DNA from: Chlorobiaceae bacterium | Lineage (GTDB): Bacteria; Bacteroidota; Ignavibacteria; Ignavibacteriales; Ignavibacteriaceae | Length of the DNA stretch: 64,000 bases | Assembly (NCBI GenBank): GCA_013824085.1 | Contig: PNNF01000004.1 | Span: 1 to 64,000 of the forward strand | Reading direction: 5' to 3' | Program-made: the position numbers and the translations under genes | Notes under the pieces: model-generated | Told to the model about the DNA's origin: nothing | The model's database searches: none | What the model saw: only the letters and a program-made list of their open reading frames with translations | In this document: positions 1 to 64,000 of the stretch, piece by piece | Layout of the letters: every line of letters begins with the position of its first letter | Position numbering within the stretch: the stretch's first letter is position 1

Positions 1-1
1 T

Positions 2-559
2 TTCAATTTAGGTGCGCAAATTTCTTCGGGACAAGAATTATTCAGCATTGTAAATCCAAATCGTTTGGTGTTACAAGTTGATGTTCCTTCTTCAAAATCA
101 AGTGCTGCTTATGAATCAAAAGATGCTTCATTCAAGGTTGAAGGCAATGATACTTATTTTACAATTAGTCATCTCAACGGAAGAAAACTTTCAGTCGCTA
201 CAAGTCTAAATGAAGCTAACAGAACAGTTCCCGTTTATTTTGAATTCAATAATCCACAGAGCAAAATAAAAGTTGGAATGTATGCAGAAGTATTCTTAAA
301 AATTGGTGATGTAGTAAATCATATTTCAATTCCACAATCTGCAATTGTGAATGAAGATGGTATCCAAACTGTTTATGTTCAGCTTGAAGGCGAAGCATTT
401 GAGAAAAGGATTGTGAAAACAGGAATTGTTGATGCTGGTTTCGTTCAGGTTTTAGAAGGGTTAAACGAGGGCGAGAGAGTTGTAACAGTCGGAGCTTATC
501 AAGTTAGACTTGCAACACTTTCGGTAGATTCTGCAATCGGCCACGGTCACGTTCATTAA
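2..559 (+). CDS. RND efflux periplasmic adaptor subunit (membrane fusion protein), C-terminal part
   Basis: The reading frame is open from base 2, so the gene starts outside the window; 185 residues are visible. The first visible residues (GAQISSGQELFSIV) look like the end of the lipoyl/barrel-sandwich region of HlyD/CusB-type adaptors. They are followed by the beta-barrel strand (VPVYFEFNNPQ, VGMYAEVFLKIG) and a membrane-proximal domain (LNEGERVVTVGAYQVR). Such adaptors join an inner-membrane RND pump to an outer-membrane channel. The C-terminus ends in a small His cluster (GHGHVH), which could bind metal, but that is inference. The gene lies 15 bases upstream of the RND pump and is clearly co-transcribed with it. 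Confidence 0.9.
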   Translation, partial: FNLGAQISSGQELFSIVNPNRLVLQVDVPSSKSSAAYESKDASFKVEGNDTYFTISHLNGRKLSVATSLNEANRTVPVYFEFNNPQSKIKVGMYAEVFLKIGDVVNHISIPQSAIVNEDGIQTVYVQLEGEAFEKRIVKTGIVDAGFVQVLEGLNEGERVVTVGAYQVRLATLSVDSAIGHGHVH

Positions 560-574
560 TAGATTGAGGAAAAA

Positions 575-3500
575 ATGTTTGATAAATTAATTAAGTTTTC
601 GTTAAATCGAAGATTGATTGTTCTAATCTCCGCAATATTCCTACTGATTGGCGGAACATATATTACAATGGATCTTCCTGTAGATGTATTCCCCGACTTA
701 ACAGCGCCAACGGTTACAATAATGACCGAAGCCCATGGAATGGCTGCTGAAGAAGTCGAGGCGTTAGTAACTTTCCCAATTGAAACAGCGGTGAACGGTG
801 CAACTGATGTGCGTAGAGTTCGTTCATCAAGTACAGCGGGCTTCTCAATCGTCTGGGTTGAGTTTGACTGGGGAACTGATATTTTTATTGCTCGACAAAT
901 TGTAAATGAAAAAATACAAACTGCTGCTGCATCTTTACCTAAAGGTGTTGATAATCCTGCCCTTGCTCCAATCTCTTCAATAATGGGCGAGATCATGCTA
1001 ATCGGTTTAAGTATTGATGAAAATAATAATCCGAATAATCTAAATGAAATGGATTTAAGGACTATTGCTGATTTTGATCTTAGACGAAGAATCCTTTCTA
1101 TTGGTGGAGTATCGCAAGTGATTCCTATTGGTGGAGCTGTGAAGCAATATCAAATATTTATTTCACCAGAGAAATTGGCTGCGTATAGTTTATCACTTAA
1201 TGAAATCATGAAAGCTGCTGAAGAATCGAATGAAAATTCTTCAGGTGGTGTTTATATGGATGCAGGAAGTGAATATTTAATTCGCGGAATTGGTAGAGTA
1301 AGTTCAATCGAAGATATTGCGAACAGTGTTGTTGCTATTCGTAACGGTGTTCCAATTTTTATGCGAGATGTTGCGACTGTGCAAATTGGTCCCGCTATAA
1401 AAATTGGTGATGGCTCTGTAAATGCAAAGCCCGCTGTAATTTTAACTGTGCAAAAACAACCTCAAGCTAATACAATTGAATTGACTGAAAATATTGAAAC
1501 AACGTTAAGCGAAATTCAGCAGACGTTGCCACCGGGAATTATTATTGATTCTAATATTTTTAAGCAATCTGATTTTATTACTGTTGCAATCAAAAATGTT
1601 ATTGGAGCCTTGAGAGATGGAGCTATACTTGTAATAATTGTAATTTTTCTTTTCCTCTGGAATTTCAGAACAACTTTTATTTCTGTTCTTTCACTCCCGC
1701 TTTCAATTTTAATAACAATAATTATTTTTCAGTTTTTTGATATTATGATAAACACGATGACGCTTGGAGGTATTGCTATTGCCATTGGGGCTTTGGTGGA
1801 TGATGCAATTATTGATGTCGAAAATGTTTTCAGACGATTGAAAGAAAATGGAGTTAAACCAGAATCAGAACAAGTGAGTGCTTTGACCGTTATTTATGAA
1901 GCCTCAAAAGAGATTCGCGCACCAATGGTAAACGCAACTTTAATCATAGTTGTAGTTTTTCTTCCTCTATTCTTTTTAAGTGGAGTTGAAGGACGATTGC
2001 TACGCCCAATGGGTTATGCTTATGTAACTTCTATTTTTGCTTCATTGTTTGTAGCGTTAACTATAACTCCTGTTTTAGCATATTATTTATTGCCAAGAGC
2101 TGTCTTTATGAAAAGAACAGGTGATTCATGGCTTGTAACAAATCTAAAATACATTTATGGAAAAACTCTCAACTATACAATTAAGCACACAAAGCTTGTA
2201 ATCGTTTCGGCAGTTTTACTCTTCTTGGTAACACTTTCTGTCGTTCCATTTCTCGGTAGATCATTTCTTCCTGAATTTAACGAAGGCTCATTAACAATAA
2301 GTTTGGTAACACTTCCGGGCACTTCATTGGATGAATCAAATAAGATCGGAAGATTAGCAGAAGAAATTATTTTAGAGAATCCTGATGTTAGATCAACAGC
2401 AAGAAGGACTGGGCGAGCCGAACTTGATGAGCACGCACAAGGCGTAAATGGAGCGGAGTTGGATGTTAGATTTGAACTTAATGAAAAAGAGAAGGAAGAA
2501 TTTATTACAGAGATAAGAAACGCTCTTTCTGTTTTACCGGGAACTAATGTTACAATTGGCCAACCCATTGGTCATAGAATTGATCATATGCTTTCTGGGA
2601 CAAGAGCAAATATTGCTGTAAAAATATTTGGGGCTGATCTTCCACAGCTTAGACAATTGGCTCAATCGGTAGAAACTGAAATGCAAAAAGTAGAAGGCGC
2701 CGTAGATATTTCTGTTGATCAAGAAGTTGAAGTTCCTCAAACAAAAATAATATTTGATCGAACTGCAATGTCTCGTCACGGCTTAACAGTTGGACAACTC
2801 GCAGAAGCAATCGATATTGCATTCAATGGCGAAGTAGCTTCTGAGATTAGAGAAGGACAAAATACTTTCGATTTAATTGTTCGATTTGATGAGAGAAATC
2901 GGGGTAACATTCATAAAATTCAAGCAGCTCTTTTTGACACACCGTTAGGAGCAAAAGTACCGCTCTCTGAATTAGCACAAGTCGTGAATGAAAAAGGTCC
3001 GAATCGAATCAGCAGAGAAAATGTCCAACGCAAAATTGTTGTTCAAGCAAACGTTGCAGGACGAGATTTGGGAAGTGTTGTGGAAGAGATGAAATCGAAT
3101 ATCGAAAAAGATGTAGTTTTTCCTCAAGGTTATTATGTCGAGTTTGGTGGGCAGTTTGAAAGCGAACAAGCCGCAACAAGAACAATTACTTTGATCAGCA
3201 TTATTTCAATAGGAATTATTTTATTAATTCTTTACATGCAATTTGGCAATTTCAAGTCAGCACTTTTTATCATGGTTAATCTTCCACTTTCATTGATTGG
3301 TGGTGTTTGGGCTGTCTTCTTTACTGATGGATTCATATCAGTTGCATCATTGGTTGGATTTATTACACTCTTTGGAATTGCAACAAGGAATGGAATTTTG
3401 ATGGTGTCCCACTTTCAACATTTGATTAAGGAAGGAAAAGAATTTACTCAGGCAATTGTTCAAGGATCGTTGGAAAGATTAAATCCAATTTTAATGACAG

Positions 3501-3682
3501 CTATTACAGCTGCTCTGGCATTGGTTCCTCTTGCCCTTGGAAGTGGCGAGCCCGGTAAAGAAATTGAAGCTCCTATGGCTATCGTTATTCTCGGTGGACT
3601 AATCACTTCAACAGCATTGAATATGATTGTTGTGCCGAGTTTATACTTAAAATTTGGAAAGAATATTCAGAAAGAAAATTGA
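575..3682 (+). CDS. CusA/CzcA-family heavy-metal efflux RND transporter
   Basis: The 1035-residue product has the full length of an HME-type RND pump, a proton-driven inner-membrane exporter working with the adaptor encoded just upstream. The N-terminal helix is followed by the conserved LPVDVFPDLTAP segment. The TM4 proton-relay region shows the acidic residues D409, D410 and E416 (ALVDDAIIDVENVF). Two periplasmic porter halves follow, with a second membrane bundle near residues 870-1025. The first Asp of the CzcA TM4 motif is replaced (AIG instead of DFG). The substrate Met expected for copper/silver CusA, in the LNEG-containing segment, is also not evident (LTISLV). The substrate is therefore uncertain. 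The ATG follows a GAGGAAAAA purine tract. A terminator lies about 90 bases downstream. Confidence 0.93.
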   Translation: MFDKLIKFSLNRRLIVLISAIFLLIGGTYITMDLPVDVFPDLTAPTVTIMTEAHGMAAEEVEALVTFPIETAVNGATDVRRVRSSSTAGFSIVWVEFDWGTDIFIARQIVNEKIQTAAASLPKGVDNPALAPISSIMGEIMLIGLSIDENNNPNNLNEMDLRTIADFDLRRRILSIGGVSQVIPIGGAVKQYQIFISPEKLAAYSLSLNEIMKAAEESNENSSGGVYMDAGSEYLIRGIGRVSSIEDIANSVVAIRNGVPIFMRDVATVQIGPAIKIGDGSVNAKPAVILTVQKQPQANTIELTENIETTLSEIQQTLPPGIIIDSNIFKQSDFITVAIKNVIGALRDGAILVIIVIFLFLWNFRTTFISVLSLPLSILITIIIFQFFDIMINTMTLGGIAIAIGALVDDAIIDVENVFRRLKENGVKPESEQVSALTVIYEASKEIRAPMVNATLIIVVVFLPLFFLSGVEGRLLRPMGYAYVTSIFASLFVALTITPVLAYYLLPRAVFMKRTGDSWLVTNLKYIYGKTLNYTIKHTKLVIVSAVLLFLVTLSVVPFLGRSFLPEFNEGSLTISLVTLPGTSLDESNKIGRLAEEIILENPDVRSTARRTGRAELDEHAQGVNGAELDVRFELNEKEKEEFITEIRNALSVLPGTNVTIGQPIGHRIDHMLSGTRANIAVKIFGADLPQLRQLAQSVETEMQKVEGAVDISVDQEVEVPQTKIIFDRTAMSRHGLTVGQLAEAIDIAFNGEVASEIREGQNTFDLIVRFDERNRGNIHKIQAALFDTPLGAKVPLSELAQVVNEKGPNRISRENVQRKIVVQANVAGRDLGSVVEEMKSNIEKDVVFPQGYYVEFGGQFESEQAATRTITLISIISIGIILLILYMQFGNFKSALFIMVNLPLSLIGGVWAVFFTDGFISVASLVGFITLFGIATRNGILMVSHFQHLIKEGKEFTQAIVQGSLERLNPILMTAITAALALVPLALGSGEPGKEIEAPMAIVILGGLITSTALNMIVVPSLYLKFGKNIQKEN

Positions 3683-3768
3683 AAAATTATTAAAAATATT
3701 TTTTGATTTTTTAAGACTGACTTGCTCAAACAATTTTTGTCAGTTATAAACTGGTAAAAATATTTCGG

Positions 3769-3802
3769 AATAAGAGTTGACCATTTTTCGTCAACTCTTA
3801 TT
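3769..3802. terminator. Bidirectional intrinsic terminator
   Basis: A perfect 13-bp inverted repeat (AATAAGAGTTGAC and its complement) with an 8-base loop lies between the convergent pump gene and the outer-membrane protein gene. It has a T-rich 3' side on both strands, so it probably stops transcription from both directions. Confidence 0.85.
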
Positions 3803-3813
3803 TTAATAAACAA

Positions 3814-4716
3814 TTAGAAATTAAACGTTACACCAAATCTAAAAGTATCGTTTACTATCGGCGCATTTGATTCAAACGGCCAATTCATTTTTTCTTTTCT
3901 CAATTCATAAAGTCCATACGTTAATGCATTCTTCAAAACAAAATTTACTATTGGAACTGCGTAAGGCGAGGACTCTTTAATCTCATTCACAAAATTATTT
4001 ATCAGCCCTTTCGATGCAACTTCAAGTAGAACACTTGCACACCATTTCCAAAACAATACTCTCTCAAAAATTGCTGTTCGCTCGTAAGCAGCATCGAAAG
4101 ATAAATTTGGAATAACTTCAATTTTAATTCCGCCTTCTGCTTTGTTTCCAAATCGAAATGATTGATTATACATCTCCAGTTTTTCTCTATCCGAAAGGTT
4201 AATGATTAAATCTTTTACATCTAATCGCGTCCAATTTATTCCAAACTCATCATAAAAAATTATTGCAGAGTTACCAAATTTATATCCGTAACCATCTTGC
4301 CAACCAATGTTTACACGCCACATGTCAGCATTTATGTTCGCATCGTTTTTTGACTTTGCCAATCGATATGAAGTGTTTGCAATTCCGAGATAACGCAGAT
4401 TATAATTAAATATTGATGAGAGAGAATTTTCTTCTTCCATTCTTTTAACATAGCCGAGACGAATTTCTGCCGAATTTACTTTAGAAAAATTAGTATTGAA
4501 TTTGTCATGGCTAAGTTGTCCCATGCCGTAATTCAAACTAATCATTGGTGAATTGTGTGAAGTAAAATCTAATTCAAATTCTTTATCAAAGTCAAATTTT
4601 TCTCTCCACGATTTATCCTCTTCTCCCTGCTCTTCCACATCTACTGTGTCAACTTGTGAATAAATGTTTATGTTAAAACAAATTATTAATGCGAGAAGTA
4701 AAAAAAACTTTTTCAA
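3814..4716 (-). CDS. Hypothetical outer-membrane beta-barrel protein
   Basis: I do not recognise a named family. The 300-residue product begins with a clear signal peptide (MKKFFLLLALIICFNINIYSQ). A charged linker rich in Glu and Asp follows (VDVEEQGEEDKSW). The rest has alternating polar and aromatic residues typical of beta strands, and the protein ends in ...RFGVTFNF, a terminal Phe as in outer-membrane barrels. A strong AAGGAG precedes the ATG at proper spacing. The gene is monocistronic, convergent with the RND pump and divergent from the DUF5916 gene. A role beyond envelope location cannot be inferred. Confidence 0.75.
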   Translation of the reverse strand: MKKFFLLLALIICFNINIYSQVDTVDVEEQGEEDKSWREKFDFDKEFELDFTSHNSPMISLNYGMGQLSHDKFNTNFSKVNSAEIRLGYVKRMEEENSLSSIFNYNLRYLGIANTSYRLAKSKNDANINADMWRVNIGWQDGYGYKFGNSAIIFYDEFGINWTRLDVKDLIINLSDREKLEMYNQSFRFGNKAEGGIKIEVIPNLSFDAAYERTAIFERVLFWKWCASVLLEVASKGLINNFVNEIKESSPYAVPIVNFVLKNALTYGLYELRKEKMNWPFESNAPIVNDTFRFGVTFNF

Positions 4717-4951
4717 TGAATGCTCCTTTTTTTATTTCTATTTTTAGTAGCAATTTAAATGCCAATAATTTTCTATTTCAAAAATAGAGATGGGATCAAG
4801 TTTTATCGCTTCTGTTAATGATAAAAGGTTACAATTAATGATAATAAAGAAATAGATGTTTTGAAAATTTTTCTTGTAGTCTTAGATTAACAACAATATT
4901 GTACAATTTTATATTCAAAAATTTATTTTACCTAACTGGTTCACAATTACA

Positions 4952-7069
4952 ATGAAAATTTTTATTTCCCTTTTTCTTCTAACTTTAAATATTTTTTCTC
5001 AAAACAAATCTGTTGAAGCAGTCAGAACGCCAACACCGCCAGATATTGATGGACACTTGACGGAAGAGGTTTGGATGAAAGCAAAAGTCTTTTCAGATTT
5101 TACACAACAAGAACCGAACGCTGGTCAGTCGCCATCATTTAGAACTGAAGTTAGAATCTTATACGACGAAGATTATATCTATCTCGGAATTATGTGTTAT
5201 GATGATGAACCAGAAAAAATTATTGCACGAGAGATGAAATGGGACGGAAGAATGGGAGCTGATGATTATATCTGCTTTCTCTTTGATACTTTCAACGATG
5301 ATCGCAACGCATATTGGTTTGGAACAAATCCATTAGGAATGAGAGATGACGCTCTCTTGTCAGGCATTGATTTTTCGGGCTTCAATGAAAACTGGAATGG
5401 CATTTGGGATGTTCAAGCAACTATATCAGATTCAGGTTGGTCGGTTGAGTTAGCATTTCCTTTTTCTACTTTTAAGTTTAAAAATCTTGAAGAGCAAGTT
5501 TGGGGATTCAATATCGAAAGAGGAATTAAACGAAAAGGTGAAACTGTTCTTTGGACTTCCGTTGGAAAAAATCTTGGCTTGTATAAAATTCAACAAGCTG
5601 GTGATTTAATTGGAATGAAAAATATCAATCGTGGAAATCCAATTTATCTAAAACCTTTTTTGACGGGAGGAATTCAAGAAACAACAGATGAAACAAAAAG
5701 AATTTTAAAAACGGGACTCGATATTAAATATGGAATTACTGAACGACTCTCGCTTGATTTAACATTCAACACAGATTTTGCACAAGTTGAATCTGATAGA
5801 GCACGAATTAATTTATCACGCTTCCCACTTTTCTTCCCTGAGAAGAGAGAATTTTTTCTTGAGGGCGCAAGCATTTTTGATTATGCTTTTGGCGGAAGCA
5901 ACAGAATTTTTTATAGTCGAAGAATTGGTTTAAGAAGAGGAGCAGAAATTCCAATATTAGGAGGAGCAAAGCTCGTTGGAAAAATTGATAAAGCAGAAGT
6001 CGGAATTCTTTCGATGCAAACAGCAAAAAAAGGAGATGAACAAACAACAAATTATTCCGTTGCCAGAATGAAGTACGATCTTTTTGACCAATCGTATGCG
6101 GGCTTTCTTGTTACAAGCAAATATTCCAAAGGAAGTTTTAACCGTGTGTATGCTGGCGATTTTGAATTTGTCTTTGATGATTTTCTTGGAGATAAAAACT
6201 TAAAGCTTGGCGCTGGATTTGCAAAAAGTGATGACTCATCCAGAGCTGATGATTCTTGGGCATTCAAGTTTTACGCTGATTATCCGAACGATTTAATTGA
6301 TCAATTTATTTCTTACAGAATTATCAACGCTAATTTTAATCCCGAGATGGGATTCATCAGTAGAACGGGACTCACAAATTTTAGTTATGTTTTCCGATTA
6401 AGTCCTCGAGTAAATTGGGGACCCATCAAACAACTCCGCTTTGAACCATTGATGATAAGCCACAATAAAAGTCAAGCAGGCGAACATTTGGCTGCTGAAT
6501 ACTCTTTCTCACCTTTCGGCTTCACAACATTTGAAGGTGATGGATTTGAAGTTGAATTAGAAAGACATTTTGATAACGTCGATGAAGATTTTGAAATCTT
6601 TGATGGGAAATTAATTTCTGCTGGTAATTATTGGTTCACACTTTACGAAGCTTCATTCTACACTTCTGCACACAGACCTGTGCACGGTGGAATGGATTTT
6701 GGAATTGGAAATTACTATACGGGAAATATTGTCTCAGTTAGTTCGTATGCAAATTTTAGAATTAGTAAGCACTTAACTTTGATTGCAGATCACAGTTACA
6801 ACAATATTAGTCTTGGCGCAGATAAATTTGAAACAAATGAATTTGGTTCTACAATTCGTGTTGATTTTTCCACAATGATGAATACCTCTTTATTCACACA
6901 GTGGAACAATGAGGCGAAGGAACTAAATTTTAATTATCGATTTAATTGGCAACCAAAAATTGGAAGTAATTTTTATTTGGTGATAAATCATTTATTCTCA
7001 ACTGAAAATAAAATACAATCGAAAGACTTTGCAGTGCTCACTAAATTCGTTTGGATGATAAATATTTGA
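4952..7069 (+). CDS. DUF5916 outer-membrane protein with N-terminal CBM9-like domain
   Basis: The product is 705 residues with a short signal peptide (MKIFISLFLLTLNIFSQ). Residues about 25-210 resemble the carbohydrate-binding module family 9 fold (PPDIDGHLTEEVW near the start; DDYICFLFDTF; WSVELAFPFSTF). The remainder matches the DUF5916 barrel, recognised by FPLFFPEKREFFLEGASIF and SRRIG. This family is common in Bacteroidota and Ignavibacteria and is predicted to sit in the outer membrane; its biochemical function is not established. Sugar or polysaccharide binding is inference from the N-terminal module. The gene is alone, divergent from the barrel gene at 3814-4716. Confidence 0.85.
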   Translation: MKIFISLFLLTLNIFSQNKSVEAVRTPTPPDIDGHLTEEVWMKAKVFSDFTQQEPNAGQSPSFRTEVRILYDEDYIYLGIMCYDDEPEKIIAREMKWDGRMGADDYICFLFDTFNDDRNAYWFGTNPLGMRDDALLSGIDFSGFNENWNGIWDVQATISDSGWSVELAFPFSTFKFKNLEEQVWGFNIERGIKRKGETVLWTSVGKNLGLYKIQQAGDLIGMKNINRGNPIYLKPFLTGGIQETTDETKRILKTGLDIKYGITERLSLDLTFNTDFAQVESDRARINLSRFPLFFPEKREFFLEGASIFDYAFGGSNRIFYSRRIGLRRGAEIPILGGAKLVGKIDKAEVGILSMQTAKKGDEQTTNYSVARMKYDLFDQSYAGFLVTSKYSKGSFNRVYAGDFEFVFDDFLGDKNLKLGAGFAKSDDSSRADDSWAFKFYADYPNDLIDQFISYRIINANFNPEMGFISRTGLTNFSYVFRLSPRVNWGPIKQLRFEPLMISHNKSQAGEHLAAEYSFSPFGFTTFEGDGFEVELERHFDNVDEDFEIFDGKLISAGNYWFTLYEASFYTSAHRPVHGGMDFGIGNYYTGNIVSVSSYANFRISKHLTLIADHSYNNISLGADKFETNEFGSTIRVDFSTMMNTSLFTQWNNEAKELNFNYRFNWQPKIGSNFYLVINHLFSTENKIQSKDFAVLTKFVWMINI

Positions 7070-7172
7070 TTTTACTTTCCAGAAAATTTTTTTAAACAAA
7101 TTTGAATGCTTCTTAAAATCTGTGTAAGATATTTTTATTTGCAATTTATTTTAACATTACGAGTTTATTAAA

Positions 7173-9638
7173 TCAAAGTATGTTCTGCGGATCAATATCA
7201 AAAAATACTTTTACATCTTGGAGTTTTGAATTTTTTCGCGAATGTTCAAACGCCATTGTTATTGCTTGTCGCAAATGACCTCCGCCCGGATCAGTTAATC
7301 GCGAGCTTTTAATTAATATCTGAAAACGATATTCATCTTTTAGCTTTGCGATAATTGCTGTTGTTGGCGATGTAACCACCAAATAATTTTTGAATTTTTT
7401 TATCTCATTATAAAAATCTGTAATTACCTCTTTTGCTCTCGATTCATTTTTATCTTTTGCTTCAATTAAAGCCAGCCGCATAAATGGCGGATAGCTTCTT
7501 TTATTTCTGTCGAGAATTTCTTTTTCATAAAATCCTTTGTAATCATTCTCGATAACTTTTCTGAGAACAAAGTGTTTATCGTTTTGCGTTTGAATTACAA
7601 CTTCGCCTTCTATTTTGCTGCGTCCTGATCTTCCTGCAACTTGTGTCAACAACTGAAATGTTCTTTCATCAGCTCTGAAATCGGGCATCCACAAATTCGT
7701 TTCTGCAGAGACAACACCAACCAAAGTTACATGCGGAAAATCCATTCCCTTCGATACAATTTGCGTTCCCACCAAAATATTTATTTCGCCATCACGAAAT
7801 CTTCTCAAAATATTTCCAAGATTTCCTTTTTTTGAAATCGAGTCTGAATCAATTCTACTAATAATTGCTTCAGGAAAATGAATCGCCAACTCATCTTCAA
7901 CACGCTCTGTTCCTGTTCCAAAATATTTTAAGTGCTTTGATCCGCATTGACTACAATTCTCTGGAATTTTTTTTTCAAAATCACAATAATGACATCGCAA
8001 TTTTTTTTCATTGATATGAAAGACGAGTGAGACAGAACAACTATCACAGAATTCAATATTCGCACACTCCAAGCAATATATTTGTGTAGCAAAGCCGCGT
8101 CTATTCTGAAGGATGATAATTCCTTCTTTCTTTTTTAATCTATCATCAATTTTAGATAACAATAATTGAGAAAAAACATTTTCCATTCTCTTGTTTTTCT
8201 TTTCATCAACAACATTTACGAGAGTTATTTTCGGAAGTTGTGCATCATCAACTCGTTGCGGAAGTTCCAAGAGAGAATATTTTTGGCTCAGTGCATTATA
8301 CATACTTTCAATTGATGGTGTTGCCGAACCAAGCAGAACGGGACAATCGAAAAACTTCCCTTTCATTATTGCAGCATCTCTTGCTTGGTACTTTGGAGTT
8401 TGATCATCTTGCTTGTAACTGTTGTCATGTTCTTCATCAACAATTATTAATCCAAGTTCTTGAAGAGGCGAAAATAAAGCTGAGCGTGCGCCAATAATAA
8501 CTTTCGATTTATTATCGAGAATTTTTTCCCACGTATCAAATCTTTCGCCGAGTGACATTTTACTATGAACAACAGAAACTTCTTCACCAAAATTATTTTT
8601 TAATCGATTTGTAATTTGAGGAGTTAATGAAATTTCAGGAACGAGGAGTATAACTGTTTTCCCTAATTGTAAAGTATGTTTTATCAACTCAATATAGACT
8701 TGAGTTTTTCCACTTCCAGTTACGCCGTGCAAAAGTGTAACTGAAAATTTTTTCTCATTAATTTTTTTTGTTACTTCTCCAATAACGTGAGTTTGATCTT
8801 CAGTGAGTTTAAAATCTACAAATTCTTCAAAATATTTATCTGAGAAGATTCTCTCAACTCGCTTTTCATAAAGTCTAACAAACCCTTTATTTTCAAGACT
8901 TTTTACAGATGCTCGACTAATTTCTTCTTTTGCTATCAACTCACTTAGTGGAATTTCAGCTTTGAGCGAAATAAGTTTTAACAAGAGATTAAATTGCTTT
9001 GCTGAACGTCTTTCAAACTCCGGTAAAAAAGAATAAATTTCATCAACAGGTTTTGCAAGTTTAATGAACGTTACTTTTTTTTCTTTTACTCTTGCCTCTT
9101 CAACTTCATTATGAACTGTGATTGCTCCAAGACTTTCCAATTTTTTTAGGACAGAGTAGATATTTTTTTTTTTCACTAATTTTTGTAACTGACGAAGAGA
9201 GATTGAATCTTTCTCAGAAACAACTTTTAAAATTTTTGCTTTGATTGACGTTTTATTTTCTTCTTCTGAAAAAAGTTTAAGCGAAAATTCTTTGTCGGGA
9301 ATAATTCTTTTTTTTGATTCAATGTCAGTTCCCTGTGGAAATGCAAGTTTTAATGATTCACCAAGCCCGCATAAATAGTAGTCGGAAAGCCACTGATAGA
9401 AATGAAAATCTTTTTCGCTTACAACTGTCTTAAAATCTAATACATCTTGAATTGCTTTTATCTCTTCTTTTATTGCTGGTTTCTGCTCTAACAAAGAGAC
9501 GACAACTCCCGTCATAACTCTTGGTCCAAATGGCGCAACAACACGAATCCCAGGTTTTAGGTAATTTTCTAATTCCTTCGGAACTGAATAAGTAAATGCT
9601 TTTCTAAAATGAAGCGGAAAAACAACTTCTATAAACAT
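7173..9638 (-). CDS. priA: Primosomal protein N' (PriA replication-restart helicase)
   Basis: PriA is an SF2 3'-5' helicase that reloads the replicative helicase at collapsed forks. The 821-residue product carries the N-terminal 3'-DNA-binding domain (VVFPLHFRKAFTYSVP), Walker A GVTGSGKT at about 305-312 and the DEEH box at 401-404. The eight-cysteine zinc module is complete (C522, C525, C531, C534, C549, C552, C562, C565). The helicase motif QVAGRSGR is present. It is slightly longer than the common ~730 residues, through extra helical sequence at about 110-270. It is a single gene on the minus strand, with 80 bases separating it from the divergent glycosyltransferase gene. Confidence 0.97.
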   Translation of the reverse strand: MFIEVVFPLHFRKAFTYSVPKELENYLKPGIRVVAPFGPRVMTGVVVSLLEQKPAIKEEIKAIQDVLDFKTVVSEKDFHFYQWLSDYYLCGLGESLKLAFPQGTDIESKKRIIPDKEFSLKLFSEEENKTSIKAKILKVVSEKDSISLRQLQKLVKKKNIYSVLKKLESLGAITVHNEVEEARVKEKKVTFIKLAKPVDEIYSFLPEFERRSAKQFNLLLKLISLKAEIPLSELIAKEEISRASVKSLENKGFVRLYEKRVERIFSDKYFEEFVDFKLTEDQTHVIGEVTKKINEKKFSVTLLHGVTGSGKTQVYIELIKHTLQLGKTVILLVPEISLTPQITNRLKNNFGEEVSVVHSKMSLGERFDTWEKILDNKSKVIIGARSALFSPLQELGLIIVDEEHDNSYKQDDQTPKYQARDAAIMKGKFFDCPVLLGSATPSIESMYNALSQKYSLLELPQRVDDAQLPKITLVNVVDEKKNKRMENVFSQLLLSKIDDRLKKKEGIIILQNRRGFATQIYCLECANIEFCDSCSVSLVFHINEKKLRCHYCDFEKKIPENCSQCGSKHLKYFGTGTERVEDELAIHFPEAIISRIDSDSISKKGNLGNILRRFRDGEINILVGTQIVSKGMDFPHVTLVGVVSAETNLWMPDFRADERTFQLLTQVAGRSGRSKIEGEVVIQTQNDKHFVLRKVIENDYKGFYEKEILDRNKRSYPPFMRLALIEAKDKNESRAKEVITDFYNEIKKFKNYLVVTSPTTAIIAKLKDEYRFQILIKSSRLTDPGGGHLRQAITMAFEHSRKNSKLQDVKVFFDIDPQNIL

Positions 9639-9718
9639 TTTTTTTCATTTTTATGAGTTTAAATATATCCACAATCGAATTTATTATCATTAAATTTGAT
9701 TGCAAATATTTACAAATT

Positions 9719-10492
9719 ATGGAAAACAAAATTAAAATATCTTCTATTGTACTCGCTAAAAACGAGGAAGAAAATATTTTCAACTGCATAAAAAGTCAAC
9801 TTGACTGCATTGACGATATTTTTATTTTAGTTGATGAAGCATCAATTGACAAAACTTTGGAGATTGTAAAATCTTTCCCTTCAGTTCGTTTTGAAATAAT
9901 AAAGTGGGAAGGATTTTCAGCTACAAAACAGAAAGCACTTCAAAAAACTAAATACGATTGGGTACTCTGGATTGATGCTGACGAAGTTATTCGCCCGGAA
10001 CTTGTGGAAGAAATAAACGCATTAAAAAAGACGGGAATGGAATATGATTCTTATTCAGTTGCGCGTCGTGCATATTTTCTTGGCAGATGGATTAAGCATA
10101 GCGGTTGGTATCCAGCTCGTGTTAATCGATTATTTAATAAAACAAAAATTAAATTTGCAGAAAAAGATGTTCATGAATATTTGCAAATAAATGCTAAAAG
10201 TGGAAATCTAAAAAATGACCTCGATCATTTTACAGACAAAAATATTGAACATTACTATAATAAGTTTAACACATATACATCACTTGCGGCAAAAGAGTTA
10301 TTTTTGAAGAAGAAAAATTTTTCGATTTTTGAATTGTTATTACGTCCGTTTCTTCTATTTGTTAAAATGTATTTTTTACGTCTTGGATTCCTTGATGGAT
10401 TTCAGGGCTTCGTTCTTGCTATTTTTTCAGCAAATTATGTATTCACAAAATATTCTAAACTTTGGGAACAATATCAAAAGGAGAGGTTATGA
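9719..10492 (+). CDS. Family 2 glycosyltransferase, WaaE/KdtX-like
   Basis: The 257-residue GT-A type enzyme has an N-terminal ISSIVLAKNEEENI strand-loop for nucleotide-sugar binding, an ASIDKT motif and a metal-binding WIDADE (D86, D88). The pattern FSATKQKALQ plus RLFNKTKI...DVHEY is typical of the WaaE/KdtX group that adds a sugar to the LPS core, so an envelope role is likely though the sugar is unknown. A hydrophobic C-terminal segment (about residues 205-245) suggests membrane association. I chose the internal ATG; an upstream ATG at 9653 adds 22 residues that do not fit the family. The stop overlaps the next start (ATGA). Confidence 0.85.
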   Translation: MENKIKISSIVLAKNEEENIFNCIKSQLDCIDDIFILVDEASIDKTLEIVKSFPSVRFEIIKWEGFSATKQKALQKTKYDWVLWIDADEVIRPELVEEINALKKTGMEYDSYSVARRAYFLGRWIKHSGWYPARVNRLFNKTKIKFAEKDVHEYLQINAKSGNLKNDLDHFTDKNIEHYYNKFNTYTSLAAKELFLKKKNFSIFELLLRPFLLFVKMYFLRLGFLDGFQGFVLAIFSANYVFTKYSKLWEQYQKERL

Positions 10493-10809
10493 ATCAAACA
10501 AATAATAATGATTTCTTATTCATGCAACTTGTAATACAAAACCAACAACTTGCAATGATGAGTATGGGAAAAACCAAAAGTCCATTTTCAGATAAGATAG
10601 AAAGAAATTTAGAGTATGCGAAAATGGCTATCGATACGCTCGATATGTTATTAGTAAAAACAAAAGGGAATTTAGGAGAGTATGAAGATAAATTTTTGCA
10701 GGAAGTTATCCGTGAGCTAAAATTAAATTATGTTGACGAAGTTGAAAAAGATAAGAAGATAGAAACGACGCCTAAAGAAGAAATAAAAGAAGAACCAACT
10801 CAATCATGA
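10489..10809 (+). CDS. DUF1844 family small protein
   Basis: A 106-residue soluble protein of the DUF1844 type, with the pattern DFLFMQLVIQNQQLAMMSMG followed by ERNLEYAKMAIDTLDMLLVKTKGNL. The C-terminal 25 residues are a low-complexity Lys/Glu tail. The family is widespread in FCB and other bacteria, but its function is not known to me. The start overlaps the glycosyltransferase stop and is preceded by a strong AAAAGGAGAGG; a start 27 bases further up is less likely. The end overlaps the nadK start by ATGA, so the three genes are translationally coupled. Confidence 0.85.
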   Translation: MNQTNNNDFLFMQLVIQNQQLAMMSMGKTKSPFSDKIERNLEYAKMAIDTLDMLLVKTKGNLGEYEDKFLQEVIRELKLNYVDEVEKDKKIETTPKEEIKEEPTQS

Positions 10810-11690
10810 TAATTGGAATTAACGGAAATATACAAAAAGAAAATATCGGAAAAGTAATTAAAGAAATTATTTCTGCTTTATCTGAAAACTCTTTGAATTA
10901 TCTACTCGCTTCTGATTTAAAAAATGTTCTTGATTATGATTCAAATCAAAGTACCGAAAAATTTCTTTCACTAAAAAATCTTTCCGAGCGGAGTGACATA
11001 ATTATTTCCGTCGGAGGCGATGGAACTATTCTTGCAACAGCGTTTGAAGCACAAGCATTTGATAAACCTGTTGTTGGAGTTAATTTTGGAAAACTCGGCT
11101 TCCTTGCAGAAACTGATATCAGTCAAGTAAAAGAATTGATAAAAGATATCAAAAATAAAAACTATTCAATTGAAGAGAGAATGCTCTTGAAAGGAATTTG
11201 TAAAGAAGGTAGTGAAACTATTTTTGCGATCAATGATATTGTGATTGATAAAGGCGGCTGGCCAAAAATGATTGAACTTAAGATACTCGTTGATGATGAA
11301 TATGTAACAACTTTTTCTGCTGATGGAGTTATAGTCGCAACGCCAACTGGCTCAACGGGATATTCACTCTCTTGCGGCGGACCAATTGTAAGTCCCAAAG
11401 CTGATGTAATGACAATTTCGCCGATCTCTCCGCACAGCTTAAGTATTCGTCCTTTAGTGCTTCCAAACAGTGCTAAGATTTCGATAAAAGCTAACTCACA
11501 CCACACAAAAGTTCAGATTAATTGCGATGGTCAGCGTGTTTATTTTTTTACTCCTCCAATTGAACTTACAATTTGTAAAAATGATAAACCCTTTAAATTG
11601 ATAAAGACTATGAACTCAAGTTATTTTGATATTTTGAGAAACAAACTTTTGTGGGGACTTGATGTACGAAATATTTCAAAAAGGAATTAA
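10806..11690 (+). CDS. nadK: NAD kinase
   Basis: NAD kinase uses ATP (or polyphosphate) to phosphorylate NAD to NADP in the cytosol. The 294-residue product has the diagnostic GGDGT motif (70-74), the NDIV motif (143-146), and the NAD-binding PTGSTGYSLSCGGP segment (180-193). Length matches bacterial NAD kinases. The start overlaps the DUF1844 stop; the downstream thioredoxin-like gene begins four bases after this stop. Confidence 0.97.
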   Translation: MIIGINGNIQKENIGKVIKEIISALSENSLNYLLASDLKNVLDYDSNQSTEKFLSLKNLSERSDIIISVGGDGTILATAFEAQAFDKPVVGVNFGKLGFLAETDISQVKELIKDIKNKNYSIEERMLLKGICKEGSETIFAINDIVIDKGGWPKMIELKILVDDEYVTTFSADGVIVATPTGSTGYSLSCGGPIVSPKADVMTISPISPHSLSIRPLVLPNSAKISIKANSHHTKVQINCDGQRVYFFTPPIELTICKNDKPFKLIKTMNSSYFDILRNKLLWGLDVRNISKRN

Positions 11691-11694
11691 TAAG

Positions 11695-12225
11695 ATGAAA
11701 ACATTTATCATCCTTCTTTTTTTATTAACTGGAACTTTTACTATGGCACAAGATTTCAACAAAAAAATTTTCGATGAGAAAAGTAAGAAAGAAATATTAG
11801 TTGGATTTTGCACACGTGAGGCTTTTGCTGATACCGCATTTGCAGAATGGTACAACTTAGAATATGATTTTCACAGACTCGATACGCTAACTTTAGATGA
11901 AATAAAAAAACTCGATACACTTGATTATAATATTTCAATAGTCTTCGCAACTTGGTGCAGCGATACTAGAATGCACCTTCCTCCATTTTTCAAAATTCTT
12001 GATTACTTAAACTTCGATAAAAATAGACTTAAGCTTATTGGAGTTGCGAGAGATAAAATCGTTCCCGAAGGATTGGAATTTTATGACATACAATTTGTGC
12101 CGACGTTCTTGTTTCTAAAGGAGAATGAAATAATTGGAAAAATTGTTGAAGCTCCGAGCGTTTCTCTTGAGAAAGATTTCTTATCAATATTACAAGAGCT
12201 GAAAACAAAAACTCAATCAAAATAA
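11695..12225 (+). CDS. Exported thioredoxin-fold protein lacking CxxC
   Basis: The 176-residue product has a signal peptide (MKTFIILLFLLTGTFTMAQ), so it is probably periplasmic. The thioredoxin fold is visible as SIVFATWCSD at the usual active-site position and FVPTFLFLKENEIIGKIVE as the cis-Pro strand region. The active site has one cysteine (C88 in WCSDT) rather than CxxC; another, C39 (GFCTREAF), lies well upstream. Single-Cys WCxD variants occur in Bacteroidota. Whether it is a reductase, isomerase or a structural relative cannot be told. The start follows AAAAAGGA. It is the last gene of the nadK operon, followed by a terminator. Confidence 0.75.
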   Translation: MKTFIILLFLLTGTFTMAQDFNKKIFDEKSKKEILVGFCTREAFADTAFAEWYNLEYDFHRLDTLTLDEIKKLDTLDYNISIVFATWCSDTRMHLPPFFKILDYLNFDKNRLKLIGVARDKIVPEGLEFYDIQFVPTFLFLKENEIIGKIVEAPSVSLEKDFLSILQELKTKTQSK

Positions 12226-12281
12226 AATTCTAAAATTAGTTTGATTAAAATAATCAATCTGCTTAACTGAATCTTTAAAAC

Positions 12282-12311
12282 AAAAAACCCAAAATCACTT
12301 TTGGGTTTTTT
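12282..12311. terminator. Bidirectional intrinsic terminator
   Basis: A perfect 13-bp inverted repeat (AAAAAACCCAAAA with its complement) around a TCAC loop, with A and T runs within the stem ends. It serves both the nadK operon (+) and the kamA operon (-), whose stop is only 21 bases away. Confidence 0.88.
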
Positions 12312-12332
12312 ATTTCATTTTTCTACTAAAAT

Positions 12333-13499
12333 CTAAATTGCTGTATCTAAATCTGGAATAACAATTTTGCGTGGACCTGTAACACTTTTTCGTTGCGGAG
12401 TCTTTACAGATTTTCTTTCACTTGTTTCGAGTAATTTCTTCTGCAATGCCGTAGTATTTTCTCTAACATTTTTGTAAACAAAGATTCCTTTTTTAAAATT
12501 TCGAAGTACAATTTTATCTTCATCATAATGCATAACATAATTTGGTAGTATCGGAATTTTTCCACCGCCGCCAGGAGCATCAATAACAAAGTGAGGCACA
12601 GCTAAGCCACTTGTCCATCCTCTTAAATTTTCAATTATCTCAATTCCTTTTTGAATAGAAGTTCTAAAGTGGTTCGCTCCTTTTGTTTCGTCAGCCATAT
12701 AGATGTAATAAGGTCTTACTCTAATCGCAAGAAGTTTTTGCATTAAATCTCTTACGACAAGCGGATCATCATTCACGCCCTTCATCAAAACCATTTGATT
12801 CCCAACGGGACAGCCAACGTTTGCAAGCATTTCGCAAGCTTGTTTACTTTCAGGAGTAATTTCCCAAGGATGATTAAAATGTGTGTTGATGTAAATTGGA
12901 TGATATTTTTTTAACATATCGCAAAGTTTTGGAGTGATGCGTTGCGGAAGAACGCAAGGCATTTTTGTTCCAAGTCTAATAATTTCAATATGTTTTATTT
13001 GGCGAAGTCGTGCAAGAATTTTTTCGAGCATAACATCTGTCAACATTAATGGATCGCCGCCAGAAAGAATAACATCACGAATCTCTGTATGTTGTTCGAG
13101 ATAATTAAAAGCTGCTTCAAGTCCCTTCATCGAAATTTTTTCTGAGTTTCCGACTTTTCTTTTTCTTGTACAAAATCTGCAATAGAGTCCGCATTGACTT
13201 GTAGTCAGGAACAACGCTCTGTCGGGATATCTGTGAGTAATGTTTGGAACGGGACTCATCGCATCTTCCATGAGCGGGTCAGAATCTGCATCGAAGTCTT
13301 GAAGCTCTTTAATATCGGGGACGCACTGAAGCCAGATAGGATCTCCCGGATATCGAATTAAACTTAAGTAGTAAGGATTAATTCTAACTTGAAAGAATTC
13401 ATTCAAACCTTCAGCAACTTGACGATCGATACCAAACTGTTCAACGAGCTGATCAGTAGTATGAACGCTGTCTCTAATCATTTGCTGCCATAGTTCCAT
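12333..13499 (-). CDS. kamA: Lysine 2,3-aminomutase family radical SAM enzyme
   Basis: The 388-residue PLP-dependent radical SAM enzyme interconverts L-lysine and L-beta-lysine in the characterised family members. The [4Fe-4S] motif is C103-x3-C107-x2-C110 (CGLYCRFC); SAM-binding SGGDP lies at 146-150. The PLP lysine is K314 in APGGGGKIP. Two Asp residues corresponding to those that hold the lysine side chain in clostridial LAM are conserved (D270 in YMADET and D307 in VIDAPGGGGK), favouring lysine over glutamate. A basic C-terminal tail (about residues 350-388) is extra. It is last in the ATP-grasp/GNAT operon, nine bases after the acetyltransferase. EpmB (EF-P modification) is the alternative, but no efp or epmA is nearby. 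Confidence 0.88.
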   Translation of the reverse strand: MELWQQMIRDSVHTTDQLVEQFGIDRQVAEGLNEFFQVRINPYYLSLIRYPGDPIWLQCVPDIKELQDFDADSDPLMEDAMSPVPNITHRYPDRALFLTTSQCGLYCRFCTRKRKVGNSEKISMKGLEAAFNYLEQHTEIRDVILSGGDPLMLTDVMLEKILARLRQIKHIEIIRLGTKMPCVLPQRITPKLCDMLKKYHPIYINTHFNHPWEITPESKQACEMLANVGCPVGNQMVLMKGVNDDPLVVRDLMQKLLAIRVRPYYIYMADETKGANHFRTSIQKGIEIIENLRGWTSGLAVPHFVIDAPGGGGKIPILPNYVMHYDEDKIVLRNFKKGIFVYKNVRENTTALQKKLLETSERKSVKTPQRKSVTGPRKIVIPDLDTAI

Positions 13500-13508
13500 A
13501 AGATTACC

Positions 13509-13988
13509 TTAGTTTTTATTCCACAAATATTTTCCAAAAATCATTAATGAGTCACCAAGAGAATAAAAATCTTGAATCTCGGTAACAATCTCAAAATTAT
13601 TTTTTAGATAAAAATTTCTTGTTTTTGCGTATGATTCTTTAGAGGATGTTTCGGCTAAGAGCCATCTTCCATTTAAATTTTTTACAAATTCTTCAGAAGC
13701 CAAAAGTAACTCAGTCCCGATTCCTTTTTTTCCTGCAAGTGGATCAACAACAATCCAATACAAATCATAAACTGCATCTGTTAATGGTCTTTTACCGATA
13801 CAGTAATAACCATAAATATTTTTTTCTTCTTCATACACAAACAAATAATAATCAGTTTGTAAAGGAATATTAATTGCAATATCAATTAATTCAAGAGCTA
13901 CTTCAACATCGTTAGGATTAAACGTTGATATTCTTCTTAATATTTTTTCTAAAGAGTCTCTATCAGACTGCTGTAGCTTTCGAATCAT
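13509..13988 (-). CDS. GNAT-family N-acetyltransferase
   Basis: A 159-residue single-domain GNAT enzyme. Motif A is visible as LYWIVVDPLAGKKGIGTEL, whose GKKGIG loop binds the CoA pyrophosphate; motif B follows in the region of ARNFYLKNNFE (residues ~120-135). The substrate is unknown. Its place between two Ddl-like ligases and a lysine aminomutase suggests acetylation of beta-lysine or a beta-lysine conjugate, by analogy with the AblA/AblB pair that makes N-epsilon-acetyl-beta-lysine. This protein is much shorter than AblB. It overlaps the upstream ligase by 26 bases, indicating tight coupling. Confidence 0.88.
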   Translation of the reverse strand: MIRKLQQSDRDSLEKILRRISTFNPNDVEVALELIDIAINIPLQTDYYLFVYEEEKNIYGYYCIGKRPLTDAVYDLYWIVVDPLAGKKGIGTELLLASEEFVKNLNGRWLLAETSSKESYAKTRNFYLKNNFEIVTEIQDFYSLGDSLMIFGKYLWNKN

Positions 13989-15024
13989 TTATTTCTCTTT
14001 CAAGAGGATATTTAACTATTTGTAAAATAAATTCTGCGTAACTCAATCCATCTGCTTTTGCTGCACGTGCAAAACCTGAATCAGATGAAATATCTGGATT
14101 CGGATTGACTTCTATAACATAAGGAATATTTTTTTCGTTCAATCTAATATCAACGCGAGCGTAATCTCTACAATCCAATACTGAATAAGCTTTCAAAGCG
14201 ATCTTCTCGATCATCTTTTTTTGTGTTGCGTCAATATTTGCAGGACAACTTGGAGTAGTATGCTTAAAATAAATGCTCTCTGCCATCCACTTCCCTTCGT
14301 ATGTAACAATTTTAGGAAGCGCTTCGGGTAATCCATCAAAAATTATTTCTGAAATTGGCAACGCTCTTCCACCAAGTATAGCAACGTTAAACTCTCTCCC
14401 ATCAATGTATTCTTCAATTAAAATTTCTTGTTTAAATGTTGATGATAAATAGAGTAATTGCTTTTCAATTGCTTCAAAATTCTTAACAACAGAATTTTCA
14501 GAGATACCAATGCTTGCATCTTCTTTAAGAAGTTTTGTAATCACAGGAAAATTAAGTTTGAATTTATTTTCAGTGAGAAGATTATTTGAAGAATAGACGA
14601 TTGATTTAGGAGTATTGATCTTGTGTGCTTCTAATATTTTTTTTGTGAATGCTTTATCGAGACAATTGCCAAGTGTTTGTGGTGTGTTGCCCGTGAATTG
14701 AATATTTAATAATGCAATTAGTCCTGCAAAATATGATTCAAACGCAGAGATACCTTCAACAGACTCAACAAGATTAAAAATCGCATCAGGTTTTATCTGA
14801 ATAATTTTGTTTATGACTTTTGAAATATTTGTATCGACAGTAATTGATTGAACATCTGCAAAATATTTTTTTATTGAACTCTCAAGCAACTCGATCTCTT
14901 CGGAAAATCCTGTTTCTGAAGAATCGTTTCCAATTTTTCCTTCAGCTATTTTTTTGCCACTATAATCGGAATAAATGCTAACGGGCGAGTTGTAACAAAT
15001 TAATATTTTGGAATCAAGTTTCAT
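13963..15024 (-). CDS. Ddl-like ATP-grasp ligase, second copy
   Basis: A 353-residue carboxylate-amine ligase of the D-Ala-D-Ala-ligase fold. The ATP-grasp elements are K164 with an unusual phosphate loop EDASIGI (168-174), the EEYIDGREF strand (E204/E205), R290-x-D292 and E305-x-N307 for Mg/ATP. After the last motif it reads NPNPDISSDSG rather than Ddl's NTLPG, so the second substrate site differs from true Ddl. It is a diverged partner of the ligase directly upstream (ATGA overlap), not a recent duplicate. Genuine cell-wall Ddl activity is unlikely; amide formation in the kamA pathway is inferred. Confidence 0.85.
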   Translation of the reverse strand: MKLDSKILICYNSPVSIYSDYSGKKIAEGKIGNDSSETGFSEEIELLESSIKKYFADVQSITVDTNISKVINKIIQIKPDAIFNLVESVEGISAFESYFAGLIALLNIQFTGNTPQTLGNCLDKAFTKKILEAHKINTPKSIVYSSNNLLTENKFKLNFPVITKLLKEDASIGISENSVVKNFEAIEKQLLYLSSTFKQEILIEEYIDGREFNVAILGGRALPISEIIFDGLPEALPKIVTYEGKWMAESIYFKHTTPSCPANIDATQKKMIEKIALKAYSVLDCRDYARVDIRLNEKNIPYVIEVNPNPDISSDSGFARAAKADGLSYAEFILQIVKYPLEREINDSKATAV

Positions 15025-16079
15025 ACAAGTCCATTCCGCTTTGCAGCGTGATACAAAACTTTGTTCAGCATTTGTTCATAAGTGTAACCCGCAGTTCTTG
15101 CAGCTTTTGGAAAACAAGAATTGTCATTTGGATCAGGTAGTATTCCGGGCAATGGATTTACTTCAATAATATTTGGTTCGCCTTTAGAATCAAGACGCAC
15201 ATCAATTCTGCTCCAATCTCTGCAGTTAAGAACTTTAAAAGTCTTGAGACAAATTGATTTAATTTTTTCTTCTAATGATTTACTAATTTTTGCGGGACAA
15301 GAATAAATATCCAGAGGATTTTCTTTTGTGTCTAAAATCCATTTTGCTTCGTATGAATAAATTGGAATAAAGTCTTCAGGAAATTCTTTATAATTAATTT
15401 CAACTATTGGTAAAACTTCAACATCACTTCCATTTCCGATAAGAGCAACAGTAAATTCTCTTCCAGATAAAAATTCTTCAACTAACACAGACTGATTATA
15501 CTCGTTATAAATTCGTGACACTTCTTTTTTTAATTCTTCTTCATCTCTTACAAATGATGAAGTAAAAATTCCTTTGCTCGATCCTTCTGCATTTGGTTTA
15601 ACCATCATTGGAAATTTTAAGTTGATGTAATTCAATTCATCCAACGAATTAGTTATAATAAATTTTGGTGTTGCTATCTTGTTATAAGAAAGAATTTCTT
15701 TTGTTCTTGCTTTGTCTAAACAAATTGAAAGTGTAAGAGGATCGCTTCCTGAATAAGGAATGTTAAGCATATCAAGTATAGCGGGAATTTGTGCTTCTCT
15801 ACTAACTTCTAAAAATCCTTCTGCAATATTAAAAACTATATCAACGTTTGAGTCACGCAATTTTTCAAATGCAAAAAGATCAGCTTCAATTAAAGTAACG
15901 TTGTGATAAACTTCCAATGCACTCTTAACCGCATTGATTGTTTCCCAAGTGTCCCATTCAGCAAATGTATCAACAGAAATTTTATTTGAATTCATTCGTG
16001 ATGCTTTAAGGTGAGAAGACAAAGACTGGCTGAAAGTATTATTTTCTGGTTTTACATTGAACGTTAACGCTACATCCAA
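15021..16079 (-). CDS. Ddl-like ATP-grasp ligase, first copy
   Basis: A 352-residue ATP-grasp ligase related to D-Ala-D-Ala ligases. K161 and the canonical Gly-rich loop EGSSKGI (165-171) bind ATP; EEFLSGREF (E201/E202), R291-x-D293 and E306-x-N308 complete the Mg-ATP site. The carboxy-substrate loop reads NPLPGILPD, closer to Ddl than the second copy. Start: the family-like N-terminus begins at a TTG (16079). There is no ATG in frame until residue 29, and a more distal ATT at the right distance from an AAGGA is possible. It is the first gene of the four-gene operon, with a promoter 50-80 bases upstream. Confidence 0.83.
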   Translation of the reverse strand: MDVALTFNVKPENNTFSQSLSSHLKASRMNSNKISVDTFAEWDTWETINAVKSALEVYHNVTLIEADLFAFEKLRDSNVDIVFNIAEGFLEVSREAQIPAILDMLNIPYSGSDPLTLSICLDKARTKEILSYNKIATPKFIITNSLDELNYINLKFPMMVKPNAEGSSKGIFTSSFVRDEEELKKEVSRIYNEYNQSVLVEEFLSGREFTVALIGNGSDVEVLPIVEINYKEFPEDFIPIYSYEAKWILDTKENPLDIYSCPAKISKSLEEKIKSICLKTFKVLNCRDWSRIDVRLDSKGEPNIIEVNPLPGILPDPNDNSCFPKAARTAGYTYEQMLNKVLYHAAKRNGLV

Positions 16080-16131
16080 TCGAGCACTAAGTGAAGAAAA
16101 AATTTTAAAATTCCTTTTTATTTTTTTTCTG

Positions 16132-16161
16132 CAAATATAGTTAATAAAAAATATAAGTCAA
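16132..16161 (-). promoter_or_regulatory. Promoter of the ATP-grasp/GNAT/kamA operon
   Basis: On the minus strand TTGACT (16161-16156) is followed after 16 bases by TATATT (16139-16134). The latter extends to TATATTTG, matching the Bacteroidota -7 element TAnnTTTG with TTG at -33 (19-base spacer). The start of transcription would fall about 45 bases before the TTG start codon. Confidence 0.65.
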
Positions 16162-16239
16162 CAGTTTTTCACATGAAAAAAAATTTTTCTGAAAAATATT
16201 TTTAAAAAATTATTTTAAAAAAACTTTTAAAAATTTTTG

Positions 16240-18450
16240 TTACGCTATTTGTGCGTACTTAAGATTTTCAGAATAATGATTTATTAAATTTTTTCTAATT
16301 GGAGAATGAATGGGTTGAATTAATTTGGGATCAATTCTAATAATTTCAAACGCATCTGTTTTTGCAGTTAAAAGAATTTCAGCATCAGTTGTTAGATCGG
16401 AATATTTTAATTCAGGAAATCCACTTTGTTTAATTCCGAAAATATCTCCCGGTCCGCGCAGCTTCATATCCATCTCTGCAATCTTAAATCCATCAAGATA
16501 TTTTACCATCGATTGCAGTCGAACAGAAGATTTATATTTTTCTAATTGTGCGGTCGATAAATATTCGAGTCGATTTGAAACATGAGATGAATAAGCTACG
16601 AGTTCATCGCCTGTAACAAGGACGCAATAGGCTTGTTTATTGCCTCTTCCCACTCTTCCTCGTAACTGATGCAACTGCGATAATCCAAAACGATGTGCAT
16701 CGTTAATCAAAATAATATTTGCGTTTGGTATATCGATTCCAACTTCAATTACTGTAGTTGAAATTAATACATCAAATTGATTAGCTGCAAACAAAAACAT
16801 TATCTCTTCTTTTTCTTGCCATTTCATTCTTCCATGAATCAAAGCAACTCTTAGATCTTTGAAATATGTTCCTTTTAATTTTTCATAATATTCTGTTGCT
16901 GCTTTTAATTCAATCTTCTCAGATTCCTCAACTAATGGATAAACAATAAAGCTTTGATAATTTTCTTTCGCTTTGTCGCAGATAAATTTATAAATGTCGG
17001 GAAGTTTTATTTCACTTCGCAATAATGTTTTAATTGGAATTCTATTCTTCGGCATTTCATCAATTACTGAAACATCAAGATCACCATAGAGCGTCATCGT
17101 TAGTGTTCTCGGTATTGGAGTTGCTGACATGATTATTGTATCGGGATGAATTCCTTTTCTTAAAAGTTGTGCTCGTTGTAAAACACCAAAGCGATGCTGT
17201 TCGTCAATAACGACCATACCAAGTTTTCTAAATTGAACATCGGTTTCGAGCAGTGCATGTGTTCCAATAATAATATCAGATTCTTGTAACTCAATCTCAT
17301 CCAGCTTTTTATTTCTTACGGATTTTTTTTGTCCTCCCAAAAGGAGAGTAACTTTAATTTCCTTCTCCGAAAATTTTGTATGAAAATTCTTGAGCAGTGC
17401 AGAGATATTTTTTGCGTGTTGAGCTGCGAGAATTTCTGTAGGAGCCATTAATGAAACTTGATAACCACTTCCCACAGCTATTAACATTGAGATTAGCGCA
17501 ACAATTGTTTTACCACTTCCAACATCTCCTTGAATCAATCGATTCATTATTTTGTCAGAGATCATATCTTTTTTGATTTCAGATAAAACTTTTAATTGTG
17601 CTTTGGTTAATTCGTAAGGAAGAGATTTTATGAAGTTGTTTATCAATTCTGTATCGACAGTAAATTTTATACCGATGTTTTTTTCTTTAAAATTATTTTT
17701 TCGAGATGCTACTAATAACTCAAGATAAAAAAGCTCTTCGTATTTCATTCTGCTTCGGGCTTCAGCGAGTAGTTCGTCACTTTCTGGAAAATGTAAATTT
17801 AAGACTGTCGTTTTTAAGTCAAGTAAATTGTTTTTTTTTATCAATTCATCATTGAGTGATTCTTTTATTTCGGATAAATAATTTTCAATAGTGCTTGAGA
17901 TAATTTTTCGTAAACTAAAGTCACCCAACTGAGTTTCTTTAAGTTCTTTTGGAATTCTATAGAAAGGAATAATTTTTCCTGTGTTGAAAAAAAATTGCGA
18001 TTCTTCTTGAGTGATTTTATCAAAATCGGGATGAGCTAATTGTAATTTTCCATGTCGAGAAATTGTTGGCTTGGCTGAAATCGCATAAATATCTCCATTA
18101 TTAAATTTATCTTCAAAATATTTTGCACCTTGAAACCAAATCGATTCAAAAAAACCATCGCTATCTTTGAAGTTCACAACTAAAATACTTTTTCCCTTAA
18201 ACGTTCTTTTTTCTTTATCATATACTTTTCCAACTACAGTAATTTCGCCATCAAAACCATCCTGCACAAACTTAAACGCTTGGTTAGAGGTTAATAATGT
18301 TCTGCGGTCGAGATAGCGAGTAGGAAAATAGAAGAGTAAATCTTTAATAGAGCGGAGACCAATTTTTTCAAATGATGCAGCTCGTTTAGGTCCCACAGAT
18401 TTTAAGAACTGAATTGAATTGTCTAATATATTTTGATTTGATGCGAGCAT
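16240..18450 (-). CDS. recG: ATP-dependent DNA helicase RecG
   Basis: RecG remodels stalled forks and Holliday junctions. The 736-residue product has the N-terminal wedge/OB domain (about 60-150, with FDGEITVVGKV and KSILVVNFKD), Walker A GDVGSGKT at 308-315, DEQH at 416-419, TSATPIPRT-like MSATPIPRT, and the C-terminal VIEVGIDIPNA and QLRGRVGRG motifs. Length is slightly above the ~690 of E. coli. It is read from an ATG 51 bases after the gpsA stop and probably belongs to the same transcript as gpsA and plsY. Confidence 0.97.
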   Translation of the reverse strand: MLASNQNILDNSIQFLKSVGPKRAASFEKIGLRSIKDLLFYFPTRYLDRRTLLTSNQAFKFVQDGFDGEITVVGKVYDKEKRTFKGKSILVVNFKDSDGFFESIWFQGAKYFEDKFNNGDIYAISAKPTISRHGKLQLAHPDFDKITQEESQFFFNTGKIIPFYRIPKELKETQLGDFSLRKIISSTIENYLSEIKESLNDELIKKNNLLDLKTTVLNLHFPESDELLAEARSRMKYEELFYLELLVASRKNNFKEKNIGIKFTVDTELINNFIKSLPYELTKAQLKVLSEIKKDMISDKIMNRLIQGDVGSGKTIVALISMLIAVGSGYQVSLMAPTEILAAQHAKNISALLKNFHTKFSEKEIKVTLLLGGQKKSVRNKKLDEIELQESDIIIGTHALLETDVQFRKLGMVVIDEQHRFGVLQRAQLLRKGIHPDTIIMSATPIPRTLTMTLYGDLDVSVIDEMPKNRIPIKTLLRSEIKLPDIYKFICDKAKENYQSFIVYPLVEESEKIELKAATEYYEKLKGTYFKDLRVALIHGRMKWQEKEEIMFLFAANQFDVLISTTVIEVGIDIPNANIILINDAHRFGLSQLHQLRGRVGRGNKQAYCVLVTGDELVAYSSHVSNRLEYLSTAQLEKYKSSVRLQSMVKYLDGFKIAEMDMKLRGPGDIFGIKQSGFPELKYSDLTTDAEILLTAKTDAFEIIRIDPKLIQPIHSPIRKNLINHYSENLKYAQIA

Positions 18451-18501
18451 AAAGAGAAAAATTGTTACTATTAAATTACACGAGATAAGCGGAAGAAAAA
18501 A

Positions 18502-19497
18502 TTATTCTGATTTCATATCGCGAGTCATCAATTCTGTTGTAGCTTTAACGGGATCTTTATCTTCAAAAAGAATTTTATAAACTTCAGTTGTAATTGGCGC
18601 TTCGATATTATGTTTTTGTGCAAGTTGCATTGAGCTTCGGCTAGTTTCAACACCTTCGGCAACAGCTTTCATCGATTTTAAAACTTCGTTCAGCTTCATA
18701 CCGCTTCCAATTTTTTCTCCCACGTAACGGTTTCTACTGTGGCGACTCATACAAGTAACAATCAAATCTCCCATTCCTGAAAGTCCCGCAAAAGTTTCTG
18801 CTCTTGCACCCATAGCAATTCCCAATCGTGATATCTCTGCAATTCCACGCGTCATAATTGCTGCTTTTGTATTGTCACCAAACTTCACACCGTCAATTAG
18901 TCCTGCACCTATTGCCATTACATTCTTGAACGCACCACCAAGTTCAACTCCAAGAATATCAGTTGAAGAATAGACTCTAAAATATGATTTGATGAATGAT
19001 GCTTGTACATATTTTGCAGTCTCCATACTTGAGGAAGCTGAGACAACAGCAGTGGGAACTCTTTGGGATACTTCTTCGGCGTGACTTGGTCCCGAGAGAA
19101 CAGCAAGTTGATCAATATCAATTTCTTTAAAAACATCTTTCATCATTTGCGACATAGTCATCAATGATTTATTTTCAATCCCTTTGGAAACATTTGCGAA
19201 GATTGAATTTTTAATATTTGAAAATTTTACTTTCTCTAAAACGCTTCTCAAATATTGAGATGGCACTGCGGTTACGATTAAATTTTTATCAAAAGTAGCT
19301 TCTTCTAAATCATGAACTACATTAATTTCTTTTGGGATTTCTACACCGGGCAGATAAGTTTTATTCTCCCGATTTTTTATTAAATCTCTTGCAAAAAATT
19401 TTTTGTATTCCCAAAGTGTAACTTTGTGTCCATTGAAGTGAAGTAGTATCGCCAGTGTTGTTCCCCAGGCTCCTGCACCTAATACAGAAGTTTTCAT
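18502..19497 (-). CDS. gpsA: Glycerol-3-phosphate dehydrogenase [NAD(P)+]
   Basis: GpsA reduces dihydroxyacetone phosphate to sn-glycerol 3-phosphate, the backbone for phospholipids. The 331-residue product has the Rossmann GAGAWGTT at 7-14, the SGPSHAEEV segment, and the catalytic-Lys motif GAFKNVMAIGAGLIDG, followed by GLSGMGDLIVT. Length is typical. It lies five bases downstream of plsY, which uses glycerol 3-phosphate as its substrate: a functional pair. Confidence 0.97.
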   Translation of the reverse strand: MKTSVLGAGAWGTTLAILLHFNGHKVTLWEYKKFFARDLIKNRENKTYLPGVEIPKEINVVHDLEEATFDKNLIVTAVPSQYLRSVLEKVKFSNIKNSIFANVSKGIENKSLMTMSQMMKDVFKEIDIDQLAVLSGPSHAEEVSQRVPTAVVSASSSMETAKYVQASFIKSYFRVYSSTDILGVELGGAFKNVMAIGAGLIDGVKFGDNTKAAIMTRGIAEISRLGIAMGARAETFAGLSGMGDLIVTCMSRHSRNRYVGEKIGSGMKLNEVLKSMKAVAEGVETSRSSMQLAQKHNIEAPITTEVYKILFEDKDPVKATTELMTRDMKSE

Positions 19498-19502
19498 ATC
19501 AT

Positions 19503-20168
19503 TTAAGTTTTAGATTTTGAAAAGCTTATCTTTTTTTCTTCACCGCTTAATATTCGTTGAATATTTTTTCGATGAGTGAAAATAACCAAAAGCGACAATA
19601 AAATTAGAAACGGAAGGAGTGTATAATAATTTGAGATCTGAGCATCAAAAACATTTTCGCGAACAACCAAAGCAAGTGGAACAGCAACTGCAGCCAAGAC
19701 TGAACCAAGTGAAATATATTTTGAGAAGGTAACAACAATAACAAAAATTCCAACAGCAATTAGAATATCAACTGTTGAGATAATCAATAAAATTCCTAAT
19801 GCAGTAGCAATTCCTTTTCCACCCTTAAAGCCCGCAAAGATAGTCCATATATGTCCAATAACTGCGGTGATTCCTGCAATAATTTGTATCAATGTAAAGT
19901 CATCGAAAGGAGTAATATTGTTGAAAGGAATGTTTCCGTGATGAAGTCGAGTAATAAGTACAACCGCAACAACGCCTTTTAATGCGTCAATTAAAACTAC
20001 GAGAAGTCCATATTTCCAACCAATCACTCGCATTACATTAGTGCCTCCCATATTTCCGCTACCGTGCTCTCTAATATCGATTCCTTTTACAGCACGACTA
20101 ACTAATAATGCAGTTGGGATTGACCCAACCAAATACGAAAGGAGAATTATAATTCCAAATAAAAACAT
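19503..20168 (-). CDS. plsY: Glycerol-3-phosphate acyltransferase PlsY
   Basis: PlsY transfers an acyl group from acyl-phosphate to glycerol 3-phosphate at the inner membrane, giving lysophosphatidate. The 221-residue protein is strongly hydrophobic with about five membrane helices. The three signatures are seen: SIPTALLVSRAVKGIDIREHGSGN-type motif 1 (GSGNMGGTNVMR), the GFKGGKGIATALG motif, and a late HRKNIQRIL motif. It sits directly upstream of gpsA, and 102 bases downstream of ispD. Confidence 0.96.
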   Translation of the reverse strand: MFLFGIIILLSYLVGSIPTALLVSRAVKGIDIREHGSGNMGGTNVMRVIGWKYGLLVVLIDALKGVVAVVLITRLHHGNIPFNNITPFDDFTLIQIIAGITAVIGHIWTIFAGFKGGKGIATALGILLIISTVDILIAVGIFVIVVTFSKYISLGSVLAAVAVPLALVVRENVFDAQISNYYTLLPFLILLSLLVIFTHRKNIQRILSGEEKKISFSKSKT

Positions 20169-20270
20169 ATCTATCTTTTATTGTTTATCTTGATTGAAAA
20201 TTAAAATATAAAATACTATTAACAAAATATTAAATGTCAGTCATTTATTTTTCTAATCACAAAAAACGAC

Positions 20271-20972
20271 TTATTTAGTTTTGACCTTTTTTTTGAATCC
20301 ACTAATTAACTTATCGAAAATTTTTAAATCTTCTTTAGTCGTAATCTTAAAATTTATTATTGAGCCTTCAACCAAATTTATTTTGAACCCGACTCTTTTC
20401 ATTAACATCGATTCATCAGTCCCAACAAATTTATCTTTTTTTGCCGATTCCATTGCATATAAAAGTTCAGCGTATCTAAAAATTTGTGGTGTCTGAACAT
20501 AGTGAATTTTTTTTCTATCAATGTAAGACTCTACTCGTTCAATACCTTCAACAAGAGTATCTCTTGCTTGAATTGCCACAAGAGAATTTCCTTTTTGTTT
20601 TGCAACGTTTATAGCTTTGCTCAGTATTGATTGTGACAAAAGTGGTCTTGCTGCATCATGAACAATTACTAAATCTTTTTTGTTCAAAGAAAGAGAAGAG
20701 AGTGCATTAAAAACAGAATCTTGTCTCTCTTTTCCTCCTTCGACAATTTTAGTAATCTTTGTGAGATTAAATTTTTTTTTGAGTTTTGTAATTGTCTCAA
20801 AATATTTGGGATTTACTGCAACAACTATGGCGTCAATCAATTTAGATTTTTGAAAAACATCAAGAGTGTAACCAATCAATTCTTTTCCATCAAATTTTAC
20901 AAACTGTTTTGGAATCAAATTTCCAATTCTTTTACTTGAGCCACCCGCAGGAATAATTGCAACAACTTTCAT
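20271..20972 (-). CDS. ispD: 2-C-methyl-D-erythritol 4-phosphate cytidylyltransferase
   Basis: IspD couples CTP with MEP in the non-mevalonate isoprenoid pathway. The 233-residue product shows the N-terminal IIPAGGSSKRIG pyrophosphorylase motif, VVEGGKERQDSVFNAL, VIVHDAARPLLS and FVGTDESMLMKR. This implies that the organism makes isoprenoids by the MEP route, although IspF is not in the window. Start ATG at 20972, ten bases after the queA stop. Confidence 0.95.
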   Translation of the reverse strand: MKVVAIIPAGGSSKRIGNLIPKQFVKFDGKELIGYTLDVFQKSKLIDAIVVAVNPKYFETITKLKKKFNLTKITKIVEGGKERQDSVFNALSSLSLNKKDLVIVHDAARPLLSQSILSKAINVAKQKGNSLVAIQARDTLVEGIERVESYIDRKKIHYVQTPQIFRYAELLYAMESAKKDKFVGTDESMLMKRVGFKINLVEGSIINFKITTKEDLKIFDKLISGFKKKVKTK

Positions 20973-20982
20973 AAATAAGCTT

Positions 20983-22017
20983 CTACAAAATTAACATCGC
21001 ATCGCCATAGCTCAAGAATCTAAACTCTTCTTTAACGGCTTTTCTATATGCTTTCATCATAAATTCAGTATCGCCAGCAAATGCACTTACGAGCATAAGC
21101 AAAGTTGATTCTGATAAGTGGAAGTTGGTAATCAAATGATCTGCAATTTTGAAATCATACGGAGGATAAATAAATTTATCTGTCCAACCAATTTGTGGTC
21201 TGCATAATCCTTCAGCAGTAACGCTTGACTCGAGTGCACGAATAGTGGATGTTCCAACGACATAAACTTTATGTCCACCTTTAATTGCTTTATTAATTTT
21301 TTCTGATGCTTCTTTTGGAATTTCAAAAAACTCAGAGTGCATTCTATGTTTTGTCAAATCTTCAACTTCTACAGCCGCAAAAGTTCCTAATCCGATGTGA
21401 AGAATAATCGGAACAAAATCTATGCCTTTCTTTTTAATCTTCTCAATTAACTTGGGAGTAAAATGCAAGCCCGCAGTTGGTGCAGCAACAGAGCCATCTC
21501 TCTTCGCAAAAACTGTTTGATAGTCATCGCGATCTGATTCTACTGTATCTCGTTTTATGTAATATGGAAGTGGAGTTAATCCAATTTTTTCAATCGCTGC
21601 TAATACCTCAGGACGATTAAATCTTACAGTTCTACCGCGTGAGGTAGTGTTATCAATTATTTCGCACCATAACTCGTCATTAAAATAAATCTTATTTCCT
21701 ATTCTTACTTTTCGTGCTGGATCAACAATAACATCCCAAATACATTCTTGTTTATTTAATTCCCTTAGAAGAAAAACTTCAATCTTTGCATTAGTTTTTT
21801 CTTTTTTTCCATAGAGTCTTGCTTGAATTACTTTTGTTTCATTCACTACTACAACATCGCCTTCTTTGAGATAAGAAGTAATGTCAGTAAATATTTTTGC
21901 CTCAACGGAATGAGTTTCGCGATTAAGCACAAGCAATTTTGATTTGTCACGTGGACTAACTGGAAATTTTGCGATCTGATGCTTTGGTAAATTATAGCTG
22001 AAATCAGTTAACTTCAT
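20983..22017 (-). CDS. queA: S-adenosylmethionine:tRNA ribosyltransferase-isomerase (queuosine synthesis)
   Basis: QueA transfers the ribosyl group of SAM to preQ1 in tRNA and forms epoxyqueuosine. The 344-residue product begins with LTDFSYNLPKHQIAKFPVSPRDKSKLLV-type sequence, and contains VAAPTAGLHFT, HIGLGTFAAVEVEDLTKH, GTSTIRALES and TNFHLSESTLLMLVSAF, all characteristic. A likely Shine-Dalgarno AGAAGG is 7-8 bases upstream of the ATG. It is followed directly by ispD. Confidence 0.97.
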   Translation of the reverse strand: MKLTDFSYNLPKHQIAKFPVSPRDKSKLLVLNRETHSVEAKIFTDITSYLKEGDVVVVNETKVIQARLYGKKEKTNAKIEVFLLRELNKQECIWDVIVDPARKVRIGNKIYFNDELWCEIIDNTTSRGRTVRFNRPEVLAAIEKIGLTPLPYYIKRDTVESDRDDYQTVFAKRDGSVAAPTAGLHFTPKLIEKIKKKGIDFVPIILHIGLGTFAAVEVEDLTKHRMHSEFFEIPKEASEKINKAIKGGHKVYVVGTSTIRALESSVTAEGLCRPQIGWTDKFIYPPYDFKIADHLITNFHLSESTLLMLVSAFAGDTEFMMKAYRKAVKEEFRFLSYGDAMLIL

Positions 22018-22060
22018 ATTCTAACCTTCTTTAATTATTAATATCATTTGTTTCAAAATT

Positions 22061-22102
22061 GAGGAAGAAGATGCAGCTTTTTTTTACTGCAAAATCTTCC
22101 TC
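22061..22102 (-). terminator. Hairpin terminator downstream of ppdK
   Basis: An imperfect 16-bp inverted repeat (GAGGAAGAAGATGCAG against CTGCAAAATCTTCCTC, 13 pairs with a three-base mismatch bubble) lies ten bases after the ppdK stop. On the minus strand it is followed by a short AATTTTG T-tract. It probably separates ppdK from queA, perhaps incompletely. Confidence 0.6.
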
Positions 22103-22111
22103 ATAAAACAA

Positions 22112-24856
22112 CTACTTCTTCTTAGATTTTTTTTCGGATACAACAACCCTAGCAGCAGCAAGTCTTGCAATTGGAACTCTGAATGGAGAACAACTTACAT
22201 AATCCATTCCAACTTTATGACAGAACTCAACTGAAGCAGGATCGCCACCGTGCTCACCACAAATTCCAACTTTCAATGATGGGTTAGTTTTTCTTCCTTT
22301 TTCAACTGCAATCTTAATCAATTCTCCAACACCTCTTTGGTCAAGTGTTTCGAAGGGATCTGCAGGCAACAATTCTTTTTCTACATAAAGCGGTAAAAAC
22401 TTTCCAGCATCATCTCTTGATAATCCAAAAGCTGTCTGGGTTAAATCGTTTGTACCGAATGAGAAAAATTCTGCACGAGTTGCAATATCATCAGCTGTTA
22501 TTGCAGCGCGAGGAAGTTCAATCATTGTTCCAACGAGATAAGGGAATTTTGTTTTGTGCTCAGCCATTACTTCTTTTGCAACTCTACGCACTATCTCTTC
22601 TTGCAAAATAAATTCTGAAACATCAGCAATAAGAGGAATCATGATTTCAGGTTTTACTTTGTATCCTTCTTTGATAGCTTCTACTGCAGCTTCAAATATT
22701 GCTCTTGCTTGCATCTCAGTTATTTCTGGGAATAGAATTCCTAAACGACAACCTCTGAATCCAAGCATCGGATTAAATTCATGCAATGATGCAATTTTTT
22801 CTTCTATTTTTTTTGCTGATACTTTTAAAGCATCTGCAACTTCTTGAATTTCTTTTTTTGCGTGTGGCAAAAATTCATGAAGCGGTGGATCTAAAGTTCT
22901 GATGGTTACAGGATAACCTTTCATCGCTTTAAATATTCCTTTGAAATCTTCTCTCTGTAGTGGTAATAATTCTGCGAGTGCAGCTTTTCTTTCTTCAACA
23001 GTATCAGAAAGAATCATTTTTCTCATCGATCTAATTTTGTCTTCACCAAAAAACATATGTTCAGTTCTACATAGACCAATACCTTGCGCACCGAATGCAA
23101 TTGCATTTTCTGCTTGGTCAGGTTGATCAGCATTTGTTCTTAATCCAAGTTTTCTAAATTTGTCAGCCCAATTCATTAAGCTGTCATACGTTTGATAAAC
23201 ATCTGAATCTTTTGGGTCGAGTGTTTTTTCGATTAGCACTTGAATTACTTCAGAAGGTTTTGTATTGATTGAGCCAGCTATAACTTCACCGGTTGATCCA
23301 TCAATTGAAAGATAATCTCCTTCTTTTAATTTGATATCTTTTCCTTCAACAGAAACAGTTCCTTTTGCATAATCAATTACTAATTTTCCACAACCTGCAA
23401 CACAAACTTTTCCCATCTGACGAGCAACGAGAGCTGCGTGTGAAGTCATTCCGCCTCTTGCAGTTAGAATTCCTTCTGACGCATTCATTCCTTTAATATC
23501 TTCAGGAGAAGTTTCTACTCTAACAAGAATAACTTTGTCTCCTTTAGCTGCCATTTTTTCAGCATCAATTGCGGAGAGAGCAATTCTTCCAGATGCAGCA
23601 CCAGGACCAGCATTCAAGCCTTTAGCCATCAGTCTGCCTTCAGCAATTGCTTTGTTTTTTTCTTTTGCATCAAAGACAGGGCGTAATAATTGATTTAATT
23701 GATTTGGATCAATTCTTAAGATTGCAGTTTCTTTATCAATTAATTTTTCTTTTACCATATCAACAGCCATTTTTATAGCTGCAAATCCAGTTCTCTTTCC
23801 AACTCTACATTGAAGCATCCACAACTTGCCTTGTTGAATTGTGAATTCAATATCCAACATATCTTTATAATGCTTCTCAAGAGTTTTTCTAAACTTATCT
23901 AATTGTTTGTAGATAACAGGACTTTGTTTTTCTAATTCTGAAATTGGTAGTGGTGTTCTTGTTCCTGCAACAACATCTTCACCTTGTGCATTGAAAAGAT
24001 ATTCACCATAAAAAATATTTTCGCCATTAGCAGGATCACGTGTGAACGCAACGCCTGTTCCTGAATCTTCGCCCATATTTCCAAAGACCATTGATTGAAC
24101 GTTTACAGCAGTTCCCCAGCTTGCAGGAATGTTGTTCAATTTTCTATAAACAATTGCTCTTTCGTTCATCCAACTTCCAAAGACTGAGCCAACTGAACCC
24201 CACAATTGTTCTTCAGGACTTTCAGGAAAATCGTGTCCAGTTTTTTCTTTAATTGCAACTTTAAATTCTGCAACTAAATCTTTTAAGTCATCAGCAGTTA
24301 AATCTGTATCGAGAGTAATTCCTTTTTCTTCTTTTTTTCTATCCATAATTACTTCGAAAGGATCGTGCTCGTGTTTGTCTTTTGGTTTTAATCCAAGCAC
24401 AACATCCCCATACATTTGCACAAATCTTCTGTAAGAGTCATAGACGAAACGAGGATTATTTGTTTTCTTAATTAAACCCGCAACAGTAACATCGTTAAGA
24501 CCAAGATTAAGAATGGTGTCCATCATTCCCGGCATAGAAGCACGAGCGCCGCTTCTAACAGAGAGTAGAAGTGGATTTACGGAATCGCCAAACTTAGCTC
24601 CCATTACTTTTTCAATATTAGCAATAGCTTTTTTAACTTGTTCTTTAAGCACTTTGGGATATTTTTTCCCATTGTTATAATAGTAAGTACAAACTTCGGT
24701 TGTTATTGTGAATCCTGCGGGAACTGGTAAACCGATATTCACCATTTCTGCAAGATTAGCACCTTTGCCACCGAGGAGTGATTTCATTTCTGCTTTTCCT
24801 TCGGATTTTTGACCACCAAAGAAGTAAACATACTTTTTGTTTTTTGCATCAGCCAT
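22112..24856 (-). CDS. ppdK: Pyruvate, phosphate dikinase
   Basis: PPDK interconverts pyruvate, ATP and Pi with PEP, AMP and PPi. The 914-residue product has the typical length and all domains: the ATP-grasp N-terminal part starting [10 protein letters not shown], the central swivelling phosphohistidine domain with [16 protein letters not shown] (the phosphoaccepting His), and the PEP-binding TIM barrel ([12 protein letters not shown], ending with [18 protein letters not shown]). A strong GGAGG lies upstream of the ATG. PPDK rather than a PEP synthase suggests PPi-dependent glycolysis or gluconeogenesis. It lies 55 bases downstream of lpxK. Confidence 0.97.
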
Positions 24857-24911
24857 TTAAATTAACCTCCATAGATTTATTCTTAAAGTTATTGAACCAA
24901 AACTTTCTCAT

Positions 24912-25973
24912 TTATTTCTTGTTCTCCGGTTCATTTAGTTTATTAATGATGAAGTCATTAAACTCTTTTTGTTCATCGAACATTAATTCGATTTTTAAGT
25001 AGTAAATATCAATATCATCCAACTCTCTTGAATATTTCAAAAATTTAACAGCGTCTTTATGCGTTGTTATTACTGATTGCGAGTTAGTTGAATAAAATTG
25101 TTTACGAATATTTTCAATATCTTCTAAGTTGTAAAATTTATGATCCCAAAAGATCAGTTTGTTTGTCGTCTCAATATTTAAGTTTTCCAAAGCTGTCATA
25201 AATGAATGTGGATTTGCAATTCCACTTGTAACCAAACTTTTTTGTCCAATAAATTCTTCGGGTGAATAGAAAGTATTTTTTTTCACGTCGATAAATCCAA
25301 GCGCTTTGTAATAAGCATTGAATATTTTTTTTCCATCAAAATATTTTTTTAATTTTTCTGGAATTTCTTTTCGTTCATAAAATTTTCTATTCAGTATTAT
25401 TGCGTCAGCTCTTTTAGTTTCAGAAAATGGTTCTCTTAGATTTCCAGTTGGAAGAAGTTTTCTTCTTAAATTATTTTGCGAAATTAAAAATCGTTGGTCA
25501 AAAATTAACAAGTCGATATTTCTCGCAATCCATCTATGTTGATAAGCATCATCCAAAACAATTGAGTCGATATTTGTTTGCTGAATTAATCTTTGTGCAC
25601 CTTCAACTCTATCTTCGCAAACTGCAGCGGGCACATTAATTTCCGATAACGTTTGAATAATCTCATCGCCACATTCTTCAACGCCAGCATTTATTGTAAA
25701 ACCATCTGAGACGAAGAAATATCCTGTTGTGCTTCTACCATATCCTCTACTTAAAACGGCAACTTTCATTTCAAATGATCGCAAAAGTTTTATCAAATAA
25801 ATTGTTGTCGGAGTTTTACCCGAGCCACCAACAGTTAAATTTCCTATCGAAATAACTTTTGCATTTACTTTTCTTGATGAAAATATTTTTACATCAAAAA
25901 GAAAATTTCTGATTTTTATCGCCAACCAGTAAATCGGAATTAATGGATAAAATAAAACTCTTAAATAATCCAT
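24912..25973 (-). CDS. lpxK: Tetraacyldisaccharide 4'-kinase
   Basis: LpxK phosphorylates the 4' position of the lipid A disaccharide at the inner membrane. The 353-residue product has an N-terminal membrane anchor (VLFYPLIPIYWLAIKIRN), Walker A VGGSGKTP (48-55) and the family hallmark LDDAYQHRWIARNIDLLIFD. It is the last gene of the envelope operon, overlapping the acyltransferase start by one base. With lpxB it shows that the organism makes lipid A. Confidence 0.96.
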   Translation of the reverse strand: MDYLRVLFYPLIPIYWLAIKIRNFLFDVKIFSSRKVNAKVISIGNLTVGGSGKTPTTIYLIKLLRSFEMKVAVLSRGYGRSTTGYFFVSDGFTINAGVEECGDEIIQTLSEINVPAAVCEDRVEGAQRLIQQTNIDSIVLDDAYQHRWIARNIDLLIFDQRFLISQNNLRRKLLPTGNLREPFSETKRADAIILNRKFYERKEIPEKLKKYFDGKKIFNAYYKALGFIDVKKNTFYSPEEFIGQKSLVTSGIANPHSFMTALENLNIETTNKLIFWDHKFYNLEDIENIRKQFYSTNSQSVITTHKDAVKFLKYSRELDDIDIYYLKIELMFDEQKEFNDFIINKLNEPENKK

Positions 25974-26647
25974 TACGCTCTTTCCGATAAAGCAAATCTT
26001 GAAGCTTCATTTTGTACGCGATTTAATTCGACTTCACAATTTTCAATCATCTTAGATGTTTCTTCATAAGTTAAATTTTCATTCACATAAATCGGATCAG
26101 AAAATACTAAACGCACTTTCGAGAAAAATTTAGGGATTTCAAAACTATCCCAACTTTTATGCAACACTCGTTTTTTTTCATAAGCAACTCCAACTAAGAA
26201 GAGTGGGAGATTGCTTTTCTTTGCGGTAACAACTGCTCCCGCTTTTAATTTATATTTTGGTCCTCGCGGTCCATCAGGAGTTAAAGCAACAGAGCCTTGA
26301 TTTTTCGCATAGTCAACTAAAATGCCAAGTGCCACGTCGCCATCTTTTGAGCTTGAACCACGAATGACTTTGTAATTCCAATGCCGCAAATTTTTTGCTA
26401 ACAAATCGCCATCTTTGCTTTGACTTGTAAGTCCCAAAAAATTTTTATCTCTAAGAAAATACCAGACATAAAACATTGTTCCGTGCCAAAAGCCAACAAC
26501 ACATTTTCCATCTTTCACTACAGCCTCGAACTTATCGTTGTTAATTAATTCGAGTCGCAATGACTTACAAAGTAGATTTGATAAAAAAACGATAGATACA
26601 TTTCCGACGAATCTTAGCAAAGACCGCCGAATTTCTTTAGTGTTCAT
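25973..26647 (-). CDS. DUF374 lysophospholipid acyltransferase, LpxJ-like
   Basis: A 224-residue membrane-associated acyltransferase. The HX-type motif appears as FWHGTMFYVWYF and the family signature as ALTPDGPRGPKYKLKAGAV. DUF374 includes LpxJ of Helicobacter and Campylobacter, a late lipid A acyltransferase that replaces LpxL and does not need Kdo. The position between lpxB and lpxK (11-base and 1-base overlaps) supports a lipid A role; the acyl donor and target are inference. A general lysophospholipid acyltransferase is the alternative. Confidence 0.88.
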   Translation of the reverse strand: MNTKEIRRSLLRFVGNVSIVFLSNLLCKSLRLELINNDKFEAVVKDGKCVVGFWHGTMFYVWYFLRDKNFLGLTSQSKDGDLLAKNLRHWNYKVIRGSSSKDGDVALGILVDYAKNQGSVALTPDGPRGPKYKLKAGAVVTAKKSNLPLFLVGVAYEKKRVLHKSWDSFEIPKFFSKVRLVFSDPIYVNENLTYEETSKMIENCEVELNRVQNEASRFALSERA

Positions 26648-27773
26648 TTATCTCATCACAAATAATTTTTGCTGCGTTTGAAGATGCATTTTTTGAACCA
26701 AGAATATTTTTTATTCTGCTTAGTTTTTCTTTTATTGAATTAAGTTTAGAGCCATCGCTCAATATTTCTGTTAATTTATTTTCAATCTCTTTTTGGTTTA
26801 CATCGTTCTGAATTAATTCTGGAACAACCGTTTCGCCCGCAATAATATTGGGCATTCCGATGTTTTTAAGATTTATTAATTGTTTACCGATTGTGTACGT
26901 CAACCAACTTGTTCTGTAAACAATTACCATTGGAAGTTCCAGCAATGCTGCTTCAATTGTCGATGTTCCCGATTTAACAATTCCAACTTTTGAGTGTTTC
27001 ATCAAGTCGTAAGTAAATCCTTTTATCACTTTATAATTTTTTTCTTCAGATAAATCTTGAATCTCTTTTTCATTAATATTTGATGCACAAGCAACTACAA
27101 CTTGAAGATTAAAATTTTTCGCAACAGAGATTGCAGCTTTAATTGTTTCAGGAAATATTTTAACAATTTCTTGTTTTCTACTTCCCGCCAATAACAACAA
27201 AATCTCTTTTGCATTATCGAGCGAAAATTTTTTATAAAGATCTTCTTTGCTCAGAAAATTATAATGATTCATTCTTTCAATCAATGGATTGCCAACGAAC
27301 TCTGCATCAACTCCATGTTCTTTGTATATCTTTTCTTCAAACGGAAAAACGACAATCATTTTTTTTACGAGCTTTTTTATCTTCTCAATTCTTCCGCTAC
27401 CCCAAGCCCAAATTTGTGGAGAAATATAATAGATGATATTCACTCCATTTGCCTGTAACTTTTTTGCGAAGTTCAAATTGAATCCGGGATAATCAATCAA
27501 CACAGCCGTTTTAATTTTTTTTTCTTCAACAATTTTTAATAAATCTTTTTGTACTTTTTTAATGAACGGAATATGTTTAACAACTTCAACGAATCCGAGA
27601 AACGACATTTTGTTTATGTGATAAATCAAATCCATTCCATTGCTTTTCATTCTATCGCCACCGATTCCACAAAAATTTATTTGTGGAGATATTTTTTTTA
27701 TCTCTGCAATCAATGATGAGCCGTGCAAATCACCAGAATCCTCACCAGCAATAATTAACACTTCTTTCTTCAT
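26637..27773 (-). CDS. lpxB: Lipid-A-disaccharide synthase
   Basis: LpxB (GT19) condenses UDP-2,3-diacyl-GlcN with lipid X to form the lipid A disaccharide. The 378-residue product shows the N-terminal IIAGEDSGDLHGSSL, FCGIGGDRM, the IYYISPQIWAWGSGR motif and the donor-site KSGTSTIEAALLELPMVIVYR. Length is normal. It overlaps the downstream acyltransferase and is three bases from the methyltransferase gene upstream. Confidence 0.97.
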   Translation of the reverse strand: MKKEVLIIAGEDSGDLHGSSLIAEIKKISPQINFCGIGGDRMKSNGMDLIYHINKMSFLGFVEVVKHIPFIKKVQKDLLKIVEEKKIKTAVLIDYPGFNLNFAKKLQANGVNIIYYISPQIWAWGSGRIEKIKKLVKKMIVVFPFEEKIYKEHGVDAEFVGNPLIERMNHYNFLSKEDLYKKFSLDNAKEILLLLAGSRKQEIVKIFPETIKAAISVAKNFNLQVVVACASNINEKEIQDLSEEKNYKVIKGFTYDLMKHSKVGIVKSGTSTIEAALLELPMVIVYRTSWLTYTIGKQLINLKNIGMPNIIAGETVVPELIQNDVNQKEIENKLTEILSDGSKLNSIKEKLSRIKNILGSKNASSNAAKIICDEINEH

Positions 27774-27776
27774 CAG

Positions 27777-28367
27777 TTACGTCAACCTTCGGAAGAACCA
27801 GAGCAAAAATAATGTTAACGTAATTATTGAGAATGCTTGCAGTGTTCTTCTCTCTGACTTAAATCCCGCCTTTAGATTAAAAGGTGGTTGAGCTACTTTT
27901 TCATTTCTGTAGCGAGTTAAGCGAGGAAAAAATCTCGGAACATTTTTTACATACTCTTCATAATCTTTTCCATAAGTTGATCGCAAATAATTTTCTTCTT
28001 CTTTAACTATGAAGTGATATTGAAGCGAGAAAAAAATTAGTCCTGTAAATTGTAAATAAGGAAAGAGCGCATTAGACATAATTCCAAAACCGAAATACAT
28101 CAAAATATTTCCGAAATAAAGTGGGTTTCGCAAATGACCAAAAGGTCCGCTAATAATTAAATAAGTTCCACCGACAGTTCCCGTAGTTCTTGTTTCGCTT
28201 CCTGCCCAACTAACGCCCATCAATCTTATGTATTCACCGACAAGCGCAATAAATAAGCCTACAGCCATTGACCAAATATTTGAGTTGTGATAAAACAACA
28301 TTACTAGCACAAATGGAATTGGCATGTAACTTCTATACTTAAATAATTTTGCTGAAAATGAATTCAT
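27777..28367 (-). CDS. Isoprenylcysteine carboxyl methyltransferase-like membrane protein
   Basis: A 196-residue protein with about four hydrophobic segments and the ICMT/PEMT family signature near its C-terminal half: GPFGHLRNPLYFGNILMYFG then EENYLRSTYGKDYEEYVKNVPRFFP. Eukaryotic members methylate prenylated cysteines or phospholipid head groups; bacterial members have mostly unknown substrates. Its place inside a lipid A operon suggests methylation of a lipid or an envelope component, but this is inference only. Confidence 0.82.
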   Translation of the reverse strand: MNSFSAKLFKYRSYMPIPFVLVMLFYHNSNIWSMAVGLFIALVGEYIRLMGVSWAGSETRTTGTVGGTYLIISGPFGHLRNPLYFGNILMYFGFGIMSNALFPYLQFTGLIFFSLQYHFIVKEEENYLRSTYGKDYEEYVKNVPRFFPRLTRYRNEKVAQPPFNLKAGFKSERRTLQAFSIITLTLFLLWFFRRLT

Positions 28368-28380
28368 TCTTGACCTTTTT

Positions 28381-29100
28381 TTATCCTTGTAAATAAACTG
28401 TTTTTCTTTTTAGTTCTGCTTGATGCCTTTTCTTTAATCTTTTTTTTGCCATTAATTCTTCTGTCTTTTTTTTCACATCGACAAAACTTTTGTATGGAGT
28501 AAAAGAGATTCTTTCGCTTTCACAAAACTTTAAGAGCGAATCTTTTGCAAAGATGTAATCACAAAATTGCGCCGGACATTTATCTGAATTTCCGTTCCCG
28601 ATATAAATTGTAAAATCATCATCACTGCTTAGCGACAAGATATGATTGCGTTTGCAGTTTGCACATAAATTGCACTCTTCATCAGTGTATGGAAACGATG
28701 GAACAATTTTGCCATTAACTTCTGCCAAATGATTAGAATAAAATTTTAGGTGACTTAACTCTTCACGCTGCAAAATTTTATTTATGTAAAAACTAAAACC
28801 ATCACTTAGAATTACCACATCGATCTTGTTTTCAGTTGTCATTTTTATAAATTCATGAAACGATTTGTCTATTTCAAATTCTTCAACATATTTTTCTATT
28901 TCAGAAAAACTAACGCCTTTCATTGTAGCAACTAAATCGATCCAACCTTGCAAAGCCGAAATACTTCTGTCTCTAATTTTTTCAATTATCGTTTCAACTT
29001 TTTCTCTTTCGCCATACTTTAAAAAAATATTTGCACCAACATCTTCTTTGGTTATAGTGCCGTCGAAATCAACAAATATTTTTATCGCTCTATCGCTCAT
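28381..29100 (-). CDS. HAD-superfamily phosphatase, MtnX-like (HAD-IB)
   Basis: A 239-residue cytosolic phosphatase with motif I DFDGT (nucleophile D11, general acid D13), motif II ILSDGFSFYI, and motif III/IV around IYIGNGNSDKCPA. A small helical cap lies at about 20-90. An internal CNLCANCKRN cluster could bind zinc. The MtnX group dephosphorylates methionine-salvage intermediates in Bacillus, but no other salvage gene is here, so the substrate is open. The start overlaps the T9SS protein stop by one base. Confidence 0.82.
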   Translation of the reverse strand: MSDRAIKIFVDFDGTITKEDVGANIFLKYGEREKVETIIEKIRDRSISALQGWIDLVATMKGVSFSEIEKYVEEFEIDKSFHEFIKMTTENKIDVVILSDGFSFYINKILQREELSHLKFYSNHLAEVNGKIVPSFPYTDEECNLCANCKRNHILSLSSDDDFTIYIGNGNSDKCPAQFCDYIFAKDSLLKFCESERISFTPYKSFVDVKKKTEELMAKKRLKKRHQAELKRKTVYLQG

Positions 29101-31139
29101 TAATTTTTCGCAATCACCATTTTTTTTACTTCTACAAAATTGCCGACTTTAACTCTATAGAAATAAACTCCATCAGAAAGATCATTTGCATAAAAGATAA
29201 ATGAATTTTTTCCTTGATGAGTGTCGTTAATAACTGTTCCGCTTATTTGTTCAACTCGCGAATTATAAAATTCTATTTTCACCGATTGTTTCCTCGGTAA
29301 GAAAAAAGTAATTTCTGTAGAATCAGAAAATGGATTAGGAGTATTTTGATAGACAACAATATTATCAATGTCAGGTGAAATAAAATTTACTTTAACTAAA
29401 TCTGAAAATTGCTTATTGCCACTTCTATCTCTTTGAACAATACGATAATAGATTGTCCCCGATTCCTCCGGCACATCAGTAAAATTATAACTGTTCGTTC
29501 CTCTTTCAGCGCTTGACAAAAAAGTTGTAATCTCTTTCCACTCATTATTATCATCATCGTGGCTTACTAATCGTTCAAGATGATAGCGATAAATATCTTT
29601 CTCATCAATCGTCTTCCAAGAAAGTTTTACAGATGAACCTTCAACTATTGCATCAAAATCATTTATTTGTGCAGCATAAGTTTTATCTACAACTACTTTT
29701 TGACCAAAAATTCCAACAATATTTTTTCTTTTTTCTCTAAAGATTGCAATAGCTCCACCACTTAAATCGCCAATTAAATTATGATAACTTTTTTCAGAAT
29801 TATTAAATGTTGCAATTGGAACACCTTTCGAGTCCCAAACAACAAGCCCATTTCTATTTAATCTTTGTGCAAGAATATTAGGTTGAGTCATTCCTACTTT
29901 TTTATCAAGCCAAGAAATTATTGCCCCACCAATTTTGTCTGCAATTATATTTTGCCCGAACTGTTCACCTTCAGTTTGTGAAATAGCAATTCCATTTTCA
30001 CCCCAAAGTGATTTTCCATTTGGTCTAAATTTATTTGCAAAAATCTTTCTCTCATTTTTTTTCTGTAGAATCCAGCTTACAATTACTGTTGTATCGCTTG
30101 CGAGAACAGCTTGCACATTGCTTTGATCAGCATCAATTTTATTGACTGCTCTTCCATTTGCTTCCCACAAAACAGTCCCGCCTGCGTTGAACATCTGGTG
30201 AAAAATAGTTCTTTGCTTTACTTGATTTTTCCAAACTGCATAAAATAAATTTTTTGTAACTGGAACGATCTGATATTTTAATACATTGTTTGCAAGTCCT
30301 GAAATCAGCATTGGTGCTGAAAATAAAGCTCTTCCTGCTTTATCAATTCTTTGAGCGAGTAACAAATTATTTTTAGGTTTATGCCCAACCCAGAAAATAA
30401 ATGGTTGATTATCTTCATCGGCTTTAATTGAAATTAAATTCATTGCAGAAAAAGAGGAAGTTATTTTCATTCCACCTTTTGAGAAAGCAATATTTCCATC
30501 CGCAGTAATTTTTTGATAACGAACGAAATACTCAGAAGGAATTTTTTTCTCTTTTTCAATAAACGCGATGTGAGTGTTTCCATCTTTATCCAAGACAACC
30601 GAATAACTTATAATCTCTTTCTTTCCATCACTAATTTCTATCCCTTCGTCAGACCAAAAGAAAAAACCATTACTTTTTATTTTTTGGGCTGAAAGAATTT
30701 CATTTTGCGGCGTTGCAACTGACTTCCACAAAACAACTGCAGCAGCATCAAATGAGTTTGAAATTATAGGATTAATTTTAGAAACGTTCTGACTGTTAAT
30801 CCGCTTTCCATCTGCTCTTAATGTGGCATTACCATTGAAATCAAAATGTAAAAAAAAGACATCTTCCAATTGATTTGCTTTTGTATCCTGCCAGGTTAAA
30901 AATATTCCTCCCTCAGGATTCTGAACAGCTTTTAAGTTATTTGGATCAACTGTGCCAATGACAAGATTTGTATTCACTGCGGAGTTGTTGTTCCACTGTG
31001 CAAGAGTTGAAGATGAAAAAAAGAAAATAAGAGTTAACACAAAAAAATAATTTCGCAATAATTTTGTGCGTGATTCTTTTTTCTGAAAAATAGTTTTTAT
31101 ATAATTTGTTTTTTTATGCAACACTTCCAAGTTCCTCAT
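29100..31139 (-). CDS. Secreted protein with type IX (T9SS type A) sorting domain
   Basis: A 679-residue exported protein. A hydrophobic signal segment (FFVLTLIFFFSSSTLAQ) is preceded by about 30 basic residues, so the true start may be further downstream; I use the ATG that overlaps the smc end by 26 bases. Residues about 60-520 form repeats of a WQD / WKN / WILQKKN type beta-propeller or solenoid. A fibronectin-like domain follows (about 525-600), then the T9SS C-terminal domain beginning YQNTPNPFSDSTEI and ending DGVYFYRVKVGNFVEVKKM. The protein is probably released to or anchored on the cell surface. It has no recognisable catalytic site. Confidence 0.85.
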   Translation of the reverse strand: MRNLEVLHKKTNYIKTIFQKKESRTKLLRNYFFVLTLIFFFSSSTLAQWNNNSAVNTNLVIGTVDPNNLKAVQNPEGGIFLTWQDTKANQLEDVFFLHFDFNGNATLRADGKRINSQNVSKINPIISNSFDAAAVVLWKSVATPQNEILSAQKIKSNGFFFWSDEGIEISDGKKEIISYSVVLDKDGNTHIAFIEKEKKIPSEYFVRYQKITADGNIAFSKGGMKITSSFSAMNLISIKADEDNQPFIFWVGHKPKNNLLLAQRIDKAGRALFSAPMLISGLANNVLKYQIVPVTKNLFYAVWKNQVKQRTIFHQMFNAGGTVLWEANGRAVNKIDADQSNVQAVLASDTTVIVSWILQKKNERKIFANKFRPNGKSLWGENGIAISQTEGEQFGQNIIADKIGGAIISWLDKKVGMTQPNILAQRLNRNGLVVWDSKGVPIATFNNSEKSYHNLIGDLSGGAIAIFREKRKNIVGIFGQKVVVDKTYAAQINDFDAIVEGSSVKLSWKTIDEKDIYRYHLERLVSHDDDNNEWKEITTFLSSAERGTNSYNFTDVPEESGTIYYRIVQRDRSGNKQFSDLVKVNFISPDIDNIVVYQNTPNPFSDSTEITFFLPRKQSVKIEFYNSRVEQISGTVINDTHQGKNSFIFYANDLSDGVYFYRVKVGNFVEVKKMVIAKN

Positions 31140-34100
31140 TAAATCTAACGCTAACCAATTTAGATACACCTTCTTCTTCCATCGTAACTCCGTAGAGAGA
31201 ATCACACGCTTCCATAGTTCGTTTGTTGTGTGTTACAACTACAAACTGAGTGTTCTTAGAAAATTCTTTTAATATTTTTGTAAAGCGATCAATATTAGCA
31301 TCATCAAGTGGTGCGTCTATTTCATCAAGAATACAGAATGGGCTGGGCTTCACAAGATAAATAGCAAAGAGTAGAGCAATTGCTGTTAATGTTTTTTCAC
31401 CGCCTGAAAGTAGTTCAATTGATGTTGGTCTTTTGCCTTTTGGCTTTGCTATAATTTCAATTTTTGCTTCAAGTGGATCAACGTTCTCTTCTAATCTTAA
31501 ATCTGCTTCATCACCCGGATTAAAAAGAGATCTAAAAATCGTAATAAAATTTTCTCTAATTTTTTCAAATGTTTCTCTAAAGAGAGCTTCGGCAGTTGAA
31601 TTAATTTCGTTGATAGTTTTAACAAGATCACGTTCCGATTCGATTAAATCATTTCGCTGTTTATTTAAAAATTCACTGCGCTGTTTTTCTTCTTCATATT
31701 CAGAATATGCTAAACTGTTTATTGGTCCAAGATTTTTAATCTGTTGTTTCAGTTGATGCACTTCTTCTTTTCGTGTTTTGAAATTGAAATTTTCAAGATC
31801 ATCAAATTGTTTTAGCTCAATACTTAAGAAATAATTTTCTTGAATATTTTGTTTTAAGTTTTCAAGATTGATTCCAATCTCATTCAATTTAATTTCGAGC
31901 GAATGAATAACTTCACCGACATCTTCGCGCTGCTTTCTTAAATCGGCTTGTGTTCTTCCCAATTCACCAATTTGATTTCTAACAGCTCTATATTCTTGAT
32001 CAATTTTTTCTTCTTCCGATTGAAAAGTTTTTTTCTGCTCAACTAATATTTCCAATTCGTTTTGCATCTGTTCTAAACTTGTTTTTAACAATTCGCTTTC
32101 AGATGAAGATGAAAAAATGTCCTCTTCTCTTTTTGCAATAGATCTACTTATTTGCTTTATATCTTCTTCCCATCGCAACAGAGCGTTTGCAAGATTTTTT
32201 CTTTCGCCATTCAATCTTTCAAATTCAAGATTCAATTTATTCTGTTCAGCAACCGTTTCATTAAAACGTTTTTCAATAAGCGAAACTTCTGATTCAAGCA
32301 ATTCTTTCTGACTATCAAATTTTTTCTTCTCTTCAATTTGCATTTGAACTTCTACTTGAAGTCTTCCTTTTCCATCATCATACATATGTGCTTGTCGTGC
32401 GAGATCTTGAGTTTCTTGTCGCACTCTATCAAGCTCATCCATAGTTTTGGTTTTTTCATATTCAAATTGGCTAAGCTGTTTTTCCACATTTGCTAAATCG
32501 TTAAAAAGAACTCTGCCTCTTTCAGATAAACCTTTCAAATCAATTTCAGAAATATGGACTTCGAGATTTTCAATTTGCGAACGAAGTTCAGAAAGTTTTT
32601 TTTCTTTTTGAGGAATTTCTTTTTTGAGATTTTCTAAAAGTTGTTTTCTTCCAAATAATGTGTCATCTAATTTTAGTGAAGAACCGCCTTCAATAACGCC
32701 AGACTTATGAACGTAGTCGCCATTGAGTGTAGTGAAATTAAAATTTTTATATTTGTTCGACAGTAAAAATGCATCGTCAAGTGTGTTTACAATGGCTGTG
32801 TCGGAAAGGAGTTCATCAAAATAATTTTTCCACTTAACGTCAGTTGTAATTAATGAATCAGCCCAAGCCAAAAATTCTTTTTCATTCTGAAGTTGCTTTG
32901 CATTTCTCTTTTTGAAAAATGATTCTATCTTTTCAAGTATCGTTAAAGATTTTACTTTTTGAAAACCATAAATATAAAATGAAGCTTTGCCGTAATCTTT
33001 TTCTTCCAAAAGTTTGATAGCTCTTTTTACATCTTCTAAAGAACTAACAAGAATGTTGTTCAAATTATTTTTTAATGATGCTTCAATTGCAAATCGATAC
33101 TTCTCTTCAGCATCTCCAAGATTAGCTAATAAATTTTTGTCTTCGCTTGTCCAACTATTGTTATCAAGCAACGCCTTTGCACCTTTTGAAAAACCTTCGA
33201 GATTATCAATCAAGTTTTGTAGAAAATATATTTTGTCTTTAATCGAATTTAACAAGCCTTTTTCTTGTAGCTCTTGCTCTTTGAGCTTAGAAACTTTAAA
33301 CTCTAACGATTCCTTTTCCTTTAGTTTTTCAGAATATAAATTTTCTGATTCAGCAATTTTCTTTTCTACATCAATTTTATCTTGAGTAAGCTCTTCGATG
33401 AACGAAACAAATTTTGCGATATTGCCCGAGAGTGTTTCAATTTTTTCGTTTAGTTTTTTAATCTGATTATTTGTGCGAGCTAAACTTGCAACCAGATTTG
33501 ACAGCTCATTCTCTTTATTTGAAATTTCTTTGAACTTATCAATTAAAGATTCTGAATAAATTTTTAGTTCACTCCTTTTTTCTTCGAGTAATTGTTTTCT
33601 TTCAGTTACTTGAAGAGCCGTCAATATTTTATCATTCTCTTTTTGTTCAATATTTTCCGCTAAACTTTTTACTACTTCGTTATTAGTTACAATATTTTCT
33701 TCTGTCGTTTTTAATTGAATTTTTAGTTCTTCGAGTTCAGAAGCAAATCGTTTAATATTTTGTTCGAGCGAATTTTTTCTTTCATTAGAAACAGAAATAG
33801 TTTTTTGTGCACTAAATATTTTTTCTGTTTGATGAGTAACTTCAGCTCTTTTTAGTTTGAGTTGATTTTCAAGTTTGAATAATCTATCTCTAATCTCGCT
33901 AATGATGCTTTCGTTCTTCTGAATTTCAGATTCCAAAGAAAGTTTTTTAGAAAAAGAGATTTCTTTCTCTTCTTTGAACACTTCTTTATTCTTAATAAAT
34001 GAAGCAAGCTCTCGTTCAGCAAGATCAAGCTCAAGTTCTCTTAATGAAGTAGAAAGGTTGTTATATTTGTCAGCTTTTTTTGCTTGTCTTTCGAGCAAAT

Positions 34101-34707
34101 TAACTTTCTTTTCAACTTCACTTACAATATCATTTACGCGTTCCAAAATGCTCTTTACTTCATCAAGTTTTTTTAGCGTCAATCGTCTTCTGAGTTTGTA
34201 TTTATTGACTCCCGCAGCTTCTTCAAATAAAATTCTTCGTTCTTCAGTTTTGTTACTCAGAATAGTTTCAATCATTTTTAATTCAATAACTGAATAGGCA
34301 TTTGCTCCCATTCCAGTATCCATAAAAAGATTTGTAATATCTTTTAATCGACATAAATTTTTATTTAAGAGATATTCACTTTCACCCGAGCGAAAAATTC
34401 TTCTTGAAATTGTAACTTCGGAATATTCTGTGGGAAGAATTTTTTTATCATTCTCGATGAACAAAGAAACTTCCGCCATTCCCATTGGCTTGCGATTTGC
34501 AGTACCGTTAAATATCACGTTCTCCATTTTATCCGATCGCAACGTGCTACTCTTTTGCTCGCCCAAACTCCACCGAAGAGCATCAACAATATTCGTCTTG
34601 CCGCAACCATTAGGACCAACAATACCTGTTAGTCCTGTATGAAATTTCACTTCAGTTTTTTGCTGAAATGATTTGAAGCCGTGTATTTCTATTTTTTTTA
34701 GATACAA
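31114..34707 (-). CDS. smc: Chromosome segregation protein SMC
   Basis: SMC is the condensin ATPase that organises and segregates the chromosome. The 1197-residue product has Walker A GPNGCGKT (31-38), long coiled coils on either side of a central hinge (about 510-660, with NNILVSSLEDVKRA and GVIEGGSS), the ABC signature LLSGGEKTLTAIALLFA and a Walker B FCILDEIDAPLDDANI near the C-terminus. Length is normal. ScpA and ScpB are not in the window. It starts three bases after the GH2-like gene stops and shares its transcript. Confidence 0.97.
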   Translation of the reverse strand: MYLKKIEIHGFKSFQQKTEVKFHTGLTGIVGPNGCGKTNIVDALRWSLGEQKSSTLRSDKMENVIFNGTANRKPMGMAEVSLFIENDKKILPTEYSEVTISRRIFRSGESEYLLNKNLCRLKDITNLFMDTGMGANAYSVIELKMIETILSNKTEERRILFEEAAGVNKYKLRRRLTLKKLDEVKSILERVNDIVSEVEKKVNLLERQAKKADKYNNLSTSLRELELDLAERELASFIKNKEVFKEEKEISFSKKLSLESEIQKNESIISEIRDRLFKLENQLKLKRAEVTHQTEKIFSAQKTISVSNERKNSLEQNIKRFASELEELKIQLKTTEENIVTNNEVVKSLAENIEQKENDKILTALQVTERKQLLEEKRSELKIYSESLIDKFKEISNKENELSNLVASLARTNNQIKKLNEKIETLSGNIAKFVSFIEELTQDKIDVEKKIAESENLYSEKLKEKESLEFKVSKLKEQELQEKGLLNSIKDKIYFLQNLIDNLEGFSKGAKALLDNNSWTSEDKNLLANLGDAEEKYRFAIEASLKNNLNNILVSSLEDVKRAIKLLEEKDYGKASFYIYGFQKVKSLTILEKIESFFKKRNAKQLQNEKEFLAWADSLITTDVKWKNYFDELLSDTAIVNTLDDAFLLSNKYKNFNFTTLNGDYVHKSGVIEGGSSLKLDDTLFGRKQLLENLKKEIPQKEKKLSELRSQIENLEVHISEIDLKGLSERGRVLFNDLANVEKQLSQFEYEKTKTMDELDRVRQETQDLARQAHMYDDGKGRLQVEVQMQIEEKKKFDSQKELLESEVSLIEKRFNETVAEQNKLNLEFERLNGERKNLANALLRWEEDIKQISRSIAKREEDIFSSSSESELLKTSLEQMQNELEILVEQKKTFQSEEEKIDQEYRAVRNQIGELGRTQADLRKQREDVGEVIHSLEIKLNEIGINLENLKQNIQENYFLSIELKQFDDLENFNFKTRKEEVHQLKQQIKNLGPINSLAYSEYEEEKQRSEFLNKQRNDLIESERDLVKTINEINSTAEALFRETFEKIRENFITIFRSLFNPGDEADLRLEENVDPLEAKIEIIAKPKGKRPTSIELLSGGEKTLTAIALLFAIYLVKPSPFCILDEIDAPLDDANIDRFTKILKEFSKNTQFVVVTHNKRTMEACDSLYGVTMEEEGVSKLVSVRFNEELGSVA

Positions 34708-34710
34708 TTT

Positions 34711-37299
34711 TTAAAGCGCTTTTGTTTCTTTAAATATTTGAATTAAATAATCGATCGTTACGTACGTTGATTGAAAATAGACAAGGATTAGTCCAAGCAT
34801 TGCAAAAATTATTACAAAACTATAAAAATATACTTTCTCTGAACGCACATCATAGATAACGTAAATGCCTTTGAATAGCCGATACAAAGACCAGAAGACA
34901 AAAATCAAAAGTATGAGATACAAATAAATTTCAAATAGATTTAGACTTAACAATCGATAAAGAATTATTGCGAGCGGAATTGACAACGTGAATGGTAAGA
35001 ACGACCATACAACAGAAAAATATGCGTTCTTCGTGTAAACACGACTACTAACAAAAAATGATCCCGCCTTTATTAAAAGAGAGATGAATAATAATTTTAC
35101 AAAAATTAAGAGCGACAAAACAATAATTGCTTGAAGCGGATTCCATGTTAGAAAACTTACTGAGTTTATTAACGCAATGTTTCCAAAAGCTAAAATATAT
35201 TTTTCAAGAAAAATATTTGCTTTCAAATCATAAAGCAAACTGCTTACTAACAATGCTAATATTGCTGATATTACTACTCCCAACACTGTTGTCTGAATTC
35301 CAGAAATAATTCTTAAATCTCGAATGTCAGCAAAAAAATTATAAGGACGCAGCAGTGCACGTGAAGCATCTTCTCTAAACTTTCTTCCTGTATTAACTAA
35401 GAATCCCATCATCAATGCAAGCACTAAACCAACAACAATAAAAACCATTGGCGAGTCATCTTTCTTAACGCCAATTGGAATTGTAACTCTCTCTAATTCG
35501 TTTAACTCGGAACGAATAACTTTATATGAAATTCTATTTGTGTTTCTATCTTCACCCAAAATTCCGAGACTAACGATTCCTTCATTGCTATATCCCGACA
35601 CGATGGAATTATACTCTGTTCTATAATCAAACATTGTATTTAGAAAAAATCCAGTTGAATTATTTTCTTCAGAAAATTTCATTACATCTAAAAAGAATTT
35701 TGCTTGTGCTTCTAATGTGTGCGGATTAGTATATCCCGTTGAACCGCCAAGATTAGCAATGTAGCCCGCTTCACTAATAAAAACTTTTCCTTTACCAATT
35801 TTATTTTCTGAGTTTATTATCTGCTCTGAAATATTATTTATTGGTGAGTTCAAAATTTCAATTCCATAAAAATCAAGATTTTCTATTGGAGTTAAATCAG
35901 CATTAATAAATGAAGCATATACAATTCTGTTAAAATTTTTCCTGATGTCATTTGCAATTTGCGATATGAACGAATTAGTATTGAAATCATTGGAGATAAA
36001 TGATGTCCCCATTCCAATTGCTGCAATCGAAGAAAATTCTTTGTAAGAGTTTAAAAATCGCGAGACATAATTTTTTGTTCGTTGAATAAAAATATCGCTT
36101 CCCAATATTGACGAAGGAACTGATTGGAGCGGCAATTCTACAAATGCAAATAAACCAAACTCTTCACACAGTTCTAAAAAATATGGATGCGGAATTATTT
36201 TTGTAAATCTAACTGCGTTGAATCCTAACTCTTTTATCATTCTAATATCACGACGCATATTTTCATACGTCATCATACTTCCGTAATTATAATTCGAGGA
36301 GACATAAGTAACGCCACGAATTTGGAATCCTGAAGAATTTAACATCAGTGAATCTGCAGAAGAATGAAGCGAGTAAAATGAAATTGGATTTATGATTTCA
36401 TCAACTAAAACGCCTTGTCTAAAAATTTGAATAGTTAAATCATATCTTGCGGGATTACTCGGCGACCACAATTGCGGATTTACATTTAATGAAAAACTGA
36501 TCGCTTTGTCTTTCCCCTTTCTTACATCAACAACAACAGAGTTTGAACCGATCGTTGATAAATCTTGTCGCGAAGTTACAAATGCTTTTACTTCAAACAT
36601 AGTGCCAGCGGCGACAGAATCTTGCGGAGATTGAAATTCGCGATTCTCTAAGGAACAATTAATATTAATTTTTGTATTCGTTGAAGTTCGCGAAGTCAAA
36701 GTGTTGTAGGACAAATTTGAGATATAGATGTTCGGTAAAATTTTTATATATACATCTCTAAATATTCCGCCAAAATTTTCTGGTTTCAGAAAACCATGTT
36801 TTGAGGGAATCGTGTTTTGTCCATCGAGTTCGCTATTAATCTTTATTGAAAGCGTGTTTGCGGAATTACTTTTGATTAAATCTTTCGGTAAAAAAACGGA
36901 GAAAGGGAAATCGCCGCCTGTATGCCGAAAAATTATCGAGCCGTTCAACGAAATTTCGGCTGTGTAACTTAGTGCAAGCAGATGAAGTTCAAAATTATTA
37001 TTATTTAATTGCTCTGAAGTTATTTCAAATTTTTTTTCAAAAACTAACTCAGCATCTCCTTCAAAAATAGAAGGGACAAAAATTGTAGTTTTTTCCTTTT
37101 CTTCATCATCAGCTGAATAAATTTCCCATTTTCCATTCAATAAAAGAATATTTCTAACTGATGATTTTTCTAAAAACCGCAGCTGGTCTGTATTCAGAGT
37201 GTAATTGGGGAGATCTCTAACAAAAATCTGTGAAAAGCTCAATTTCAGTGAAAAGATAAAAAGAAAAATAAAAAACAGCGTTTTTCTAATAAGCGACAT
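34711..37299 (-). CDS. GH2-like pseudoenzyme with C-terminal polytopic membrane domain
   Basis: An 862-residue protein with a signal peptide (RKTLFFIFLFIFSLKLSFSQ). Residues about 45-190 resemble the GH2 sugar-binding jelly roll (LNGKWEIYS; LSYTAEISLNGS; NFGGIFRDVYI), then an Ig-like domain and a TIM barrel (DIRMIKELGFNAVRFT). At the end of the acid/base strand the GH2 GNE is replaced by GTS (IGMGTSFISND), so hydrolysis is doubtful; a Glu remains at the nucleophile position (FISEAGY, E510). From about residue 617 five or six membrane helices follow, reminiscent of Yip1-type domains. The preferred start is the ATG; a TTG 12 bases upstream is also in frame. It is first in the smc/lpx operon. 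Confidence 0.8.
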   Translation of the reverse strand: MSLIRKTLFFIFLFIFSLKLSFSQIFVRDLPNYTLNTDQLRFLEKSSVRNILLLNGKWEIYSADDEEKEKTTIFVPSIFEGDAELVFEKKFEITSEQLNNNNFELHLLALSYTAEISLNGSIIFRHTGGDFPFSVFLPKDLIKSNSANTLSIKINSELDGQNTIPSKHGFLKPENFGGIFRDVYIKILPNIYISNLSYNTLTSRTSTNTKININCSLENREFQSPQDSVAAGTMFEVKAFVTSRQDLSTIGSNSVVVDVRKGKDKAISFSLNVNPQLWSPSNPARYDLTIQIFRQGVLVDEIINPISFYSLHSSADSLMLNSSGFQIRGVTYVSSNYNYGSMMTYENMRRDIRMIKELGFNAVRFTKIIPHPYFLELCEEFGLFAFVELPLQSVPSSILGSDIFIQRTKNYVSRFLNSYKEFSSIAAIGMGTSFISNDFNTNSFISQIANDIRKNFNRIVYASFINADLTPIENLDFYGIEILNSPINNISEQIINSENKIGKGKVFISEAGYIANLGGSTGYTNPHTLEAQAKFFLDVMKFSEENNSTGFFLNTMFDYRTEYNSIVSGYSNEGIVSLGILGEDRNTNRISYKVIRSELNELERVTIPIGVKKDDSPMVFIVVGLVLALMMGFLVNTGRKFREDASRALLRPYNFFADIRDLRIISGIQTTVLGVVISAILALLVSSLLYDLKANIFLEKYILAFGNIALINSVSFLTWNPLQAIIVLSLLIFVKLLFISLLIKAGSFFVSSRVYTKNAYFSVVWSFLPFTLSIPLAIILYRLLSLNLFEIYLYLILLIFVFWSLYRLFKGIYVIYDVRSEKVYFYSFVIIFAMLGLILVYFQSTYVTIDYLIQIFKETKAL

Positions 37300-37338
37300 C
37301 AATAAATTCAAAATCCTTTAATTTTCATAAACGAATTA

Positions 37339-37370
37339 CAAATATACGTTTTTTGAGAGGGTGAAATCAA
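37339..37370 (-). promoter_or_regulatory. Promoter of the GH2/smc/lpx operon
   Basis: Minus strand: TTG (37370-37368), 21 bases, TATATTTG (37346-37339), matching the Bacteroidota TTG-N19-21-TAnnTTTG pattern. The transcript start is expected about 33 bases before the ATG at 37299. Confidence 0.6.
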
Positions 37371-37509
37371 TGATAAAGTGAAGCCACGTGAGAAAATTGT
37401 TATTAATAATTTTTAATAACTCATTGTAGCCAAAGGATTTAGCAATTTTTCCTCAAAAATTTCCTAAAAACGGTTCTTATTTCGCGTTAAATATTTTCTT
37501 CTTTTTTAT

Positions 37510-37539
37510 TTGATTTCAAAATATTCATAAATAAGTTTC
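37510..37539 (+). promoter_or_regulatory. Possible promoter of lysA
   Basis: Plus strand: TTG (37510-37512), 19 bases, TAAGTTTC (37532-37539), seven of eight bases of TAnnTTTG. It sits 37 bases before the lysA start codon. It is weaker than the other promoters seen here. Confidence 0.4.
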
Positions 37540-37576
37540 GCATTCACTTTCAATTATTAGAAACAGAGTTTAAATA

Positions 37577-38842
37577 ATGCAATTTTTTGAGAACGAATCT
37601 TTTTATTATCGAGCTAATCAACTCTTTTGCGAAAACGTAAATCTCTCCGATTTAGCAACAGAAATTGAAACTCCCGTTTATATTTATAGCAAAACTTTTT
37701 TTAAGAATCGATATTTAGAATTTTCAAGAGCTTTCAGTAATCTTGACCACAAAATTTTTTATGCGGTTAAATCAAATTTTAACTTGAGCGTTATAAAAAC
37801 TTTTATCGATTTAGGAAGTGGCTTGGATATCAACTCGGAAGGAGAATTTTATAGAGCACTTTTGGCGGGAGCAAAACCTGAAAATATTATTTTAACGGGA
37901 CTCGGCAAAACTTATGAAGAGATAAAACTTGGAGTCGTGAATGATGTCCTGATGATTAAAGCAGAATCGTTGGACGAAATTATTTTGATAAACGAGATTG
38001 CGTCAAAGCTTGGAAAAATTGCGAACGTCGCCATTCGTGTAAATCCTGATGTTAATCCGCAAACGCATCCATACATTTCAACGGGACTATTAGAAAATAA
38101 ATTTGGACTTGATGAAGAGACGGCTCTTGGAATTTATGCTGATCACAATAAATTCAAATCAATTTGCTTCACTGGAATTGACATGCACATCGGTTCGCAA
38201 ATTACATCTACAGCTCCATTTGAAGATTCGGTAGAAAAACTTTCTGAAACTTTTTTTAAAGTGAAAGATTTAGGAATCGATCTTCATCATTTTGATATTG
38301 GTGGTGGATTTGGAAATCAATATCTAAACGAGAAAGTTTTTTCGATTCAGGAATTGGCAAACAAACTATTTCCACTATTTAATAAACTCAAATGCAAAAT
38401 ATTTTTTGAGCCGGGAAGATTTTTAACTGCAAACGGTGGAATAATTATTACAAAAGTAATTTATAACAAGTGTAACAAAACTAAAAATTTTATTGTCGTC
38501 GATTTAGGAATGAATGATCTCTTGCGACCCAGTATTTACACTGCTTATCACCACATTCAACCATTAAAAAATAATCTACACAAAGATATTGAAGCCGATA
38601 TTGTTGGACCTGTTTGCGAGAGTGGCGATTTTATAGCAAAAAACAGAACGATAGAATTAGTTGGACAAGGAGAATATTTAGCGGTGATGTCAACTGGAGC
38701 TTATGGAACAGTTATGTCTTCAAACTATAATGCGCGTAGGAGACCCGCAGAAATTATGATTGAAAACGATCAATGGAAAATTGTAAGAAGTAGAGAAAGT
38801 TTTGAGCATTTAGTATTTGATGAGAAGGAGAAATTACAATAA
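37577..38842 (+). CDS. lysA: Diaminopimelate decarboxylase
   Basis: LysA converts meso-diaminopimelate to L-lysine, using PLP. The 421-residue fold-III enzyme has the PLP lysine K65 in FYAVKSNFN, the HIGSQI motif, the GGGFG phosphate-binding loop, FFEPGRFLTANGG, and the CESGDF/GAYG residues that complete the active site at the dimer interface. Length is typical. It ends at the LD-carboxypeptidase start (TAATG overlap), linking lysine/DAP metabolism with peptidoglycan turnover. Confidence 0.96.
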   Translation: MQFFENESFYYRANQLFCENVNLSDLATEIETPVYIYSKTFFKNRYLEFSRAFSNLDHKIFYAVKSNFNLSVIKTFIDLGSGLDINSEGEFYRALLAGAKPENIILTGLGKTYEEIKLGVVNDVLMIKAESLDEIILINEIASKLGKIANVAIRVNPDVNPQTHPYISTGLLENKFGLDEETALGIYADHNKFKSICFTGIDMHIGSQITSTAPFEDSVEKLSETFFKVKDLGIDLHHFDIGGGFGNQYLNEKVFSIQELANKLFPLFNKLKCKIFFEPGRFLTANGGIIITKVIYNKCNKTKNFIVVDLGMNDLLRPSIYTAYHHIQPLKNNLHKDIEADIVGPVCESGDFIAKNRTIELVGQGEYLAVMSTGAYGTVMSSNYNARRRPAEIMIENDQWKIVRSRESFEHLVFDEKEKLQ

Positions 38843-39888
38843 TGAAGAGAAGAAATTTTATTGCGACAACTTTTTTTTCAAGCTTAGCATTGTTAGCAAC
38901 CAATAAAATCAAAGCTAATGAACGCTTTCAAATTGATGATGTAATTAAACCACCAAGGTTAAAAAGAGGTGACAAAATTGGTTTAATTGCTCCTGCTGGA
39001 TTTATTACAGAAGAGCAGATGAAAAAATCGATCACAAGTTTGGAAGGTTTAGGATTTAATGTAATTCCATCTAAAAATATTTTAAATAAATTTGGATACT
39101 TGGCTGGAACAGACAAAGAGCGCGCAGATGATCTTAACGAAATGTTTGCAAATAAAAATATCGCTGGAATAGTTTGCGCCCGCGGAGGATGGGGAGCTGC
39201 TCGCATATTAAGTTTGCTTGATTATAAACTCATAAAAAATAATCCAAAAGTTTTAGTTGGTTACAGCGATATAACTTCTTTGCTCTACGCAATTTTTAGA
39301 AATACTGGATTAATAACTTTCCACGGACCTGTTGGTATTTCAACCTTCAACGAATTTAGTATAAATAATTTTAATGATGTGCTTGTTAATCCAAGCAACG
39401 AGCTAACACTTTGGAATGCTGACGAAGAAAATAGCAGCGAAGATTATGAAAGATTCGTAGTTAGAAGTGGAATTTGCAATGGTAGATTAATAGGTGGAAA
39501 TTTATCAATCATGGTTTCGCTGATTGGAACTGATTACGATGTAAATCTAAAAGATGCAATTTATTTTATTGAAGATATTGGAGAAGAGCCATACAGCATT
39601 GACAGAATGTTAACGCAAATGATTCAAGCAAATAAATTTAAAGATGCTGCCGGAATAGTTTTTGGAGTCTGTTCAAAATGTATTTCAAAACCTGATGAAT
39701 CGGGAATTGGAAATTCGTTTTCGATAAAAGAAATTTTAATAGATCGTTTGTACAACTTGAACATACCCGTTATTTATGGCTTTTCTTTTGGGCACATTAC
39801 TAATAAATTTACTCTTCCATTTGGCGCAAAAGCCGAACTAAATGTAAACGAACAAACATTAACACTAAAAGAAAACGCAGTTACTTAA
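38842..39888 (+). CDS. Muramoyltetrapeptide LD-carboxypeptidase (peptidase S66)
   Basis: S66 enzymes remove the terminal D-Ala from murein tetrapeptides during recycling. The 348-residue product has the Ser nucleophile S142 in GYSDITSL, ARGGWGAARIL, a catalytic Glu in the FIEDIGEEPY region and the His in GFSFGHITNKFTLPFG. The N-terminus begins MKRRNFIATTF, a twin-arginine-like start followed by a hydrophobic stretch, so export (possibly by Tat) is possible. The start overlaps the lysA stop by one base. Confidence 0.92.
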   Translation: MKRRNFIATTFFSSLALLATNKIKANERFQIDDVIKPPRLKRGDKIGLIAPAGFITEEQMKKSITSLEGLGFNVIPSKNILNKFGYLAGTDKERADDLNEMFANKNIAGIVCARGGWGAARILSLLDYKLIKNNPKVLVGYSDITSLLYAIFRNTGLITFHGPVGISTFNEFSINNFNDVLVNPSNELTLWNADEENSSEDYERFVVRSGICNGRLIGGNLSIMVSLIGTDYDVNLKDAIYFIEDIGEEPYSIDRMLTQMIQANKFKDAAGIVFGVCSKCISKPDESGIGNSFSIKEILIDRLYNLNIPVIYGFSFGHITNKFTLPFGAKAELNVNEQTLTLKENAVT

Positions 39889-39902
39889 AAGGTAAACATT
39901 AT

Positions 39903-40442
39903 ATGAAAATCAAAGCATCGTTAGTTATTGTAATTATTTTTTCTTTCTTTTTTCAAGGATGTATAGTTTTTGAAAAAGTTTCATACGATATAAAATTAAA
40001 AACTCAAAACACGGGAACTGCAACAATAACTTTTTACAATTTAAAATCTGATGCGATTGGAAAGAAAGAATTTGAAGAAGATAAAGAAGCACTCTTTAAC
40101 TACTTGTTAAAATCAGAAGAGTTTGTTGAGCAAATGAAACTTGAAAATAAAAATATTTCATCAAGAAAATTATTTTTATCTGCAGATAAACTAAATGGCG
40201 AAGTTATTTATGGTTTTGATAATATTAATCATGTCGAAAATATTTTGTATCAAGATGGTTTTTATTTTTTGACTGTTAATCCTACTGATAGCATCATCTC
40301 AACAAATGGAGTTGTAATGACGTCGGGAGAATTTAAGCGAATTGTTTGGGACAGTAGTTTTAGGAACTTAAAATTTGAAATGCTCTCCGATATTAAACAA
40401 ATAAATTTAAGAGAGTTGGCTCCATTCTACAAAGAGAATTAA
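39903..40442 (+). CDS. Hypothetical lipoprotein
   Basis: A 179-residue protein with a lipoprotein signal: a hydrophobic stretch then FFQGC with the lipidated cysteine at position 20. The mature part is mixed alpha/beta and acidic, with no family I recognise. It follows the LD-carboxypeptidase by 14 bases in the lysA operon, and stops 55 bases before the convergent O-antigen ligase gene. No clear terminator hairpin is visible in that gap. Confidence 0.75.
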   Translation: MKIKASLVIVIIFSFFFQGCIVFEKVSYDIKLKTQNTGTATITFYNLKSDAIGKKEFEEDKEALFNYLLKSEEFVEQMKLENKNISSRKLFLSADKLNGEVIYGFDNINHVENILYQDGFYFLTVNPTDSIISTNGVVMTSGEFKRIVWDSSFRNLKFEMLSDIKQINLRELAPFYKEN

Positions 40443-40497
40443 TTTTTTTTGTCTGTTGAATGAAAAGAATTTTTATGAAATATTTTTTAGATAAAAT

Positions 40498-42537
40498 CTA
40501 TTCTAAAGTTTTTGTGTATTGTTTATAGAACGCCAGATTCAATCCAAGAATAAACCAGATCATTGTAATAATTTCGTGATCACCAAAATTCCATTCAGCT
40601 AAGCCCGAAACAAGAAACGTTACGAAACTTGCGAGTGCTCCCAATGCATAAGATGAAGCGAAAGGAATTTCTTTTACTGAATTATAAATTTTAATGTGAA
40701 TCAAAAATATTTTAATCAGCAAGAAACTCACAACTGCGAACCCAAACAAACCAAGCGTTACAAGCAGATGGACATAATTGTTGTGCATGTGTCCAAAATT
40801 TTCTTTTAGATAATATGCTTTATATTCAGAATAAACTTTTCCTAAATCAATATCACCAACGCCAAAAACCAAGTGGTCTTTTAAAATCTTAAATCCAGTA
40901 TGCCAAATATTTATTCGCTCTAAATTTGTTTCGTGATATGGATCTATCATCGATGCAATGCGATTTCTTTTGTTGAGTGAAAAATAAAATTTATCATTCT
41001 CTTTTGTTACAGACATTGGAGAAAAACCAACTGATGCAATTTTACTTAATGAATTATTCGCATCAATTTTGAAAAGATCTCCGTCAACAGTTGTAACTAA
41101 GATTTTCTCGTTTTCAAAAATCATGTTGGATGTTCCGCGAATATCAAATGAAGTCACCAGCGTCAGTTTATTATTTTTAATTTCATATTGCTGAAGTTGT
41201 TCTAAGTTTTGAAGAAAAATATTTCCATTGTAAATCCAAACAAAACCCATAGCCGTTTCAACAATTATCGAGTCTATTTTTTTTGTTGGCAATTTATCTT
41301 TCAATTGATAAAGCACTAAGCTGCGGGCATTATTATAAAAAGCGATAAGATAATTACTATCAGCATCAACGCTACTTAAATGTTTCTTTTCTCTGAAATG
41401 AAATTTATCATTTAGATTTTTTGGATTGCGAAACACAGTTAATCCGCTATCATCATCGGCAATGTAAAAAGCATCATTTCTTATCACTGAAAAAACACTT
41501 CTACCGGGAGAAGCAAACTCATCTATTTTTTTCATTCCTTCGGGAGTTTTTTCTAACAATAAAATACGCGAATCAACTAACCATAAAGCGAAGTAATTTT
41601 CTTTCCAATATTTAATTCCCGTTGCGGGAGAAGGCGTTGCGATAGATTGCAATAATTTTTCATTACTATAAATTTTTAATCCGTCTTGATAATCAGCAAC
41701 AAACAACGTATCGTTTAGCAACAACACGTCATAAGCTCTTCCATCAGTTCTAAATTCTTTTACAAAATTTAGTTTACTATCAGCGAGTGAGAATGAAAAT
41801 ATTTTACTCTCTGTTTTTGGAAATGAAGCAGCAAGAATTATCAAACCAACAAAAGCAGTTAGCACAATCCATCTTCGTTTTATCAACAGAATAAAAAACA
41901 GACCTGCTGCTGTTCCCATCCAAGCAGCACGCGTATAGCTTGAAAGTAGTGCGAGCAACGAAATAAAAAATGCGATTAGAATTAATGTTTTAAAAATTGG
42001 TTTTGTTTTTTCATTAAGCAGAAATGCGAAAAGAAAAACTACACTGAAGCTAATCAATCCGCCCGCAGTCATTACGTATTGAAATGGTGATGGACCTCGT
42101 GCAGCCAATTGATACAAGTGCGAAACAAAATGTTCATACGCAAAAGCAATATAAAAGATGCTCGTTGTAACAGCAGCTATGATATAAACTTTAAAAAATA
42201 ATTTTGCTTTTTGGGGATTGTCAACTGAAACATAAATCGTGTAAACAATTGGAATGAGCAAAAAGCGTTTTAATAAGTTATGAAAAGATTGCGCCGAATA
42301 ATCTGACAATATTGAAGAGATAAGCTCCGCCAGCAAAAAGAGAATGAATGGAATTTCTAAACCAGTTTTGGAAAATTTATTTTCTTTAGAGATGATAAAT
42401 CGAATTAGTATTGACAACAGAGCGCCATAATAGCCTAACTGATTCACAAAAATTGAATTCGTTAATGTGACCAGAAAAAGTACTATGAAGAATAAAATAA
42501 TTTTATCAACTATCGAAATTAATTTTACCTTCTCCAT
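40498..42537 (-). CDS. O-antigen ligase (WaaL/Wzy) family protein with inserted beta-propeller-like domain
   Basis: A 679-residue inner-membrane protein. The N-terminal ~240 residues have about nine membrane helices, with the conserved Arg in SYTRAAWMG. The C-terminal part restarts with RINIWHTGFKILKDHLVFGVG (541-561), a periplasmic HMHNNYVHLL motif (583-592, containing the essential-type His) and two to three helices. These match WaaL/Wzy. Between them, about residues 245-525, is a soluble repeat region with blades such as VLLLNDTLFVADYQDGLKIYS and VIRNDAFYIADDDSGLTVF, resembling LVIVP-type propellers. Typical ligases have only a short loop there. Downstream of the MsbA-like exporter by five bases. 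Confidence 0.82.
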   Translation of the reverse strand: MEKVKLISIVDKIILFFIVLFLVTLTNSIFVNQLGYYGALLSILIRFIISKENKFSKTGLEIPFILFLLAELISSILSDYSAQSFHNLLKRFLLIPIVYTIYVSVDNPQKAKLFFKVYIIAAVTTSIFYIAFAYEHFVSHLYQLAARGPSPFQYVMTAGGLISFSVVFLFAFLLNEKTKPIFKTLILIAFFISLLALLSSYTRAAWMGTAAGLFFILLIKRRWIVLTAFVGLIILAASFPKTESKIFSFSLADSKLNFVKEFRTDGRAYDVLLLNDTLFVADYQDGLKIYSNEKLLQSIATPSPATGIKYWKENYFALWLVDSRILLLEKTPEGMKKIDEFASPGRSVFSVIRNDAFYIADDDSGLTVFRNPKNLNDKFHFREKKHLSSVDADSNYLIAFYNNARSLVLYQLKDKLPTKKIDSIIVETAMGFVWIYNGNIFLQNLEQLQQYEIKNNKLTLVTSFDIRGTSNMIFENEKILVTTVDGDLFKIDANNSLSKIASVGFSPMSVTKENDKFYFSLNKRNRIASMIDPYHETNLERINIWHTGFKILKDHLVFGVGDIDLGKVYSEYKAYYLKENFGHMHNNYVHLLVTLGLFGFAVVSFLLIKIFLIHIKIYNSVKEIPFASSYALGALASFVTFLVSGLAEWNFGDHEIITMIWFILGLNLAFYKQYTKTLE

Positions 42538-42542
42538 AATTA

Positions 42543-44423
42543 TTAATCTCTAAACTGAAGTTCGTATAATTTTTTATAAAGTCCTTTTTCATTCTTAAGC
42601 AGCTCTTCGTGTTTTCCCATCTGCACAATTTTTCCTTTATCCATAACAATTATTTTATCAGCATTACGAATGGTGCTCAATCTATGTGCTATCACAAATG
42701 TTGTTCTGTTTTTCATTAATCGTTCAATTGCTTCTTGCACCAACACTTCTGATTCATTATCGAGTGCAGAAGTAGCTTCATCAAAAATCATTATCTGCGG
42801 ATTTTTCAATAATGCTCGCGCTATTGATAATCGTTGTCTTTGTCCACCTGAAAGTTTTAATCCTCTTTCGCCAATTAATGTATCGTAGCCATTTGGAATT
42901 TCACTAATAAAATTATGTGCGTTGGCTGTCTTTGCAGCTTCAATAATTAATTCGTCGGAACAATCATCAAGTCCATAAGCAATATTATTTTTAATTGTTT
43001 CGTTGAAAAGAATTGTTTCTTGTGTAACAATTCCCATCAAGTTTCTTAAGTCTTCTATTTTTATCTCAGTCAACTTTAGATCATCAATAAAAATGCTACC
43101 GGAAGTTGGGTCATAAAATCTTGGAATCAGATCAACGAGTGTTGATTTACCCGCACCACTTGGACCAACGAGCGCAATAATCTCTCCTTTTTTTATTTCA
43201 AAAGAGACATCATCTAAGATTGTTTCATCCGAATCATCATAATGAAAAGAGACATTCGAAAAAGTAATTTTTTCTTTTAAACTTTCAACATTTTTTGCAT
43301 TAGGAACGTCTTTAATTCGTGGTTCAATGTCAATAATTTCAAAAACTCTTTCTGCTGCGGCTGATGATTCTTGAATTCTATTGTTGACGCTGCTCAGTTC
43401 TTTAACAGGAGTCATCAATTGAAAAATTGCGAATAAGAATCCTAGAAATTCGCTCGCTCTTAGTCCACCATCTTCCAGAACAATTCTTCCACCATAATAA
43501 ATAATGGCTGCACCAACGATTACACTTAAAAATTCTGTTAGCGGACTTGCGGCATTTCTGATGCGAATAAGTTTTAGTGTTGTCCTAAAATATTTAAATG
43601 TTCCTTGTGCAAATTTTGTGTTCTCATATTTTTCCATACCAAATGCTTTTACAATCTTAACTCCAGAAATTGTTTCGTGTAAAAGATTTGTAATCTCACT
43701 CATTTTTTCTTGAAGAATGCCGCTCTCTTTTCGTAGCGTTAAACCAATTGTTGCAATAATAACGAGCGAAAAAGGGACTATGATTAATGCAAACAGAGTA
43801 AGCGTTGGTGAAATTGAAACTGCAATTCCAAGAAAAACTAAAATTGTAATTGGCTCTCTAATCAAATTTAAAAATACTGCTGCAACGCTTCCTTGCACAA
43901 CTTGAACATCATTCACCACTCTTGAAATTAAATTCCCCGTTTTTTCATTCTTAAAAAAACTCATTGGCAATTTGTGAAGATGATTGTAAGCTTGATTTCG
44001 AAAGTCTTTAACAAAGCCTTGCTCTGCATATGCGAGGAGAAATGATTGAATGTATCCAAATAAATTTTTTAGAAAAAAAGCAAGGACAACTAAAAAACAG
44101 ATTTTTATAAGTGCGTCTATTTTTGTTCCATCAAAAACAAATTCATTAAATGTTTTCGATACGGTCTCTTGTATAGATTCAAAAAATCCCGGAGAAATTG
44201 CATCGGCGATATTAGTTTCCGGTGCTGCTGTAGTTTGTTCAACTAATTTTGATTCTTGAAAAAGCGTCGAGAGTAGTGGAATAGTTAGATAGACCGATGC
44301 ACCATTCATAACAGCGAACAAAATACTAAAGACAATTGAACCTGCGACATACTTTTTGTATGGCTTTATGTAAGCTAAAATTCTAAGGTAAGTTCTGTAT
44401 CCTGATTTTTTCTTTTCACTCAT
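42543..44423 (-). CDS. MsbA-like ABC exporter (fused permease and ATPase)
   Basis: A 626-residue half-transporter. Six membrane helices occupy about residues 20-330, with a soluble insert between helices 1 and 2 (about 60-105). The ATPase domain shows Walker A GPSGAGKST, Q-loop VTQETILF, the ABC signature LSGGQRQRLSIARAL, Walker B QIMIFDEATSALD and H-loop VIAHRLSTI. The family exports lipid A-core, phospholipids or peptides as homodimers. Placement next to an O-antigen ligase suggests a lipid or lipid-linked glycan substrate. Confidence 0.9.
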   Translation of the reverse strand: MSEKKKSGYRTYLRILAYIKPYKKYVAGSIVFSILFAVMNGASVYLTIPLLSTLFQESKLVEQTTAAPETNIADAISPGFFESIQETVSKTFNEFVFDGTKIDALIKICFLVVLAFFLKNLFGYIQSFLLAYAEQGFVKDFRNQAYNHLHKLPMSFFKNEKTGNLISRVVNDVQVVQGSVAAVFLNLIREPITILVFLGIAVSISPTLTLFALIIVPFSLVIIATIGLTLRKESGILQEKMSEITNLLHETISGVKIVKAFGMEKYENTKFAQGTFKYFRTTLKLIRIRNAASPLTEFLSVIVGAAIIYYGGRIVLEDGGLRASEFLGFLFAIFQLMTPVKELSSVNNRIQESSAAAERVFEIIDIEPRIKDVPNAKNVESLKEKITFSNVSFHYDDSDETILDDVSFEIKKGEIIALVGPSGAGKSTLVDLIPRFYDPTSGSIFIDDLKLTEIKIEDLRNLMGIVTQETILFNETIKNNIAYGLDDCSDELIIEAAKTANAHNFISEIPNGYDTLIGERGLKLSGGQRQRLSIARALLKNPQIMIFDEATSALDNESEVLVQEAIERLMKNRTTFVIAHRLSTIRNADKIIVMDKGKIVQMGKHEELLKNEKGLYKKLYELQFRD

Positions 44424-44435
44424 TCGATTAAATTT

Positions 44436-45089
44436 TTATAGCTGTGTAAATTTGAGAAGTAAACTTACAACAAATGAAATCAATTGTGAAAAATATGTCC
44501 ACAATGGACTGTAAATAAAAAGAATTAAAATTAATCCGCCATAGATTCCGAGTCCCAAATATTTTGCAGTTAATTTATTCGGAAACATATCGAACAAAAT
44601 ATGTGAACCGTCTAATGGTGGAATTGGAAGTAGATTAAATAAAAAAAGAAAAATGTTCAGATAGATCCCATACGTTACAACACTTAAGAGCATATTGTTC
44701 TTTGTTAGCTCAGTTGAAGTGTTCACCAGAATCACCAATACAAAAGTAAATAGAAGTGCAAGAAGGAAGTTTGAGAGAGGTCCAGCGAATGAAACGACTG
44801 CATCATCTCTATAAATATTTTTAAAATTTCTTCTGTCAACTGGAACTGGTTTTGCCCAGCCGATTAATGCAAAGCCGGAAAAAAATGACATAACGGGAAC
44901 TATGATTGAACCAAATAAATCAATATGCTTAATCGGGTTGAGTGTTAATCTTCCTTCGTTCTTTGCGGTGCTGTCGCCATACTTGAAAGCTGTGAATGCA
45001 TGTGCGAAATCATGAATTGCAAGCGAGACAAAAAACAATGGCAGAAAAATTAGAAACGAAATTAAACGATCTGTTACTTCTATATCCAT
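44436..45089 (-). CDS. Site-2 protease family membrane protein (peptidase M50) with HDxxH
   Basis: A 217-residue protein with about six helices. The metal site reads H26-D-F-A-H30, i.e. HDxxH where most M50 members have HExxH. The third ligand motif is present as NLLPIPPLDGSHIL (D160), and the internal NPIKHIDLFGSI and FAGPLSNFLLAL regions also fit. Such proteins cut within membranes; whether the Asp replaces the catalytic Glu or marks an inactive form is open. The start is the ATG; a TTG nine bases upstream is possible. 12 bases upstream of the ABC exporter. Confidence 0.85.
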   Translation of the reverse strand: MDIEVTDRLISFLIFLPLFFVSLAIHDFAHAFTAFKYGDSTAKNEGRLTLNPIKHIDLFGSIIVPVMSFFSGFALIGWAKPVPVDRRNFKNIYRDDAVVSFAGPLSNFLLALLFTFVLVILVNTSTELTKNNMLLSVVTYGIYLNIFLFLFNLLPIPPLDGSHILFDMFPNKLTAKYLGLGIYGGLILILFIYSPLWTYFSQLISFVVSLLLKFTQL

Positions 45090-45251
45090 ACTTACCAACT
45101 TACTTTGATTTTATTAGTTACAAAAATTTCTTCTTTAATATGACTTTTAATTAACAAATTCAAAAATCAATTTCACACACAAAATTATTAGCTCCAATTA
45201 TTTTTAGACAGAAATTATTCATCGTAATGTCTTTAGATAAATTTTCTTTTG

Positions 45252-46148
45252 TCATCCTCTTGGGTGATACATTTTGTGTTCTGCTTTGATGAAGTTACGA
45301 TCAATGTGCGTATAAATTTGTGTTGTTGAAATACTTACATGTCCCAACATCTCTTGAACAGCTCTTAAATCAGCTCCACCTTCAAGTAGATGAGTAGCGA
45401 ATGAATGCCTGAATGAATGTGGATGAATCTCTTTTTTTATTTTTGCTAAAGCCGAATAATTTTTAATGATTTTCCAAATTCCCATACGCGAAAGTTTTGT
45501 TCCACGATTGTTGAGAAAAATATAATTTAAACTTTTTCCTTTTTTCTCAATCAAGACTCTACTTTCGGTAAGATATTTTTTTATCCATTCTTTTGCACTA
45601 GAACCAATTGGAACGATTCTTTCTTTAGAGCCTTTTCCTAAAACTTTGATTGCATCGTCATCCAAATAAATATCTGAGATTTTAATATTAATTAATTCAG
45701 AGACTCTCAAACCGCAAGCGTAAAGCGTTTCAACAATAGCACGATCACGCAGACCAAGTTTATTTGTTGTGTCAATCATTGAGAGCATTTTATCAATCTC
45801 AGCAACACTAAGTACTTCGGGTAATTTTCGCGATAACTTTGGCGCTGAAATTTTTTCGATTGGATTTTTTTTTATGTATCCAGAAAGAAAAAGAAAATTA
45901 AAAAATCCTTTTAGTGAAGAATGATAACGAGCAGTAGATTTTTCTATCAAACCAATTTCAATTAAAAACTTAAAAAATTTTCCGAGATGTCTATGGTTAA
46001 TTTCAGAAAGGTCTTCAATTTCATTCTCAATAAAACTAAGAAATTTTTCAATATCATTTTTGTATGATGCAATTGTGTTCTTTGACAAATTGCGTTCGAA
46101 CTTAAGAATTGCAAGATATTCTTTTAAGAAGACTTCAAAAAACTTCAA
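45252..46148 (-). CDS. xerD: Tyrosine recombinase XerC/XerD-type
   Basis: A 298-residue site-specific recombinase that resolves chromosome dimers at dif in the housekeeping family. The N-terminal SAM-like core-binding domain (about 1-90) is followed by the catalytic domain with R148 (ACGLRVSEL), K172, H244 and R247 (HSFRHSFATH), H270 (LGHVSISTTQIYTH) and nucleophile Y279. Length and lack of extra domains argue for XerC/XerD rather than a phage integrase; which of the two is uncertain. Last gene of a ~12.7 kb operon; overlaps the pgpH stop region by four bases. Confidence 0.93.
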   Translation of the reverse strand: MKFFEVFLKEYLAILKFERNLSKNTIASYKNDIEKFLSFIENEIEDLSEINHRHLGKFFKFLIEIGLIEKSTARYHSSLKGFFNFLFLSGYIKKNPIEKISAPKLSRKLPEVLSVAEIDKMLSMIDTTNKLGLRDRAIVETLYACGLRVSELINIKISDIYLDDDAIKVLGKGSKERIVPIGSSAKEWIKKYLTESRVLIEKKGKSLNYIFLNNRGTKLSRMGIWKIIKNYSALAKIKKEIHPHSFRHSFATHLLEGGADLRAVQEMLGHVSISTTQIYTHIDRNFIKAEHKMYHPRG

Positions 46149-48310
46149 TCTTTCTTTTCCAACTCTTCTTGTTTTGGATAACGAATTCGCTTATGATATT
46201 GAGCCATTAAGTTTGTGATAAAAACTTTTTTAATTTTAGTCAAGTCTTTTAAAGTTAGTGGTGACTCATCGAGTTGACCATCTGAAATTTTTGCATCTAT
46301 CAAATTGTTCACAAGATTTTCAATTTTTTCTGGATCTTGATCTTTGATAGAACGAACTGCTGGCTCGCATGAATCAGCAAGCATCACTATCGCTGTCTCT
46401 TTTGAATTTGGTTTTGGTCCCGGATATCTGTATTCATCAATATCAACATTTTCTTCGCCGTAAAGTTTTTTAGCCTTTTCATAAAAAAATGTAATCGCAG
46501 AAGTTCCGTGATGCATCGGAATAAATTCTAAAATCTCTTTTGGGAGTTTATTGTCTTCACCTAATTTTATTCCTTGACTAACATGTTCAACAATAAATTT
46601 TACACTTTCTTCTGGATTAAGTTCTTCATGTAAATTTTTTATGTTCAACTGATTTTCTACAAAAAATTGTGGAGCAGCAATTTTTCCAATGTCGTGATAA
46701 TATGCACCAACTCTCGCTAAAAGCGGATTAGCATTAATCGATTCGGCAGCACCCTCAGCCATTGTACCCATAATTAACGAATGATTGAACGAGCCAGGAG
46801 CCTGTGCTGACAACTCTCTCATCAATGGACGATCAAAATTTGAAAGCTCCAATAAAGTTAAATCTGTGGTAATCTTAAAAATTCTTTCAAAGAAAATTAG
46901 CAAACCATAAGTAAGCACGGGACTAATTAATGCGCTTGTTGCAGCAAATCCTAATTCAAACAAAATTGTTTTGAATGGATCGAACCGCTCTAATCCAAAT
47001 GCTAAAAGAGTAACTGTATAACCAAAGAAAATAAAAAAGAATGATCTGAAAATTTGAGTTCGATTTTTAATATCACGAACAGTATAAACAGAGAACGCAC
47101 CTGCGACAACATTCATTACAACGAATGAATAATCATTCCCACGAATTGCTCCACAAATTAACGCTACAATTACTGTAGTGTAAAATCCGATTCGTGAATC
47201 GAAAATTATTGTTATTAACATTGAGACGGTTGGAATAAAAATTAATAATTTTATCGCGTCATCTACTGTAATAAAATTTACAAAAAATGTAACGAAAGAG
47301 ATCCAAACTATTAGTATTGCAAAGAGAAGAATTTTTGTGTTGTCTTCATATATTTTTTTTCTAAAAAGATATATATAGATACTAAGCAGTGATAACAAGG
47401 CGAAGATATGAAAAAACTTTCCCACCATTTGCAGAAACAAACTGAAAGCTCCTGCTTGTTCACCCTTCGCAATTCTGTATGAATCAATTTTTAATTTTGT
47501 TTCTGAAGTGATTCGATCATGCTTTGCAACTATTCGTTCATTCTCATTTACTATCCCTGAATATTTTGAAACTTTTTTTTCTGCTATAGAAGTTTCTTGT
47601 GCAGTAAGTTCAGCGCTATAAAAAATATTTGGACGCAAGAAATGTTTAACAAATTCTTTTAAAACTAAAGTTTTTTCTGTAGAGATTGGGAGTCGTTGAA
47701 TGAGTTGCAAAACCGAACTATCGGGAATACTTTTATCAATGAATTGGCTTGTCGGCTCAATCATATCAATGTTGCCCTTGCGTATTGCAATGCTATCTTT
47801 ATTTATGCTTTCAAGAGGTTGATCGAGAATTCCGATTCGATACAATTCACTAACGACATATTCAGCTTCTTTTAAGAAAATGTTATCTAGGTTCGCACTA
47901 AAAATATTTTTTATCGCAATGTATGAATTCATCGAAAGGAATGTTGGGTTCTCAATTTCATTTCTTGGTAAGCTGGCATCACGATTAAACAACTCAACTA
48001 AAAAATCTCCATAACTTTTCAGTGAATCGATGCTGACCAATTCTATCTGATAATCTTTAGCAAAAATTGGGAAGATTGCATCTTTTGCAAAATCAATTTC
48101 TCGATTATATTCTAATTGATTTTTAATTATCGGAAAACTAAATGGTGCTATCAAATCTTGTTGAACCCAAATAGTTCCAACATTTATTTCCGAATCTAAT
48201 AATTCTCCTTTGGGAAACATGAACACAATTAGAATAGTTGAAATCAGAAGAATAGTGATTTTCATTCTTCTGCTATTCTTTAGAAAATTATTTCCGTTTT
48301 TATCATTCAT
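46145..48310 (-). CDS. PgpH-type 7TM-HD phosphohydrolase (putative c-di-AMP phosphodiesterase)
   Basis: A 721-residue protein with an N-terminal helix, a long extracytoplasmic domain (about 40-290, 7TMR-HDED type), seven membrane helices (about 290-480) and a cytosolic HD domain whose motif is YYHDIGKIAAP, ending with AHOLD-like helices. The family hydrolyses c-di-AMP in Listeria and related bacteria; here this is inference. I use the ATG that overlaps the SSS stop (ATGAATGA); a longer form would start 30 bases earlier. It sits between two transporters and xerD. Confidence 0.9.
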   Translation of the reverse strand: MNDKNGNNFLKNSRRMKITILLISTILIVFMFPKGELLDSEINVGTIWVQQDLIAPFSFPIIKNQLEYNREIDFAKDAIFPIFAKDYQIELVSIDSLKSYGDFLVELFNRDASLPRNEIENPTFLSMNSYIAIKNIFSANLDNIFLKEAEYVVSELYRIGILDQPLESINKDSIAIRKGNIDMIEPTSQFIDKSIPDSSVLQLIQRLPISTEKTLVLKEFVKHFLRPNIFYSAELTAQETSIAEKKVSKYSGIVNENERIVAKHDRITSETKLKIDSYRIAKGEQAGAFSLFLQMVGKFFHIFALLSLLSIYIYLFRKKIYEDNTKILLFAILIVWISFVTFFVNFITVDDAIKLLIFIPTVSMLITIIFDSRIGFYTTVIVALICGAIRGNDYSFVVMNVVAGAFSVYTVRDIKNRTQIFRSFFFIFFGYTVTLLAFGLERFDPFKTILFELGFAATSALISPVLTYGLLIFFERIFKITTDLTLLELSNFDRPLMRELSAQAPGSFNHSLIMGTMAEGAAESINANPLLARVGAYYHDIGKIAAPQFFVENQLNIKNLHEELNPEESVKFIVEHVSQGIKLGEDNKLPKEILEFIPMHHGTSAITFFYEKAKKLYGEENVDIDEYRYPGPKPNSKETAIVMLADSCEPAVRSIKDQDPEKIENLVNNLIDAKISDGQLDESPLTLKDLTKIKKVFITNLMAQYHKRIRYPKQEELEKKD

Positions 48311-50054
48311 TAAGTAATTTATTTCTTTCGAGCTTAACAAGGTTTAAGTAAATAAACAAAACTGCAAAACTAGCAATCACAATGTAAACAAATCCAATTT
48401 TTACCTCTCCGAAGATAATACTTCCTATTCCAAATAACATTGAATAAACGAGTATGACTCCAAGAATCCAATTTAAGAACATCGGGAAAAACGCTGTCTC
48501 AGCTTTAACGTCTGGAAGTTTATCGGATATTTTTTTCCATAACAGACCGCCCGGATAAACTTTTCTATAAAAAGAAATAAGAACATTTTCATCTGTTGGT
48601 TTAGTTAAGAATGTTACAGTTAGCCAAACAATAGTTGTAGCACCAACTAAATAAAAAAGTGAATGCGGAAAAATAATTCCATAATACTTTACAATTGGAA
48701 GGAGAATAAATGGAGTAATGGTTGCAGATATTTCAGACCACGCGTTGATGCGCCACCAGAACCAACGCAGTATCAATACTAATCCTAAGCCCGCACCACA
48801 CTCGAGAAGAAATTCCCAAGCACCAGAAATTCTTGTTATGAATGTTGTTACAATTATTGAAATTAACATAAGCAGAATTGTGGCTACTCGCGAAATTTTT
48901 ACATAATGTTTTTCAGACTCAGACTTATTTATAAATCGTTTATAAAAATCATTGATGATATATGATGTTCCCCAATTTAAGTGAGTTGCAATAGTGCTCA
49001 TATAAGCAGCGAAAAAAGCCGCTACCATCAAGCCTTTAAGTCCCATTGGTAAAAAATCATTCATCGCATAAATATATCCCATCCCTTTTTTGTCAGCAGA
49101 TAATTCGGGATAAAGAATTAGCGAAGCAATCGCCACTAAAATCCAAGGCCAAGGACGAAGTGCATAATGAGCAATCTGAAAAAATAGAGTAGCTAGGAGA
49201 GCGTGTTTTTCATCTTTAGCAGACATCATTCTTTGTGCAACATAACCGCCACCGCCGGGCTCTGCACCGGGATACCAACTCGCCCACCACTGTATTCCCA
49301 AATATGCAAAGAATGAAACGAACGTTAATGCAAGTGCACCACCCGCTGAAACTTCATCAGTAATTATCGGAAAAAAATTAAAAACAAAGTCAGGAAGTTT
49401 TTCTTGCATTCCATCTATTCCACCAACTTCAGGAGAGTTGACAACAAGTATTGCAAGAATGATGCAGCCCGTCATTGCAAGCACAAATTGAAATGCATCA
49501 GTAACAACAACTCCCCACAAACCCGAAATTGCCGAATAGATTGCAACTAAAAACATACAACCAAAAACATAAAAATAAACTGTCGCTTCAGGAATCCCAA
49601 ACATTCCAATTAACACGTTCATCATTGCTTTATTGACCCAGCCCATAATAATAACGTTAATAAAGATGCCGAGATACAAAGCGCGGAAACCTCTTAAAAA
49701 TTTTGCGGGTTTACCTGAGTATCGAATTTCAGCAAACTCAACTTCAGTCATAATGCCAGCTCTTCTCCAAAGCTTAGCAAAGAAAAAAACTGTGAGCATT
49801 CCACCAAAAACAAAATTCCACCAGATCCAATTTCCGGAGATGCCATGTTTTGCTACGAGTTCTGTTACTGCTAATGGTGTGTCAGCTGCAAATGTTGTTG
49901 CGACCATTGATAATCCTGCGAGATACCAAGGTAAATTTCTTCCTGAGAGAAAAAATTCTTCCGTCCCCTTTGATGCTCTTTTTGTATAGTAAAGAGCAAT
50001 CATTATGCTTATCACGAAATAAAGTGCAATGATAGAGTAATCTAAAAAATACAA
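48303..50054 (-). CDS. Sodium:solute symporter (SSS family), long form
   Basis: A 583-residue SSS transporter with about 14-15 helices. The N-terminal AADTPLAVTELVAKHG, YSAISGLWGVVVTDAFQF and FFAAYMSTIATHLNWGTSYIINDFYKRF motifs are typical of the family and of its Na+ sites. The EPGGGGYVAQRMMSAKDEKHA loop marks a Bacteroidota-type subfamily that is often annotated only as sodium:solute symporter. The substrate (sugar, sialic acid, amino acid, or other) is not predictable. It is 30 bases downstream of the second SSS gene. Confidence 0.9.
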   Translation of the reverse strand: MYFLDYSIIALYFVISIMIALYYTKRASKGTEEFFLSGRNLPWYLAGLSMVATTFAADTPLAVTELVAKHGISGNWIWWNFVFGGMLTVFFFAKLWRRAGIMTEVEFAEIRYSGKPAKFLRGFRALYLGIFINVIIMGWVNKAMMNVLIGMFGIPEATVYFYVFGCMFLVAIYSAISGLWGVVVTDAFQFVLAMTGCIILAILVVNSPEVGGIDGMQEKLPDFVFNFFPIITDEVSAGGALALTFVSFFAYLGIQWWASWYPGAEPGGGGYVAQRMMSAKDEKHALLATLFFQIAHYALRPWPWILVAIASLILYPELSADKKGMGYIYAMNDFLPMGLKGLMVAAFFAAYMSTIATHLNWGTSYIINDFYKRFINKSESEKHYVKISRVATILLMLISIIVTTFITRISGAWEFLLECGAGLGLVLILRWFWWRINAWSEISATITPFILLPIVKYYGIIFPHSLFYLVGATTIVWLTVTFLTKPTDENVLISFYRKVYPGGLLWKKISDKLPDVKAETAFFPMFLNWILGVILVYSMLFGIGSIIFGEVKIGFVYIVIASFAVLFIYLNLVKLERNKLLNE

Positions 50055-50084
50055 ATTGTCCTCATATTCTGTTATGAGATAAGA

Positions 50085-51524
50085 CTAATTTTTTTTCACT
50101 AATCGGCTCAATAAAAATCCGATTAGTAGAGTTGTTGTAACACCGATTAATATGAACCAAGTCCACGCAACTATTTTAAGTGAGATGACAGTAATCATAA
50201 CAAAAATTCCACCGATGAATCCTGCGAGAGCATCTTCTTGAGTTGCTTTTTTATTTAAAATGCCGAGCAGAAAAGTTCCCAACAATCCACCATAAGTAAA
50301 TGAAGCAATACTGAGTGCAATCTCAACAACGGCTTTGGAAGAGTTCATGAAAAACATTGCAGAAAAAATTAATAACACCGCCCAAAAAATTGTTGTCAAT
50401 CGCGAATATTTTAAAATTGTTTTTTCATCATAATTTTTTTTCGACAGCGGAATGAACAGATCCATAATTGTTGAGGAAGATAAAGAACTGATAGAGCCCG
50501 CCAACGTTGACATTGCTGCTGCAAATAAGCCAGCGATAATAATTCCTGTTACCCCAATCGGCAATTCGTTGATAATAAAGAGAGGAAAAATTTCATCTGA
50601 TCGAAAATCAGTTTTTCCATAATACGCATAAAGTAGTAATCCGATTATCAAGAAGATTGCGAATTGAAAAATTATGATTACGCCTGATCCAATAATTGCT
50701 TTTCTTCCTGCCTTCAAATCTTTTGTAGCAAGCAGTCGCTGAACAATAAGTTGATCCGTTCCGTGAGATGCCATTGATAAGAATGCGCCTCCGATCAATC
50801 CACTTAAGAGCGTGTAAGGTTGAGAAAAGAAATTTGAGATTCCATCTTGAAAACCGAAATTAATTATTTCTAATTTATTTTCTGTTTCTGAAATTCGCGC
50901 TAATGAAGCTAATCCATCGGGAATAAGATTAATCAAAAATATTCCTGCGATAATTGCTCCACCGAGATAAATAAACATCTGAACAGCATCGACCCAAATA
51001 ATTCCTTTAACTCCGCCACTGTATGTGTAAAGCAGAGTGAAGGCTGCAACAATTAAAATTGCGTAAGTGTAATCGATATCCAACATCAGCTTCAATGGAA
51101 TTGCGGTTGCGAATAGTCTGACTCCATCTGCAGCGAGTCGTGTAAAAATAAAAACTACAGAAGCGAATGACCTCGTCTTTTTTCCAAATCTATTTTCGAG
51201 GTATGAATATGCAGTTGATAGTTCTCCCTTGAAATATAAAGGAAGAAAAAAATATGCTACGAATATTCTTCCAATTAAATATCCAACAGTAAGCTGAAGA
51301 AAATTTAAGTTTGTAAGATATGCAAGTCCGGGAATTGAGATGAAAGTGAGAGTGCTTGTTTCTGCGGCAACAATAGAAAAACAGACAACATACCAAGGGA
51401 CTTTAGTAGATCCTAAAAAATAATCTTTTACATTCGTCTGTTTTCCACCTTGATAAAAACCCCACAATGCAATTAGGATTAAGTAAGCTAAAATAATTAC
51501 ATAATCAATTGCTCTCTGTTCCAC
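50085..51524 (-). CDS. Sodium:solute symporter (SSS family), short form
   Basis: A 479-residue SSS transporter with about 13 helices. It begins DYVIILAYLILIALWGFYQGG, with DYFLGSTKVPWY and AAETSTLTFISIPGLAYL, and includes LYTYSGGVKGIIWVDAVQMF, the DQLIVQRLLATKD loop and LFAAAMSTLAGSISSLSSSTIMDLF. These are SSS hallmarks. It is a diverged homologue of the downstream SSS rather than a fresh duplicate. The substrate is unknown. Eight bases downstream of the STAS gene. Confidence 0.9.
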   Translation of the reverse strand: MEQRAIDYVIILAYLILIALWGFYQGGKQTNVKDYFLGSTKVPWYVVCFSIVAAETSTLTFISIPGLAYLTNLNFLQLTVGYLIGRIFVAYFFLPLYFKGELSTAYSYLENRFGKKTRSFASVVFIFTRLAADGVRLFATAIPLKLMLDIDYTYAILIVAAFTLLYTYSGGVKGIIWVDAVQMFIYLGGAIIAGIFLINLIPDGLASLARISETENKLEIINFGFQDGISNFFSQPYTLLSGLIGGAFLSMASHGTDQLIVQRLLATKDLKAGRKAIIGSGVIIIFQFAIFLIIGLLLYAYYGKTDFRSDEIFPLFIINELPIGVTGIIIAGLFAAAMSTLAGSISSLSSSTIMDLFIPLSKKNYDEKTILKYSRLTTIFWAVLLIFSAMFFMNSSKAVVEIALSIASFTYGGLLGTFLLGILNKKATQEDALAGFIGGIFVMITVISLKIVAWTWFILIGVTTTLLIGFLLSRLVKKN

Positions 51525-51532
51525 GACAGATT

Positions 51533-51880
51533 TTACTCTTCGCTAATTTCTTTGATTGCGGCGTCAACTGTGTCGCATAATGACAATACTCTGTGAAGTT
51601 GAGTAATTTTTATAAGTTGTAATATTTTTTCTGACGGTGCCACAATTTTCAGAATACCATCATTCTGTCCGATTAACCGATTGGCTACGAGTAGCGTACT
51701 TAATCCTGTTGAATCGCAGCTTTCAACTCCAGTTAGATCAACAATAAGTTTTAAAGCATCATCAGCTTTTACAAGCAGCGTGAATTCAGCTTTAACTAAG
51801 CCGGAAATGTTGGCATCAAGTTTAAGTTCATTTAACTTAAAGATTGTGATGTCGTCGATATGTTTGATTTCAAAATTCAT
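51533..51880 (-). CDS. STAS-domain protein (anti-sigma factor antagonist-like)
   Basis: A 115-residue single STAS domain. The phosphorylatable serine motif is intact: GVESCDSTGLSTLLVANRL with S57. In SpoIIAA-type proteins this Ser is controlled by an anti-sigma kinase and a PP2C phosphatase; neither partner is near, so the pathway is open. I start at the internal ATG; the extended frame (MFKNVLII...) overlaps the preceding gene more and lacks family support. Overlap with the preceding stop region is short. Confidence 0.85.
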   Translation of the reverse strand: MNFEIKHIDDITIFKLNELKLDANISGLVKAEFTLLVKADDALKLIVDLTGVESCDSTGLSTLLVANRLIGQNDGILKIVAPSEKILQLIKITQLHRVLSLCDTVDAAIKEISEE

Positions 51881-51885
51881 AATAA

Positions 51886-52413
51886 TTAAAACATTTTTAA
51901 ACAATTTAAGAAATTTTTATATGATTTTTCAGAATCATTCGCTTCGGAATGAAATTGAAAATCATAAAACCAAGTTACTCTTTTTGAAGTAAACCCAATT
52001 TTTATATGCGAATTTATCATTAATGCAGAACCTAAACTAAAAGTATTTTCTTCGCGATTAAGATCAATGATAGCATCGAACGAATCTATTTTGAATTTAT
52101 TTAGAAATTCTTTTTTTGGTAATCCCAAAAAATTTTTATCCACTTCAAAATATTCTTCATACCTGATATAATTTTTTGAAATTATCGATGATGCGATGAC
52201 ACTATTTATAAGCATCAAAACTTTTTTTTCAGAATGATCCAAATAATTTATTATCGCTAAACTATTTTTTGCATCTACTTCAGATTCAGGAAGTATTACT
52301 AAAAAAGATTTTAATTTTTTTAATTCATTCACAAAATTTTTCTTTTCATTCTCCCTTTTGTAGAAGAATTGTAGATACTTGAATGCTAAAAATTTTTTTA
52401 TTTCTTTTAACAT
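51886..52413 (-). CDS. Small hypothetical protein
   Basis: A 175-residue soluble protein with no signal peptide. It has a basic N-terminal helix (LKEIKKFLAFKYLQFFYKRENEKKNF) and an alpha/beta body (SFLVILPES; DAIIDLNREENTFSLGSALMINSHIKIGF). The last segment recalls a group of Bacteroidota proteins (DUF6913-like), but I am not certain. It lies two bases after ligA and just before the STAS gene, so it is probably co-expressed with both. Function unknown. Confidence 0.7.
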   Translation of the reverse strand: MLKEIKKFLAFKYLQFFYKRENEKKNFVNELKKLKSFLVILPESEVDAKNSLAIINYLDHSEKKVLMLINSVIASSIISKNYIRYEEYFEVDKNFLGLPKKEFLNKFKIDSFDAIIDLNREENTFSLGSALMINSHIKIGFTSKRVTWFYDFQFHSEANDSEKSYKNFLNCLKMF

Positions 52414-52415
52414 AT

Positions 52416-55269
<2,854 letters not shown>

Positions 55270-55300
55270 GATTTATCTTTTTTGATTAGGAAAATAATTT

Positions 55301-56674
55301 TTATTTTACTCTTAACAAACGTGCTGCAAAAGCACCATCCATTTTATGAATGTGAGGCAAAGTTTGCACACACCCATTTTCGTCCACAACATCTTTCGAA
55401 ACAAATTCCGAAGCATTTTGAATTATGAAGTTCTCATTCGTTTTCAAAAAACTCTCAATCACTTCAAAATTTTCTTCTGGCTCTGTAGTGCAAGTACTAT
55501 AAACTATTACTCCATCTTTCTTAACGAGTGTTGCTGCTTTATTCAACAAATTAAGTTGCAATATATTTGACTTTCTAATATCAAGCAGTTCTTTCTTCCA
55601 TTTAATATCTGGTTTTTTAGATATTGTTCCTAATCCTGTACAAGGAACGTCAGCAATTATTCTATCAAACAGATCAGAATTTTCATAAGCGTGTGCATCT
55701 ACATTAATTGCGTTCACACAAGTTATTCCTAAACGCTCCATCGCTTTTGTTACTTGATTTGTTCTCGATTCAAATTTATCGATCGCAATTATTTCTCCGT
55801 CGTTCTGAATCATATCAGCAATGAAAGAAGATTTACCACCTGGTGCTGCACATAAATCTAAAATTCTTTCCCCTTTCTGAGGAGCCAATAACTTGCATGA
55901 GAACCCTGTGCTCTCATCTTGAATATTAAAATATCCTTCAGTAAAATATTTCCACGAAGTGATATTCGATAACGTCTTCAGCTTAAAAAATTCGGGGAGA
56001 TAAGTTCCCGCGCTATATTTTAGATCAACCGAATTGAGTAGATCTTGAAATTCAGTCAGACTGACTTTTAATAAATTTGGTCGCAGTGTTAAGAGCGGTC
56101 TTTCATTGTTGGCGGCTAAAAGTAATTCAACCTGCTCTCTTCCAAATCGATTCAACCATCTTTTCACCAACCAAGATGGATGCGAATAAAAAGTAGAGAG
56201 ATAACTAAGCAATTCATTTTCTGGATTAGGAAAGCGCAGATTTTTTTCGTTATTAGTTTTTATAATATTTCTTAAGACGGCATTTGTAATATCAGCAAAT
56301 TTTTGTCCATGAAGTTTTTTTACAAATTCCACCGCTTCATTTACAGCTGCATACTCGGGGACTTTATCGAGAAAAAGAATTTGATAAAGCGCAACACGAA
56401 GAGCATTTTTCAGCAGCGGTAACGCTTTAGAAAATTGTCCTTTATAAAAGCCTGCAAGAATCCAATCTAATCTTCCCATCCATCTAACAACGCCATGAAC
56501 AATTTCGTAAAGCAAAGCTTTGTCTTGTCCGCTTAATTCTGAATTACGCATTTCGTTATCCAGAAGTTTTTCGAGATAAGCATCGGTGCGTTCAACGCGG
56601 TTAAGAATTTTTACAGCTAAGCCGCGCACCCCAGTGTGTATATCGTGAATTTTGTGTTCTTCAATTGATGACAT
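55301..56674 (-). CDS. rsmB: 16S rRNA (cytosine-C5) methyltransferase RsmB
   Basis: RsmB methylates C967 of 16S rRNA in E. coli. The 457-residue product has the N-terminal NusB-like domain (about 15-150; AVNEAVEFVKKLHGQKFADITNAVLRN) and the Rossmann SAM domain with LDLCAAPGGKSSFIA, the DVPCTGLGT motif and the catalytic-Cys YSTCTTEPEEN motif. Length is typical. It lies between the GlmU-like and RodZ-like genes in one operon. Confidence 0.95.
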   Translation of the reverse strand: MSSIEEHKIHDIHTGVRGLAVKILNRVERTDAYLEKLLDNEMRNSELSGQDKALLYEIVHGVVRWMGRLDWILAGFYKGQFSKALPLLKNALRVALYQILFLDKVPEYAAVNEAVEFVKKLHGQKFADITNAVLRNIIKTNNEKNLRFPNPENELLSYLSTFYSHPSWLVKRWLNRFGREQVELLLAANNERPLLTLRPNLLKVSLTEFQDLLNSVDLKYSAGTYLPEFFKLKTLSNITSWKYFTEGYFNIQDESTGFSCKLLAPQKGERILDLCAAPGGKSSFIADMIQNDGEIIAIDKFESRTNQVTKAMERLGITCVNAINVDAHAYENSDLFDRIIADVPCTGLGTISKKPDIKWKKELLDIRKSNILQLNLLNKAATLVKKDGVIVYSTCTTEPEENFEVIESFLKTNENFIIQNASEFVSKDVVDENGCVQTLPHIHKMDGAFAARLLRVK

Positions 56675-56680
56675 AATAAA

Positions 56681-57952
56681 TCAATAAGGGTAGCCCCTTT
56701 TTCTTCTTTCTTTTTGTGTTATTTCAAAAACTTTTCTAAACTGTTCAATTTCCCCTTCAGACATATTTTTACTTCTTCTTCTCAAAACTCTTTGTGCTGT
56801 TTCAATTCCACGTTCAATATCGTAAGTAGTAACACCATCATTGCCGCCCCAAGAGAAGGAAGGAATATATTTGGGAGGAAATCCTGCGCCAAAAATATTG
56901 CAAGAAAAACCCACAACTGTTCCTGTGTTGAACATTGTGTTTATTGCTGCCTTTGAATGGTCTGCCATCATCAATCCAAGAAATTGACAACCCGTTTCTA
57001 ACTGTTCACCATTCACATAAACTTTTACAGTTCCATAATTATTTTTTAGATCGCTGCAATTTGTATCCGCACCAATGTTAACCCAACTTCCAATATACGA
57101 ATGCCCCAAAAATCCTGCGTGCTGTTTGTTGGAGTAAGAATGGATTATCGATTTTTCAATCTCTCCACCAACTTTACAAATTTTCCCAACTGTTACGCCA
57201 TCATACAGTCTTGCGAATGTTTTTACTTGGCTTCCTTTCCCAACATAGACTGGACCTTCAATAACAGCGTTCGGAAAAATTACTGCATTATCGTCAATAA
57301 ATATTGGTCCAAGTGACGCATCTAAAACCACACCCGGCTTAACTACAGCAGTTGGAGCTATTGTTATATTATTCTCTTCGATGAAATGAACACCAGGATA
57401 GATTGTGCCTGAAATTGGATTTGCAACAGTTTGCAATAAAATATTTTTTAGATAAGCAATGTCTTTTGTTAAGTGATCATGATTATTGTTTATCAAATCC
57501 CAAACATAATTCATCAATTGAACGTCAGTACTTTCGATTTGCAAATCATCAAACAGTGTTTGAGAAAAAACATTTTTTAAGTTTTGTTTTATCAGATCTA
57601 ATTTTTTTCCTGAAACTCTTGCGGCTACAATTGCATTTCCGTTCATATAAACTTTATTAGTCTTGTCTTGAATCGGAATTTTTTTTGCTAAATTTTCGTC
57701 AGCTAATATTCTGCCATTCAAAAAAAGACAATCGTTGTCATCAATTTGATTTACGGGAGTGTTTGGAAATTTCGACTTGATAAAATTTTCAAGATAATCT
57801 CTTGCTTGAAGAGAATAAGGAATTCCATTGTAAGAGCGGATTATTTTTTCTTTTAGCGTAGTTGCGCCGCAGACCAATTCATAAGCAGGTCTGGAATAAA
57901 CCAAAGGTTCAAATTTTTCAAAATAAGTATCCTCAAAAACACAAATTTGCAA
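56681..57952 (-). CDS. GlmU-like sugar nucleotidyltransferase/acyltransferase (Bacteroidota type)
   Basis: A 423-residue protein of the Bacteroidota alternative GlmU group, probably making UDP-GlcNAc precursors for peptidoglycan and LPS. The N-terminal half is a divergent nucleotidyltransferase domain (VFEDTYFEKFEPLVYSRPAYELVCGA); the C-terminal half is a left-handed beta-helix with hexapeptide repeats (GPIFIDDNAVIFPNAVIEGPVYVG-type coils) and ends ERRKRGYPY. A complete canonical GlmU is not seen in the window. It is first of the long operon down to xerD; a rpmE terminator lies just upstream. Confidence 0.87.
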   Translation of the reverse strand: MQICVFEDTYFEKFEPLVYSRPAYELVCGATTLKEKIIRSYNGIPYSLQARDYLENFIKSKFPNTPVNQIDDNDCLFLNGRILADENLAKKIPIQDKTNKVYMNGNAIVAARVSGKKLDLIKQNLKNVFSQTLFDDLQIESTDVQLMNYVWDLINNNHDHLTKDIAYLKNILLQTVANPISGTIYPGVHFIEENNITIAPTAVVKPGVVLDASLGPIFIDDNAVIFPNAVIEGPVYVGKGSQVKTFARLYDGVTVGKICKVGGEIEKSIIHSYSNKQHAGFLGHSYIGSWVNIGADTNCSDLKNNYGTVKVYVNGEQLETGCQFLGLMMADHSKAAINTMFNTGTVVGFSCNIFGAGFPPKYIPSFSWGGNDGVTTYDIERGIETAQRVLRRRSKNMSEGEIEQFRKVFEITQKERRKRGYPY

Positions 57953-58004
57953 GTGGCACCCTTTTAAAATAATTGCAAGACTAAAATAAGTTAATTAAAA
58001 CAAA

Positions 58005-58032
58005 AAAAGCTATTCATAATCGAATAGCTTTT
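58005..58032 (-). terminator. Intrinsic terminator of rpmE
   Basis: A perfect 11-bp inverted repeat (AAAAGCTATTC with its complement, six-base loop) lies 24 bases beyond the rpmE stop; on the minus strand it runs into seven Ts. Confidence 0.9.
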
Positions 58033-58055
58033 AAAAATTAACCGAAAACGTAAAA

Positions 58056-58310
58056 TTAGTTCGCAGAACCTTTTGCGTATTTCTTTCTGAATTTCTCTAC
58101 TCGACCAGCGGTATCTAAGAATTTTTGTTTACCTGTGAAGAATGGGTGTGACCCACTTGAAATTTCTAATCTGATTAAAGGATAAGATTTACCATCTTCC
58201 CATTCAATAGTTTCGCTTGCTTTGATTGTTGATTTTGTTAAAATCGCAAAATCACAAGAAAAATCTTTGAAGACCACAGGTCTATAATTTGGATGAATTC
58301 CTTTTTTCAT
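58056..58310 (-). CDS. rpmE: 50S ribosomal protein L31 type B
   Basis: An 84-residue ribosomal protein of the large subunit. It begins [16 protein letters not shown] and contains the L31 hallmarks [28 protein letters not shown]. The first Cys of the zinc ribbon is present only once (FSCDF), so it is the B-type (C-minus) form, typical of Bacteroidota main copies. It is monocistronic with its own promoter and terminator. Confidence 0.97.
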
Positions 58311-58623
58311 TTTCTACTTACTCTTTCCATTAAAATTAAGATTACAAATATATCCACTGAATATTGAATTTCCAATAATTTGTTCGGGTGATTTTCGCAT
58401 TTGGGTTTGTTTCAGAAAACTCATCAATTGCTATCCCAAAAATTCTACGCTATTTCCTGAACTGTAAAAGGCAAAGTTATAAAAATAATAGTCACCCTAA
58501 CGTAAAATTGTCCAATTTTTCTTTTTGTAAGAATTCTTGATAAAAAAATAGAGAGACGCAATTAGTTAGTTCTTTAAAAACCAATTTTAAAAACTGTACT
58601 TGCCTCGATTAAATTAGACGATA
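58311..58623. other. Intergenic region upstream of rpmE
   Basis: 313 bases without a supported gene. It holds the rpmE promoter; beyond that I see no ORF with family support, no clear terminator hairpin for the DUF6544-like gene that ends at 58624, and no repeat. Confidence 0.6.
58345..58375 (-). promoter_or_regulatory. Promoter of rpmE
   Basis: Minus strand: TTG (58375-58373), 20 bases, TATATTTG (58352-58345), an exact Bacteroidota-type promoter. The transcript would start near 58338, about 28 bases before the ATG. Confidence 0.7.
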
Positions 58624-59730
58624 TCAATTAAACTCTCTGTTATTATATTCAATCTCAACAAGATTAAATTTTCCGTATATAAATTTTCCGCTCGACTTTC
58701 CCCATATCGCTTCACCATATGTTGCAACTTTTCTTCCGTTAAAATCTTTATAGTTGCTAATTGGAGTTGACCATCTAAAATTTTTATAAACTTTTCCATC
58801 TGCTGATTCATATCTATCATCAGAAACAAAATTTACCAATTCATCTTTTTCATTAAAGTACAGAGTTGCAGTAATTGAATTTCCTTCATTTGTAAATTTT
58901 GCTTTTACAGTTAGCGAGTCAATTGTTTCCCATTCGATGTTTTTATCAATTAAGGAAGCAGGAGCCATAAGACACATATCATTAAACATCGTAACTGTTT
59001 CCCCTTTGTTCATTTCAGGACCTTTAGCATCAACAACTTGAAATAGAGATGCAACCTTAATCTGCATTGTTGCATTTGGTCCAACGTAAAGATGTAAGCC
59101 TTCGAATGGAAGAAGAAACAATTTTGATTTAATAAAAAATGCTCTGGTTGGTTGATCAAAAAAATTATACTGAATTGAATTAAAATCCAAAAAATCAGAA
59201 TCAGGATTTGTTTTAATCTCTCCTTTAAAAACTGCTTTAATATTTTGTGGTTTTTCTTTTCCTATTGCTCCACTATATCTTAGATATTTTTGAACCGCTA
59301 ACGGAAGATGTTTTATCTCTTCTTCGTTCAATATTGACGGTGTGAAAAATCTTTCCAAGCCCTTCACAACTTCAGCTTTAAATAAATTTTGATAACTTGA
59401 GGGGAGATTTCCTGCGAAGGTTACAACGATTGGAAAGAGCAAAATTAAATTGAGTAGAGTTCCAAATTTTGCTACGTTCCAAGAAAGGATAATAAGAATT
59501 TGCGAAATAATAATTGCAGCGAAGCCAAAGTACACCCAGAAATTTTTTCCAAACAAAAAAAGAAGTGCAGTTGTTAAAAAAAGAAAAGTCGATAACAACC
59601 AGAATTTACCAGCGAGCTTGGAAATATTTTGAGTCAACTGACTAACTTCTGCCAAGTTGTAAGCTTTAACAAAACCTAACAGATGAATTAGTCCGTGGAT
59701 AATAATCAATGCTAAGAAGAAATATTTCAT
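58624..59730 (-). CDS. DUF6544-like membrane protein
   Basis: A 368-residue protein. Four hydrophobic helices fill residues 1-105 (the first contains LALIIIHGLIHLLGFVKAYNL, with two His). A soluble domain of about 260 residues follows, with ALAVQKYLRYSGAIGKE-type and MNKGETVTMFNDMCLMAPASLID motifs that I associate with DUF6544. The function is unknown; the soluble part resembles lipid-binding or outer-membrane-carrier-like beta sheets, which is inference. The gene is in a run with the exported hydrolase. Confidence 0.75.
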   Translation of the reverse strand: MKYFFLALIIIHGLIHLLGFVKAYNLAEVSQLTQNISKLAGKFWLLSTFLFLTTALLFLFGKNFWVYFGFAAIIISQILIILSWNVAKFGTLLNLILLFPIVVTFAGNLPSSYQNLFKAEVVKGLERFFTPSILNEEEIKHLPLAVQKYLRYSGAIGKEKPQNIKAVFKGEIKTNPDSDFLDFNSIQYNFFDQPTRAFFIKSKLFLLPFEGLHLYVGPNATMQIKVASLFQVVDAKGPEMNKGETVTMFNDMCLMAPASLIDKNIEWETIDSLTVKAKFTNEGNSITATLYFNEKDELVNFVSDDRYESADGKVYKNFRWSTPISNYKDFNGRKVATYGEAIWGKSSGKFIYGKFNLVEIEYNNREFN

Positions 59731-59766
59731 TTTTTATTCTCCAAATTATTTTTCTTTACTCACCAA

Positions 59767-60831
59767 TTATCTATACGACGCCTTTTCAATATCTTTTAAT
59801 GTTGTAATTTTTTTTGGTGGGTCAAGAAATTTATCTAAAAATTTATAAATCTTAATTCTAATTTCTCTTCCAATTTTATGATCCATTCTGTCAAACGAAT
59901 GTCCGCCCGGAATATCTTGAAAAATTTCATACTCAAACTTTTTTCCTTCTACTTTCAATGATTTTATTAGATGCTCAACTTCCAGTACATTTACATCTTC
60001 GTCGTTTGTGTTTGTGTGAATGAGTAGCGGAGTTTTTAATCTATGAGCATTCCAAGCGGCGGAGCGTTTTCTATATTCTTCAACATTTTGATCGGCAGTT
60101 TTTCCGATATGATAATCAGCTGAAAATAAATCGCGGTAGCTATCATCTTTGTATCCCATTCTTGCAACAAGATCGCTTACTGGAACTCCCGCAAAAGCAA
60201 CTTTATATTTGTCGGGGTGATCAAAAACATTAAACAACGCTATCATTCCACCGTGACTCCAGCCAATGATTCCAACTCTATCTGGATCAACAAAATCATA
60301 ATTGTCAAGCATGTATTGGCGACTGGCGTTAGCATCTTCATTTTCAAGTCCACCGTAGTCAATCAATTTATAATGCCGCTCGCCATAACCAGTGCTGCCA
60401 CGATACTCAGGTGCAACAACGATATATTGCTGATACATCAACTCTCTGATGATGTGTGTGTAATATGTTGTAAAATCAGCGTGAACTCCACCATGCGGCA
60501 GAACTATCAGCGGATATTTTTTATTAAAGTCAATTCCTTTGGGAATGAAAACGTAAGACCAAAATTTTACGGGATTGCCTGCGCCTTGTGCAGTTGGATT
60601 TTTTTCTTTGGCGGGTGGTGGACCAGTTTTAAAAACTTTATCAACGAATGCGACATCTCCAACACGCTGAAACCAAAGGACGTCATCAACAAGTTTTTCT
60701 AAGATATCTAATCTGTGTTGTAAATTTTCTTCATTCTCCGTTATCTCTTTTTTGAGATCTTCAATGCTCTGTGCAAAAAAATTACTACTCAAAAAAAAGA
60801 AAACCGTAAATATTATTGATAAGAGTTTCAT
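59767..60831 (-). CDS. Exported alpha/beta hydrolase, prolyl oligopeptidase (S9)-like
   Basis: A 354-residue hydrolase with a signal peptide (MKLLSIIFTVFFFLSSNFFAQ). The catalytic triad is visible: S192 in GWSHGGM, an Asp near NTNDEDV (about 277-279) and H311 in PGGHSF. The oxyanion region is LPHGGVHADF. There is no N-terminal beta-propeller, so it is the catalytic domain alone; peptidase or esterase activity in the periplasm is likely, substrate unknown. 36 bases upstream of the DUF6544-like gene. Confidence 0.87.
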   Translation of the reverse strand: MKLLSIIFTVFFFLSSNFFAQSIEDLKKEITENEENLQHRLDILEKLVDDVLWFQRVGDVAFVDKVFKTGPPPAKEKNPTAQGAGNPVKFWSYVFIPKGIDFNKKYPLIVLPHGGVHADFTTYYTHIIRELMYQQYIVVAPEYRGSTGYGERHYKLIDYGGLENEDANASRQYMLDNYDFVDPDRVGIIGWSHGGMIALFNVFDHPDKYKVAFAGVPVSDLVARMGYKDDSYRDLFSADYHIGKTADQNVEEYRKRSAAWNAHRLKTPLLIHTNTNDEDVNVLEVEHLIKSLKVEGKKFEYEIFQDIPGGHSFDRMDHKIGREIRIKIYKFLDKFLDPPKKITTLKDIEKASYR

Positions 60832-61133
60832 TTTTTCCTCATCTTTTTTTATGGTTACAAATCAATCCAAAATTTCTTTCTCTAAATTATCTTAAAAAAT
60901 AATTATAACGTAGATTTTTTAATGCGTGATTTATGAGATGAGTTTTTGTTTTTGGTTATTGTGCATAATAAGACAATTTTTGGTGGGAATGCGACTAAAC
61001 GTATGAAGAAAAAATGTTATTGTTCACTCATTAATTCGCTGAAAATATTTTGCAAAAAAAAATGCAGAATTATTATAACTCTGCATTTCTTCGAAAACTA
61101 TTTTAACTTATGCAACTGCACGTCAAAAAAAAA
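60832..61133. other. Intergenic region between ackA and the exported hydrolase
   Basis: About 300 bases of AT-rich sequence. It contains the ackA terminator near 61060-61088 and presumably the promoter of the hydrolase, for which I find no convincing TAnnTTTG match (a TTGATTTG near 60860-60872 is one base off). No gene is supported. Confidence 0.55.
61060..61088 (-). terminator. Intrinsic terminator of ackA
   Basis: A 9-bp perfect stem (AAATGCAGA with its complement) with an 11-base loop lies 46 bases beyond the ackA stop; on the minus strand a run of nine Ts (61062-61054) begins at the end of the stem. Confidence 0.82.
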
Positions 61134-62339
61134 TTATAATTGTGAATTAAGATTTTTTACTATCTGCGCAGTATCGAGTGCAATAACAAGCTCTTCGTTA
61201 GTAGGTATTACTAATACTTTAACTTTTGATGTCTCTTTAGAAATTATTGTTTCGTTCTTTGAATTTTTTTCTTCATCGAACTCAATTCCGATAAATTCCA
61301 TTTCACTACAAACTTCTGAACGAACATCAAGAGCGTTCTCACCTATTCCGCCTGTAAAAACTACTGCATCAACTCCACCCATAGCAGAAGCGTATGCACC
61401 GATATATTTTTTTACTCTATAATTAAAAATATCAAAAGCATATTTTGCTTTTTTATTTCCTTCTTTAACTGCTGTAATAATTTCTCGCATATCGCTGCTC
61501 TCGCCACTTACACCGATAAGACCACTATGTTTATTCAGAAGAGTGCTTGCTTCAGAAAATGCTAAATCTTCTTTTCCCATAATGTATAAAACAATTGAAG
61601 GATCTATATCACCTGCTCTTGTGCCCATTAATAAACCTTCGAGCGGAGTAAAGCCCATCGATGTATCAACAGATTGCCCATTTTTTACTGCTGCCATTGA
61701 GCAACCATTTCCGAGATGAGCAGTAATAATTTTTAATTCTTTAATATCCTTACCTAACTTTAATGCTGCTTGCTCTGAAACATAACGATGAGAAGTTCCG
61801 TGAAAACCGTATCGACGAATTTTATATCGTTTATAAAGTTCATAAGGAATTCCATACAAATAAGCTTTTGGTGGCATCTTTACGTGGAATGATGTATCAA
61901 ACACTCCCGCTTGTTGAATGTTCGGAAGCAATCTTGTAACTGCTTGAATACCTTTTATGTTTGGTGGATTGTGAAGGGGCGCAAGTTCAATATTTTGTTG
62001 CAATACTTTTATTACTTCATCTGTTATCAATACTGATCCTGAGAAATCTTCTCCGCCATGAACTACACGATGTCCAACTGCGTCAATGTCATCCTTGTCT
62101 TCAATCACTCCATGATTTTTGCTTAACATAACTGCAAGAACGTATTCAATACCTTGGGTATGATCGAGAATATCGCCAACAATTCTAACCGAGTCGCCAT
62201 CCCATCGAGTGTGAGTTAAGACAGCGCCACTCATTCCAATTCTTTCAACTTGTCCTTTAGCTAACGAGTAACCTTTTTCTGTATCAATAAATTGATATTT
62301 AATTGAAGAGCTACCACAATTAAGAACTAATACTTTCAT
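61134..62339 (-). CDS. ackA: Acetate kinase
   Basis: AckA interconverts acetyl phosphate plus ADP and acetate plus ATP. The 401-residue product has the N-terminal LVLNCGSSSIKYQ phosphate loop, HRVVHGGE, FDTSFH, GFHGTSHRYVS, AHLGNGCS, DTSMGFTPLEGLLMGTRAGDIDP and FTGGIGENA, all diagnostic. A good AAAAGGA lies upstream of the ATG. Phosphotransacetylase is not in the window. It is the gene after the 3-hydroxyacyl-CoA dehydrogenase (85-base gap), so acetyl-CoA metabolism is a shared theme. Confidence 0.98.
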   Translation of the reverse strand: MKVLVLNCGSSSIKYQFIDTEKGYSLAKGQVERIGMSGAVLTHTRWDGDSVRIVGDILDHTQGIEYVLAVMLSKNHGVIEDKDDIDAVGHRVVHGGEDFSGSVLITDEVIKVLQQNIELAPLHNPPNIKGIQAVTRLLPNIQQAGVFDTSFHVKMPPKAYLYGIPYELYKRYKIRRYGFHGTSHRYVSEQAALKLGKDIKELKIITAHLGNGCSMAAVKNGQSVDTSMGFTPLEGLLMGTRAGDIDPSIVLYIMGKEDLAFSEASTLLNKHSGLIGVSGESSDMREIITAVKEGNKKAKYAFDIFNYRVKKYIGAYASAMGGVDAVVFTGGIGENALDVRSEVCSEMEFIGIEFDEEKNSKNETIISKETSKVKVLVIPTNEELVIALDTAQIVKNLNSQL

Positions 62340-62424
62340 CTAAAATTCCTTTTCGTCATTAAATATATTTTTGTTGAAGTGAAATAGAGTCAACTTCAAT
62401 CATCATTAAATATGCGCAGAGTAA

Positions 62425-63357
62425 TTAAATAATTTTACCATTGCTATCATATTTATAAAAACCTTCGCTCGTCTTTCTTCCAAGTTTTCTTTCTCTTACA
62501 AGTTTGCGAAGAATTGGACAAGCTCTGTATCTTGGTTCACCCAGTGTTTTCCATAGTGTATCCATCCAAGCAAGAACTTCATCAAGTCCCATAGAGTCTG
62601 CTAACTCGAGTGGACCATATTGAAAGTTATAACCCAGCCGCATTGCAGTGTCAATATCTTTTGCTTCGGCAATTCCTTCCATCAAGATGTACATTGCTTC
62701 GTTTAACAACGGAACAATTGCACGAGTAGTAACAAAGCCGGGATACTCGTAAACTTCAACTGCAGTTTTGCCAATTCGATGAGCAAACTCTTTACAAATT
62801 GTAACTGTTTCGTTGGAGGTATCTAAACATTTGACAAGTTCAACGAGAGGAATTTTAGGAACAGGATTTAAGAAGTGCATACCAATAATTTTATCGGGAC
62901 GCTTAGTTGCTTCTGCAATTTGTGTTAAACTTAAAGTTGAAGTATTCGAAACAAAAATTGCTTCCGGTTTTGCAATTTTATCAAGCTCTCTAAAAATTTC
63001 TTTTTTTAATTCGAAATTTTCGTCAACTGCTTCAATAATTAATTCAGAATCTTTTAAGTCCTCAAATTTTATTGACCATTTTACACGAGCTAAAATTGCT
63101 TTTTTTTCTGATGAGGTCATAGCCCATCGTCTAATTTCTCTGTCTATTGTTTCGGAAAGATTTGCTTTTGCTTTTGCAACTTGTTCTTCATCTTTTTCGA
63201 TAATGAGAACTTCCATCCCCGCTGACGCTACTGTTTGAGCTATTCCTTGCCCCATAACTCCCGCACCAATAATAGCGACATTATTTATTGCACCAAAGTC
63301 ATCTTTATGTTTTGAATTTTTTAAGATATCTTCAATTGCTATATTTTGAATTTTCAT
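62425..63357 (-). CDS. 3-hydroxyacyl-CoA dehydrogenase (3-hydroxybutyryl-CoA dehydrogenase type)
   Basis: A 310-residue NAD-dependent enzyme converting 3-hydroxyacyl-CoA to 3-ketoacyl-CoA (or the reverse). The Rossmann motif GAGVMGQGIAQ is near residue 32; the SNTSTLSLTQIAEA and GMHFLNPVPKIPLVELVKC segment holds the catalytic His; the C-terminal domain has GFVTTRAIVPLLNEAM and GPLELADSMGLD. I start at the ATG (63357), after a GTGGAAAA; a further 17 residues upstream are not family-like. It may work in butyryl/crotonyl-CoA or fatty acid metabolism with ackA. Confidence 0.93.
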   Translation of the reverse strand: MKIQNIAIEDILKNSKHKDDFGAINNVAIIGAGVMGQGIAQTVASAGMEVLIIEKDEEQVAKAKANLSETIDREIRRWAMTSSEKKAILARVKWSIKFEDLKDSELIIEAVDENFELKKEIFRELDKIAKPEAIFVSNTSTLSLTQIAEATKRPDKIIGMHFLNPVPKIPLVELVKCLDTSNETVTICKEFAHRIGKTAVEVYEYPGFVTTRAIVPLLNEAMYILMEGIAEAKDIDTAMRLGYNFQYGPLELADSMGLDEVLAWMDTLWKTLGEPRYRACPILRKLVRERKLGRKTSEGFYKYDSNGKII

Positions 63358-63732
63358 GTTTTTTCCACTTATAATAATCGATTTTTTAAAGCAAAAATTG
63401 TTCCACAAAATAAATTGCGTTTAATCACCAAATTGTAATTATAGATTAATATTATTCTCAAATATGGTAAAAATTGTTCATTTTCGATTAAAAAACAAGA
63501 TATTTTATTAGCGTTTTGCGATCTTGGATTTTTTAAATTCCTGTTAGTGCGTGAATATTGAAAACAAACTGATTGCAATATTACAGGAAAAATAATTGAC
63601 TCTTTTATCAATAAAGAATTGTCATTTTTCAGAAAACGTTTTGAATAAATTATTAAAAAGAAGAACTTGAGTTTCGGAAAATAAATTGTTATTAATATCA
63701 TCGGATTCAAAAAAAAAAGAAATGAGATTACA
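63358..63732. other. Divergent intergenic region
   Basis: 375 bases between the dehydrogenase (-) and a membrane protein gene (+). An open frame on the minus strand (63369-63710, 113 codons) has no family signal or start-site support and I regard it as chance. No hairpin or strong promoter match stands out; a TTGAGT-N17-TATTAA at about 63667-63695 on the plus strand may serve the right-hand gene. Confidence 0.5.
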
Positions 63733-64000
63733 ATGAAAAAAATATTGCTTCTCGGGTGCGGGGGAGTTGTTGTGGTAATTGGGTTATTTGTGGTGCTCGG
63801 CGGATTTGTTTTGTTTGGCGGTATTCAAGCGTTAGGATTAGATAGAGCAATTTTTGATGTTTCAAGAACTTTTATTGTTGAAAATTCTCTCACTCAGTTT
63901 GATACGGCTTTTGAAGCATTAAATCAGAATGAATATTCTCAAGCACTTAAACAAATTGTTACTGATTATTCCAAGCAAATAATAAATAATCCCGCTATTG
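63733..64000 (+). CDS. Small membrane-anchored protein, N-terminal part (cut by window end)
   Basis: An ATG at 63733 opens a frame to the end of the window (89 full codons). It encodes a Gly/Val-rich hydrophobic N-terminus (MKKILLLGCGGVVVVIGLF, then VVLGGFVLFGG), i.e. one membrane helix or a signal anchor, followed by soluble helical sequence (SLTQFDTAFEALNQNEYSQAL). The Cys at position 9 precedes Gly but does not make a clean lipobox. A GAGATT lies upstream. No family recognised; the rest lies outside. Confidence 0.65.
   Translation, partial: MKKILLLGCGGVVVVIGLFVVLGGFVLFGGIQALGLDRAIFDVSRTFIVENSLTQFDTAFEALNQNEYSQALKQIVTDYSKQIINNPAI

Follow-up and report, generated by a model that had tools for sequence, protein, structure and literature searches.

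To our knowledge, the way in which O-antigen ligases choose their donors and acceptors is poorly understood, and the known O-antigen ligases have no more than a small periplasmic loop beside the active site. The window analyzed here, a stretch of 64,000 nucleotides from the genome assembly of a Chlorobiaceae bacterium of the class Ignavibacteria, contains on its minus strand (40498–42537) a gene for which a sequence-only reading had proposed an O-antigen ligase family protein with a propeller-like domain in that loop. The locus thus raises the questions of whether such a fusion is real, which reaction the enzyme is likely to catalyze, and what a propeller at this place could contribute to it. 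The open-access literature that was covered yielded no description of the fusion and no relevant content on an O-antigen ligase of Ignavibacteria.

The gene, its frame and the fold of the insert

The gene is an uninterrupted open reading frame with an ATG start that encodes a protein of 679 amino acids, whose sole Pfam match, to the O-antigen ligase domain Wzy_C (68.8 bits against a curated cut-off of 31.7; E-value 5.8e-19), bears out the proposed family membership; the same domain is matched by 31 of 31 homologues. The Wzy_C match falls into two stretches, covering profile positions 1–85 and 61–148 with the second located at residues 516–603, and the insert therefore interrupts the domain, after the last membrane helix of the N-terminal part and ahead of the periplasmic catalytic helix. 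The protein comprises an N-terminal membrane part (residues 1–240; 41818–42537, minus strand), defined by the helices of an AlphaFold2 model and orthologous to ligases that lack the insert; the insert itself (residues 243–523; 40969–41811, minus strand), which is absent in sister orthologues; and a C-terminal catalytic part (residues 524–679; 40501–40968, minus strand), recognized by residues kept in the insert-less sisters and by HMM alignment to the WaaL structure 7TPG. The earlier assignment of the DNA at 40963–41805 to residues 245–525 was correct, the modelled propeller extending from residue 243 to residue 523.

The full-length AlphaFold2 model, built from an alignment of 31 full-length homologues, has a mean pLDDT of 91.5 and a pTM of 0.86, and residues 243–523 form 28 beta-strands in it; modelled alone, the insert again yields 28 strands, with a pLDDT of 94.8 and a pTM of 0.90. 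Judging from strand spacing, the strands at 243–252 and 255–263 complete the last blade, which is started by those at 509–513 and 516–523. A Foldseek search against the PDB matched the insert to propellers (beta-TrCP, WDR12, BamB and others), with best TM-scores on the query of about 0.67–0.70. With 28 strands, this pTM and these PDB matches, the model describes a closed ring of four-stranded blades, and the insert claimed for the periplasmic loop is almost certainly a closed seven-bladed propeller with its strands arranged in fours. The blades had also been described as "LVIVP"-like, which we take to mean LVIVD (PF08309). This part of the claim held for five of the 31 homologues, which match LVIVD weakly (best E-value 1.7e-5), others matching NHL and further propeller models, but not for the window protein, which has no Pfam match to LVIVD at E ≤ 1 and matches none of the Pfam propeller models by sequence. 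Within the class, the nearest non-ligase sequence relatives of the insert are stand-alone LVIVD proteins.

A frameshift or misassembly that joined two genes, the error against which the sequence-only reading had cautioned, was ruled out, since the architecture is intact across relatives: 36 of 59 relatives, single-contig genomes among them, have the same full-length frame with zero internal stops, at 28–52% identity, and 40 of the 67 genomes sampled from the order encode the propeller ligase. For the latter count, a frame of 571–743 amino acids had to match an insert profile with an E-value no higher than 1e-30; the profile search covered one phylum, including the 67 sampled genomes of the order, and a pattern-based contig search for close relatives returned three loci only. 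A Melioribacter MAG is one of the relatives, which makes Ignavibacteriales the probable order; the propeller ligase is also found, as proteins of about 690 amino acids, in another family of the class (f54). The spread, whose extent in Ignavibacteria had been left as a point to check, is therefore wide within the order, and it is near certain that the propeller ligase is a real feature.

Identity of the enzyme and its neighbourhood

A profile of the insert-less orthologues aligns with WaaL (7TPG) over positions 29–379, that is, 351 of 392 positions, with an E-value of 3.2e-14, and a profile built on the propeller form matches the C-terminal catalytic part of the same structure (E-value 7.3e-7). 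In WaaL, Arg191, Arg265 and His313 reportedly serve in diphosphate binding and acceptor activation (PMC10920833). The conserved arginine and histidine residues noted earlier fall opposite these three: R203 (41929–41931, minus strand) is equivalent to Arg191, of Und-PP binding, in the profile alignment of the insert-less orthologues to 7TPG, whereas R541 (40915–40917, minus strand) and H585 (40783–40785, minus strand) are equivalent in the HMM alignment to Arg265 and to His313, the residue of proposed acceptor activation. R203, R541 and H585 are kept in 29, 31 and 31 of the 31 homologues, respectively; the propeller ligases of two loci (L029 and L030, from genomes G007 and G032) have a methionine at the R203 position and keep R541 and H585. 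The catalytic part is marked by the motifs R526xxSxxDPYxxxNxxR541 and G582-H-x-H585-N-N, in which R526, S529, N538, R541, H583 and H585 are kept in every insert-less sister orthologue checked. The helix pattern of the AlphaFold2 model, with about nine predicted membrane segments before the insert and three after it, corresponds to the WaaL pattern of approximately 12 membrane helices whose large periplasmic loop is close to the C-terminus.

Directly upstream of the ligase lies a gene for an MsbA-type lipid A exporter (42543–44423, minus strand), for which TIGR02203 MsbA_lipidA is the best NCBIfam match, with an E-value of 4e-158 and a score below the equivalog cut-off. An msbA gene adjoins the ligase in 33 of 38 loci with the insert and in eight of nine without it, and the gene order msbA–ligase–GT2–NAD kinase–thioredoxin is common to both kinds of locus. 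Several propeller-ligase copies also adjoin a PF02397 initiating sugar transferase together with GT1, GT4 and GT2 genes, which are genes of an Und-PP-linked glycan; msbA, GT2 and the PF02397 clusters are the neighbourhood evidence for a putative transfer of Und-PP-linked O-antigen to lipid A-core. The propeller ligase is located away from msbA in several genomes (loci L121, L124, L127 and L143); in G051, G039, G045, G027 and G009 it lies away from the msbA locus and the ligase slot there is empty.

On the basis of these sequence comparisons, the protein is probably a WaaL-type ligase. The Wzy_C fold is common to WaaL and PglL-type enzymes, and an insert-less orthologue matches the NCBIfam models PEP_O_lig_1 (2.3e-17) and TfpM (2.5e-9) below their cut-offs, which would be compatible with a protein O-oligosaccharyltransferase of the PglL/TfpM kind whose propeller recognizes acceptor proteins. 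We consider this quite unlikely, as PEP_O_lig_1 scores 27.5 bits against a cut-off of 188 in the window protein, TfpM scores 36.7 bits against a cut-off of 600 in an insert-less orthologue, and neither a pilin-like gene nor any other evident acceptor gene lies next to the ligase, where msbA and a GT2 gene are conserved. A Wzy-type O-antigen polymerase appears highly improbable: polymerases are also covered by Wzy_C and O-antigen-type gene clusters adjoin several of the copies, but the ligase-type histidine motif HxHNN is invariant, the whole-length structural relative is WaaL, the ancestral locus is that of msbA, and the window's genome encodes, next to a sugar transferase on contig C32, another Wzy_C protein that is a better candidate for that function.

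Other genes around the ligase are of some interest in themselves. The gene at 34711–37311 (minus strand) combines a glycoside hydrolase family 2-like part with an apparent C-terminal Yip1-type membrane domain, an unusual combination for which the Pfam matches are modest and that to Yip1 is below the cut-off. A peptidase of family S66 (LD-carboxypeptidase) is encoded at 38842–39888 (plus strand) and has a twin-arginine-like N-terminus (MKRRNFIA), suggesting that it may be exported; S66 LD-carboxypeptidases are usually cytoplasmic. Convergent with the ligase gene, a putative lipoprotein of 179 amino acids (39903–40442, plus strand) has a lipobox-like FFFQGC sequence and no Pfam match.

Origin of the insert and the plain ligase in its place

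In the sister families f5, f10, f15 and f16 the orthologue is 387–440 amino acids long and lacks the insert, and about 8 residues lead from the last N-terminal helix to the motif RxxSIxDPxxxxNxxR. The presence of this motif in the insert-less sisters marks it as ancestral, and the propeller was inserted immediately ahead of it. In a tree computed on the ligase columns only, the propeller rows form one clade (SH-aLRT 99), the propeller state changes once as compared with a shuffled mean of 11.7 changes, and the single clade holds after the addition of five more plain ligases; the f4 outgroup and some other rows are on long branches, and the details inside the tree are unsure. A single clade, with plain outgroups and a plain WaaL, makes one gain the simplest reading, and on these sequence data a single acquisition in an ancestor of the Ignavibacteria lineage appears likeliest.

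At five loci examined in genomes of the order that lack the propeller form, the slot after msbA is occupied by a different Wzy_C protein of approximately 390 amino acids, whose family forms a long-branch clade of its own on the ligase tree. The idea that the propeller was lost secondarily within the order was rejected because the plain ligases in this slot, forming a separate clade, represent displacements and not deletion derivatives of the propeller ligase. With plain ligases counted at an E-value of 5e-86 or better, 40 of the 67 genomes have the propeller ligase, 18 the plain ligase, nine neither and none both, against an expected co-occurrence of 10.7 (hypergeometric P about 5e-10, a value that ignores relatedness). 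Both types are found, in different species, inside three genera (g4, g32 and g37), and the exclusion therefore does not reflect one ancient split. Mutual exclusion that extends to species within a genus suggests that the propeller ligase and the plain ligase do the same job. As plain ligases fill the same slot and replace the propeller form, the propeller is dispensable for the reaction, which it would modulate and not perform.

Two observations concern the plain ligase as such. In one genome the msbA slot contains a plain ligase gene (G003:C111:20576-21717; L150:5035-6218) that stop codons interrupt, which may point to a pseudogene or a sequencing error. Another genome carries two plain-ligase copies (G457:C40 and G457:C177), and its genus-mate G039 has the propeller ligase.

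A possible role for the propeller and its relation to known systems

The strand order of the propeller is informative about its orientation: the chain enters the last blade at strand C (C7) and leaves it at strand B (B7), so that both chain ends and the D-A and B-C loops lie on one face. Conservation is higher in the loops of this chain-end face than in the loops of the other face (means of 2.03 versus 1.48 bits, one-sided P 0.008), with nearly all of the signal in blades 1–3 (residues 264–369; 41431–41748, minus strand), which the alignment of the 31 homologues and the per-loop conservation identify as the most conserved part of the propeller; blades 4–7 are poorly conserved. The conserved positions, located mostly in D-A and B-C loops, are T264xGRA268, D282Y..G286, P304, D322xR324, P344-G345 and D361xDSG365, of which those of blade 1 and P304 are largely kept in f54 and those of blade 3 are partly changed. 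Part of this pattern (G..A, D..GL) belongs to the usual LVIVD repeat motif, and the conservation may therefore reflect folding as well as docking. By its chain topology, the conserved surface would face the protein's own ligase part, in line with a role at the active site.

That the propeller is a structural passenger, without a specific role and lodged where the loop tolerates an insertion, is conceivable in that the ends of a closed propeller are close together, hence its insertion is tolerated, and in that it evolves faster than the ligase parts and is replaced by plain ligases. The propeller is nevertheless under purifying selection, with dN/dS values of 0.07–0.20 (0.12 in the least saturated pair, with unsaturated dS), and has conserved loop residues; it is intact in every member of the propeller clade seen, in two lineages of the class, and no propeller-deletion derivative was found in that clade. 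We therefore consider a mere passenger very unlikely.

The reading that we favour, although we put its chances at about even, is a WaaL-type LPS ligase with a propeller docked over the active site, where it would help to select or gate a substrate. A GT-C-fold ligase would transfer the Und-PP-linked glycan to lipid A-core at the periplasmic face of the inner membrane, with MsbA delivering the lipid A-core acceptor. An LVIVD/WD40-like propeller would have entered the protein once, where the large periplasmic loop begins and immediately ahead of the catalytic helix on which the second diphosphate-binding arginine is located, and would be tethered by 4 residues to the membrane helix and by 12 to the catalytic helix. 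Its chain-end face, with the loops of blades 1–3, would then dock on the catalytic loop and cover the active site, an arrangement deduced from chain topology and not from measured contacts, and the propeller would act as a selecting or gating module for the donor glycan or the lipid A-core, outside the chemistry itself.

Propellers are common interaction platforms, and this one could alternatively recruit a partner such as the Lpt bridge, MsbA or an envelope lipoprotein, thereby coupling ligation to lipid A export or LPS transport. The frequent msbA neighbour would be compatible with such a role, as would a lipoprotein family whose gene lies immediately upstream of msbA in 19 of the 38 loci with the insert as opposed to none of the nine without it. 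The members of this undescribed, order-specific family (cluster 6; L036:1897-3135, L117:4694-5938 and 17 further loci) are 320–436 amino acids long and have a lipobox, a weak SPOR domain and weak propeller-like matches, with no confident Pfam or NCBIfam assignment in those scanned. The lipoprotein was rejected as a dedicated partner, because it also occurs in genomes of the order that lack the propeller ligase (for example G003, G013, G019, G028, G041, G053 and G056) and is absent from the window's genome and, in full length, from f54; it is a lineage gene that tracks the order and not the propeller. With the ligase also found away from msbA and the conserved face directed towards the ligase instead of outward, a docking platform seems unlikely.

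A more specific variant of the selecting module is a long shot: the propeller as a glycan receptor acting in cis, by which a single ligase would tell Und-PP-linked glycans apart, for example to separate bulk O-antigen from a dedicated A-LPS-like glycan destined for T9SS anchoring. If true, this would be substrate choice of a kind not known from WaaL enzymes. Matches to a PorU-type sortase model were present in all 53 genomes tested, whatever the ligase type, and are therefore uninformative on a link to T9SS.

Placed beside known systems, the selecting or gating propeller has partial precedents. The protein shares with WaaL (CAZy GT121; 7TPG/7TPJ, from Cupriavidus metallidurans; PMC10920833) the Wzy_C domain, the periplasmic catalytic loop and the equivalents of Arg191, Arg265 and His313, the msbA neighbourhood in this comparison belonging to the orthologues; WaaL has no globular loop domain, whereas here a 281-residue seven-bladed propeller precedes the helix of the Arg265 equivalent. 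The fusion of an O-antigen ligase to an extra folded domain is known from WadA of Brucella, a bimodular enzyme of GT25 and GT121 parts (PMC9938171, PMC10920833), in which the additional domain is a cytoplasmic N-terminal glycosyltransferase, unlike the present domain, which has no enzyme match and resides inside the periplasmic loop. In its fold the insert resembles LVIVD (PF08309) and other WD40-like seven-bladed propellers, with the weak sequence match in some homologues, but is here inserted inside a membrane enzyme; a protein that binds an LPS (A-LPS), likened by fold only, also has seven-bladed propellers and is a separate cell-surface protein. The protein O-mannosyltransferases carry in a loop a lumenal MIR beta-trefoil that binds the glycosylated product weakly (PMC7759382), and in both cases a multi-pass glycosyltransferase that uses lipid-linked sugars holds a soluble beta-domain between two membrane helices on the side of the active site, although the MIR enzymes are eukaryotic, belong to a different family and have a beta-trefoil in place of a propeller. 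A loop-inserted propeller is thus added to the architectures of lipid-linked-sugar glycosyltransferases, as a bacterial parallel to the MIR domains. The three comparable versions at one msbA locus, an orthologue without the domain, the same enzyme with the propeller, and a plain ligase that is never found together with the propeller form, allow the contribution of the periplasmic region to be tested directly.
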